Shown: positions 1 to 64,000 of the stretch, piece after piece
Layout of the letters: each line of letters starts with the position of its first letter
Numbering within the stretch: position 1 is the stretch's first letter
Assembly: GCA_946699065.1 (NCBI GenBank)
Contig: CAMPDV010000015.1
Coordinates: 1,426,001 to 1,490,000, forward strand
Reading direction: 5' to 3'
Source: Loxodes magnus
Lineage: Eukaryota > Ciliophora > Karyorelictea > Loxodida > Loxodidae
Length of the DNA stretch: 64,000 nucleotides
Notes under the pieces: generated by a model
What the model saw: only the letters and a program-made list of their open reading frames with translations
Database searches by the model: none
Told to the model about the DNA's origin: nothing
Program-made: the position numbers and the translations under genes

Positions 1-3000
1 TTTTTTATCACATTTTTTGCAACAAGTTTATTTTTCTTTTTTCGCACACTATTTGCATGTATATTTCTTGCATACTTCGCATTAACTTAACTAGCATTAG
101 TTACATATGTTTTTTTCGCATACTTAGCAAGTTTTAAAAGGACAGTTAATACAGACGAATTTATTACAAACTTAACACGGCTGGTCCTCACATTTATTGC
201 ATATTTAGTTTTAACATGATTGGCATTATTTTCTGTGGCACTCAGAGCAAACATCTTTGTAGCAATTACTGCATTTCTTATCTGAACATTTTGAGCATAT
301 TAACTTATTGCAATTTTAACATTTTACGGATTAACATTTTTTACAAACTGGTAATCAACATTACTAGCATTCGTAAGATGTGCATTGCGAACAAAGTATT
401 TCTTCGCAGATTTAACATTTCTTAGTACAAGTTAGGCAAATTAAAATTTCGCAAAAGAAGCATTTATTTATTTCACAATTTTCACAAGCATAACAGTTGC
501 ATTTTTAGCATTTATTTTATGTAAAAATACAAATTTTACAAATTATTTTTAGGCAAGTTACGCATTTTTATTTAGAGCAATCACTGCAAATTAACCTTTC
601 GCATATTTGACATTCACTATTCAAACATGAGTTACATATATCACTCATACATGTCTAACATTTTGATATAGTGCAGTCTCCACATACAAATGATTAGCAT
701 TTCTAACATTAAAGTTTAATACAATTTGTACAAACTAATTATTTACATTTCCTACACATTTTTACGCATTCTTAACAATTTTGAGAGCCACATCTTTTAC
801 AAGATAAAGATTCACAAGATACCTAATTCTTTTTATTTCATTACTTTCTATTTCTTTAGTTTTTAAGATTGATTTACTCTTAACAAGTATCACAGTTTTA
901 TTCCAAGCATTCTAAACACTTTTATTTATAACAACCTTTACATCACTTTGTACAACTTTAACAACATTTTTTATCACATTTTTTGCAACAAGTTTATTTT
1001 TCTTTTTTCGCACACTATTTGCAAGTATATTTTTTGCATACTTCACATTAACTTAACTAGCATTAGTTACATATGTTTTTTTCGCATACTTAGCAAGTTT
1101 TAAAAGGACAGTTAATACAGACGAATTTATTACAAACTTAACACGGCTGGTCCTCACATTTATTGCATATTTAGTTTTAACATGATTGGCATTATTTTCT
1201 GTGGCACTCAGAGCAAACATCTTTGTAGCAATTACTGCATTTCTTATCTGAACATTTTGAGCATATTAACTTATTGCAATTTTAACATTTTACGGATTAA
1301 CATTTTTTACAAACTGGTAATCAACATTACTAGCATTCGTAAGATGTGCATTGCGAACAAAGTATTTCTTCGCAGATTTAACATTTCTTAGTACAAGTTA
1401 GGCAAATTAAAATTTCGCAAAAGAAGCATTTATTTATTTCACAATTTTCACAAGCATAACAGTTGCATTTTTAGCATTTATTTTATGTAAAAATACAAAT
1501 TTTACAAATTATTTTTAGGCAAGTTACGCATTTTTATTTAGAGCAATCACTGCAAATTAACCTTTCGCATATTTGACATTCACTATTCAAACATGAGTTA
1601 CATATATCACTCATACATGTCTAACATTTTGATATAGTGCAGTCTCCACATACAAATGATTAGCATTTCTAACATTAAAGTTTAATACAATTTGTACAAA
1701 CTAATTATTTACATTTCCTACACATTTTTACGCATTCTTAACAATTTTGAGAGCCACATCTTTTACAAGATAAAGATTCACAAGATACCTAATTCTTTTT
1801 ATTTCATTACTTTCTATTTCTTTAGTTTTTAAGATTGATTTACTCTTAACAAGTATCACAGTTTTATTCCAAGCATTCTAAACACTTTTATTTATAACAA
1901 CCTTTACATCACTTTGTACAACTTTAACAACATTTTTTATCACATTTTTTGCAACAAGTTTATTTTTCTTTTTTCGCACACTATTTGCAAGTATATTTTT
2001 TGCATACTTCACATTAACTTAATTAGCATTTCTTACATATGTTTTTTTCGCATACTTAGCAAGTTTTAAAAGGACAGTTAATACAGACGAATTTATTACA
2101 AACTTAACACGGCTGGTCCTCACATTTATTGCATATTTAGTTTTAACATGATTGGCATTATTTTCTGTGGCACTCAGAGCAAACATCTTTGTAGCAATTA
2201 CTGCATTTCTTATCTGAACATTTTGAGCATATTAACTTATTGCAATTTTAACATTTTACGGATTAACATTTTTTACAAACTGGTAATCAACATTACTAGC
2301 ATTCGTAAGATGTGCATTGCGAACAAAGTATTTCTTCGCAGATTTAACATTTCTTAGTACAAGTTAGGCAAATTAAAATTTCGCAAAAGAAGCATTTATT
2401 TATTTCACAATTTTCACAAGCATAACAGTTGCATTTTTAGCATTTATTTTATGTAAAAATACAAATTTTACAAATTATTTTTAGGCAAGTTACGCATTTT
2501 TATTTAGAGCAATCACTGCAAATTAACCTTTCGCATATTTGACATTCACTATTCAAACATGAGTTACATATATCACTCATACATGTCTAACATTTTGATA
2601 TAGTGCAGTCTCCACATACAAATGATTAGCATTATTTACATTAAAACTTTATACATTTTGTACAGCGAGTCTTCTAACACTCTTTACATTTTTTTACACA
2701 TTCTAAACAATTTTGAGTTCCACATTTATAACATTTTATCGTAGTACATGAGACACATCCTTTTTAACTATTCTTAATTTCTTTATTTATTTTTTTATCT
2801 CATATTTTATTAAAGCAAGTTTTACATCTTTATTGCTTACATTCTAAGCATTTTCATTTTTTACAACTTTTACATTAAGATGAGCAATTTTAGCATCTCT
2901 ATTCATTGCATTTTTAGCATTAATTTAATTTTGAATTAAGTTAACACATCTTACATATTTTTCTATCGCATTTTTAACAGTCTTATTTTATGCATTCTAT

Positions 3001-3915
3001 ACAAGTTTTTTTAGAGCATTTAGAGCATGTATCTTAAAGGCATTCATTACATAATTTTTTAAAGCATTTTTAGCATTTATTTTGAGAGCAATCACTGCAA
3101 ATTAACCTTTCGCATATTTGACATTCACTATTCAAACATGAGTTACATATATCACTCATACATGTCTAACATTTTGATATAGTGCAGTCTCCACATACAA
3201 ATGATTTGCATTTCTTGCAATAAAATTTTATACATTTTTTACAAACTGATTTTTTGCATTCCTTACATATTCATATACAATCTTAACAGATTTGAGAGGC
3301 ACATTTTTTACAAGATAAAGCTTCACAAGAAGCACAATCCTTTTTATTTCATCACTGTCAGTTTTTTTATTTTTTTCCTCATATTTATTAAGAGCAATCA
3401 TCACATTTTTATTTCACACATTCTAAACACTTTTATTTATAACAACCTTTACATCACTTTGTACAACTTTAACAACATTTTTTATCACATTTTTTGCAAC
3501 AAGTTTATTTTTCTTTTTTCGCACACTATTTGCAAGTATATTTTTTGCATACTTCACATTAACTTAACTAGCATTTCTTACATATGTTTTTTTCGCATAC
3601 TTAGCAAGTTTTAAAAGGACAGTTAATACAGACGAATTTATTACAAACTTAACACGGCTGGTCCTCACATTTATTGCATATTTAGTTTTAACATGATTGG
3701 CATTATTTTCTGTGGCACTCAGAGCAAACATCTTTGTAGCAATTACTGCATTTCTTATCTGAACATTTTGAGCATATTAACTTATTGCAATTTTAACATT
3801 TTACGGATTAACATTTTTTACAAACTGGTAATCAACATTACTAGCATTCGTAAGATGTGCATTGCGAACAAAGTATTTCTTCGCAGATTTAACATTTCTT
3901 AGTACAAGTTAGGCA
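1..3915. repeat. 966-bp tandem repeat units inside the octad gene
   Basis: Units begin at 1, 967, 1933 and 3478. The first two are complete and differ at only a few bases (for example around 56-58 and 102-108). The third matches to about 2633, is then replaced by diverged octads, and regains a block at ~3086-3208 equal to ~575-697 of unit 1. The fourth matches from ~3418 to 3915. 966 bp is 322 codons (40 octads plus two residues) and the third-to-fourth offset, 1545 bp, is also a multiple of three, so the frame is never broken. Confidence 0.95.
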
Positions 3916-5643
3916 TATCTTTCCATCACATTTAAAGCATTTAGCAGTTTTGCAATTTTAGCATATAATCTTTTAGCAACTTTTGCATTAGGTTTCTAAT
4001 TTGTTTTTGCATGTTTTTATTTCGCAGTTTAAACATTTAATTTTTTTACAATTTTCTTTACAGTTTTAGTCGCATTTTTGACATTTTTTTATGCAATTTT
4101 TGCAAATATATTCTTCATTAAAATCAATATTTTCGCTTAAATAGATATTTTCATTTATAATTTCTCTAATTTAATTTGTTTTAAAGCTACAATCTTAGCA
4201 AGTTGTGATTTAGCAAATTTTACATTATTTAGATTTTTAATTTTTACATATATTTTTATTGCAAAAATTACATTTTTTAATACATTATTCACATGTTAGT
4301 TCGCTACATTTTTGACACTTCGAAAACTAACAACTCTCACATCTTCCTTTTTCACACTATGAGCAGATATTTTCTGTGCATTTTTCACATATACTAGCTT
4401 AACAATTTTAGCATTTAGACATTGAACATTTTTTACAAAAGGTACTTTTACATTTTTCGCATTTGAAAAAAGAACATTTCGAACAAATGTTTTATTTGCA
4501 AGTTTTGCACTTGATTATACAGTCACTGCACACATTACTAGAACATTTATTACAGCTGATGGATCTATTAAATTTATACTTATCAATACAACAACTCTCA
4601 CATTATCATGAGAAAAAGCATTTGCATATCTTCTTGATTCAAGTATTTGCTTCAGGGCTTATATTTCCTGATTCTAAACAATTTTTGCATTATTATAATG
4701 GATGACTTTATCGATCATTTTAGCAAGTGGAACAAATTGCTACGCATTACTTGCAAACTTAACTTGAGCAAAATTTGCAAAGAGTAATGCAATTTATACA
4801 GTTTTTAGTTTAACAATGCTAACATTATATAATGCAACCTTTGCATACAATATTTTAGCAACTTTCACACTCTTTCTCTTTACATTTCTCACAAATTTAA
4901 CTTTCACAGATTTAGCAGTCATAAATTTGGCACTTCTTGCATAACGGATTTTCACAATTACTGCATTTTTTTTTCAAACAATTTTAGCAAAAGAAATCAT
5001 TGCATGAATTGCATATTAAATTACATCTTATACAGTAGTAACTGGAGCATGACTTACATTGTGAAATGCAGAGTTTACAAATTTTTTAATTGCATGCTTG
5101 GCATTAAAAGTCCCATTTCTATTATGGAAGATTTGATTGACATATCTAGCAGTCAGTTATTTCTTCGAATGAGACTTCTTTATTTTTTTTCAAAAATTTC
5201 TTATTTTATAAAAATTCAGCTATATATTAGCTATCAACCTAATTTTTCTACCGACCATTTTAGAATTAGTATTTTTGTAATTTTAAAGATTAATCTTGAG
5301 CTAATATTGATTATTATTTCTAATTTTTATTTAAAATTTTTTTATTCTTATTTTCTTGATATTCTTATCTATTCATCTATTTTTTTTGAATTTTTATTTC
5401 TAATTCTTCTTGAAGCTTTATTTGTCCAAACTAACTCTTATTATTTTATTATTTCCTTTTTTAACTTTCAAACAAATTTTATTGCCAAAAATTCTCATTT
5501 TTTACAATTTATTGGCTAAAATCTTCCATAGAACTGAGTTTTATTTCGATTAAGTTGCAATCCAAAGGCTTGCTTATGTTTCCTTCTTAAAATTTTTATC
5601 TATCCGTTTATGTTTCATCTTCCTTACTGTAAGATTCATCCAT
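1..5643 (-). CDS. Giant CxxC-octad repeat protein (3' end outside window)
   Basis: One uninterrupted minus-strand frame of 1881 codons (TAA/TAG=Gln, TGA=Trp) runs from an ATG at 5643 off the left edge. The first ~175 residues are hydrophilic and Gln/Lys/Glu-rich, probably coiled coil. At about residues 165-200 there is a Cys cluster opening CQIC, with a CxxC-W-CxxC-CxxC pattern like a zinc finger. From there to the window edge the chain is an array of the eight-residue unit C-x2-C-x4, roughly 200 units, so about 400 cysteines. Each unit is 24 bp, which makes gca/aca triplets on the plus strand alternate at 9 and 15 bases. In-frame TGA (tca at 355-357, repeated at 1321, 2287 and 3832) is read as Trp inside an octad. 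A later Met at 5529 is an alternative start, but residues between the two Mets look coding. The function is unknown. The paired cysteines suggest Zn binding or disulfide cross-linking (inference). The second octad protein at 42.2 kb ends in an ADP-ribosyltransferase domain; whether this one does cannot be seen. Confidence 0.85.
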
Positions 5644-8600
5644 TTTATAATTATGAAATGTTCCGTAGTTTCCTTAAATATTCAAAAATTACATTATAAC
5701 TTTTATTTTCATAGATATTTTCTATTGAAATTTTCAAATCCAATTCAATTATCAAAATTGGCTATTAATTTATAAACACTTAATTATTTAAAATCCTAGC
5801 TGGTTATCATATTTCAAATAATTAAGTCTAACAATCTCTTTGCTAGAAAATTCTTTAACTCAAGCCCTAAAATAGACTAATGCATGAAATTTTAAAATTT
5901 CTTTTTATTCTGGAAATTATTAAAGTTATCTAAATCATAAATTCACATACATAATAGCTTAGCTATTATACAAGTAAAAAATTAAAAAATAAATACATAA
6001 ATATTTGAACTCTTTTTAACTAAAAGCTTAGAATTAATAAAAAATAGATGAATAAACTAATATAGATTAAACTTAACTAGAAATCAATTTTTCTATTTTT
6101 TTATTTTAGAACTTATTTAGAAATTCGCTCTATTTTATTTATCCAAATTTGATTTCCTATTTTTCCCTAATTTATTTCTTTCTATTAATTTTAGTTTTAA
6201 AAGTATAAAATTACTATGCTTTGTTTTGTAAATATAAAGAAAGACTGCTAATGGAGATGGAGATTATAATTAAGAAGGGTTAATTATTTTTATTTTCTTT
6301 TATTAAGTTTGGATTTATTTATCCTTTATAAAATGTTTAGTTATCAATCTCTATTATTACGTTGCTATATTTAATTAAATTTATTTTGATTTCAATTTTG
6401 AGACTCACTTGCTATATTTCAAGATGTACTTATAAAAGATAAAATATATCTAGATTTTAAAATTTATATTGTAATTTTATTTTCAGTCGAAACTTTTATA
6501 AATCATTTGATTTCTACTGATAATTAAAGTATCTATTTCAGAAAATTCTTTTTATCAAGCTTAATTTTTAAGAAATTAATTACTTTATAATCTAAATTTA
6601 TCTTACAGCTTTGTATGTTTTTCATTTTTTATTCTTAAAAGATAAAAATTTCTTTCTTTCTTTCTTTCTTAAAAAGAGCAAATGTTGCTAATATATCATA
6701 TGTATTCAACTTTTTATTAAGTTATTATTTATTGCTATTTCATTTTTATGGGTTAAAAGGATTTATTAGGTTTAGATATTTTTTATCATATTTTGCTTAT
6801 ATTCTTTAAGCATATGTATGTATATTAGAATTTTTAAGTTTTCATTTAATGTTAAATTTCTTAATTTATGAACTTAAGTCCGAGTCAGAAAATAAAATAT
6901 TTATCATTTCATTAAATAGATATATGATCAGTTACTTCGTATAAGCATAACTACAATCTTAAAGGAATAAAAATATATAAAAGCTTAAATAGAAGAAACT
7001 TTCCCATTTGAATAGTATAAGAAACCATAATCTTAAGGCTTATAATCAATTTATTTTAGATTTGACTAAAGCATAAGCAGCATTTTCAACCTTAATTTAT
7101 ATAAGTCTTTTAGATTTTTATTAGATGTACCAAATACTTCAATTGATGCATTTGTCTATTATTAAAATTAATTGATTTAGGTATTCATTCATATAAAATA
7201 AATTTAGATAAAATACTAAAATTGAAAAAAATGAAAATTAGCGAAATCCAAATAATAAGGAGCATCTATAAGTTTTAAAAACTCATTTCTTTATATTAAT
7301 TACTTGACCCACTAGCTTTTGATCTCAATTTTTCATTAATAAACTGAAGAAAAAAGTTCTTTTACTAATTAGAACCAAAAATAAAGAAAAAAAACGATTG
7401 AATTTCAGAGAGTATAAAACTCAAGTTTCTTACTATTATAGTTGTTAAATTTAGATTTAACTTGCTAGAATTTTCATGAACTATTATAGAAGTGCTAAGT
7501 ATGACTAAGCAAACTGAGTAAAATATTTAAAAGACTAAGGGGAATTACATAAGAAAAAAGCAATAGGCTTCTTTAAGTTTATTATATAAGTAGCTTTTGC
7601 TTAATTTATTATTTGCATTTATTATTGAAGAAATAACTTAGAAATCTAACAATATTTTTATAAAGGCATAAGCTCAGTTTAAATAATTTTAAGGATCTAA
7701 AATTAAATAGTCATATATTTAAAAAATAAGTTTAAGTTCTATTTTTAGGAAGGCTATTAAAAAGTCTTCTAAGCAATAGAAATTACTTGATAGTTAGATA
7801 GCTATGAAACCAAAGAAATCGCTTATATGCTAGTTTCAGTTCACTGTTAAAATGAATCAGACTTAAGTTCTTATACATGAATTGATTAAGAAGGGCTATC
7901 AGAATTTATGGGACATAAAATAAAAAGAAAGATTGTATTTAGCAAATAATGATAAAGTAATTCATAAATACAAAATTAAAGCTAAAATTTTATAAATTAC
8001 TTTGATTTTATAAGATAAATAAAGTGTAGATAAGAACATTGTTTAAAAATATCTTAATATTTTATTAGGCTATTTCTCTAAAATTAAGCTCCTTTTATGA
8101 GTTTTAATTTAATTAGAATTTTTACATTCAGATATAATTTAAAAATAAAAACTATTAAGATTTTAAATGAAAAAGAAATAGCTTGTTGGATATAATTCCA
8201 GGAAGATTATTAATGCAAGTTCTTTCTTAAACTCTTTATTTTTTATTTGAACTTAATTTAAGTAAAGATTAATTGCTCCTCGTATTCTTTTCACGAAGTA
8301 ATTTTGAGGAATTATAATATTGATATAAGCTAGCTTAGTATCTTTAACCTAGACTTATATTTATAATATCTAAGATCCAAATTTAGGTTTTATTTAAAGG
8401 TTTATTATGATTATTGCTCTAATTAAATCCATAATAATTTAAATAATCTAGTTTATATCAATAAGATCTTATTGAGTTTCATGAATAAATCATCAAAGCA
8501 AATCTTAAAACATAGGCAACTTAGAACTATTACCCATTTTATTTAGTCCTTACAATTTTTCTTTTATAAAGCTAATGAAAGATAATTTATTAATTTTAGA

Positions 8601-9950
8601 GCATCATTAATATAACAAAATAGAAAAATCCCTTTATTTTTAAAGAGACTTCTAAGATTTTAATATTTTTCGTATAGTTTTATAATAATTAATTCAATGA
8701 TTTATTTCATTCTTAATTGAGCTTAATGAAAATTACAGAGCTTAGTTTCTTTATAGCTATTAGTTAGTCACGATATTTTTGGGTCTTATCATTAGTTAAT
8801 ATTAGCATTAATATTCTTTACTTTTATGCTTTTTTTTAATATTCTGGAAATTACTTTTTCTCTTGAATTTCTATTCATGTTTGTCTCCATAATTTTAGCT
8901 TATTTTGTTCAAAAGTTTAAAAACTTTAATAATAAAAATAAAGATTCATAAATTACTTAAAAGGACAAAAAAGAAGATTAGAGATAACTCAGAAAGTAAT
9001 TAAGTTAAGCTTACACTAAGAGATTTCAGGTTTTTTATTACAACGAAACTTGTTTTTAATTTTCAAATCTATAAAAGTTATTATACTTATGCCATTCAAT
9101 TTGTTTAAATAACCTTATTTTAAGAAATTATAGACAAGTTTTCCTTTGAATTACCATATAAACTTATTTTATTTAGTGTAAATATGATATTATTATGCAA
9201 ATGATTAAAGTCATGCTTTGCTTAGATTAAGCTATTAAATTTCTTTCATTTTCATCATTTGCTTATTTCTTTTTTTTTCATATCTAAAATTTAATTTTTC
9301 TTATGTCTCATATACCAGGATAAACTTTTTTATTTCTTCTTTTATAAGTAGAAAAAGCATGTTCTTAGACATATAGAAAAAATGAAAAAAAAAAGCTGGA
9401 ATTGAGATATGATTTTATCTTTTAAAAAGAAGGAAATAAAACTAGTAATTGCTTTATTTATACCTCATAGTTAATAAATAGAATCTAACTATTAGTTAGT
9501 TACTTAGAATAGTATCTCAATTGAGGTTCTTTTAATAGGCTTATAATATTATAACTTACTATTTATCTATTTCTATATGTCTTTATAAAGAATTTAACTT
9601 TCATAAAGAAAGAAGTAGTTTTAGTATTATTTACTATGTAATTTTTGTTTTTAAAAATATTGGATAATTTTAAGGCTTCGTCTTATAAGGCATAGCAGTC
9701 AAAATGGAAGTTCATAAATTTAGATAGTAAAAGTTTAATCTAAACTAGCTTGAAAGAACTCTAATTAGAGAAAAAGTTCAGAAGGGTAAATGTTTCTCAA
9801 AAGAATTTGATTTCTTAATTTATTTCCTAAATTGTAACTAAAAACTAACTAATTATTAGTAGAAATTTGTCTGAGTTTATTTTCATGTTGGCTTAAAGAT
9901 TTATAAAGACTTTTCATTTCATATAGGAATTATAAGGAAATTAGAGTCAA
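5644..9950. other. AT-rich stretch with no supportable gene
   Basis: More than 4 kb of low-G sequence. I see no recognisable domain, tRNA or long convincing frame on either strand. The only discrete element is a short TTTC microsatellite near 6650-6670. Confidence 0.4.
6650..6670. repeat. (TTTC)n microsatellite
   Basis: About five tandem copies of ttct/tttc in the AT-rich gene-free stretch. Confidence 0.9.
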
Positions 9951-9959
9951 GCTACAAAT

Positions 9960-10800
9960 AAAAATACAAATTAAATGTTTGACGTTTCTGGAGGTATTTT
10001 AACCTCTTTCCTGCCAACCTTTAGATTGCTCTAAGGCTAAATATAAAAGTCTGAAAATCTCTTCGACTCTTCTCCTTGCCATGTCTGTTTGTCCTTTAAT
10101 TTTTTCACCAAGATGCTAGACGCATTTTTTCTTGTAAATTTCCCCAAATTATTTACAGTATAGTCTTTCTCTTAATATTTTAGTTGCTATTATCTCTTCT
10201 TTCTGTTTTCCAACTAATTCTACTAGTTTCAATATTCTTACTTGAAATTGAGAAATTTCTAGCATATTCTTTTGAGATTTACATTAATAGCATCTTCTTG
10301 CTTATGTTTAGGTTGAAACCTAGAGTTATTTTCACCTTCAATTGTCATTGATCGTTCTTTTTTTCATTAATTTCCATTTAAAGTTACGATTTGTACTGGT
10401 TTTCTTCTATTTTTTCTATTTTTTTGACAAGTTCTTTCTGGTTCTATTTTTAGTGTTATGATTAATTGTTCTGGTTTTGTGAAATTTTTAAAGATTCGTT
10501 AAGGTCTCTTTTTAGGTTATAAGTCTCGATTCTATTGCCTCTGTAATTTAAGTTTTTCCATTAACTTCTTGATATTTTTTTACAACTTTTTTACCTATTC
10601 CTGGAGGTCCAGCACCACTTTAATCAGTTAATCATAGCTTATTTATTACTACATAGCGAGATTGAAGACTTCCAAACACATTATATTTTTACCCTACTTC
10701 CAATACTTTTCTTCAGAAGTGGGAAGCTCATTCTGATAGGTGACCTTTTTGATAACCTTTCCCTGTTTCTATCTTTTCTAGAATGTCATTAACTCATGTC
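9960..10800 (-). CDS. Unrecognised coiled-coil protein, probably with introns
   Basis: This block is visibly less AT-rich than its surroundings. Read on the minus strand with TAR=Gln it gives convincing but frame-shifting pieces: a segment with VTYQNELPTSEEKYW leading into a heptad-like stretch (VLDLQEQVKKLQKNIKKL), and a later segment with LEISQFQVRILKLVELV followed by a basic helix (MARRRVEEIFRLLYLALEQ). The frame changes imply one or more short introns, which I could not place with certainty. A possible start is the ATG near 10790; the 3' end is approximate. A CYQC pair followed by later Cys/His residues could be a metal site, but I recognise no family. Confidence 0.4.
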
Positions 10801-11543
10801 TTTTTTGAAGCCGCGAAGAATCCTGGTTTGAATCCTCACATTTTTTTAATTAAAGTTAAGTTAAATTCAAAAAATATATATAAAGCTAATAATAAAGAGA
10901 TATAAGCATCTAAAGCTTTAAATTTATAAATTAAGCATTAGATAGATAGTAAAGATGAGTAAAGACTTAAAGTTTAATCATCATTTTTAACTTAAATTTA
11001 AGTTAAAAGTTTAAAAGTCAGATTTATCCAAAGAAAGGAAGGAATTTTATATGCAATGAAATTGAAATTGAGATTGAGAAATAGGATAATTAAAGCAAAT
11101 AGAAAAATTGCAACAATCAGTTAATGTTTAATATATAACCAGATAAATAAAAGGAAAATTAAATTACTATATCAGTTGATTTTTTGGAGATTCTATAAAA
11201 ATTAAAAGAAAAAGGAAAGATTGGATGAAAAAGTCAACTATAAATTAGAGAAACTAAAGTATTTTAAAGAACTTTAAATTTATTTTTAAGTTTAGATATA
11301 GAGAATATTCTAAATAAGCATGCAAATACCCCTTTTTTCTAGATAATTAGTATCTAAAATTGTTAAAAAAAGCTAAATAATTTATTTAAAGTAAATACGA
11401 AAGAATATTTAGGATCTAAACTTTTAGTCTTTTTCTATTTCATCTAATTGAGTTGGGATTATAAAATTATTCTATTGTATCATATAATTAAAAATTAGAC
11501 TTTTGATTGCTTTTTATTTTATCTAATTAAAATTAATTTACAG

Positions 11544-11985
11544 ATCATAACTATTAAATTAAATCTATGATATCAAATACAAATTTGAGAGACAGCATAA
11601 TGAATTTGTGACCAAAGAGGACATTAACAACAGGTATTAAGAAATAGAATGCGATATAGTAAGAATTGATGAATAAATGGGAAAAGATTTCTTAAAGTAT
11701 GAAAACGCATTTTAATAAATAACGGACATAAAAAAGAGACTAGGAAAATTAGAGGAAAAAGACCTAAAAAGAAATAATGATCCAATGGTAATAGAAGAAT
11801 AACCTATGACGACAGAAAAAATGCTATATATACGGCAGTTTATTCCACTTATGAAAAAAGTGTAGGAGGAATTGGTAAATAAGAAAAAATATTTGGAAAG
11901 AACTTACAAATTTTTATCCTTCCTCGGATGGTTAGGTTTGAAGAAAAAAGATAACTCCAAGACCATTCGGAAAGCTCGGAAGTGA
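11544..11985 (+). CDS. Unrecognised coiled-coil protein, last exon
   Basis: An open frame follows an intron-like acceptor (tttacag, ending 11543) and stops at TGA 11983-11985. The peptide is highly charged, with long amphipathic helix character (ITDIKKRLGKLEEKDLKR; VQEELVNKKKYLERTYKFL) and a basic C-terminus. No Met is found close upstream, so earlier exons are expected in 11.1-11.5 kb but are not resolved. A second frame over 11.8-12.07 kb also reads plausibly, so frame choice is uncertain. No family is recognised. Confidence 0.35.
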
Positions 11986-12069
11986 ACTTGGGTGGAGACA
12001 CCGGCGAGTCCGAGACCCTGTAAAAGGTAATGCAGGGGGTTATGGACCTATTATGGAAACATTCCATTA

Positions 12070-13880
12070 TCCATAAAATTTTTAATTTAATTTTAATTTA
12101 ATCAAATAAAAATTTATTCTCAACCATATCTTAAAAATTAAGCTCCTAAATTTCTTTTAATAGAAGCTTATTTTATTCTTAGATATAATATTTAGATAAT
12201 TTCATATCCTATGAAATTTAAGAAGCTGTACTTACCTAAATAAAATGATTTTTTATATTGGAATTTCAATTTTAAAAGGATATAATATTTATAAACTCAT
12301 TTGGAAAAGTAAAAAGCTAACCATTAAAGAGAAATATACAGCTATGTATTTGAAAAATCAATAGTACTATTCCATTATCATCTACATGTAGCTAGAATTA
12401 TCATGTCTTCTTGATATTTCTGAAAGAGCTAGCTAATTTAGATTTAATTTAAGATATATTAGAAAAAAAAAAGGATGTACTGATTATAATTTCTTTGACT
12501 TAAATAGCAATACTAAAAGATAAGGTAACTGAGATATTTTAAATCCATGAGCAAATGAATATTAGTAAATGAAGGGCAATTAGAAGCAATTGATAAGAAA
12601 ATGAAGGCAATATTTTCTTAGAAAAGACATCAATAGACAATGTTATTTAACTTTAAAAGTTAGCAACTAGCCTTAATATTATCCTTTCTGCTTTTTCTAT
12701 ATTTTGAATTTGATTTAACAAAAAGATTCTCCAATTTTAAAGATAGAGATCTCAAATCCTTATTTTCCTCAGCTAGTTAAGATTTTTAAATTTTGTGTAA
12801 AAGTAAATTATATCTGAGTAAATACCAAATATATCTGATAAATCATTTCATGAACTTAAAAATACTAAGCATTTATTAGCAGCAATCATGCAAACTTATT
12901 ATAATCGCATATTATTAAAATAATCCAAAGGAAACTACTCATATATTAGGATTTTTAACTATCTGGTTATAGATCTAATAACCATTTTATCATTTGAAAG
13001 AATAAAGCTAGTAGTTTTTAAACGAATTGAAATGCTTTAGATATATATTTTGCTATTAAAATCTAAGCTTATAATGATTTATTTCTATATAGCAATATCA
13101 CCTAAACCTCCCTATCAAAGTTAGAGAAATGAAATATATTAAATAACTAAGGAAAGCTAAATTACCTTATATTTACTAAGATAGATATAGCATTTTGTAA
13201 TGACTTTGCTAGAAGTAAAATTGAAGAGCTAAAGTATTATAAAATCTATTTTTATTAAAGGTTGAAATTTATTTAGTTAAAGGTTAAGTTACGAGGTTCA
13301 AAATGTATAGATATAATAAAAGCAAAATCTTCAATTTATCAGAGAGATAAAAATGAATTTTTTTTAAAGGTTTTCTCAGCTTTATAATCATTAAACGATA
13401 AGATAGAAGTTTATTATATCAAAACTATTACAATAACCACTAAGCACAAATAACTTAAATATATCAAATAACAATAATTTTATGATGATGTTAATTTATA
13501 AGCTTTTCGATAAAAAAGGTATTTAACTTTATTTATTTGACAATTAAATAATTTATTCAAATAAATAAAGTTTATCTAAAAGCTTAATTACTAATATAAT
13601 TGAAGGCCTTTATTAAATTAAAATTTCTTTATCAAGTATTAAGTTTACTTTAATAGATAAATTTTAGTTTAATTTATTTAAACAAATATTTGCTTTAGTA
13701 ATCAACTTTTTTTTAATATATTTCAATGAGAATTTTAATTTTCTTAAGCCAACTAAAATAAGAAAATTTCAGAAAAGTGAACATATTTGCAATTTTTAAA
13801 AAGGTTGATTTATTTTTTTGTTATCTGATTAAATAGCAATAAACTATGTGATGTATAAAGATTTAAATTATTAAATTTCC
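12070..13880. other. AT-rich stretch with no supportable gene
   Basis: Very low GC on both strands. I found no recognisable domain, repeat family or RNA gene. Confidence 0.35.
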
Positions 13881-13889
13881 ATCACTTCA

Positions 13890-15110
13890 ATTTCTTCTAT
13901 CTTTGTGATATTTTATCCTAATGGTGATTTAATTAATACATTTGAATCATAAAAATCTTAGATAATTAAATAAGCTTTATAGGATATTTTTCAAGCAGGG
14001 TTTCTATTCTATTTTTTTATATTAGGATATAAAACTTTATGAAGCTTTAAACTCCTCTATTTCTTGGTTTTTTATATCCAGCCTTTTACTAATATACTTT
14101 TATAATGCTGTTTAAATTCAGAAGAGTTCTCGGAATGGTATGAGCAACTTCTGTATTATAATCCATAATAACTGTTTAATCTTGTAAAAATTCTTCATTG
14201 ATTCAATCTTTTTCTTCTTCCAATTTCTAAATATCTGAAATGGTTAGCTTAGTGAAAAATAAAATCACAGAGACAGAATTTATTTCAAATAGTTTAAATA
14301 ATTAAGTCTTAATCTATTATCATTCTTTTTATTTTCCCAGTTTCTCATATTAATCTCATTGCTGTATTCTACTTCTTTTGTATCCATTTAATTTTTATTC
14401 TATTCTTTTCTAGCAATAAAATTGGTTTTCAGTTGTTCATGCAATCATTTTAGTTGATTCTTTAGACTTAAGATCTTTATCAATTCATAATCTTTCTTCA
14501 AGGTTACAAATTATTATGATTCTTTTTTAAATTTCTTTTCTTTTAGTTTTCTTTTTTAATTTTGCCAACAATAGTGCGTTGTTCCATACACTTATTTTTT
14601 CTTGATTAATTAAATTTTTATACTTCTATTTATTCTGATGCTTTCTCCCATTTTAAGGACTTGGCATATTGTTTAACCTTCATTATTTACTTTCCTTCGA
14701 TCTCTCATTTTATTAGATGCTTCATTTTTTTCAAGCTGTAAGCTTAAACCCTATCAGCGATTTATTATTACACCAATCCTTTTCATTAGCATCACTCATA
14801 ATTTTCTCATCCTTTTCTTCTAGAAAAAGATTAAATTTTACTACTGTGACTTCTTAGGAATTTTTAGTTTACATACCAAATTTAAAATCTTAATTTTCAT
14901 TTTGTTTACTATCTTAGAATTGTTCACTTAGTCTTTCGAATAAAACTAATAAAATTTTCTTTTTTAAAGCTCATCTTGATTCCTTTTTATCCTGATAGAC
15001 TATTTTAATTGCAATTTTTGTTCAACAGTCATTAAGCCTTAATTTATTTTTTTGCTTCTTCACTCTTATAGAATAAATTTACTCTTAATAAGAATAATTT
15101 AAACATAAGT
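13890..15110 (-). CDS. Unrecognised, intron-containing charged protein
   Basis: Minus-strand reading gives several coding-like segments in different frames. Near 14.8-15.05 kb a segment carries KIAIKIVYQDKKES followed by acidic residues (VVKFNLFLEEKDEKIM). Around 14.4-14.6 kb there are Lys/Glu-rich helices. Near 14.1-14.25 kb there is a clean stretch with DYNTEVAHTIPRTLLNLN. Frame changes between them suggest short introns. Exact ends and splice sites are not determined, and no family is recognised. Confidence 0.35.
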
Positions 15111-15119
15111 TATATCTAG

Positions 15120-16827
15120 TTTTAAAATAAGATTAACTTGGAGCTTTGTTTAGCTAAAGCTATAATACTTTGATACATTCCTCTATTCATTTTCTTATTT
15201 TCCTTACTTTATATAGAATTCTGCTCTACTAAAGGAGTAAAATCAAACAATTTTGACTAAAATCAACTGCTTATATGAAAAATCCTTTTAATTACATTAA
15301 TTGGTTCTTAATTATTTCCTCTAATATATGTTTATTCATATGATTGTAATGAGAAAGATAAGCAAAAGAAGAATCTTTCTTAAAAAATGACTAGCTTTTG
15401 AATATTAAGCCTATACTTATATTTTATGTGCTTTACTTATTTAATGCTTATAGTTCTATATAGGATCTCTAGTTTTTCAAAAGTTATACTCAAATAGATT
15501 AACCTTCTTTATCTAAAATTGTGTTTCCTTTAATAATTTAACATGAAAAAGCTAAGTAAATTAGTTTTGTATACAAGCCTAAATTTTGATAGGCTTCTTA
15601 ACTTCTATTATTAGCTCTGAAGTATAAGTATTCTAACTTAGAGTTTAAATAGCTTTAAGTTATTATTATAGCTTTGACTTCAATTACTTTCTCTATCTCA
15701 TATGAAAACTCTAGTTAATCAAATTAGCCTTCCTATACAGTTTAAGCTCCTTTTATTTAATACCAAATTCTGTATATAGCATAAGAATGTAATAATGCTT
15801 ACTAGATCTAAAAGTCTCTGCCTCACAAGATAAATTTAATAGCCAACTTTAAAGCAGTAATAGATAGTAACTAAAGGAGCTATTGTTTAATAATAGCTTC
15901 TTTTATACTTTGCCTTATTGAGTATAAATGTTTAACTATAAGCCTATATCTTACCTGGCTTGAGAAGTATATCTTAATATTTAGAATCAATTAAGGGCTT
16001 CGTAGAAGGTTAATGCTTAGGGTTTATTATTTGACTTAGAAGTAACTGCTCATTTCTTTCTAACTGTACTACTTAGGCTACATTGGCTACTTAGGGTATT
16101 ATAGAGAAACATAAATATAAATCGCGTTTTGCTATTTCTCTGTTCAAATATGTTTGAAGGGTTTTAATTCGATATAGCTAACTTGAAGTTCAATTCTAGC
16201 AGCATTGAGTTTAAAATAGATCTAGCTAATACAATAAAGACCAGGAAGTATACAAAGAGTACTTTAGATTTGTCAAACGAAGCTAAACTCTTAGAAACAT
16301 ACCTAAAACCTTAGTTTTAAGGATAAAACTAAATCTTTCAATAAGATTAGCAAAAATACATTTTTTTTTTAAAGAATATACCAATAAATTACACTAAGCA
16401 GCCAAGAAAGGAAATACCATTAAGAATAAAGGAAGCTATAATTTGATGACAGTTAAGTCAATCTTGCTAGTTAAATAATTTAAAATTATAATTACTAGTT
16501 AGCTTAGCTTTTTGATGTGTATCTATGGAAATAAATGATGAGTGCTTTTTAATATAAGACTTTGATCAGGTAATTAAACGAGACTTTTAAATAGAAAAAG
16601 TCTAAGAATTAAAAAGAAACCAAAAGATTAGACTTTTTGAGGGTAAACTAGAAATAGTAAGAGCATACCAAGGAGCTTGGAGGGTACTTATATCAAGAAG
16701 AGTAAAGCAATTGAATCAAGCCTAAGTCATTGAATAGAAGCTAGATTCTTATTATCATAGTTCTCTTTATATTAATCTATTTTAATTGATTTATATTAAG
16801 AACAAGAAACTATAGCTATTTAAAAAG
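15120..16827. other. AT-rich stretch with no supportable gene
   Basis: Low-complexity AT-rich DNA rich in taagct/agctta-like words on both strands. No domain or RNA gene recognised. Confidence 0.35.
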
Positions 16828-17721
16828 ATGGAATACCTGTCAATACTTTAATCGAATGAAGGTTATTAAAATGCTAACTCTAATACTTTTGATTTGCTTA
16901 AACTAAAAACCGGCAATGAAATACTCTAGAGCTCTTCATCCAATTTTTTTCTTTCTTTGGACGAGATGAGTCCTGGTAAAAAATATCAAGAGGTTTATCT
17001 ACAACCCTAAGAGCCTGAAAACTCATATCTCCCTGTACTATTTCAAAGTTATAATCATTTATGCTTTAATTAGTCTTGATTACCCCAAGTAGCTAAAAAT
17101 ATCAGCAAGTTTGGAAATAACTAAGTCCAAAAATGAAGTATTAAAAATCACATGAATAATCCTGGATTTCAGAACAACATAACATAGTCAATAAGCTCTA
17201 GAGAAAATAGAGATAACACTTAGCTAGAGTCTTAGAAATTCCCTGGAAAGGTTAAATAAATAAGAAAAATCATATATAATAAGCACAAATAATTGTACTA
17301 GAGTAAATACAAAAGCTTAAATAATGAAGAGCTTAATAAAATTATCCAATAGCAAAAAGAATTAAAAAAAGAGTTTACTTCTAATCTTCATTCCGATCAG
17401 CCTGATCTAGTAGAATGTTAGAAATTCAGGTAAAGTCCTCTAATCAAACAAAGACATAAAACAGAATTTACCAAAGGTTTTATAGAAAAAGCTTTTAATA
17501 TAAGAGCTTTGTCACCTAGTCGTAGAAAAATTCTGTAAGAATAGCAATCTGTAATAAATGCTACACAAACTAGATAGAAAGCAAGAAAGAAGCCAGCTTA
17601 AAAAATAAGAATAGACATTAAAAACGTTTAATAGCATTAAGTAGAAGATTCAAATGAGAATCAAAAATTAAAGTCAAGAACAACTCGTAATAGGTATGAT
17701 AAGTCTCTAAAGTTCTATTGA
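16828..17721 (+). CDS. Hypothetical basic/Gln-rich protein (297 aa)
   Basis: A single open frame in the ciliate code runs from ATG 16828 to a double stop, TGA TGA, at 17719-17724. It is hydrophilic, Ser/Asn/Gln-rich in the middle and basic toward the C-terminus (ALSPSRRKILQEQQ; TRQKARKKP), without membrane segments. Two in-frame TGA codons fall at apparent Trp positions. Amino-acid use (P, G, E, D present) is better than expected for random AT-rich sequence. The frame is open upstream, so the start could lie earlier; ATG 16966 is an alternative. I recognise no domain; it could be a cytoskeletal or nuclear basic protein. Confidence 0.5.
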
Positions 17722-17949
17722 TGATAGCTATTGTATAATAAGAGAAACTCTTATTTATCACTAATAAATGTAAGATTTGATTTAATTTTAAATTATTCAA
17801 TTAATTAAAGATTTGGTCTACTTTAGCTCATTCGTGATATGGATTATTCTTATCTTCTTTAAAAAGAATAACATTTTCATTTATTTTAAGATATAATATA
17901 ATTCCTGGGTTATAAAGCCTGTACTAGATTCATTTAGATATTTACCTAT

Positions 17950-18720
17950 TATGAAGAAAAAAATTTTAGTTGTTCTTCGTTAGAATAATTAGAGTAAAAA
18001 TATTGGATAAGGAATATAATTTAATTTAAAGCTTTCTTCTTTCTATCCAATTTTCAAGTGGTTTTCTATATAATTTTTTATATTTTTTGCATAATTCTTC
18101 TTGACTCTGATTCTATGAACTTCAAAATCACAGTTTAAAAGAAGTAAAAAAGTTTTCACATCTTCCTTTCACAATTTTTTCAAATCAGTCCTAATTTAGT
18201 TATTCGCTTATTTTCCTTATTAAACCAATTAATTGATTTGAATTTTTTCCCTGCAAAGGTTTCTATGCTCACTCAATTCCTTGCCAATTTTTATTGTATT
18301 TAATTAATTTCTTTTAGTTTTTACTTCTGCCTTCTATTTGAGTTCCTTAATTTCTTATTATTATAAAAATTTCTTTTATCATAGTTGAGCTATTCTTTTT
18401 ATATAATGATAGCTTCGATTTTTCGTTTATATAATCTTCCTAAAACTTAATGCTCCCTAATATAGTACATTATTTAAGCTTGCTAAACTGGTAATAGGCG
18501 ATATATAAAACGAAATTGAATCACCTTAATTTAAATTACTCTAGCACTGTGCTTTTCAAAAGTTAATTCCCTTTTTCTCTGATTTCTTCAAAAAATCAAG
18601 AATAATCTTAAAATAAGTATCATTTTAGAAATTACCTTCTACTTCCTCTTTTCAATTTCAGCTATTTTTCCTATTTTTTTCACCTAGAAGAAGCTAAATT
18701 GAAATGATAGAATAACTATG
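17950..18720 (-). CDS. Unrecognised basic helical protein
   Basis: A minus-strand frame with few TGA codons encodes a strongly basic, helical peptide (RTDLKKLWKEDVKTFLLLLN; IRVKKNYAKNIKNYIENH; preceded by KFLQQQEIKELKQKAE). A 29-nt GTAATT...TTTAAG intron near 18.6 kb is possible. The ends are approximate, and I cannot assign a family. It lies convergent to the preceding plus-strand gene, with about 230 bp between them. Confidence 0.35.
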
Positions 18721-19263
18721 TTCTAGATATCTTAGCATTCTGGGCTTTGCTCGTATTTCGCTTATATATGATCTAAAACTAACCTCAGATTTCGATGCTT
18801 TTTTCAATAGTAACTTTAATCTTAAGTCTTTAAATCAAATCTCAAACTCGCAAGACAGCTTCATTTATCTTCTTTCTAAGATTCCTAATCTTTACACTAT
18901 ATTTATATTCCTACTTCCATTATAAAAGAAGCATGCTACTACTTTTAAACAATCTTAGAAAATAACCAAATCTATAAATTAGCCAACCAATTTTGAGAAA
19001 AGTATTGCAAGTTTAGCTCATGGAAGATATAACTAAGTATTAAAGCGTAAGTTATTCTAGGTATAATTACAGAATTCAGATTAATGATAAAGGCAAATTG
19101 TATCTTAATAGAAAAGGAAATATCGATATAATATCAAGTATGCTAATCCAAAAGGAGTTTATGGAAGAAAATTAGAAATATAATCATCGTATTTGTGATG
19201 TAGAGACTGGTTATCAATATTTAGTCTTTATAATCCAGGAAAAAAATATTTAGCCGGAATAAA

Positions 19264-19963
19264 ATGGATTTCCAAGAAGATGTCCTACATATTTTTAAGG
19301 CTTAATATCAGTATAAAAATCTTAATCGACTGATCTTCTATAATAACTAGCTTTAAAAATGTAAATGAGAGTATTTCTTACCAATAGTTTATGTATAATC
19401 ATCAACTCTTATCTGCTCTGAGAGATTAAAAATATATATTCCTATTCTAAGCCTTTCTATATATTAACCATCCTTAAAGCTCAGAGTTTTCAGAAGTATG
19501 CTTCTAATTGAGTTCCCATATCTTTCCTCAAATCTTTTTTTCTTTTATCCATCACAAAAATTCAACCATACTCTTCTATTTTTATTCTTCCAAACTAGGC
19601 TTCAAAATTAATTTTCTTTGATCCTTAGAACTAATATTTTCACTGCAGATAAAGAGCTTAAAAATAAATCTAGGAGTAAAGTTATAGAATAGGATATAAA
19701 TATCAGAATAAAGGCTATAGTAGACTAACTGACTGTAATTAAATATCATATTTCCTAGCTACTATTCATAAGTTCTAGTGCATTAGCATATTATTTAAGC
19801 TCTGGGTATTATTTCTAATATTTATGAAGCTATATTCATTACTCTTAAGGATATTATTGAAGTAACCAGAGCTGAATATATAAATAACGAGGATATTAAA
19901 TCTAAGTAAATATAAAGGATAAAAAGAGCCAAATAAGTGTTTAGACCAGAATTATAAATATGA
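19264..19963 (+). CDS. Hypothetical protein (225 aa), one 22-nt intron
   Basis: The model is exons 19264-19777 and 19800-19963, giving 226 codons including the TGA stop. The intron at 19778-19799 starts GTGCAT and ends TTTAAG; removing it joins two frames that both read as protein (upstream VDQLTVIKYHISQLLF, downstream ITLKDIIEVTRAEYIN). The product is Phe/Leu/Ile-rich in its first half, with no clear signal peptide. No family is recognised. Competing frames at 19.02-19.36 kb also look plausible, so the 5' end may be wrong. Confidence 0.4.
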
Positions 19964-22020
19964 TATTCTTAGCTATTACTTTGATAGTTTAAGCATACTA
20001 TTAATAAGCAAGGAAGGAAAATCTCGTTTAGTTACTTTTTGCTAAACATTACTAGAAGTTAAGGTATTTATATAGTAATATATATCCTAAGTTAGTTTCT
20101 AATTAATTAATAAAAATATAATGTTATATGACTAATAAATGTAACTTTAATAGAGCTATCTAAACAGCTTCTATTTTACCTTTAAGATATCATTGATTAA
20201 TTGGAAGCATAATAAGGATAGTTTCATTTTATTGACCAGAAGAAGATGAAATATAATAGTTATAATCCAGTAATTTCAAATGAAGTTCCAGCTTTAATTG
20301 CTCCAGTTCTATAGTGTGTATAGTTAATAGTTACCATGTGGTTAACTATTTTTTAAGCTATTCTTATTTAAATTAGACCTTAGAAAGTTATCCATTCATC
20401 TCAAATAACTTCTAAGCCCTCAAAATTATTTTAATATTAGATCAAATGCTTAGCGATTTCTATCTAGTCTTTAAATGAGCGTAAAAATTATAATATAACT
20501 TCATTAAATTTTACAAGCTTCATAGCATATTTAACTTAATTCAAACTTTCTATTTAAAAAGAAGGAGCGGGACACAAATAGAAAAAAACGCGAAATAAGG
20601 CAGAATATTTATAGGCTGAAGCAATAAAACTACAATTTTGGTTCTATCAAAATTTAATATTGTTGCAATCTACTAAAATACCATAATCAGCTTCTATCTC
20701 ATATCCCATCTGATATAGAAAGCTTTATTTATCTAATATCAATTTAAAGAAGCTAAAATTTATTTATTAGTAAGCATATAGAAATCATTCTACCTAGTAA
20801 CTAAAAAAGAAAATGAAAACTTAGATATGAAATAAGAAACAAAAGTCTCTTTTTATGATTTACTCTTAAGTGTAGTTAAAATTCTAATAAATCTATCAGA
20901 GTAGGATTAAAAATTTGAACTCAGAATATTTAAAGCAAACATTCTAAATATAAGTCAAATTAAAAAGTTTTAATCCTTAAGTTGAAATCATAAGCCATTT
21001 CTTCTAATAATTTCATACTCATAAAGCAAAAATGAAATTCAAGCACTGGATATAAAAATAAAAAAATAAATGATTTATAAATAGAAAGTTGCATTTAGAG
21101 ATATTAATAATGCAATTGAGTTTTGATTTAATGGGAATTTCAATTGTTTAAAAAATGATATAATTTTGAGACTTTTCAGAGAAGTGAAATGTTTAGCACA
21201 CTTCACTTTCCTTTTTTAAATTTGAGTATTTTAAGTTCCTTCTTTTTTTAAGTTCTAATGCTTTCACTATTTTTGATCATTAAGCTCCAAGAATTATCAC
21301 ACTTTTATGGATTTAAACCAATATTAACCTCTTTTATTTTGATAAAAACATATCCTCAGTTTATAAATGTTAAACTAGTTTTAACTGCGAAAAGAGTAAA
21401 TATTAACAAAAGAACCTTAAAAAGTAAATTGATAATTCAAAGAAAATATTTTGATCGTTTAATACGATTCTCAATTTAGTCCAAAAAGGATGCACAATTT
21501 ATTTATACTACTTTAAAACTTTAATCAAGATAGGAATTATTATAATTTATCAAAGATGCTCTAATTAAAGTTAGAAAGATATTTAATTGTATGAGACTTT
21601 TTAACTGTAATATAATTATAGGATATTTGTAAATTATGAGAGAAAAATGATGAAGCGAGACTCAAAACTCTCAGTTTTATACGAAAGTTAAGAAAAATAT
21701 TTTTAAAGAATGAAAGATAAATGAATCATAAGCTTTGTACTTAGGTAAGTTAAAAGCTACTTTTTCATTATGCTTTAAATCTATTTATCTAACTCTCATT
21801 AAATAAGATTTATCTAATTAGGAGAATCTTAAATAAGACTCACTTACTTTGGTCATTTTGTGAATTTAATAAAATGAAGAAAATTGAAAACCAAAACGTC
21901 TCTTTTCCTCCCTTTGGAATACTAGAATTATACACTTTTTATTTTTTAAAGTTCTTATAATCTTTAATTATCTAGTACTTTCAAAATATCTAACTAAAGC
22001 TTTAAATCGTTCTTCTTATT
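19964..22020. other. AT-rich stretch with no supportable gene
   Basis: Open frames exist on the plus strand, but all contain several TGA codons and lack recognisable motifs. Possible short upstream exons of the kinase-like/MORN gene may begin near 22.0 kb. Confidence 0.35.
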
Positions 22021-22185
22021 CCATAGAAATGATCATATCACAATAAAGGTGACAACAAGTAAAAAGGTAAGTTTAATAAAATGCTTGTTAGTTTTAAGCT
22101 CCACCATTTCATTTTAATACTCTGGTAAGAATATTTAAAAAAATGCTATAAGTGGAAGGAAAAAATAAAGGTACTAAATAGAATT

Positions 22186-25134
22186 ATGATATTGATTGAA
22201 AATCAATTTAAGGTTAAGCTTCAGAAATGAATATAAAATATCGTTATCCAATTTGGATAAAATTATATATTTAAACTAATCAAATTTAAAAATAATTATA
22301 TAATAAGCTATGATAAACTTGCCAGATTCAAGTGTTTACAGCATTGGAGACTAAAATAATTATCATAGGGATAATTAAATTCTAAAAGTCAAAAATTAGA
22401 TCATGACTTAAGATCTGAGCAACAACTCTGGAATTGCTAAGTTAAAGATGCGGATTTAGAATGTCTAAAGCTTTGAAAATCCTAGAAAGGATTATAAAAT
22501 TATTAGAGTACTTAGTAATAAGAAATATTACGGGGAATTTACTAAAAAGTAAGGCTGGCATTGAACAGTGAAAATGAGTAGGTAGCGCTTTTAGAAATAA
22601 GATTCTTTTAAATCTAACAAATGGAAACAAATTTGCTATTTTTTTCCAAATGAAGAGAGTCTAATGTATATCAATCCAACTTCGTTAGAATATTTGATAT
22701 CAAGAAAAAAAATTCAGAGACATTACTTATAGAAACTGAATATCTAGAGAGAAAAAGTCTAGAAGACTTCATTTCTAATAAGATAGGATTTACAAGCAAC
22801 TGAATAGATAATTTCATTTCAAAAATAATAGATTCACTAGCTTGGCTTCAAAGCAATTAATGACACTTACTGAATCTTAAGCCTAATAAAATATTTTTAG
22901 ATTCCTTTGGAAATCCAAAAATTAATCTACAAGTCTTAACATAAGTTTCATCATATACACGTAGAAATCCATAAAATAGTCTATAATCAATATTTGAACA
23001 AATGTTGGTGAATTAAATTAGTATCTTTAAGTAAAGTCATCCTATAAAGCAAGACGTTTATTCGTTTGGCTTAATTTTACTCTTTATTTTAATTTCCAAG
23101 TAATAAATTCAATAATGAACATGATATGATAGAAATGCCCTGCAATCATTATTAAAGAAAGCTTGCACTGATGCAGAGCATTTAATACATTTAATTTCCT
23201 CATTACTAGAAAACAATTAGCTTAAAAGACCAGATTGGGTCACATTAAAGAAAGTAGATCTTAAAAGAATGGATTAAGTTGAGAAAAATATAAAATAGCT
23301 TTAATAAAAGAAAACACAGTAAGGCTATTCTTAACTTTTAAATTAATAGGAAAATATTAAAAAATCACAATATACATAAAAAGAAATACCATACTTAAAA
23401 CTAGATGAAGCAGGAATTAACACTTAGTAGCAAAAAGCGATTGAAGACATTAGATAAAAACTGCCGTTATAACCCGGATCTTAAGACTATATCCTCCTTA
23501 AAAATATGGAATTGTAAATTATTTATATTGGATATGCAAATTAACTCAGTGCTTTTGATGGTTTAGGAAGACTCTTAAATGTCAAAAGTTAATATTACTA
23601 CGAAGGTTATTTCGCCAATGGATAAAAATAAGGAGAAGGTAGAATTTTAAACTTAGTAGAGTTAGATGGCTATGATAGCTGATTTGAAAATGATAAGTAA
23701 GTAACTTAAACTTTAATATACTCTAATACTTATAAGTTTATAAATGGAAAAGTAAGCAAAATTAATATGAAAATTGAAATTCCTTACCTAAATTGCGATG
23801 ACAAGTACTTAAGCCTGATGATCTCAGGAGTATAAGATTTCCTTTTCGCTGATCCTAACAAATCGTAACACTTAATATCTTAAATCTAAATTAACAACGG
23901 AGTTATATACGTCGGTTAAATAACAGGCTGTTTAGTTCCTCACGGATATGGTAGAATATTGGATCCATAAAATAAAATGTACTACGAAGGATGCTTTACC
24001 AATGGATTAAAACATGGAAGAGGAACTGTTTTACAGTTAGATGATATGCAAGCTTATTCAGGAGAGTTTGACTAAGATAAGCTTATAAAATAAACCTAGC
24101 ATATTCTTATCGATAACTTAAGAAAAAATATTCTCAAACTCTACGATAAAGAAATGATAAACTCTTTTCTCTTCTCTTCCAGTGAGTCTTCGAAATAGTA
24201 TGCATCATATTCATAATAAGAGAAGTTGCAAGTTGATATTGAACTTTATATAATCAAAAATCTAAAGAACAAGAGTAGAGTAGAAATAGAAGTGGAATGC
24301 CATAAGGGAGAAAGGAACTAATTTCTATGGGAATAAATTCTTATTCAGATAATCAAAATAAACTCTTCCTTAAAATATAAAAAAGCTCTTGTTTGATACT
24401 TTGACTATTAAACTAAATAATTAGAACTAAAAGGCTTCATTTCAAGCATCACCAAAGACTCTGTTCTTGTTCATAATCCTAAGTAAATTCTGTTCCTTAT
24501 CATACAGTAGCAAGGGAAATAAGTCAACGAAGAAGTCTAAGATATTTAGCTTTGAAACTAAGAAAGCGAACAATCGTAAGAAAAAACAGAGAAGACAGTA
24601 GAGTTTGTACTTGGGTAAATATAAAAGTTCTATGCCTTATACCAAATGCATTTACACCAAAACCTAGATAACAATATAGAATTCGTCAAGTAAATGATCT
24701 ATCATACCTCCTTTCGAGCTAGAAATCAAAGTAAAAAAATTCAACTAGTAAAGAGTGCGAAAACATTGATGTTTGATTTCTAGAAGCATTACAAGGATAG
24801 TTTCGACATATTGAAGATCTACGTGAATAAGCTGACTTAGTTTCTATAAACGAAATAAATAAATTTAAAAAATAATGTAACTCCTTAGGTTTTATTAGGC
24901 TAATTAAGTATTCTAAAGTTAGATCATGAAGATTGTTGTATAAATGCATTTTTGAAAACTTTGATTTCTGAAGATCAGAATGAGAACTACTTGAAGATGA
25001 GTAAACTTTTCGAGACTTTTAGTATATTTTCAGATTAAGAAAGTACGATGGATGCCCTTTAGAGTGCGAAAGTTTAAGGAGGTTAGGAAGAGATGTTAGA
25101 AGAGAGTCACATGTAGGAAAAGATTTATTAGTGA
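22186..25134 (+). CDS. Kinase-like (probable pseudokinase) - MORN repeat fusion protein
   Basis: A single frame runs from ATG 22186 to TGA 25132-25134 (~982 aa). Residues ~95-370 have the order of a protein kinase fold: an N-lobe around VRLALNSENEQVALLEI, a hinge LLIETEYLERKSLEDFI, a catalytic-loop equivalent HLLNLKPNKIFLDSFGNPKI, and DVYSFGLILLFIL as subdomain IX. The ATP-binding Lys is absent (VALLEI), the HRD Asp is Asn, and the DFG position reads NLQ, so it is probably catalytically dead. From ~residue 440 MORN repeats follow (YYYEGYFANGQKQGEGRIL; MYYEGCFTNGLKHGRGTVL), then a helical C-terminus. In-frame TGA codons read as Trp (DSWFEND; IQLWNQE). MORN proteins usually bind membranes or the cytoskeleton. 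Upstream short exons (GTAAGT donors near 22065 and 22128) are possible, so the start is uncertain. Confidence 0.8.
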
Positions 25135-25213
25135 GAAACTTTAACTAAGATTCATTATAAACTCTTAAGTAAACTCTTATTTTAAAGCATTTACCCTGCT
25201 TAGAATAAAAGTT
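23384..25213 (+). repeat. Left arm of 1830-bp inverted repeat
   Basis: It is the reverse complement of 29678-31507 along its whole length with no net indel and only scattered base changes, for example at 25043-25045, 25085 and 25200. It begins in the middle of the kinase-like/MORN gene, just before the MORN repeats, and ends ~80 bp after its stop codon. Confidence 0.97.
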
Positions 25214-28200
25214 AATAATTTCAGCTATAACTATTACTTTATATTAATTTAAGCTTTTATTTTAGTATTTTTATTAATATTAATTCTAATTTTCTATAGA
25301 TTTTTAAATTTCCTTCTGTTCAAAAATTATTTAAAATGTGATTGCTAGAATGTAAATTTAAAAAGTATAAGTCGAAGAAATGAACTTATGAAGGTAGGAT
25401 TATTTGAATAAAAGAATGCAGAAAAAACTTTTTTAGTTAAAGTTATTTTATATAGATTAAATCAGCTTAAATAACTAATTTAATAATGATACTTTCAAAG
25501 ACAACTGTAATTTTTTAAATGCAATCAACTTATTATTGGAAAGCATTTCATCAAACTTATAGTTTAGCTAGGTCATGAACTTTATGATTTCTAAATGCGA
25601 ATTTTTTAATAAAGATGCTTTTTTTTTGCAAATTTTAGAGAAGAGCATCCCAATTTTATCCATAAAGAAGCTGATAGGAATAAGCAGAGCATCTCATATT
25701 TATGAAGTCGCATTAAAAGAAAATATAAAATTTGAGAGAAAAAGGTTTTATGGAAAATTTAAAAGGGATAATAAAGAATCTAATAAAGACTAGAATAGAA
25801 ATACTGAGATAAATAGGAATAATTACAATATTCAAAGTTGCTAAAAGGAAATACAAAAAGAAAATATAACTAAAAGAAGAAACAGAAGCTTGCATTCAGG
25901 CAAGATGATACTAGTTTTTTTAATTGAATAATTTTGCTTAATTTTAAGATTTGAGAGTAATTTTTAAAAATAGAATGAAAAAGTAAAGTTTATTGTAAGA
26001 TAAAATGTATAAGAGTTTTTTATGGTAAAGGAATATAAATTTTTAGAAACAAAACTCTAGATGCAAAACAAAAGTTAGATTAAAAAATAAGAAAATTTTG
26101 TTTTTAAGACGAGTAGAGTATTATATCTTGAAAGATATTACATTCGATGGCTAATTGTTGGAGATTAGGTTATAAATAAAAATTTCTAAAGTATTTAGAT
26201 TATTTTATGATTATTCTTTCTCATTTTTATAGTTTTTAGTAAGTTCTTCTCACTATTTTTCTAGCATTTATTGCTTTCATACTTTATAGCTTTCATCATT
26301 AAATGATCCACTTTAACTGTACATCTTTCTACTTATTTCATAATATCTATTATTTATAGCTAATTATAAAACAAATGAAAATCATTTAGTCCTTCTTTTT
26401 TAGACTTTAAACATTTAGAGTGAAAGGTTTTAGAATAAATTCTGTTTATTTAGTTAACTTTAAAATAACTTGATGGTTCATTTTAAGCTTAATGAGTTTA
26501 AGCTTTAGATATGTATTGCTTAATTCTACTTATTGCTTTAAATGCTCATAGTGGTTTATTAATCTGATAGCTTCTATAAAAAAAGTTTAAAAATCATTAT
26601 TTACTTTCTATATTGATTATATCCTATAAAGCCAAGTTAATGCTTATAAGGCTAAAAAGTATTTACAGGAAAGACTTGAACAGATATAGACTTAATAATC
26701 TATATTTCTTTAAGATTTTTAATAGTTATACTTTGATAAGCTACACGTAATTTGGTTAAAATTTCTTTGTCAATTATATCAGATAAAGTTATAAAATGAA
26801 GAAGCTACTATTTTATCTCCTTTTTCGTTTTATTCTGGCAATTGAAATCGAGTATCAAAATAAAAAGCATTTTATCTCTCAAGCATTCTTATTATTTCTT
26901 TTATAGTTACTATTTCAAAATTGTATTCGATTCTTTAGAAATTTAATATATATCAGTAGTTCTCCTTTCCGTATATCTATGTGTAATATTTTTATTCTGA
27001 AATAGCTTGGCAGATATTAGTAAGATTTAAGCTTATAAATTTGAGTTGCTATTTTATGCTTTCTGGGTTTTAGGAGGATTTAAAGATTTTATTTCTTTTC
27101 TGCTTTTCTCTTTGATTATCCATAGTATCTTATTTATTTAATTTAAGTTATGTAATTTTTAGCTGTTTTCTAAACACTAGGAACCTGAACACTCCTTTTG
27201 ATAAATAATGCTTTTAGATAGCTCTAAAGCAACAGGGAAGAAGAAATTATGAATTTAGAATTTTAAGGAAATATCATTTAAATATCACTCTAAAAGTGCG
27301 GAAAAATGCCGAATTCTATTAAGCATAGTAACTAAAGTATAATTGAAGATGCTACCTAATAACGAAAGTCCATCAAAATCGTTCTTTCCTTTTAAAAAGA
27401 AATAAAATCCTAAAAAAATTTAAAAAACATGGCAAAACATCTAAAGTAATCGATTTTAAAATAGTCAAAAAATATTAAAATTTGGCATTTAACTTACTCT
27501 TTTATATCAAAACAAGCATTATATAATTACCTATCTAATACTTCATAACTTAGTTGCATCATAAAATTTGCATAAATATTATAAAAGCTAAGCAATATTA
27601 GATAGATTAAATAGATTAATCTAAGATTGCTGCTATTTGAGAGGAACTGGAGAACATTTTTAATCTTTTATAAGATTCGAAAATAACGAAGCTCTCAGAC
27701 ACTAGATGTGAATTTTAAGAAGCAGAAAATTTGAGATCATTTAAAAAAATAAATAATAATGGAATTTAGATAAAGTTGGTAGATCAAAGGAAAAGCAAAG
27801 TAATATAAACTCAAAAACCAATCAAAAAAAAACATTTTCCGAAGCTTTTTATTTTCAATTTATTGAATTGGATGTTAAAGCGTATCTTGTAGGATATATT
27901 TCTGGAATAAAATTTTCACGATTTCAAGTGATGATAAACGAAAAATTTCGTTGAGTGATAATGAGAAGATAAAAAATTGGAAGAATTTTTCCTTCTAGTT
28001 AGTCTTCCAATAAATTTTTCTTATTTCTGAATAAGAATTTTAGATTTAGAAGGAGAAAAATATTAAGATTTTACTTTTTGCTGGCTTATCTAGCATAGCC
28101 TTAATAATAACTCTTATCATTTGAAAGATAAATTTTGTTATAAAGATACTTAAATTAAAAAAAATTTCGAAGCTATTTTTTCAAATATGGTCGATTAAAA

Positions 28201-28480
28201 ATTTATATACTTTTTCTTAAAAGACAAATGCCAAAATTAAAACTAAATAATCTGGGATATTTATAGTAAGACAATATAAAGAGAATAAAAGTTCTTAATA
28301 GAATAAAAAGATAGAATTAAAAAAGGATTAGATTGAAAAATTTGGAGAATGAAGAGCAATAAACTTTTAATTACAAAATTTAGTAAAAAGAGAAAATAAA
28401 TTTGTTTATTAAAAGCTTTTAAAAATTTTTTCTTCATTAAAGGAAGAAAAATTTTTTTTTGGTTAATAAATTAAAAATTT
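25214..28480. other. Inverted-repeat spacer, no firm gene
   Basis: AT-rich DNA between the two arms. A plus-strand frame from ATG 27208 stays open for ~440 codons if three TGA codons are read as Trp, but its composition (F/K/Q/R) is not convincing and no motif is seen. A short inverted segment around 27965-28020 (ggaagaattttt / cttccaataaatttttc) may form a hairpin. Confidence 0.3.
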
Positions 28481-28499
28481 TTGATGTTAGCTAAGCAAG

Positions 28500-29650
28500 C
28501 TTTTTTCTTAAAATTTTTTCGTCAACTGACTGATTATTATATTTTAATTATTTCAGCATAAAGTTTAATGGAAACTTAAGAATAATAAACTTCCTAAAGT
28601 TTAAAAAATTGTAAAAATAATTTTATCTTATGAAAACAAATAAAAAACGGTCACGCATTCATTTAAGATTATAATTTTAAATTTAGCTAATTTATTATTT
28701 TCTAGCCTTATTATTTTAATAAAAGCTCTTATAAAAATTACTTAAAATATCAAGTTTCTTTCTTTGAAAAGCTTTGTTAATTTTTAACTTTCAAAAAATT
28801 TTACTTTTACATTCTTAATTTAAAGAAATTAACTAAATTTTTAGCTTTAGAAATTTGACTATAATTTGTCGTTAATACACTAAATTTTATTCAATAATTT
28901 ACATTCTTCTCTTTCGAATAGAAACTCCTTCCTCTACTTTTAGTTTCAAAATTTTTTAAGTTTATTTTACTAAATCCTAATATATTCTTTTTTTATTTGT
29001 TTGTGCATCATTTACCTTTTATTATATTGTTACTCTAAATTTGTCAAAAAAAATTTTCAAATCTTTTTATTTTCTAATATTTAAGCTAATTTAAATATAA
29101 AAAATAACTTTAATTAAAATTTTATTTCCTAGTTCTTTAACTCAATTTGCAAAACCTTCTCAATATCTTTTTCTTTTATCTTTTGCTTTCAGCTTTTTTA
29201 TATAATTTCTTAAAAATTCTTTCTTTTTTTACTTTAAAGATAAATCCTTTTAAAAAAAGGCATAACTGCATAAATAATTTGGTTTCCTTTAAACTAAATT
29301 ATTTTTAAAGTTTAACTTAATTAGAAATTTAGAGCTTTTCATATATATTAGATTTATTTCCTTATTTTATATTATTTACTTTAAGAAATTTATCTTCCAA
29401 ATTCCATATCTTCTTTTATTTGGAAACTATTAAGCTGGCTTACTTAGTAAGATTCGATTTTCTTTTATTTTTACCTGAATATTTAAGCTATTTAATAGCA
29501 TCTTTTTATTCTTTATAAACAGTATTAATGTGGATGTTTTTTATTTTATTTCAAATATTTTGTAAAGCTTTTATCGCTTCTTCCTTTTCCGTTCTTAACT
29601 TGAGCTTTAAATACAACTGATTTATTTAATAGTAAAAGGTTTAAAAAATA
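28500..29650 (-). CDS. Unrecognised Lys-rich coiled-coil protein
   Basis: Within the inverted-repeat spacer, the minus strand gives two adjoining coiled-coil-like segments in different frames. The upstream one includes TEKEEAIKALQNIWNKIK and VKKERIFKKLYKKAESKRQK; the downstream one includes RIYQDLVKQTQKILKLKVEEG and RMQIIEQNLVYQRQI. A short intron near 29.12 kb is implied. Ends are approximate. It lies just downstream of, and in the same direction as, the shorter MORN gene. No family is recognised. Confidence 0.35.
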
Positions 29651-29677
29651 AAATAACAATAATTATTTATATCTGAA

Positions 29678-31507
29678 AACTTTTATTCTAAACAGGGTAA
29701 ATGCTTTAAAATAATAGTTTACTTAAGAGTTTATAATGAATCTTAGTTAAAGTTTCTCACTAATAAATCTTTTCCTACATGTGACTCTCTTCTAACATCT
29801 CTTCTTAACCTCCTTAAACTTTCGCACTCTAAAGGACATCCATCGTACTTTCTTAATCTGAAAATATACTAAAAGTCTCGAAAAGTTTACTCATCTTCAA
29901 GTAGTTCTCGTTTTGATCTTCAGAAATCAAAGTTTTCAAAAATGCGTTTATACAACAATCTTCATGATCTAACTTTAGAATACTTAATTAGCCTAATAAA
30001 ACCTAAGGAGTTACATTATTTTTTAAATTTATTTATTTCGTTTATAGAAACTAAGTCAGCTTATTCACGTAGATCTTCAATATGTCGAAACTATCCTTGT
30101 AATGCTTCTAGAAATTAAACATCAATGTTTTCGCACTCTTTACTAGTTGAATTTTTTTACTTTGATTTCTAGCTCGAAAGGAGGTATGATAGATCATTTA
30201 CTTGACGAATTCTATATTGTTATCTAGGTTTTGATGTAAATGCATTTGGTATAAGGCATAGAACTTTTATATTTACCCAAGTACAAACTCTACTGTCTTC
30301 TCTGTTTTTTCTTACGATTGTTCGCTTTCTTAGTTTCAAAGCTAAATATCTTAGACTTCTTCGTTGACTTATTTCCCTTGCTACTGTATGATAAGGAACA
30401 GAATTTACTTAGGATTATGAACAAGAACAGAGTCTTTGGTGATGCTTGAAATGAAGCCTTTTAGTTCTAATTATTTAGTTTAATAGTCAAAGTATCAAAC
30501 AAGAGCTTTTTTATATTTTAAGGAAGAGTTTATTTTGATTATCTGAATAAGAATTTATTCCCATAGAAATTAGTTCCTTTCTCCCTTATGGCATTCCACT
30601 TCTATTTCTACTCTACTCTTGTTCTTTAGATTTTTGATTATATAAAGTTCAATATCAACTTGCAACTTCTCTTATTATGAATATGATGCATACTATTTCG
30701 AAGACTCACTGGAAGAGAAGAGAAAAGAGTTTATCATTTCTTTATCGTAGAGTTTGAGAATATTTTTTCTTAAGTTATCGATAAGAATATGCTAGGTTTA
30801 TTTTATAAGCTTATCTTAGTCAAACTCTCCTGAATAAGCTTGCATATCATCTAACTGTAAAACAGTTCCTCTTCCATGTTTTAATCCATTGGTAAAGCAT
30901 CCTTCGTAGTAAATTTTATTTTATGGATCCAATATTCTACCATATCCGTGAGGAACTAAACAGCCTGTTATTTAACCGACGTATATAACTCCGTTGTTAA
31001 TTTAGATTTAAGATATTAAGTGTTACGATTTGTTAGGATCAGCGAAAAGGAAATCTTATACTCCTGAGATCATCAGGCTTAAGTACTTGTCATCGCAATT
31101 TAGGTAAGGAATTTCAATTTTCATATGAATTTTGCTTACTTTTCCATTTATAAACTTATAAGTATTAGAGTATATTAAAGTTTAAGTTACTTACTTATCA
31201 TTTTCAAATCAGCTATCATAGCCATCTAACTCTACTAAGTTTAAAATTCTACCTTCTCCTTATTTTTATCCATTGGCGAAATAACCTTCGTAGTAATATT
31301 AACTTTTGACATTTAAGAGTCTTCCTAAACCATCAAAAGCACCGAGTTAATTTGCATATCCAATATAAATAATTTACAATTCCATATTTTTAAGGAGGAT
31401 ATAGTCTTAAGATCCGGGTTATAACGGTAGTTTTTATCTAATGTCTTCAATCGCTTTTTGCTACTAAGTGTTAATTCCTGCTTCATCTAGTTTTAAGTAT
31501 GGTATTT
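29678..31507 (-). repeat. Right arm of 1830-bp inverted repeat
   Basis: Inverted copy of 23384-25213. The breakpoints are sharp: beyond 31507 and below 29678 there is no further similarity to the other arm. The spacer between arms is 4464 bp. Confidence 0.97.
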
Positions 31508-31544
31508 ATTACTAGATAGTACTTTTAAAATTGTTAAGCGACAT
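29757..31544 (-). CDS. MORN repeat protein (595 aa), truncated paralogue without the kinase-like part
   Basis: An intact frame runs from ATG 31542-31544 to TGA 29757-29759 (596 codons including the stop). The first ~13 residues (MSLNNFKSTIQQQ) come from DNA outside the inverted repeat. Everything after is nearly identical to the C-terminal part of the gene at 22.2-25.1 kb: MORN repeats from about residue 60 and again near 190-250, then a helical tail. The Trp-coding TGA positions are kept. Most base differences from the other copy are synonymous in the stretches I compared (one Asp/Asn change noted), so the copy is likely functional rather than a pseudogene. The two copies are convergently oriented. 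Confidence 0.85.
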
Positions 31545-32335
31545 GCTTTTAAAAGAAATTTTATAAACTTTTTTTATTAGATGTCTAGTTTTTATTTTCA
31601 AGTATATATGATTTATTCTATTATCAAAATATGTACATAAAGTTAAGACTTAAATCAAAAGCTGCTATAATTATCTATTAAGTCAATTTTTTTCTTTAAT
31701 ACTTTATGTTTTTTCTTTATTTTTGATTCTTTTAGAGCATTTATTATACTTCAATATCTAATAAAAATAAATAATAAAGCATCTTTTTATTTAGGAGATT
31801 TCTTGAAGGCTCTTTAAAAGAATTTTGTTGCTAAGGATTTAAAAGATTTTGTATTATATCATAAGGCTATAATGATTTTTCTATTATCCAATGTATAAAA
31901 TTTATTGGCTTCTGCTTGAAAATTCTCTTAGTTTTTACCAAAAAGTACTTAGAAAGGCTTTAAATATTTAGCATATTAGTTTTTAGGCTTCTTATATATT
32001 TATTTTATACATTAAGAGATTTATCTCGCAGTCTGAGAATAATTAGACTTTTTAAAAAGAAAACGAAGAGTTAGGTGAAAGAAAGAGAATTGATTAGATT
32101 AAAAAGTTAGCATATACTTTGCTTTACTACTTTATAGTACTTTGCTATAGGTACTTTCTTTTGATATGAGATTGATTCTCCACTATAATTATATTTAGTA
32201 TAATAAAGTTTTAGATATTTATCTATTATATTATGCTTTACTTTTTCACACTAAATGATATTTATATCATGGTTAAATCATATCTACTTTGCTAAAGTAT
32301 AATGTAAATATAGATTTTTTTAGTTATGATCTCTT
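31545..32335. other. Gene-free spacer
   Basis: About 0.8 kb of AT-rich sequence upstream of the shorter MORN gene. No feature recognised. Confidence 0.4.
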
Positions 32336-34010
32336 TCATTTCTTATGTATTTTATAATTGTTTTGGTTGAAGTTTAAATTCTATTTTTTAATGTTGATAT
32401 AACCGACTATTTTTATCAAGCTTTTAACTTTTTCTCCAATCCTCTTTATGAAGATATGCTATTATACTCCCATTTGCTTAGATCTAAAAAGCAATCCCTA
32501 CCTATATAGTGTAATTCATTTGTATAAACAGTATCCTTTTAGCAATTATTTAATGCTTTAATCTTTTGTTTCCTTTTTTCAATTATTTATTCTTTTATCA
32601 CTTATAGTTAAACTTTTATTTCTGAGCTAAGATCTAATTAAATTATTTTTAATATAGAAGTAGTGATTATGAAGGGACTAAATTAAATAAAGTTAGCCAA
32701 TGAATTCTGAAATTTAATCTCTTTGATTTGTTTTAGAATTATTCTCATGCCTTTAGCAATTACTATTAATACTTATTTATCACTTTTTTCTAAAGGGATG
32801 AGAATTTTATTCTTGCTCGTCTTAAACTCATTTAAATTAATATATCACATGATGAGTGTAAGTCTCTTTACCTGTCTCTATTAATTTTGCCTCTGCTTTT
32901 ATCTTATAATACTAATTAAATAAAATCATTTACAAACTTTCTCTCTATTATCACCATATAATCTAGCTTATTTTTAATGGTTCCTTCAACTAAAAACTAT
33001 TGCTAGTTATACTAAATCTAGTCCTATTTATCATTTCTTTTAAAGCTATTTAATTTTTAAAGGCTGCTTTTTTAAGTTTATTTCTGGCTTATTAAATAAA
33101 TCCCAAAAGTTAAATCTCAATGATACTAAGCAGTTGAAGTATAAGTACCATAATTGATTTAAATTTCCTATTAAATTTATGGTTTATGCAGCTATTAGGC
33201 ATTTAATACTTATACTAGTTTATTTAGCTATTATTATATTAATGCTGCTTATACTTTAGTATTCTCATTACTTAGTCATTTTATTACTTACTCTTATTAA
33301 ACTTAGAGACTAAGATATTTTAGTTTTCTTTAACTCTTATAATTAGCTAATGCTTTATAGTTAGATTTTTGCAAGTATTATAGAAATTAAAGGAATATAT
33401 TAAGTGTAGCCATATAATAGTTAAGTTTACTATCTTTGCTATAGAGATTAATCATAGTGGTCTTAACTTTTAACAGGCTTATCTCCTTATTATGTTGTTA
33501 CTTCTTCTTTTTTTTCTATGTGTTATTAAGTGCTTTGTCTTTTTAAGATGTTTTTACCTCTGATATATTTTCCTTTCGCTTAATTTTTTTATGAAGATTA
33601 ATTTAGACTTTATTCTTAAATATTTTAAGATTAAGTAAAGCTATTTGTATTGATTGAAGCTCAGCATTTTAATTATAGGTTAAAGTATCTAAGCTCCTTT
33701 TAAATATTCGCTTAAATATCAAAAATTATACTATAAACTTTTCTTTTCTTCTCCATAGTCGCCTAATTTCAGTTCCATTTTCCCATTTTGTTGACTACGA
33801 TAGAGGATGACTAGAATTATCTTCCCCAGTTTGAAATCTAAGATCTATTTCTAGTCTTACAATTATCTGCCTGATTATTCATATTCTATTTATTTACTAT
33901 TTAAGTCTATTACTCTTTCTGTCTTTAGATGAATATGTCTAAAGAAACTCTTTGAGTTCTAGTCATCAAATTTACGTCATGAGAAATAGATTTTCAACTT
34001 GAGGGATTAA
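32336..34010 (-). CDS. Unrecognised basic protein, probably multi-exon
   Basis: The 3' part is the clearest: a minus-strand frame ending at TGA 32336-32338 reads as a basic protein with few TGA codons (SIKQLLKGYCLYKWITLYRQ; QHIFIKRIGEKVKSLIKIV). An upstream segment near 33.5-33.9 kb (EIRRLWRRKEKFIV; KDKALNNTQKKRRS) is in another frame, so introns or two genes are possible. No family is recognised. Confidence 0.3.
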
Positions 34011-34577
34011 GTAAGGTATTTAACAAAAACAGATGAAAGAGTTTTATTAAGCTAGAAACTGAAAAGCTAGTATCTTATATAAAGCTACTATGTAGATATA
34101 AGATACCCTTATTATAAGAAACCCTTTCCAAATTTAGTAGTTAATTTAAAACTAGCTTAAGAGGGCACACTACCTGCTTTATTATGAAATAACTGCTATA
34201 AGTAAATAAGGTAAGCTAGGTTTATCACACTCTATCTAACTTTTTATTCCTTAGCATAGTAAAAGTATAAAAATATGATAGACCTTGTAGTTTTTCATGA
34301 TCTAAGTATGATAAGCTAATCAGGGTTTTTGGAAAGGTACTGGTAGGAGATGAATGTTAAAATATTCTTTATTACTTAAAGAGTTTGATTACTAACTAAG
34401 GCTACTATGAATGATTGCTTAATAAAACCATTAAGTTATAAGAATCTATCTTGCTTATACTAATACCTTTTTCTGCTAATTTTTAATGTTTTTATATTAG
34501 AAATAAAAATGAGTTTGTAGTCAATCTTGGTTTGAGACTTTATAAAAGCTAAAAATAAATTAATTAGAAATTAGCGT

Positions 34578-35414
34578 TCACAGCACTGAACACTTGCAGA
34601 CATGTTCCTTTTTATTCTTTTTTTTCTCTTTATGAACTTTAAGTGAGCATTACTTTTCATCTTTCAATTATTCTTCGCTTTTTTCCTTGTTTTCACCACA
34701 AGAACTTAATCTTTACTAATTCTAATCTCTACTACTACTCTTATTCTGTTAAGCATCATTTTATAATGATAACTGTATTTAAAGAGTAGGTAGTATTAAG
34801 TTATCTGCTTAAGCCTAGATAACTTCTTCACTCTTATCCTGCCTAAATTATTTAATCAAATCCTCTATTTGAATTTGTATATCAACTTGGTCAATTCTTA
34901 ATTAGGCGCTTTTTCTTCTAAAGTCCGCTTATTTCTAGAGAAATTGATTTTTTCTCTGTTCTATTATATCCTACTTATCCTGGATCCCCGCTTTTATACT
35001 CTCAAAGTATTAATCATTCTGCTATAAATCTTACTTACTCAGCTCTTCATGCTTTATAAGTTAGCTAATGAACTCTCTTTGTTTTTCAAGGCTTTTTGGA
35101 GTTAGCATCATACTCTATGAAATATTAGAGTGGCTATTGATCATTTCTTACTCCCCTTACTCTTTATTATCCATCACATCTTATGTCCCAGGTTTTCTAG
35201 ACTCAATAATAGACAACAAGCTTCAGTTAGTATTTTAATCTTACACTTCTGAATTGTCAAAAGGACACTTTATCATTCTATTATTACTTTACTTAGTCAT
35301 TTTATCCACACATTATTAGCATAAGGTATGACAACAAGGCATAAGTGCTATAGGCTTCTTAGAAATAGTGTTATAAATACCTGTACAAATAGGACACTCC
35401 AATTCCAAGTTCAT
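34578..35414 (-). CDS. RING-finger protein with coiled coil (278 aa)
   Basis: A single exon runs from ATG 35412-35414 to TGA 34578-34580. Residues 6-54 form a C3HC4-type RING: CPIC at 7-10, CCH at ~27-29, CxxC at 32-35 and a final CPFD, in which the last ligand is Asp as in many TRIM-like RINGs. This suggests an E3 ubiquitin ligase working with an E2. Residues ~100-190 are charged and helical (QLIKHEELSKQDLQQ; IEQRKNQFLQKQADFRRK), probably a coiled coil. The C-terminus is Lys-rich and ends with a CKCSVL motif that could be lipid-modified (speculative). One internal TGA reads as Trp (NTNWSLL). It is encoded on the same strand as the transporter gene, ~460 bp downstream of that gene's stop. Confidence 0.85.
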
Positions 35415-35871
35415 TATAGTAATAAGACTCTAAGTATCTTATAAGCAGGCTAAAGATATAAAAGTACACTTGCCTATTTAATTTAAATCAAATGTATCTA
35501 ATTAAATATCCAAGAAATTCTAGAGATTTAAGCATTAATTATAAAGCTAGATAAGAGTGAAAAAGCATGCAAGAAGTAGGTATTATGCAAGTATATATAG
35601 TAGATAATTAATAATCCTTAAACTTATTTCCAGTTTCAAAAGAAAAATTAAGTGTAGATTATAGTATTTTGTATCTTAAGTTACAAGTATATGGTTCATT
35701 GAAGGAGTATATAATTAAGGGAGTTAGAGATTTATTAAGTTATTATCAGTTGCAAGCTTAATAATTTTATAGATGTATTGTTAGTTTAAATAATAGCTGA
35801 CTTTGATTACCTTTAGTTAATTAAATACATAATAGAACGTCTTAAATAAAAATTTGTTATAGTTGCATAAT

Positions 35872-38800
35872 TCAAAGTTTATCTATCTTTTTCTCTATTT
35901 CTTCCTCATTATACTCTTCAAGCAAAAAGACTTTTTTGGATATGTCTTTATCGTTTTATTCTTGAGCGATAGCTTATTATTCTTAGATTTAATGTGATTG
36001 TAGAAAATCGCTTGGAGCTTGGTCATTTTCACTTTTTTATTTAAAATCTTACTCTTCTTTCTTTATCATTTCGGTGTCTTTCTAATTTTCTAATACTACA
36101 GATCACTATTAAGAAGTTTAATCTTCTTCCTTTTTCTAGCTCATTTCTAGTTCTTATTCTTTTTCTAACTGTATAACTACTGATTAAGATATCTAACTAT
36201 CTTCATCTAACTACTTCTTCTTCAGAATTTCTGAATTATTTTAGAAACTAAAACTTGAGTCTATTTTTAGTTACTCCTTTTAGGCTCCATTTGATTAATC
36301 TTGATCTTTATTTTTTTATTCAATTGAATTTTCAGCAGATATAGTTGCTATTATTTTTAAAGAATTGTCTTCTTCCAAATTATTCACTTTCACAAATTTC
36401 TAAAGCTTATTTTTCTATTAAGGTTATTAATGTGAATTCTGCTACTATAATGAATTTTACGCTTATTTCTTACCTTCTTCATCATTCTTTTAGATCTATA
36501 AATCATACTTTTATAATATCTCATTAGCAACGTAATTTTGATTGGTGGTCTCTCTGCTTTGAGTTCATTCTAATTTATTATGTTTAGAGACAATCTGAAT
36601 GTCTTTTATTTGTTAGACTAATTCTAGTTTCTTTTCCTATTTTTCACTTAATGTTCTTACATCTGTTGACATTCCTTTTTCGAAGTCTATTTCTGACTGT
36701 ACTTATGTCTTCCTACTGATATCTTTTAAGTTATTATACCAAAATTACTGAAGATTAAAGTAGGACTAAGTCATAATAAATTAGCGTAAATGGTAAATCT
36801 ATTGCTAGCATTTAAACAGAGGGAATGAGACTCACTATATAGGTATCTGAGAAAAAAAGAGGAATCAAGCCAAATAAAGCGCTTGCTGAAGATCAAAGTA
36901 TAGGAGATACAAACGCAACGTAGGATTTAACTAGCTTATTTTTCTTCTTCTTACCAGGTAGCAAAACATTTCTTACTTACTAAGAAGATTAATAAACTTA
37001 CATGAAGCGTATAATCAACAGCAATAGGAAAGGCAAAAAATATTTAGCATATAAAGAGATAGTTAAAACTCTAGTTGCTTACATAATACGCACATCCGAA
37101 TACACACCCTATAATAAGCACTATATTAACCATAGCTATAGCTGATATGATTGGATGTAAAGTAATGATCCAAATTAAAAAATAGCAAGAGAATCCCACA
37201 ACTAGCAGTATTTCTCTATATGATTGATTTTCTTTGTAAGATTAAGTAACACTTAACTTATTTATTTCATTCTAAGTAAATAACTTACAGAGTATATAAA
37301 AGGACTGTTTAAGCTTTCTCTATACTTACTTGTTATTTATCTAACTATCTCTAGTTTGTCCAAAATATCAGCGTCTTTTAGATTCTAGTTTAAGAATATT
37401 CTTACTACTACTGATCTAAGCTACCAAGTTGATTAGGAAGGGCTTTGATTATTAGCTGGCTTTCAACCTAGATCTTGAGAAAATCAGGATGAAATTAAGA
37501 ACTTATCATATCAAGATTCAGTGCAGTAATCATACGATTCTTAAGGGATAAATCCATTAGCATCTAGTTTAATAATAGTAGCTGCTTATGTTTAGCAATA
37601 GTCATTTAAAATGAAGTATCTTACTGCTGAGTATCAGTTATTTACTTTAGAGTACTTTAGTTTATCACATTCTGAGCAATTCTTCAAATTTGCTATTAAA
37701 TCTAAGATTTTCTACTAGACTGTTAGACTTTTAAAATCTACTCCTTATATATAAATAGGAATCTCGAAAGGCTCTTTAAATATTTCTTCTTTCTTATTAT
37801 AAACTTCCTTTGAGTAGGAAAGATGAGATTCATTTCATTCCCATTTGAAGTTGCAAGAAGTGATTGTTGCTAATCAAACTGATATTGAGAAAGCTGCTGC
37901 TAAGATAAGAAAAAATGAGATTCTTATGATTTTAACACTTACTATAAAAGCTACTATTTTACCTACCTTACTTGTTAGCTTTCCATTTGCTAACCCATCT
38001 ATATTAGGTAAGCTGGCAAGTCTACCTTCGCAATAAAATGAGCCTTCTGCTTCACAGAAAAATAAACCGCAGCAATCAGCTCGCTACCTACAAGATCTTC
38101 GAATGTCTATTGTTAGATAAGCGCCATAAAGCAAAACCATGTTAACACAGTTAAACCCAAAATAAAAAAGAGCTTGATATGAAAGAGTTTCAATGGCATC
38201 TATTTCAGTTAAGAACCCAGGTAGGAGACAAACAAGCATCTAAATGTAAATGAACTTACTACAAAGTTAGAAAAAAAGGCAGTAAATATAGAATGTGAGA
38301 ATACTTGGCTAAATATAGTGTAATCATCTTTAATATAATTTCTAGCTTCATAATAGTCTAGACTATTCACTATCTGTATAATATCATGACTTCCTGTTAT
38401 CAGACATATTAGCATAAAGTAGTAATTATAGTAATTACACTTTAATCCAATTCAACCCATCAATCCTAAAGCTTCTAATATCCCTATTCATACTATTGAC
38501 AGCCCAATAATACCTGCCATAAGTCTTGATTTTATAGGATGAAATTTAAAAAAGGCAATTGCAGCCACAAAAGTAGTTATTGAAAGGCTTACGTAAAGTA
38601 AATTTTTATCATTCTCTAATGCTAATTCTATACTCTTTTCTAGAGCACTTTGAGTTAAGCACAAGACTTCTATATTCAAATCTTGGCTGCTAAACAAATT
38701 ACAGTATGCTTCGATTCCAGATTCAAACTTTTCATATATGTCCTTATCAATACTTCGTTCATTTGATAAGTGTAATATATAAGTTGCGCCCTCAGCAGAT

Positions 38801-39481
38801 TGTAAATTATTTGATCTGTCATTGAATACTTCTACATCCTCAGGAGCCATGTTTCCAAATAATAAGTATGGATTTAAAAATATTGGAAGACTAGATTTCT
38901 CTATAAATGGTATAATTCCCTTATTAATTCGATAATTTATTTAACTCTAAGTCAGTAAATCAACATCAATAGAATCTTCATCTTCCATGAACAAGCTTAT
39001 AACAGATCCTTATCTATAACAATTAGTCTTTTAAAACGGTCTGTAGCACAACGTTTTGTAATCATAATTAACATCATTAACAGTGATGTTTAGCTTACTT
39101 TCTAGTGTTAAGATGAATTTATAGATGCTTACTAACTTTTTCTGTTCTAGGATGTTGTTATCTTTTTATAGCTTAGTTTCTTTCTTTGCTATGAAATAAA
39201 TCCTCGTTTTTCTAGAAGGCTGATGGATATATTAGTCATACTTCTGCTTGTCCTTCTAAATTCAATTTTCCGTATCAACTCACTAATTTCAAATATCTTT
39301 ATCATCTGAATAGTATAAACCAAACATGAGCACCACAGCAAAGGTACAACCTAAGAAGATAAGCAAAGTATATCTCTTGTAAATTAGTTTAGACAAAGTA
39401 AGGGAGAGTCTTTCTCATTTCTAGTTATTGCTAATTATTCTTATAAACTTACCTTTGAAAGCAGGCATTCAATGAGTTCAT
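35872..39481 (-). CDS. Patched/sterol-sensing-type RND transporter (1169 aa, six exons)
   Basis: Exons on the minus strand: 39481-39453, 39430-38260, 38239-37289, 37271-37002, 36979-36767 and 36747-35872, together 1170 codons including TGA. The five introns are 22, 20, 17, 22 and 19 nt, and each restores the frame of a known Patched feature. Seen in order: an N-terminal TM; a first extracellular loop; a sterol-sensing-like TM bundle ending in LTIDIRR then RADCC; a second TM and loop (WYSAVRYFILND, NNWY); a C-terminal TM bundle with FPIAVDYTLH, matching the family's G-x-x-VDY-x-x-H; and a ~280-residue Gln/Glu/Lys-rich cytoplasmic tail. The first-half GVDD-type motif reads GSHD. Several TGA codons read as Trp, for example three in DIWNQWVDTENWI. 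It is a membrane protein likely moving sterols or other lipids, or sensing them. The fifth intron has a less typical donor (GTCCTA); the start with the 22-nt intron is preferred over ATG 39468. Confidence 0.92.
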
Positions 39482-40041
39482 TTTTCTAGTTATTAATAAG
39501 TTACTTGAATATTAATATTTTGAAAACTGAAAATCTTTCCATAAGGTTTATAGATAAGTTAAAATAGTTTCAGTTGACTCTATTTTTCTTACCTTGAAAT
39601 TCTATTTTTACCATATCTTTTACTTCTTTATTCTTATTTGAGTTAATTAGCATACTTATTATGCCTTTATAAAGCTTCATTTGTACACTTAAGAAACTCT
39701 TACTATTTTTAGTTTAATGCTTAGGGTTTTAATTATATATGAGAATAAGTACTTTGGAAGCAGATATTTGTAGTACCTTATTAAACACGTAGCATCAGCT
39801 AATTTTTTAGACTACTCTTCATTATGTTTAAGTTAGAGCAGTTTTGAATGCTTCTTATATTTCATAACATTCTTTTATCTTCTTCTACCTTCATTAGCAA
39901 ATAAAGAGCTGAAATTACTAATAAATGATCCTTAAAATTAGAAGCTAAATATAGACTACTAGAGAGCTTACTTCAACTATTCAAAGTATGCCTTATAAAT
40001 GGAACTAGGTATAGTCTTCACTTGCTATACTAGTAAAAAGT
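39482..40041. other. Divergent intergenic region
   Basis: About 560 bp between the transporter gene (leftward) and the next gene (rightward). It must hold the 5' signals of both, but I see no distinctive motif. Confidence 0.4.
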
Positions 40042-40056
40042 ATGGGATAATCATAT

Positions 40057-41861
40057 ATGGAAGGGATTAGAATCTGGTTTTTCTAAATATAGCTATTACT
40101 TTTTTTGGTCTTCGTGCTCATTCACTAGTAGTGTAAAATTGACTTTATGTATTCTGGTTACACATTCTAGTTTGATAGTAATCAACAAAGGAGAAAGCTA
40201 TCTATAATAATAAGAAAGGAGAAAATAACTCTCGAATAGAAATTAAATTAGGCAGGCTGGAGTTTTAATGGCCTTAGTTCTGAAAATATATTTGGCTTAA
40301 CCTCTGATAGAGAAAAGTTAAAAGAACGAAATAGAGTAATGAATTTTATATCAGAAGTAGATATTAGAAGAAAGCAACTAAAAAGCAATAGAAAGTAGGA
40401 TAAAAGTAAGCATTTAAATACTAACTTAGTTATTGAAATGATTTCTAACGAAATAAATTTAAAATTCAACAAGAGATACAAGAATTTATATCCTCTTATT
40501 TAAATATAAGTTACAGTAAGATTGTAGTAGCTTGTTTAACTATAATGTAATACTGTTTGCTTAAATAAAGCTAAAGCTACTGTAATATGTTTCGTTTATA
40601 ATTAATTATAAAATGGCTAAAGCTAAAGAGATATCTCTAAATTGCTATTTTTAATATCTTAATAAATAGTTAGAACGAGCTTAGATATATTAACTACTGT
40701 TAAATAGTTACTAACTAAGGAAGATTAAGAATTAGCGTAAGGACAATTTTAGCTAAGAGTAGAAATTATTCCTTCAGATATAGATTGATTAATCATATTG
40801 AAGAGAAGTGTAAAAGTGATTAATAAGCCTTAAAGACATTAAAATCATTTGCGAATAAAAAACTAGAAACATACTTAAAGGATTTAGATTAAAGTCTATT
40901 ACTTGATATGATATACAAGCGATTTAAAGAATAAAGCAATCAGCCTGTTTATAAAAACAATCAAAGGAATCAAAACTTTGAATAGTATGATAAGATGATG
41001 ATATTAGATATGCCTTCAGTAACTGCATCATGCAGTCTTTATGGTTTGTACCAAATTCTCATTAGCTTCTATATATTCTACTTATAATCTCTAAACTCTT
41101 TATTTATCTTTTTTATTCTTTTTAAATAATTAAAACTTAAAAGGACACAATTCTGAGGAAAGTTTATTAAAGAGCTTTTAAGTATTTGAATTAAAGGGAT
41201 TGGAATAAAATAGTAAATACCAAGAATCTCTTTAGTAGTCACTCTTTTTATATCCAATATGCTTATATTCCAAAATTATATGCAATTATGTTTATTAGGA
41301 GGAATAGAAAATCTTGTGATAGTTGGAAAAAGAAAAGATGTATAAAGCTAAACTTTTGAAACTATATTTAAGCTTTCTTCCAAATATTCCAATCAGTTAG
41401 AATCTGGTAGATACATAATAGGCAGGCCAATGAAAATAGCCAATCTCTCTATCTAAATAACTAATTCAGAGAACTTAATAAAAAGTGATAATAAAGACTA
41501 ATAGCTAAATAAATTGGCAAGTATTTAGTAACTAAGCAAAACTTAGTCTAAGAACCTTGGATAGTTCTACAAAAGAATAAAATAGCAAATTTCTTAAAAT
41601 AATTAGAAAATTAAGATACTTAAATGGAAAACTATTTCTTGTTAATTCAATAATTTTAATTTTATTCATAATCAACTAGAAATAATTAAAGCCATAAACT
41701 CAGAATAGAAACTTTTTATTTTAAGAACTAACTAGAATAATTTTCTAATCTCAAGATCTCTTTTATAACTTGCTTATAAACTAGGATATAACTGACAATT
41801 AGAGTATCTACTCTAACTCTTTAATCTCTTGCTTTTATTCTTAAATAATCAATATGAGTGA
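40057..41861 (+). CDS. Putative membrane protein, at least one intron
   Basis: The N-terminal part is open from ATG 40057 (alternative ATG 40042) with a hydrophobic segment QLLLFLVFVLI near residues 12-25, like a signal anchor. A second frame, entered by an unplaced short intron between ~40.55 and 40.78 kb, runs from about 40785 to TGA 41859-41861. It includes hydrophobic stretches (YQILISFYIFYL; LFIFFILF; SLVVTLFISNMLIF) and a globular-looking segment (LGGIENLVIVGKRKDV; GRYIIGRPMKIANL). A few TGA codons read as Trp. It is tandem to the RING/octad gene 318 bp downstream. I do not recognise the family. Confidence 0.5.
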
Positions 41862-42178
41862 AAAATGAAAAGAATTAGCTATATCTTCAGCTAATTTAAA
41901 TCAGTTCCAATTTAAATTATTTTATAATGAAATATTACCATAAATTTTCCTCTCCCCATAGATTCTTCTCTACTAATTAAAGTCTAAAATAATTAGAAAT
42001 ACTCAGTCTTAAGAATGCATAAAGCATAACTCGTTGAAAATATTTCTAATAAAGAGTTATAATAGTAAGGTAGATATAATAAATAAGAATAGATGAAATG
42101 AAGATTCTAAAATAATTTAGAAAGGCTTATTTCATTATACTTATGTTTGCTTATTATATTTTTATTTTATAATTTATA

Positions 42179-44788
42179 ATGGGCTTCCCTCTTGAAATTT
42201 TCACTAGCTAAGTGGATCTTTAGTTCTTCTGCTTTGTTTGTTGAGATGTTCTTGAAAACGCGGTTAGATGCTTGAGTTGTTTGAAATAGTTTTGCTGAAG
42301 TTGTGTTGAGTAGTAAATATTAGCGAAAAAGAGTTGTCCATGATGTAAGTAAGAGATTGAAGTGGGATCTTCAGAGAACAATTAACTGATCATGAGTCTA
42401 TAAGCTAAGTGCATGAACTTGCGGTGTAATTAGATAATTCCTTTATTTTAGCTTAAGGAACACTTAGAAAATGATTAAGCTAATACAATAAAGGAGCCTT
42501 AATTCTAAGAAGTGTAAAAACTATATCTCCAATAGTAAAATCAGGCTGAGAATGAGGGATATGAGAAATATCTATAATAAGGTAACTTTCTACAGAACGA
42601 AGTTATTCAGAGTTAATCAATAAACGAAACCATTGAAAATTGCTAGATCTGCTAATCTAAAATAAATCAAAACGAAGAGAAATACAGAATATGCTTTATA
42701 TGCTAACGGGTTGTATGTGATAATTGCTAAACTAAAAAATGCATGAATTGCAAAAAAGACGTTTGCCAAGAATGTTGCCAAAATTTTTGCACTAACTGTT
42801 AGAAGCCTATATGCTACATGTGCAAGTCTGTTAACTGTTAAAGCTGTCAAAATCCAATATGCAACAAATGTAACACAAAAATATGCAATAACTGTTTTAG
42901 TCCTATCTGTAAATCTTGCTAGTGGCAACGATGTGTAAGTTGCTATAATTATATCTGCTTTACTTGTGAGAAAGTATGGTGCAAAACTTGCAAAAACGTG
43001 GTATGCAAAATGTGCTAGAAAATAAAAGAGACAAATTTATAAGATCCCTAATGCTTGTCCTGCTCAACCAACTAGTTCTGTATATGCTAGAAGACTAATA
43101 GAAACAAATTTAGGACAAAATAGTGTGTAAACTGCAAAACCAATTTCTGCTATAATTGCCATCTATAGCAATGCATTATGTGTACTAATTCTATCTGCTT
43201 CAAATGCTAGAAAAAAAAATGTCTGAGATGCTAAAAGTTTTTATGCAACGACTGTACATTTAATTAATGCGGGGGTTGTAATAAGCAAATCTGCCGTAAG
43301 TGCTGAACAAAAAATTGCACTGGATGCAAAAGAAAATTATGCAAAGATTGTAAGATTAAACGATGCAATAAATGTAACTTAATTTATTGCTTTATTTGCG
43401 AATTAAATAGATGCTATTAATGCTAGAAAAGCTACTGCTAGAGTTGTCCTTTAGAAGAGTGCAAAACATGTTTAAAAAAATTTTGCTTTAAATGTTGCAG
43501 TTAATGTCCCAAATGCTCACTCGTTTAATGCTTGGAATGCCAAGAATAAGTTTGTGATATATATAACCAGAAATGTGAGAATTGCACTATACAAAATTGC
43601 ATTTCTTGCGTTAAATAGTTCTGTAGTATTTGCTATAAAAGTAACATTTGTGATATATGTTAACTTAAGTAATGCAAAACTTGCTCTTTCACAAACTGCT
43701 AAAAATGCTCTAAATAAGCTTGCAAAAATTGTATAGAAAGATGTTCTGGCTGCAATCATAAATTCTGCCCAAGTTGCATTTCGTTAGATTGCTAGAATTG
43801 CTAGAAACTTTGTGATAAATGCACATCTACCTGTTAACATTGCTAAATAGCAATTTGCATAAAATGCACCAAAAAATAATGCATTAACTGTAATTTCTAA
43901 ACTTGTGTTGATTGTGACTATTAATCTTGCTAAGTAGACAAAATTCCATAAGCTTTCGATAATGCTGATTAAAGCTTTTATATGATAGAATACAGAAAAT
44001 CTAAGAAAAGCTATTCTACAAGCGAAATTAGAGAATAACTAGAGAAAATAAGCTGATATGCCAGTATGACTTTAGCTGAAGCTTGAGACGAATGTATGAA
44101 TTTCTTTTAAGATGAGAAATGAAACATTAAAGATGATTTAGCCTTAGCAAAACATTGCTGTGCTCGATTATGAACAATGGGTGGTTATACTCAACTCGCA
44201 TGAACGAGTACTCGTATTTTAATTAGCTTGATAAAGTTCTAGAGAGGATAATTAACTAACAAATGAAATTATTCTTAAGAGTACTGCATAGATATTTTAT
44301 AAACTTTAATTCCGTGAATTAGAATGCTTAATAACTTCATAATAGAAGAAAGTCAAAAAAAGAATAAGGAAGCATTCACTGTTTGGAGAGCTATAGATGA
44401 TGTATGCTTATAAGAACTAGACGAGTAAAAAATATATAGGAAAGGATTCAGAATCCCACATTATTTGGCCACTTCAATAAATAAATAAGTAGCAATGGCT
44501 AGATTGTAATATACTCCTGAAGGTGAAACGGGAACTTTGCTAGAAATTGAAATTCCATAAGAATGCTTACATGCTGTTTACGTTGATTAGCTTTCAGCTT
44601 ATGGTGATAGTGAATTCAATAATAACGGTGAAAAAGAGGTACTTATAGTTCCTTTTTCTGTTTTTTGAATACATGATATTAGTTATGTTTATTTTACAGT
44701 GAGCTTTAGATAAATCCTTACTAAAGTTATAAAAATGAAATTAGCTCAAAATAATAGACTTCACGAATTTTGGAGAGCCTTTATCTGA
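42179..44788 (+). CDS. RING - TRAF-type zinc finger - CxxC-octad array - ADP-ribosyltransferase protein
   Basis: One frame starts at ATG 42179. Residues ~16-60 are a RING: CFVC, CLSC, FCWSC and CPWC. A TRAF-like zinc finger follows (KCMNLRCNQIIPLFQLKEHL, ~88-107). From residue ~155 (NCQICQS) to ~588 the chain is a CxxCxxxx array, for example CNKCNTKICNNCFSPI. After a helical linker comes a mono-ADP-ribosyltransferase fold of the R-S-E class: Arg737 in VWRAI, Ser766 in YLATSINK, and the E-x-E pair Glu818/Glu820 in EKEVLIVPF, so catalysis of NAD-dependent ADP-ribosylation is plausible. In-frame TGA codons read as Trp, including one inside CPWC and one in FCWSC. The 3' end is uncertain: TGA 44666-44668 directly follows the last conserved strand, TGA 44786-44788 is the next in frame, and an 18-nt intron at 44682-44699 is possible. 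The combination suggests a large ubiquitin-ligase-like scaffold with an ADP-ribosylating end (inference). Confidence 0.87.
42641..43940 (+). repeat. 24-bp-period CxxCxxxx codon array
   Basis: Cys codons (tgc/tgt) alternate at 9- and 15-base spacing through about 1.3 kb, giving roughly 50 octads with a few irregular steps. Unlike the array at 1-5 kb there is no long-period near-identical repeat, so individual octads here are old and diverged. Confidence 0.93.
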
Positions 44789-47700
44789 GCCAAGCTAAGG
44801 ACCATAAGTATAAATTTTTTATATATCTTAATCAATAAAAACTTGAACCATATTTAGTTATTTAAACTCTCGCTAGAAGCTATCTAATTAATTCAATAGA
44901 TTAAGGTTTAACAACAGAAAAGCCAATCAAAGTTCTTACCAAATGCTTGTATAATAAATTTTTATGATAAGTCTATCACCTTCTTAAGTTCATTTTGCTT
45001 CACTTAGCTTTTCAATTTTTACCCTTTAAATTTTAAATTTCAAAGCAGTAGGCAAACATTCTTAGTCAGTTCTAAATTCTAATAAATTTGTATTCTAGCA
45101 ATCTAAAATTAAAGTTCAGAAAGCTAGAATTAAAGATTTGATAGTATAAGTCTCTAAGGCATTGAGAAGACAATAAGCTAAGATGGCTATATTAGCTAAT
45201 TTTCTTTCTAAAACCTTTTAAATTAAAAGAACTAAACTTATCAAAGTATAGATGGAATTTTTAATCTCCTAACTTTATCTCTTTTATCCTTGCTAATGAT
45301 AAACAAAGAAGCATACTTTTAGTGTTAAAGAGATCGAGCCTAAAACGACCAGATATAGAATAATTTAAAATACTATAAAAGGATATATTCCCAATATTTT
45401 ACCAGTTTAAAGTTAAAGCTTATTAATAGTTTATAATTAGGTCAAATATACTTTTATCTTACTTAGATGAGTTTTTGTGAAGATGAGGTTATAGGATATC
45501 ATTATTCTCTTATGAAAGAATGCATAAGCCTTTTCAAAGTACTATAAATACATAAACAATCAAACTTTCATAGAATTCTGTATACTATGATTAGATATCT
45601 GCTTTATTCTCTTTTGTATTCTGACTACTCTTTTATCATGCTAGATAATTTTATTCTGGAAATTAAAACTAGTCATCAGGAAAAGTTTCTCTATTCAACA
45701 TAGTTAAGCAACGTTTGCCTAATAGCTTATATTAGTTAAATTTATATTCTCTATCCTCTTAGTTTGATTTATTATTTATAAGCATTTAATCTAACCAAGT
45801 GAGATAATTAGAATGCAGACTTTCTATATATAAAGTTAGATTTCTAAGCTATACAAAGGTAGCTAAATCCTCACTAAGCAATACTCTTATATTACATCTT
45901 TCCATTTAATGCTGCTATTATATATGATTATGGCATATCTATTATATTCCTATTTATTAAACCTAAGTACATAAGCATTATCAGCTTATAGTAGAAGATA
46001 TAAAGAAATAAACTGATTTAAGAGAAATGAGCAGGATAACTTTATAATGGAAAGAAGTAAAAAGGGTAAGTATAAAAGCTTAAGAGTAGATAAGAGTTAA
46101 AAGGATTAGAAGAGTCATTTATTATTATAGCAGCATAGTAACTTAAAACTATTCAATGAGTAGTTTTCCTTTCAGGTATAAAAGCTATATTCACTATATA
46201 AATCTATTTAAGAACTTATTACTTTATAACTAAAGAATAACTAATACTAAAGGTATTCTGATAAGTATCTAAATTACATTATAGACTTAGTAGCTCTGTA
46301 GTTATAAAATAATTAAACTAGAAAGTTAAAAATCAAAGTTAGAATTAATTTCCAAAATAAAGGCTAAATTAGATTAAATTCTCATAGGGTGGATGATGAA
46401 TAAGCTTTAACTGAAATGCTATAAAATAAATTTACCTAGGATATCTTAAGTTAGTGTGAGTTATAGATTAAAAGTATAAGCAATATAATAATATGTTAGT
46501 TATATGTATAAGGTAAGGAAAATAAACTTTTAGGTTTAAATAAGAGTTTAAAATTAATAAATAGAAGCTAGAAAATAAAAGCATGGAAAGCAATAAATTA
46601 ATACAAATAAGCTTGACATATTTCAATCTCTTAGATTTAAAAATGTTCTCGTTTATTGCTTTGCTTAGAAAATTTTTATGATAAAGACAGTTAGATTTTG
46701 GATAAATTGAAATGCTTAAAAGCCAAGAATGATAAAAAAAAATAGCATAATAACTTAGAATTAATTGATTAAAGAGGATTATATCACAAGTCTATGTAGC
46801 AAATTAATTTTTATAAGTAGATAACTAATGAAGAACAATTAGCTTTATAGATTATATATCAATAACTATAATCTTTTTATGAAATCTTAATAAAATTGAT
46901 TCTCATTCTTATTTCTTGCACAGAAGTATCTGTTTTGACTTCCACTTAAGGTAATTAAAGTGTTTTAAGCAGTGCTAATATTTCCATTCGGTTTCTTTAA
47001 GTGAGTAATCTTTCAAATTATTGTTTTTATCTCTAATTATACTAAAAATCAGTTCAAAGTATTTATAGCCTAAGAAAAGTTTTCATCTGTTTAAACTCTT
47101 TAGTATTAGACTTTGTATATTAGAGAAAACTATTTCAGCCAATCAAAGCAAATAACTCTTAATAAAGTTTTAGAAAGGTGATGGTAGAGTTTATCTTCCC
47201 ATTCTAGAGATTTTATAGTCACTTAAGTTTAAAAAGCTAGATAATTTATTAATATTCAAATATTTGAGCTTAATTTAAGTCTTAGATAAATTAAGGATTT
47301 CTATTACTAGGTGATAAAGTATCATCCTCTAGCAATAAATAAGTGTATATTTATAAAGCTGCTATTAAATTATAGAGACTGAAAGCTTAAAACAAATTAC
47401 AATGATTTAATAGCTTAATAGCAGCTTATTTCTTTAATTCTCTTTATAGCTAGCAAGTAAATAAAAGCATTTAGTTAGATTTATAATTAAGACTTTTATA
47501 TTTGGAAATAGTTGAAGAAACCATTAAGCTTTTAATCCATTTAAACAGTTACTATCTATGATAACTTTTAAATTATAAAATCTTCAAAATAGATTAAGAT
47601 TATAATTATATAGAGTCAAATAAATGAAAGGAATAGCTTACTAAAAGGATATAATAGATAGAGAAACTAACCAAAGAAACTTATTTTTGCTGATTTAATT

Positions 47701-48882
47701 GTATGTTAAATATTGCTTTAGATGTAAGCTAGATTCATAGTTTAGATTTATATAGAAGGTATTAATAATATGAATATGGAAATCAAAAGCTACAGAAATC
47801 AAGTTCTGATTACAAGAATATAAGCATCTCTTAGTATGGAATCGTTATTTAAACTTATTAAACCAATATACAAAAAGAAAGGATAGCCCAAAGTTTATTT
47901 AATACTAGTAGAAGAAAGAGCACAATTTGCATATAGCTGTTAAATAAAATTTGATCAAAAATACTTTACTTAAGTAAGCAATTTTAAAACTGTAGCAACT
48001 AGCATTTATAGATATAAAAGTATTGTTTATTTATACGTTAAACATAGCCATACCCCTATTAAAATGATTATTTATATTTATCTTGGCTATTAAAATCATG
48101 TATATCAAAGCTACTCTGCTTAGTTGATAATTAATGAAGATTATCTCTTTCATTTTATCCTTTATTAGGAATATCTTTTGGCTTTAATCTAAAAGCTAGA
48201 AAGCTATATAATTTGTTTATGACTAAGTTTAATATTTAACCTGCTTAAAATTTAAGCTTTTCTGTATTTATTTCAGAGTTTTTTAAGCCAGGTATTTAAA
48301 AATTTTTAATCATTTCAAAATACTTTCAAGTCATTACAGTCAAAATTTGCCTTAAAACTTCTATTAATATCTTTTTCCTACTTCGTGATGATTATATTAT
48401 ACGATAAATATTTGCTTGATAGATATGCTTTTAGACTAACAATCAGATACTATGGATGGTCTTAAAAGACACTTTTAAATATACAACTAACTTTTCCTCA
48501 GTTAGAAACTTCTCCATTATTTAGTTAATCAAATAAAGCTTCTGCTAAAATTTATATAACTGTTTTCTATCTACCTTAGCAAATTAAAAGTACTTTATAT
48601 AGAATTATAAGGGGATTTTATATATAAGTTCTCTTGAATTTTTACTCATGAAATAATCAAAAAGCTATTAAAAGTTTCATTAAGCAAGCAAAGAATAATC
48701 TAGTTCATTATTGTCTTACCAAATGCTATTTTCTTTGATTTTTATATTTATTTTCCATTATAAAATGGTTTAGTATTTTCTTAGTTAAAGGAAAATAAAG
48801 CTAGCTTGCTTATTTTACTTAAGTTATAGAAATTTAGTTATTGCTTCTATTTTTAAAATAGATATATTAAATATATTATGTC
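44789..48882. other. Long AT-rich stretch, no firm gene
   Basis: The only candidate worth noting is a plus-strand frame of 112 codons without internal TGA, ATG 45467 to TGA 45800-45802, starting MSFCEDEVIGYHYSLMKE. Such length is not unusual by chance in this composition, and no domain is seen. The rest is featureless to me. Confidence 0.3.
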
Positions 48883-49446
48883 TCATATAAATTTGAAAGC
48901 TAATGAACTACAAAGAACCTTTACACTTGAATCATTAAGTTTTTGCTTTTTGGTTACCTCTTGATCTAGATCCTCTTAATGCTTGGTTTTAATTTTTAAA
49001 GATGCTAGATTTTCCTAGGAATTGCTGTTTAAATTATATTTTTCAATTATTTGATCTAGCAATATTTTTACCTAATCTTTGTTTATTCCTTGAATTTATC
49101 TTTAGCATTCTTCATATAACTACTTTTTATCTTAGCTTAATTTCTAAAAAAGGCTTAGCAGTATTTTTTCTTTCTCCTCAGTCATCTCAAATTTATTTAG
49201 AGGTAGCAAAACTTAAAACCATCTTTTTTTACACTGTCTTCCTATCCTTACTTCCTTCTTGTGGAAATCAGAATTAAGATCTCTCGCAATCTTTGCCCAC
49301 ATTACTTTTCTACTTGATGCATTCACAATTGAGGTAATTAGTTAGTCTTCCTATTTAGTCCAATTTACTCTTACGTACTTTCTTCCTCCCAAAGCCCACT
49401 GTTGACAAATCAACTAATTTTAAGCTTTTAGATCTGTCTAAATCAT
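48883..49446 (-). CDS. Myb/SANT-domain protein (187 aa)
   Basis: A single exon runs from ATG 49444-49446 to TGA 48883-48885, with no in-frame TGA before the stop. Residues ~26-75 match a Myb DNA-binding repeat: W-T-K-Q-E-D near the start (VNWTKQEDQLI), then a central Trp (MWAKIARDL) and the third-helix RQCKKRWF. A second, weaker helix-rich segment follows (MTEEKEKILLSLFQKL), reminiscent of the next Myb repeat but lacking its tryptophans. The C-terminus is Lys/Gln-rich. It probably acts as a nuclear DNA-binding or chromatin protein. Three TTACGTA-type motifs lie 45-80 bp upstream of the start. Confidence 0.85.
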
Positions 49447-49490
49447 TTTTATTAATATTAAAATTCTTAAGCTTTATATAGACCAAGATA

Positions 49491-49525
49491 ATTACGTATC
49501 CATTACGTAATTTAGATTACGTAAT
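49491..49525. promoter_or_regulatory. Cluster of TTACGTA(A) palindromes upstream of the Myb gene
   Basis: TTACGTA occurs at 49492-49498 and the full palindrome TTACGTAA at 49503-49510 and 49517-49524. CG dinucleotides are rare here, so three copies in 35 bp stand out. The position, just before the Myb gene's ATG on the opposite strand, suggests a transcription-factor site. The 8-mer equals the consensus of bZIP factors of the PAR/CEBP type; the binder here is unknown. Confidence 0.3.
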
Positions 49526-49535
49526 ATGTAATTAT

Positions 49536-52030
49536 TATTTTATAAGTCTCTCTTTTATCTAAATATTACTCAATCTTACCTTCTTAACTTACCCTTTCCT
49601 ATTTACTCACTCTTTCCTTCTATCTCTCCTTCTCTTTTCTAACTATTTCTTATGCCTTTAAATATAAAAATTTCTATCTTTAAATTATCCTTTTAAGCAG
49701 GATTAAAGGTATTAATGACTTAAAGTTCTTAAGCATTTAATGATAATATGATTATAGTATTATTAAAAGGTGTCTATGTTATGTAGCTGTAGTGATGCTA
49801 GCTATCTATTAGTGATCTTATTTAAATTATATCTTCTTTATTTGCTAGCTTGGGTAAGATATGTGATCTTACCCTTACTTAGTTATGTAGATATATTTGA
49901 ATACTACCAAGTATCTTAGTAGCTTATTTAAAATTATAAACCTACTTAGAGATAGAAATCTATTCTAAGAGCTCTGTATAGCGCTTAAGTTTATTCATAG
50001 GTATAACTGCTAAAGTGAAGTCATAAGAGAGCAACAAATAATAGTGTGTTTTCTAGCTAAAAACTAGGTTTAAAGGTAATAACTTGAATATTAATGTTAA
50101 GCTAGTTAACTATATTAGCATCATTATACTCTTAGTTTACAGCTATATTCATAAATATCTAATCAATTTTAAATAGACAGAGCTAAAATGATTAGCACTA
50201 AGCATATTAAAATATCTTAATATATAAGCTAAACATAGCAAGACTTGCTTATTATTCACTATGCAAGATTTAATAATAAATAAGCTTATTAAATTAAAGC
50301 TTAGATTTGGATATCTTAATGAATGTCTTAGCATTTATTAATCAATTGCTTATTAAAGTGAAGATAATCTCAATTTAGTTTAATACAGTTCTGCTTAATA
50401 AGCAAATATAGAAGAAGTATGACAGCATAATAAGTTAGTTCTAGTCCTTATTTAACTAAACCAATTAGATGGTTAAAAATAAGCTGTAAGGAATAAATTC
50501 TAAATCGAAAATTTCTTACTGCTACAGTACATTCGCAACAGTTAAATAAAGACAAAGGAATATTCAGGGTAAAAAAGTGTATTAAACAGAAACGACAAGA
50601 TAATAACTGATTTTTAAAGTTGAAAAATCAGAGTCTTTGCCGTTTTTAGACTATGAAGTATATCCATAAAAATTGTATATTCTTATACTTAAACGTTATA
50701 CAATAGATTTGCATGAGTGATAAATTAGTTACAACCTATATCTCTATTTATTAGTGTAGAGTTAGACTTTAGCTAAGTTATATAATTTTCATACTTATAA
50801 CATTTTTAAGGTATATAAGCAAATATATCTCTATATGTTTAAGAAGGTAAAAATGATTTACTAGATGTTGACTGATATGAGGGTTATAACTACTTAATGA
50901 AGAAATCTATTTATTACCTAATCAATCTGCTAAAGCTATTTTATCTTAATCTGTTCCTTCCTAATATATTAAAGTGAGGAATTAAACAAGGCATCTTGTT
51001 ATGAACTCTATAGGTTTATCTAATAAGTGTCTCATAAATATCTAAAAGTTATGCTTTGCATTAGCTATTAATTAGTTAGAATTATATAGATCCTAACTAA
51101 TTTAATAGATACTTAGTATAGCTTCTAGCTCTATTAGAGATAAGGATAGTTAATAGATAAATTGAACCTTTAAAAATTCTTATTTCTTAAGCTTTAATAA
51201 CTTCCATTTTAAAGCTTTTTTAGTAACTATAAACTCTAATTTCTAAGAACACTATTAATAGCTTTTATATTTACTACCTATAAATTAATAGTAAGGTAAG
51301 AGATTTAATCTAACTTAAATGATTTAAATCATTGATTATAGAAGGTAAGTATATCGTTAATAGCTTAAATACATGAAACTGTAGCATTTTAGATAAAAGG
51401 AAACTTAATTTTGATTAAAAGGCTATAAATGGCGCTATTTATCTAATGAAGACAAAAAATAAATCAATTAAAAGGAAAATAAAAGAGAAGCTAAATAGTG
51501 CTTCCATTTATTTAAAAGCAACTATCTTTAGTAAATGATTTAGAGAATTATACTTAGCTTTATAAACCAATCATTTAGAATAAAATATTAGAAGCTAGAA
51601 TTTAATTATATCGTTAGATGGAAATATCTTTAATCTAAGTAGCTCTTAGTTAACTTTACTTTAATTAGAAATATTTAAATTATATAAAGATTAAGGAACT
51701 AAAAGCAAGTTAGTCAGATTATATACTGTCTGGCTATAATATATCTAAAAGCCTTTTTAAATGTATCATATAATAAATGTAATAAACATCTAGCATCTTA
51801 CAATAAGGTATATTCAAATAGGATTATAAGTATAACCATAGAGTATTAAATAATATCTTATAGTTATTATTGCTATAAGCACTTAAAGCTTAGCTTAGTA
51901 ATTTAAATACCTTATACAACTTTTAAAGAGTGAAGTCAAATATAAAAATAGCTAAGTAAAATTAAAAAAAACACAAATTATAGAAAATCTGGGAAGAAAG
52001 TTAGAGCTAATTGCTAGTAAAGCTAATGCA
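49536..52030. other. AT-rich stretch with no supportable gene
   Basis: A plus-strand segment near 50520-50700 (TATVHSQQLNKDKGIFRVKK) reads a little better than its surroundings but has no clear ends or domain. Nothing else recognised. Confidence 0.3.
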
Positions 52031-52039
52031 GTCTATCTA

Positions 52040-52430
52040 ATATTAGCAAAACTAGGTTTTTCATATGATATTTTCCAGCTCTTCATTGATTACTTTATAG
52101 CTATTTAAATTACCTATCGATCTTGCTGTTCATATCTTTCTTATTTTCATTGGCTTTTATAATAATAAAAATTAAGGTGTGAACAAGATTTATACGTAGA
52201 TATATAACCATAAGTATAATAATTACCAAGAGTATTTCAACTAAGAAAAACAGAAGGTTAAATAAAGGAGCAAAAAGAGGATCTATCACATTATTTTCAA
52301 GCGTTAGATATTTACTTCTAAATAAGCTTCCATAGACTAAGTATAATACCCTTCAAATGGGAAATGAGCTGATTGAAACAAACCATAACTGATATAAAGA
52401 AAACGATATAATGAAGAAGTAAGTTAATAA
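52040..52430 (+). CDS. Possible exon of an unrecognised gene
   Basis: Two overlapping plus-strand frames read plausibly; the better one contains DLYVDIQPQVQQLPRVFQLR and KEQKEDLSHYFQALDIYF. G content is locally higher. No start, stop or domain is fixed, and no family is recognised. Confidence 0.22.
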
Positions 52431-53360
52431 ATTAGCTAATTAGGGAAATAAATAAATCTATTAGAATCTTCAAGTCTAAAATCAATTTTATGCCTTATTT
52501 TAGATTAAGCCTCCTAATTAGAATGATTTATCATAGTATGCTATCTTAAAATATTACTAGTAGCATAGAGATATAGAACTAAAAGCTTTATTAATCAATA
52601 GGTATAATATTGCTCTATATTTTAATGAAGGTTGATGCTTTATATTAAAGGCTTAGCAAAATATCAGCTTATTTTCATTTTCTAGTAGCAAAAATAAAAG
52701 CTCTTAATTTAAGTAAAATATCGATAGATAAATGAAAGTGAAGTTTTATAATTTAAGATATTAATAGCCTTATAAAGGTAATATTAGCATGGTATTAAGC
52801 ATTAGTACCGCTTTTTTATTATGAATTAGTTATTTTGCTACCTCTGTTCCTAAAGTTGCAAGCATTTAGTCAGATAATCTCAATGACTACTATTAAATTC
52901 TTGCCAATAACAATCTCTCCTAGTCTGAAATTCAAATTAATGTTCTATTGATTGGAGTAGAGAAAGAAGGATATTTCCTTAGATAACTAGATTCTTAAAT
53001 TAAATAAAAGCTTCCATATATATAAAAAGAGTCAGACCAAAAAAGCTTAATTAATAGATATCCATAAAGCATTTTAAAGTTAATAGATTTGACTAAGAGA
53101 CTTATAATGTATAGCAATAATAGGAGATATGATATATAAATAAGCAATTAGATTTAGCTAAATAAATATAAACTTTTGCTATTTATTAATCTTAAAAAAT
53201 GAATTTTTAGTCTTGATATTAAAATAAACCTTTTATTAAAAAATGAATATCTTTTTCTTGGAGACAGGCTTTTATAGGGTTAAGAGTTAAATATGTGTAG
53301 TTAGATTTATTAAATTAGTTGGTTAATGAAATATATATGTAAAAGAATTTATGAGTCTAT

Positions 53361-55820
53361 TCAAAAATCAGTTTGTAGAGACATACTTTTAAATGTAGAG
53401 AAGCTTTACTTCTTTTATCTTAATTTGTTCTCATCTTAAGATTTCATTTTGCTCCATTGTATTTATCTCTTTCTAGTTTCTTACTCTTTACGGAAGTCTA
53501 GTTCGTTGAGAGATTACTTTCTACTCAGGTTTTGAAATTGTTTTTTTAAGAAATGAAAGTTGTTTTGCATCTGCTTTAATTTTTAAATTGAGCTTAAGAT
53601 TTCTTAAGGTTTAGAAGGCTTTGGTAGAACTTCGTTCATTCCAGCTTGAAGGCAACGGTTGATGTCTTGTTGATTAGTATACGCCGTATAACCTAAAATT
53701 GGACCCATATACATCATTTTTCTTATTCTTCTAGTTGCTTCCCATCCATCCATTATAGGCATCTCACAATCCATTATAATAACTTCAAACTATGTACAGC
53801 AATTTTTTTTGTGCAGCTTTCAAATTTATTTCAACGCTTCTGTTCCATCTCTTGCCTCTCTGATTGTAAAATCACTTAAAATTTCTGAGAGAATACAACG
53901 AATGAACTCAGTATCATCTACTAGCAATATTTAAGGACATTAGCACTTCTTTGAATCGGCTTATTTTCTAAGAGAAGGATATTCTAAAAACGGAGCTTAG
54001 TTTAAGTTAATTTCTATTTTTGATTTAAAAGATCGAAATTAATCGTCTTCGATAATCTTAGGTAGTTCTTAAAAGGAACGTATATTGCTTTCTTTGCGCT
54101 ATGCTATTACATAAAATTTTACAGAAGTACCTACCCCAACTTTCGATTTCAGCCTTATGCTTTTTTGGCCTAATTCTGCTGCTAATTTCTAAGAAAGAAA
54201 AAGACCTAAGCAATTTCCTTGTGCTTAGTCTATATTGAAATTATGCATCTTGACTAGCCCAAATAAGTCAAATGTGTATTCTAACTTATCACTTTCAATT
54301 CCACATCCAGAGTCAATGATTTTAAAATTAATGAGAAAATTCTCGAGTTCTCCTATGAGATTTTGTTCTATTAGTGTGTCACTTTTCATCTTAGAAAGAG
54401 TTGCATAGATCTTTACAAAGCCTTTCTTAGTAAACTTAAAAGCATTAGATAATAAATTGAGGAAAACTCCTTTAATTCTTTTTTCATCTGCGTATATAAT
54501 TTTTGGAATTAGTGGGTTGATAATAATTTCTATTTGAATATCCTTCTTTTCAGCTATTTCTTCAAAAGGAATAAGAGCTTCATAAAGTAACTAGTCAAGG
54601 TTAAATTTACATGGTTAAAGCTTGAAGACTTTTGATTGAATATCACTGACATCTCTTAGTTAATCACAGAGACTTAGCAATTTATTACTCTCCTGCTATA
54701 TTTTGATCAAGTTACAGTCAAGATTCTAAATGAATTTTTAGTTTTGATCTCCATTAGATTTGCTCAAACTATTTTAGATAGAACTGACAATACTATACAC
54801 TACAACGATAGGATGACGCACTTCATGACTAAAAGATCTAATAAACAAGGTTCTATACCTTTCTTCTCATAACTATCTTTCTTATTAAAGGGCCTAAGTA
54901 ATGTTACATAACTCCAAAGCTACTGCTATACTACTTTTATATAAAATGCGCTTGCAACTTACTTAAAATTTATTTATTTTTTTCCTTATCCTAAACTGGC
55001 AGACTCCACAATTAGTAATTTACTCTCTTTAGTCTTTTAAAACTAGAAGTGCTTACTCGTATAAGTTTTGAGTCTATAGATTGTTAAGCTCTATTTAATG
55101 ATTTGTAAACTTGCAGTTAGTAAATGTTTCTTTAATTTGATCCACATCGAAAAATTCTGACGCTACTTAGTTTATGTATAAAACCTAGCAGTCATTCATT
55201 ATAACAGTAGCTGAATTAGCAAAATCTAGCTACTTAGAATAGTCCTAGTCTAGTATTCTTTAGATCTCAGATAAAATTTTATACTTATAGGATGTAAAAT
55301 GCTATAGCGTAGCCTTGTTGTTATAATACTGCATAGCTATGAAAAAGGCTATCAGTAGAAACACTTTAGTGTCTATTTCTTTGTAAATCTATTTTCTATA
55401 GAACTGAATTGCTACTAAGCAGAGCTAGATACCATTTGCAAAATCAGCTTTAAAAATGGTTGGTTCAAAGAAGAGAGTTAAACTTTGGCTAGTTGGAAGA
55501 GAGATTAGAATATGGATAATTTAGTTAGAGTAGATTTCACTTCATAAGGTAGAAAATAAATAAGCTACTCAAATGAAAAATAGTTCGAAGTGCTATTAAT
55601 ATTGGCTTTTATAAATTCCTAGCATAACCTTTGCAATCAGAACGAAAAGAAACAATAAAGTAGTTTTAGTCCATATGTCTTATATTTTATACTAATTGTC
55701 TCATAAAATATATAGGCTATGGAAGAAGACAACTGCCAGCTAATTATTCATTAGGGTTTTCGTACATCTAAGAGCGAAGAAGGCAAGATTTTTTTCTAAC
55801 TCCTTAAATACTAAAGACAT
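53361..55820 (-). CDS. Hybrid sensor histidine kinase with receiver domain (819 aa)
   Basis: A single exon runs from ATG 55818-55820 to TGA 53361-53363. The N-terminal ~180 residues contain several hydrophobic segments (TTLLFLFVLIAKVMLG; KVFLLIAFFIAMQ), so it is membrane-anchored. A PAS-like region follows (~195-300, VIMNDCQVLYINQ). The kinase core has the H-box FSHEVRHPI with His332, an N-box (FLNLLSNAFKF), G1 (DSGCG) and a G2 (GNCLGLFL). The C-terminal receiver has the acidic pair in LLVDDTEF, the phospho-acceptor Asp684 in IIMDCEMPIMDG, and Lys in VLPKPSKP. All catalytic motifs are intact, so it should autophosphorylate and pass phosphate to its own receiver. Four in-frame TGA codons read as Trp, three near the membrane segments (for example LYILWDN) and one in QLWEERYR before the H-box. 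The tail after the receiver is basic and Gln-rich. Confidence 0.93.
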
Positions 55821-58247
55821 TTTTATAAAAACCTGGAAATAATTCTTTATAACACTCAGTTAAAAAATGAATAATCAATATTGCATTTGTAGTTAATATG
55901 TAAGATAAAAAAGGATATAAAAGCTTAGATTTTATATCCTCTCATACAGGAGTGCAAAATAGCAGAAGCTAATGAAATTAGTTATGCACTATATATTTTT
56001 CAGTCTGTAAGGTTTACATCTTGCAATGCTAAGAGTATATCTATAAGTAGAAAATTTACACAAGGATTTAAGGGTCGAAAGGTGATCAAAATGAATTTAA
56101 AGTATGAAGATTAAATTTATAATTATAAAGGAATAAAAGTCAACGTTCAAATATGTAAAATAAGAGTCATTTTATTTACTAGATTAAAAGGAATAGTTAA
56201 AAGTTAAAGATTTGTATTTATAAGAAATTAAATCCATAGAAATAATTAAAAAAAAAGCCTAATCCATATTATTAATCTTTGCATTAAAGGCTTGATTAAG
56301 TATTCATCTTATTTAAGGAGTGCTTTGGGGGAATGATTCTAAATTTGATATAAATTTACCACTCTTATGATAGTAAAAATGTGCCGTCTTTGCCTTTTAT
56401 TGATTTTTAGTAATTGATAGATCTCATTCCTTTGCTTTAGTTTATTAATTATAAAAATTGTCCTCATTTTAGACTCTTTCTAAAAGTCTCTTTATCTATA
56501 AATTTCTGTTAGAAGCTTTTGATCATAACACTTGGAAATTCTATCCTATAATATCTGATATAGCACATTTTTAAAAGAAGTAGAGCATAATATGAGTAAA
56601 AGTTTAAAAACTAGTGTTCAAGCTCCAAGTATATATAGGTTTCTATAACTACATCAAGCTTTAATTTGCCTATATTTTGTGCCCATTTTCCTATTAGTTT
56701 CTGCTTTATTAATTTTAATTAATTCCTAGTTTGATGTAGCAAATATAACAAGCAAGATTGTGCTTCTTTAAAGATTTTAGCGTAGAATACTAAAATCAGC
56801 TACCTTCAAACTGGCTAGAGTATGAAGGACTTTTATATCCTAAATCCTTATTTAATACTCATTCTTGTCTTTTTATTAAACTCCTTTCTTGCACATCTTT
56901 TTACTTTAAGCAGTTAATACCAGATTAAGTAAAAGCTAGAGAAAAGTTGGTATTAGTAATCATAAACGCATTGAAATATGAAAATAAATATAAAAACTAG
57001 AGTTAAAAGTGATTTGCCTAGTACAATGACTAATAGACTAGTTAGTTGCTACCTATCTTAAAACTTAAAATAAGTAGTATAGCTTCAATCAAAGAAATCA
57101 GTTAGTATGCTGAAACAATTATATCTAATTAGTATCTAAAATCTCTAAGTCTCTTAAAGAATATTTGAAGATATATAAACTACTTAAAATATAAGAAAAG
57201 AAGTGAACTGGATATATTCAAAACCTTATTATTATCATCTAATAAAAGGAATCTTAAGCTAATTAATTTCACAATAATAGAGTTTCATTTTTATAATATA
57301 CAAATAAGATAATTTGTGAATATGATATTTCATAGCAAGTTAAATGATAAATAGAATGTGATCAAACAATCTCTTATAGATCATAGAAATTTGAGCATAT
57401 TTAGCTAAAAAATATTCAAGTTCTCTATTATTAATAAATAGTACTCTGTATTTGCTTATATAAGCACACTGTTAAATAAGATTGATCTATCATTAGTCAA
57501 TTTTTAAGATATCTGCTTAATTTATTTTAACCTTTGACAAAGGCTAATCTATTCTATTCTGTACTATATGATGTCATTCGTTTTATTTCTACAAAAGTTA
57601 CCCCTTAATTAAAAGTTTATTACAAAGTAAATCATTGTGGGTCTTTTTTATATTAAGCTAGTTTAAATAAAGCTAATTTGTGTTTTCTATCAAAAAAGAT
57701 TAAGAAGTCTATGGAAGATGAAAAAGGTATATTAATATCTAAAATGGTAATGGGGAAAGCTAGCAAATGAATAGCTTTTTCTAGTTATTGATTACAGTCA
57801 AAATCAGTCCTAAAGGATTTAATATATTCCCATAATTTAAACTTTATCTCATCATAACTGCATCATATTCTTATTATTAGCTTGCTTATAATAGACTTTT
57901 AATATACCTTCTCATTTCTTTCATAATATAGACTAAATCTATCAAAAGTAATTGAAACAAAATATCATTAAAATTGAATCGCAAATCCATTAAAGTAAAA
58001 AGAAGGAAGTTAAGAAATTAAGCTTATTTATAGTGGATAGATATTTACTATTAATGTAATGATATTTAGTTACAAGTCTATATGATCATTCATATTATCA
58101 TTAGCAAATCATGATTAATAATTTAAAAGTTAAATAATGCTTACGATAAATAGAAGAAACGAAATGGATCTTTGGAACGTTAAATAATTTTTATTTATTT
58201 TCCTTAAATTCACTTAATTTAAAGAAACGAAGATAGCTAATATATCG
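55821..58247. other. AT-rich stretch with no supportable gene
   Basis: Between the 5' end of the histidine kinase gene and the first tRNA. Open frames are interrupted by TGA and carry no motifs that I recognise. Confidence 0.35.
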
Positions 58248-58318
58248 GGCTCTATAGTGTAATGGTAGCACGTGGGCCTTCGGAGCCTAAAGTTGGGGTT
58301 CAAATCCCTGTAGAGTCG
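58248..58318 (+). tRNA. tRNA-Arg (UCG anticodon)
   Basis: A full cloverleaf: acceptor GGCTCTA/TAGAGTC with discriminator G, D-stem GTG/CAC, anticodon stem TGGGC/GCCTA with loop CTTCGGA (anticodon TCG), and T-arm loop TTCAAAT. There is no intron. A T5 Pol III terminator follows directly. Confidence 0.93.
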
Positions 58319-59102
58319 TTTTTAATTTTTTCAATCTAAATAAACTATCTAAAATTTAAATTATCTAAAGCAACTAAACATCACTTATCTTTCTATAAAT
58401 CTACATCATTCCTTATGAACTGTAAATATTAGCATTAATTTATGTTACATGTATTGATACTTTTTTTATTAATATTAAACTCTTTTTACCCTTAATATAT
58501 CTTGCTATCATTGACTTTTCAGCATTAGCCTAGAAATTATAAGGTAAATGCCAATGCTAAGTTTAGTTCTTTCTAATATTTCCAAGATTCTCTAATTTAT
58601 TAAGCTAGGGAAGTCAATTAAAAGTCATTAAATAAATTAGCTAGATATGAATTTTAATTTGATTTGACTAAATTTTCATTTCTAGTGTTAGAAATTTGCT
58701 AACTGATTTTCAAAGATGATTTAAAATCCCTTAAATTAAGCTAATTATATTGCCTTTTAAAGAAAATAAATTATAGCTAGATTTTATAAATTAGCTTTGA
58801 AAGCTTTTCCAAGTATAATTATTCTATTTTTTATCTTTAGTCTACTATTCTTTAAATTTTGCTTTTGATATTGCATCTAAGAACTAAATAGGTAGCTCTT
58901 TATAATATTTGAATAATGTAATAAATTATGGAAATGAAGGAGGATAGTAAGAGAAGGTTTAGACAAATATTGGAAATTCATTGTAAATCACCAACAATAA
59001 ATATCTCACCTTCTTTAAGCTCATTTGACTCCTTTTTATTTAATTACTCCATATATGAAAAATCGAGCTACATAAGAAGCTTTTGAATAATAGATAATAT
59101 CT

Positions 59103-59175
59103 GCCGAAATAGCTCAGTTGGGAGAGCGTTAGACTGAAGATCTAAAGGTCCCCGGTTCAATCCCGGGTTTCGGCA
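59103..59175 (+). tRNA. tRNA-Phe (GAA anticodon)
   Basis: Canonical: acceptor GCCGAAA/TTTCGGC with discriminator A, D-arm GCTC...GAGC, anticodon loop CTGAAGA, and T-arm CCCGG-TTCAATC-CCGGG. There is no intron; TTTT follows. Confidence 0.97.
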
Positions 59176-60718
59176 TTTTATACTATATTGCTTATTTAAG
59201 CTTTATTTCAAATACCTTTTTATCATATAAACCTACATTTATTATACTAACTAAACTCCCTTTAAACAAGTGGATAAAATCGTCTAGCTAATCATGGGAT
59301 AACAAGGAAGTTGATGGATCTAAATAAGCTAAATTTATAAAAATTTTAGTTTCTAAAATATAGGAAAATTGAATGATTTCTCATATCCAGCTTTTTATAT
59401 GAAACTTAAAGCGAATGCACCGAAGTTAACTATTTTTTAAGGATAACCTAGTTAAGAAGATTAAATTGCTATATCTAATTTACTGTTATAAGCTAATTTA
59501 ATTTTTAAGTTGTGTTTACTTCATGCTTAACTTAATGGAAAACTTTGGAAAAAACTTAATTTAAAACTGGACAAGGAAATCCTTTTATAAGCAAATTTAT
59601 TTATTAGGAATTTAAAGTATTAAACGATACATTTTGCTGTGTGTTTGTTATCAAAAATTACTAATTTTATTCCCGTTATTTTTCTTAGTTCTATTACATT
59701 CTTTCCCTCTATATAATTTAGTGTTTATTATTGAATCAATTAGTTTTTTACTATCTTTAAAGCTATTTTAAATAAATGTTTATTAAACCTTCTTCTCTAA
59801 TTTTAAAGAATGAAAATAGATCATTCTCAACTTTAAAAATTTGAGGTATGATTAGCTTTAATACTTATCAAATTTAATTTCTCTACTAACCTCTTAAAAT
59901 TAACGATTCTTAAGTTACTAAAATACTGAATAATTCTTTAATCAGTTAATGTATTCCAGTTATTCTTGTTCTGTATCCTTCTATTACTTTTCTTCCAATC
60001 TATTACTAATATATGCTTCTATCATTATTCATAAGTAAATTAACCTTATCTAATTGAAATACATTTGAAATAAGCTTAAGATAGTTAATTCTTTCCTTCT
60101 AATTATTTTCTATTTTTACCAGCTAGCAATATAGATACCATAAATCGCTTTTACCTTATTTTATCATATCTTAATTTAACTTTCATATTATCCCTTTTCC
60201 ATACAGTTCGACAATCATCTATAGTAAGAATAAAAAAGCTTACTGATAGCTACTATTAAAGTGATAGCATTGATAGCTATCTTATTATCTTTCTTCTAAG
60301 TTAGCTAGCAAACTGTTTGAGAATACTTTATTACCTTAATATATTTATCTAAGCTTCATAAAGCCAATCAAATATATAGCATACTAAACTAAATCAAATT
60401 GAAGCTAAGCTAGTGCATTACTTAGTAAATAGCTATAGATAACTACTTCTAGCCATTAGATATTCTAGCTAAGTTCTTAAAAGAAGATAAGGATTTAGAA
60501 GAGAAAGCTATAGCTTAGTATAGAAATTAAGTCATACTTACTTACTTTTATTAAGGGATTAATTTAGGTGAAGCTATATTTGAAGGGTAGTTAATTAATT
60601 ACTCTTATTTTATTAGGCTACAATGAGTGTGTAATATCTTTAAGCTAAATATACAAGCAAGATTTTTAAAATTTGAGGAAAAGAAGATTTAAATCAGTTT
60701 GAAAATTTAGTATACAAA

Positions 60719-60791
60719 GGGGATCTAGCTCAAATGGTAGAGCGCTCGCTTAGCATGCGAGAGGCATTGGGATCGATACCCAAGTTCTCCA
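60719..60791 (+). tRNA. tRNA-Ala (AGC anticodon)
   Basis: Acceptor GGGGATC pairs with GTTCTCC, keeping the G3-U70 wobble that identifies alanine tRNAs and showing one U-U mismatch at 6-67. The anticodon stem is TCGCT/CGAGA with loop TAGCATG (AGC). The T-arm is TTGGG-ATCGATA-CCCAA. A T6 terminator follows. Confidence 0.95.
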
Positions 60792-61911
60792 TTTTTTATT
60801 ATTCAAACAATTAATCAAAAAAATGATTTAAAGAATAGCAAAATCATTATTACTTAGATCTTGCCTTTTATACTTGAGAAAAAGAATATAAAAGCTTAAC
60901 TTCAAATTACCATTAGAATTGGATCTTCTAGTTACTTTAAATCAAGAAATACCATGCAGATTTACTCCCATAAGCTGAAATCAAATTTAAAGCTTACTCT
61001 AAACTTTACTAAAAGAGAGCGCTTGTTTAGATTATGCTCTTCTCTGATAGCTCCTAATCCTTTTCTTAGTTAATTAAATGCTTACAGCTTCTAAAATATT
61101 AGGAATTTGAAAAATAATAAGGTAGTTTAATTTTGTAAGAGGTTTGAGTTAAATATCAGGGATAAAGCTGTTACCTGTAAAAGCTAGAATAACTATCCTA
61201 ATAGCTTTAGTTAAATAACCCTCCTATGAAGCATAATCTTCTTAGCGAGTTAAATCTAAATTTTGGTTTTATCATGTCTGAATATCTGTAACTATATGGA
61301 ATAGATTAATAATGAAATAGATATAAGAAAATATCGCTGATTTCTTACAAAGGAGTACACCAATTTGGTAATTTCGAAAAGCATCTACCAAGTTAATAAA
61401 CTACTAGATTATTTTAGCCTTTCTTAAATAATCTTGAGCTTCTTAGCTTTGAATATCTATTTATATGCACTTAAGCATTATACCAGCACCTTATTACCTT
61501 AAAGTTAAAAAACTATAGCAACTTCTAAAAGAGTAAAGCAGATTAGAAGTGAAAGAAGGCAGATAAGCCTTAGTCAATTATACAATTATTCAACTGAACT
61601 GAAATACTTTAAAGCTATATATCATAAATTCTCTTCAATTAACAGAATTTTTTCTCTCTTACTCATAATTATTTTCACTAAGTAAATCAGCAAAAATTTA
61701 TTCTTAAGTGCTAAAGCTGAGCAGATAGTATGAAAGGATCAATAGTAGGACTAAGAGTGAAGGAAGAGATTAAATAGAGATAAAGAATGTAGAAGGCAAA
61801 AAGAGGAATAAAGAAAATAGAAAATTCGTTAAAAACAAAGAGAAAAAGAAGCCATATTTAAATAAATACCTTAGGATTTATATTCAAGCAAAGTCTTTTA
61901 TTTTGTTATAA

Positions 61912-64000
61912 ATGGCTGAAAATTCTTTAGCTCCGGGATCTATAATCGAAGGAAAAACATTGGTCATATCCAGACTTCCAGATACATTTATTGGACACGA
62001 ATTAAAAAACGCCATTTCAGAAATTGCGATTCCTTCAAGTATGAATATTATAATTCCGAAATTAAATCGGAGAATAAGAATTAAAAGGGCCATAAGTGCT
62101 TAAGATTAATAATCTTCAAATTAATAGATATTTAATATCATATAACTGTGCAGCAACGAATAAGGAGATATTGACTTCGAAAAATTAGCCCAATTAGACA
62201 TCAAATAATTTAAACCTCAGTTTTAGTTGGAAGATAAATAATATGAATATAACCTTAAATAATATAAACTTGCCTTTTTAAATTTTAGCTCTGAGGAGGA
62301 TGCTCATAAGGTTTACTTAACTTTAATCACAAACTAGGGTTAGATTTTAGAAAAGAACAACATCAGCAATTCAATCACTACTTATAAGCTTAAATCAAAA
62401 GAATTCTTTTAGTAGTTGACTACGATTTTTGTTAAGAGCATTTCAAAAGCTACAACAGAGAAGAGCTTCTATGATTATTTTAACATAGGACCTATTTTCA
62501 CTTTAAAGTTTTCCAAAGATTAAGAAGGAAGACCTAGAGGATACGGATTTGTCACTTATTACAGTAAGGAACATGCGGAAAATGCTTTAAGTAGCTTACA
62601 TAAAACTGATCTTGATGGCAGTGTCATTGAAGTAGTAAAGTTCATTAATGTTTAAGAAAGAGAAAATTAAGAAAACTAAAAGGTTCAAGTGAATAACATT
62701 TACATCAAAAATATACCAGCAAATTGGGATTATTAATAATTAAATGCTCTTTTTGGATTGTTTGGCCCAATTAAATCTTCAGCGATAAACATAGACTCTC
62801 ACGAAAGAAAATCAGCATTTGTTTGCTACGAAAATCCAGAAGATACAGAAGTCGCATGGTCTTTCATGCATGAGCAATAGCTTAAAAGAGATTTCGAACC
62901 TTTGAAAATTAGTTAAGCTCTTAAAAAGTTCGAAAGAAAGCAAATAATTGGGTTGTAATTTGAAGAAATGAAAGAAAATCTTAGAAAAGAGCAAGAAGGA
63001 AAGAATTTATATGTTTGGGGACTAAGCGAAAATGTAACAGACTAAAACCTAATGGAAATCTTCTAGTAATTTGGAAAAATTCTAAGCGCCAAAGTTATGC
63101 AAGAGACTAATATCAAGATAAACTTGGAAGGAGTTGAGGAATCTAAAAAGTCTAAAGGATATGGATTTATATGTTTCGAGACAAAAGAGGCGGCCGGAGA
63201 GGCATTGGAAAAAATGAATAATACTACAATAAATGACAGAAAAATTAATATTTATATTGCTAAAAGAAGAGATAAAAACTCTAAACCAAAAAAATCCAAT
63301 CCTTTTAGCTAATAATAATACCTTTAAAATCATATGATGAACACGCATAAAGTTTCTCCTATGATGGCTATGGGTCGAGGATATAATCCTTTTCCATTCT
63401 AAAATCCCTTATAATTTCACAATTTTTAAGGAAGAGGAATGTAAAAAATGCCATTTTAAGCCCGTGGAGGATTTTAAAATTTCATTGGAATGCCATAAAT
63501 GATGCCAAATATGGGATTTAATCCTCAAATGAGAGGAATGCCTCCATAGATGTTTGGAAAAATGCCTCCTTAGTTCAAGGGACCTATGCCTCCTGCTAGA
63601 GGTATGTAACAAAGAATGCCAATGTAGCCACCTATGGGTCCTCCAATGGGTCCTATGGGGGCTCCAATGGGGGCTCCAATGGGGGCTCCAATGGGGGCTC
63701 CAATGGGGGCTCCAATGGGTCCTCCAATGGGTCCTTCCATGGGTCCTTCCATGGGTCCTTCCATGGGTCCTTCCATGGGACCTTCCATGGGTCCTCCAAT
63801 GAGACCAATGCAATAACAACCATATAATTTACAAGGACCTATGGGACCTCAAATGGGTTTTCCAGGTCAATAATAAATGGGAGGATAGGGTCCAATAGTT
63901 TAAAATCCTATGTATCAGTCTATGCATATGCCTCCATAGCAAATTCAACAATAACGTCCCCCTCAGCAGAATCCACAAGTAGCATAGCAACTGTAACAAA
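61912..64000 (+). CDS. Poly(A)-binding protein, cytoplasmic type (3' end outside window)
   Basis: A continuous frame runs from ATG 61912 to the window edge (696 codons), with many TAA/TAG read as Gln and no TGA. Four RRM domains lie in order: RRM1 ~15-130 (divergent, KTLVISRLP), RRM2 ~170-245 ([18 protein letters not shown]), RRM3 ~261-335 ([16 protein letters not shown]) and RRM4 ~365-465 ([18 protein letters not shown]). A Met/Pro/Gly/Gln-rich linker follows, including MGAP x5 and MGPS x5 tetrapeptides (~575-630). This is the layout of cytoplasmic PABP, which coats mRNA poly(A) tails and promotes translation; the expected C-terminal MLLE domain would lie beyond 64000. The first ATG is right before the first RRM, as in the family. 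RRM1 carries a weak RNP match, so RRM2-4 probably do most binding (inference). Confidence 0.93.
63646..63795 (+). repeat. 12-bp tandem repeats in the PABP linker
   Basis: Five copies of ATGGGGGCTCCA (MGAP) at about 63652-63711 and five of ATGGGTCCTTCC (MGPS) at about 63727-63790, nearly perfect at DNA level. They are G/C-rich against the local AT background and create standard-code open frames in other phases. Confidence 0.95.

Follow-up and report, generated by a model that had tools for sequence, protein, structure and literature searches.

The window analysed here is a stretch of 64,000 nucleotides of the Loxodes magnus genome (C15:1426001-1490000, from an assembly of 705.73 Mb in 7,843 contigs). 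PMC11441545 gives the size of the macronuclear assembly as 706 Mbp and describes gene prediction under table 27, where TGA can be read as Trp or as a stop. A gene on the forward strand of the window joins a RING, a CxxC array and an ADP-ribosyltransferase domain (abbreviated ART in the following) in one frame, and a second, giant array-ART gene runs out of the window at its left edge. The features of both genes are as follows.

42179..44788, forward strand: gene for RING, degenerate TRAF-like finger, CxxC array and ART; 869 aa with table 27.
42230..42346, forward strand: C8 (C4C4) RING, residues 18-56; PF13923 above cut-off and family alignment.
42410..42478, forward strand: TRAF-like second finger, residues 78-100 (C78, C83, H95, Gln100); alignment of the Loxodes family.
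42641..43933, forward strand: CxxC array, residues 155-585, with 50 CxxC and the unit polar-CxxC-x3-hydrophobic-CxxC-x3.
42641..42727, forward strand: cap at the array start, C-x2-C-x13-C-x2-C-x4-C-x2-C, read from the sequence; the giant gene has a similar cap.
43118..43501, forward strand: longest strict run; its 16 octads alternate perfectly (hydrophobic before CxxC in 0/8 versus 8/8).
43964..44785, forward strand: ADP-ribosyltransferase domain, residues 596-869; Pfam, family alignment and alignment with Vis.
44387..44389, forward strand: Arg737, invariant in 15/15 aligned ART domains.
44468..44476, forward strand: A764-T765-S766, an STS-like motif with Ala first; the Thr is invariant in 15/15.
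44630..44638, forward strand: E818-K-E820, the ExE motif; both Glu are invariant in 15/15.
1..5643, reverse strand: first 74% of the giant array-ART gene, which continues to about C15:1424003, outside the window.

The single frame described in an earlier note on this DNA was borne out: from its ATG, table 27 gives one frame of 869 residues across 42179-44788, and a self-trained codon HMM, whose training was seeded without the array (a training that had fixed on the array was replaced), placed 42245-44641 in one coding segment. The stop, TGA at 44786-44788, follows the residues WRAFI and thus lies at the same place as in paralogues (WRALI, WKAYV, WKAFV), and 12 internal TGA codons are read as Trp. 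Near 44672-44700, a few residues are missing from paralogues, and they may correspond to a short intron. Furthermore, the joined RING and ART ends recur in a full-length paralogue, L009, which has the same order and is 44% identical over residues 1-869. That two or three neighbouring genes are read through by chance or by a permissive code would draw on the near absence of stops in table 27, which makes open frames cheap, and on the TGA sites of the front part, where both the window gene and L009 have Trp at only 1/3 sites in the RING-TRAF part and at 0/4 in the array. In the ART, however, 8/9 TGA sites are Trp in both genes, and at four of these one of the two genes has TGG. Together with the end-to-end match of L009 in one frame, the single coding segment, and the array running in frame into an ART in eight genes (window gene, L009, L010, L011, L013, L014, L028 and the giant gene), this makes a read-through very improbable.

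When the whole protein was compared with Pfam, 0 families were matched at E <= 1. The first 112 residues scanned alone matched PF13923 over residues 18-56 (E 1e-6, 28.9 bits versus a cut-off of 27), and the RING had rightly been described as having all its Cys pairs: with the spacing C-x2-C-x9-C-x2-C-x4-C-x2-C-x10-C-x2-C, all eight zinc-ligand places are Cys. The TRAF-like finger proposed behind it is recognisable only through a family alignment that comprises L009 and eight RING-TRAF proteins of Loxodes, and the proposal holds through that alignment but not for the last ligand. In the window gene, Gln100 stands in for the fourth ligand, a Cys in 7/8 fetched relatives, which leaves the TRAF-type C-C-H-C ligand set incomplete; the last Cys is also lost in L009, and Pfam gave no zf-TRAF match in the window gene. 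RING-TRAF modules starting with MG[FY] are numerous in the same genome (122 matches at E <= 1, of which eight were fetched and aligned), and in 9/10 family members the central C-x2-C-x4-C-x2-C of the RING has the polar-then-aromatic phase that is also found in the array.

The array contains 50 CxxC (49 without overlap), with a spacing of exactly 8 in 39/49 cases, and its region holds 104 Cys, whereas only 3 His and 4 Gly occur in its 431 residues. CxxCx4CxxC windows were counted 39 times, versus a mean of 1.28 and a maximum of 7 in 2,000 composition-keeping shuffles. The count of about 50 C-x2-C-x4 octads in the earlier note therefore stands, but the octad is not the true unit: the residue before CxxC alternates between polar and hydrophobic, and the repeat unit is therefore 16 residues, not 8. 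This alternation was present in 6/6 arrays tested (window gene, L009, L010, L013, L014 and giant gene; L011 was omitted as a near-duplicate of L010), with the observed value reached in 0, 21, 0, 0, 2 and 0 of 2,000 permutations, respectively. Six positions were tested, and only the residue before CxxC was low in all six arrays. In the other long run of the window array, which comprises 14 octads, the residue before CxxC is hydrophobic in 0.57 versus 1.0 of alternate octads, a less clean alternation than in the strict run of 16.

The cysteines of the array are under strong purifying selection. Between paralogues, Cys were retained at 100/100 (L010/L011), 75/78 (L013/L014) and 99/108 places (window gene/L009), with 15, 32 and 42 switches between TGC and TGT at the retained Cys, respectively. 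Array omega was 0.24 for L010/L011, a close pair with a dS of 0.28, and 0.14 for L013/L014 and 0.15 for window gene/L009, the last two with saturated synonymous sites. Once the shared Cys were removed, array omega climbed to 0.41, 0.33 and 0.43 for the same pairs in that order, and thus the spacers are constrained much less than the Cys. These results bear on the reading of the array as a functionless product of a low-complexity DNA repeat, for which one could point to 966-bp copies in the giant gene that are 99.7% identical and to viral contigs that show CxxC octads as simple DNA repeats: the octad DNA pattern was found at at least 120 loci of the collection viral_contigs, with an open frame (table 11) in 60/120 listed, and the best 40 of 120 look like low-complexity repeats. 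The window array, however, is not a DNA repeat, as no TRF row covers it and its adjacent octads share 0.318 of non-Cys bases versus 0.368 expected from column composition; moreover, Cys stay while their codons drift, and omega is well below 1. We consequently give this reading almost no weight.

No Pfam family was matched by the whole array at E <= 10. Eight phase-matched segments, cut from the two arrays of the window, were also scanned against Pfam at the same threshold. Here, zf-B_box matched 7/8 segments (best E 5e-5), although some segments are near-copies and these are therefore not seven independent matches, and the ANCHR-like B-box matched 6/8 (best E 3e-4; for the first segment, the only one with bits given, 17.4 bits versus a cut-off of 27). 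In the spacer-shuffled control, each of the two families matched 1/8 segments, at E 5 and 6.2. At the level of sequence, the array segments thus bear some resemblance to B-box fingers, and the likeness is lost once the spacers are shuffled. A PDB profile search with the array returned 21 chains, versus 12 in its shuffled control, the best being protein kinase C delta (E 0.0035), a chain that we take to be a C1 finger. Matches to Slp4, to piggyBac and to C1 (protein kinase C) were obtained with the array but not with the control. FYVE fingers appeared from E 0.1 for the array and from E 0.13 after shuffling; since they recur, they support the cysteine lattice only, and a FYVE kinship of the array was downgraded accordingly. 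Metallothionein and DnaJ were also considered for comparison and discounted because of spacing and glycine, Gly being outside the eight commonest residues at all four spacer places of the window array, which shows no DnaJ-type CxxCxGxG. According to PMC4999995, fingers of the RING and FYVE type and their relatives bind two zinc ions through half-sites that interleave along the chain. Because of this interleaving, the B-box likeness and the phase shared with the RING, we infer that the array is a series of cross-brace-type zinc half-sites.

On its own, the window ART matched PF01129 at E 0.0075 with 16.1 bits, below the cut-off of 22.3. Among the 15 aligned members (of 20 domains; the near-duplicates L018, L019, L023, L024 and L026 were omitted), 12/15 matched PF01129 at E <= 1 (window gene included, best 9e-10) and 6/15 matched PF03496 (best 2.3e-8), and 18/18 genomic ART places above the PF01129 cut-off include the giant gene and L028, not the window gene. 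By sequence, the assignment made in the earlier note thus holds within the family. Its R-S-E residues R737, S766, E818 and E820 were found at exactly these numbers; Ser766, however, comes third in the STS-like motif, which was placed by alignment with Vis (PDB 4xzj, E 0.17), and Ala764 comes first. The window gene thus has the Arg and the ExE of R-S-E ADP-ribosyltransferases and lacks the STS with Ser first. Ala occupies the first place in 14/15 members, including the window gene, with Ser in L017. In known R-S-E enzymes, the first Ser of STS contacts NAD, and with Ala at this place, catalysis may be altered or lost. This observation can be read in favor of a pseudo-enzyme scaffold, in which the ART would be a non-catalytic binding module and the protein an E3 or adaptor. 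We regard this as improbable, as Arg and both Glu of ExE are invariant in 15/15 members and the domain is under purifying selection (omega 0.17 for window gene/L009, with synonymous sites saturated, and 0.22 for L010/L011). Because the invariant residues are maintained under purifying selection, the ART domain is more likely to be catalytically active than inactive, despite Ala764.

The earlier note also suspected a gene family that includes the giant octad gene and asked whether ART domains recur; in the genome, the family was confirmed and ART domains do recur. A search with the whole window protein gave 59 matches and one with an ART paralogue 68 ART matches, some of which are pieces of one gene; for large families, such counts are lower bounds. 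On contig C15, both searches combined gave 13 ART places between 1.128 and 1.643 Mb. The giant gene likewise has a terminal ART, located 1.3 kb beyond the window edge and reached in frame through the adjoining bases, and the gene totals 2,555 residues, 505 Cys and 240 CxxC (overlaps counted). Architectures, as well as membrane stretches, were judged by eye from 13 fetched loci and fall into the following types.

RING-TRAF-array-ART: window gene and L009, with L012 in pieces.
Q-rich N-terminus, array and ART with no visible RING: L010, L011, L013 and L014.
Cys motif of extracellular appearance, some five membrane stretches, roughly a dozen CxxC and ART: L028.
Membrane type as in L028, with an array remnant only, and ART: L017 and L021.
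Membrane type as in L028, without array, and ART: L015, L016, L022, L025 and L027.

The ART is the constant part of the family and the N-terminal part varies. Besides L009, a RING was not seen in the other 12 loci printed, for which a limited upstream stretch was available, and the fragmented third RING-array-ART copy, L012, may reflect introns or decay. Few of the ART genes read possess a RING. A link between ubiquitylation and ADP-ribosylation is therefore not general in the family, of which the ART is the shared element, and the connection to ubiquitin may be incidental. In the membrane relatives, a GPS-like motif was seen by eye; neither Pfam nor the PDB profile supported it.

From the 68 matches, 20 ART domains and that of the giant gene were aligned. 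In the unrooted tree of these 21 domains, the six ARTs of the RING-array and Q-rich-array types split from the other 15 (99/98), among which the ART of the giant gene forms a long branch; the architecture labels of L018, L019, L020, L023, L024 and L026 were borrowed from near relatives. Arrays thus stand on both sides of the tree, a distribution consistent with an array of old origin and with repeated lengthening and loss. It should be noted that array-only searches of the genome, which gave 14 and 9 matches, are insensitive, as the window array missed the giant gene; octad genes without an ART may thus be missed, and the picture leans to ART-bearing genes.

Beyond Loxodes, tblastn searches of viral_contigs (queries: ART domain, whole protein, ART alignment) and of genome_contigs (query: ART alignment) revealed no relative. 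These are collections of viruses and prokaryotes, and the result therefore has no bearing on other ciliates. Among the open-licence papers listed, none concerned such an array or a RING-ART fusion as judged by title and abstract start, and the main text of PMC11441545 contains no word beginning with 'zinc', 'cysteine' or 'ribosyl'. What appears to be new is the zinc-finger-like repeat attached to known enzymes, each end domain being already known.

Taken together, we lean slightly towards a cytosolic mono-ADP-ribosyltransferase carried on a serial zinc-finger rod, a member of a family expanded in Loxodes, as a reading with somewhat better than even prospects. Zinc would be bound by the CxxC half-sites, which may act in pairs or in the cross-braced manner of B-box, FYVE and RING fingers, where half-site i joins i+2. 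With some 25 zinc ions, the array would form a rigid rod or scaffold, and this rod would bind or space a target. The ART would then transfer ADP-ribose from NAD+ to an arginine (or other) side chain of this target. In the window gene, an E2 recruited by the RING could lead to ubiquitylation of the target, with or without its ADP-ribose, or of the protein itself. The N-terminus would decide the place and trigger of ART action. That it can be a RING, a Q-rich stretch, a giant array or a receptor-like membrane part suggests different sensors acting through a single effector; defence or stress signalling would be the likeliest setting, although this is a guess. Since the RING end and the absence of a signal sequence, none being seen by eye in the window gene, suggest the cytosol, the array is predicted to be cytosolic and metal-bound, with a rod linked by disulfides as the less likely form. 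On the same two grounds, we rejected the idea that the window gene encodes a Cys-rich surface protein that is secreted like the Giardia VSPs.

The main rival to the zinc-rod enzyme is a metal or redox switch, in which the many zinc-thiolate sites would do the sensing and loss of zinc or oxidation of the rod would release or silence the ART (and the RING), as in an NAD-consuming stress switch. The numbers of Cys, 104 for the array region of the window gene and 505 for the giant gene, go far beyond the needs of a spacer, the array length ranges from none to 240 CxxC ahead of the same ART, and the looser hold on spacers than on Cys speaks a little for such a sensor. However, a 16-residue pattern and some B-box likeness persist in the spacers, as expected of a fold and not of a metal sponge, and several ART relatives show no array. 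Overall, we consider the switch rather unlikely, though somewhat ahead of the other alternatives to the zinc-rod enzyme. At its boldest, the zinc-rod enzyme can be extended to a new protein repeat, a serial rod of cross-brace half-sites with up to 240 CxxC, derived from a B-box/RING-type core and serving as a length-variable, metal- or redox-tuned arm of the ART, which, where a RING is present, would write ubiquitin and ADP-ribose from one polypeptide and would, in Loxodes, be the intracellular part of a set of effectors (receptor-like, soluble and giant) akin to an innate-defence gene family; this extension is speculative, and we would not expect it to hold in full.

To our knowledge, signalling and defence in karyorelict ciliates are almost unstudied. 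If true, our findings would provide a repeat type that is unmatched as a whole by any Pfam model, in proteins with up to 505 cysteines, as well as a RING and an ART of the R-S-E class in one eukaryotic chain, through which ubiquitin/ADP-ribose coupling could be tested directly in a system other than PARPs and Deltex. Furthermore, a karyorelict ciliate would possess a large ART repertoire with exchangeable front ends.

With the R-S-E ADP-ribosyltransferases (PF01129 ART, PF03496 ADPrib_exo_Tox and Vis, 4xzj), the window ART has the order of Arg, TS/TT and ExE in common; unlike them, it has Ala at the first STS place and sits behind a CxxC array. A RING followed by a TRAF-like finger is the E3 layout of NRDP1/RNF41, and a C8 RING with a second finger is shared with this kind, the Loxodes module starting with MG[FY]; in contrast to it, the C-terminus of the window gene consists of array and ART, and the second finger is without its last Cys. 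Known couplings of ubiquitin and ADP-ribose chemistry, as in Deltex/PARP and SidE-type systems, involve a different ART class or separate polypeptides. No Deltex domain was found among the Pfam matches of the window gene. That Deltex E3 ligases with PARPs (ADPr-Ub) and SidE-type enzymes couple the two chemistries is described in PMC12687431.

With the cross-brace fingers of B-box, FYVE and RING type, the array itself has in common a C-x2-C-x4-C-x2-C core whose second knuckle is preceded by a hydrophobic residue; it differs from them in its scarcity of His (3 in the 431 residues of the window array) and in consisting of tens to hundreds of serial half-sites instead of a single domain. CxxC at 8-residue steps is known from the DnaJ cysteine-rich domain, and a high Cys content from metallothioneins. 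The array has the 8-residue steps of the former without the CxxCxGxG glycines, and its spacing is regular CxxC and not CC or CxC as in the latter; in its length and 16-residue phase, it is unlike both.

The module of RING and TRAF-like finger with an MG[FY] start was matched 122 times genome-wide at E <= 1. The C-termini of the proteins that carry it differ, for example among eight relatives fetched from the same genome (L150-L157), of which two look MORN-like there by eye.

Own-genome searches gave thirteen ADP-ribosyltransferase (ART) places, that of the window included, within positions 1127960-1643173 of the contig (C15). At eight ART-bearing loci of the genome (L015, L016, L017, L021, L022, L025, L027 and L028), about five membrane stretches precede the ART by eye, together with an outside Cys motif that resembles a GPS site on inspection. 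Pfam GPS was without a match in all six of these loci that were scanned, and a PDB search with a profile returned no match.

Features of the window
1-5190 (-): tandem copies in the giant array gene, spaced 966 bp
23209-25122 (+): MORN-repeat gene, copy 1
29769-31487 (-): MORN-repeat gene, copy 2
44672-44700 (+): extra residues in the window ART, from comparison with paralogues
53367-54812 (-): receiver domain and histidine-kinase ATPase piece (Pfam)
61753-63999 (+): three RRM stretches in an RNA-binding gene

The window ART exceeds its paralogues by a few residues after the ExE strand, and this extra stretch may be a short intron or an insertion. The giant array gene differs from the window's other array in its tandem DNA copies, which we infer to stem from recent unequal crossing-over; 1-966 and 967-1932 share 99.7% DNA identity. 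The two MORN-repeat copies are inverted relative to each other, with about 4.6 kb between them, and share 99.4% identity over 1,719 bp.

The response-regulator receiver domain (E 6e-23) and the adjoining histidine-kinase ATPase piece (E 5.7e-5, slightly under the cut-off) perhaps constitute one hybrid histidine kinase. The RNA-binding gene, in which a 12-bp tandem repeat encodes Met-Gly-Pro/Ala/Ser units, resembles poly(A)-binding protein by eye.
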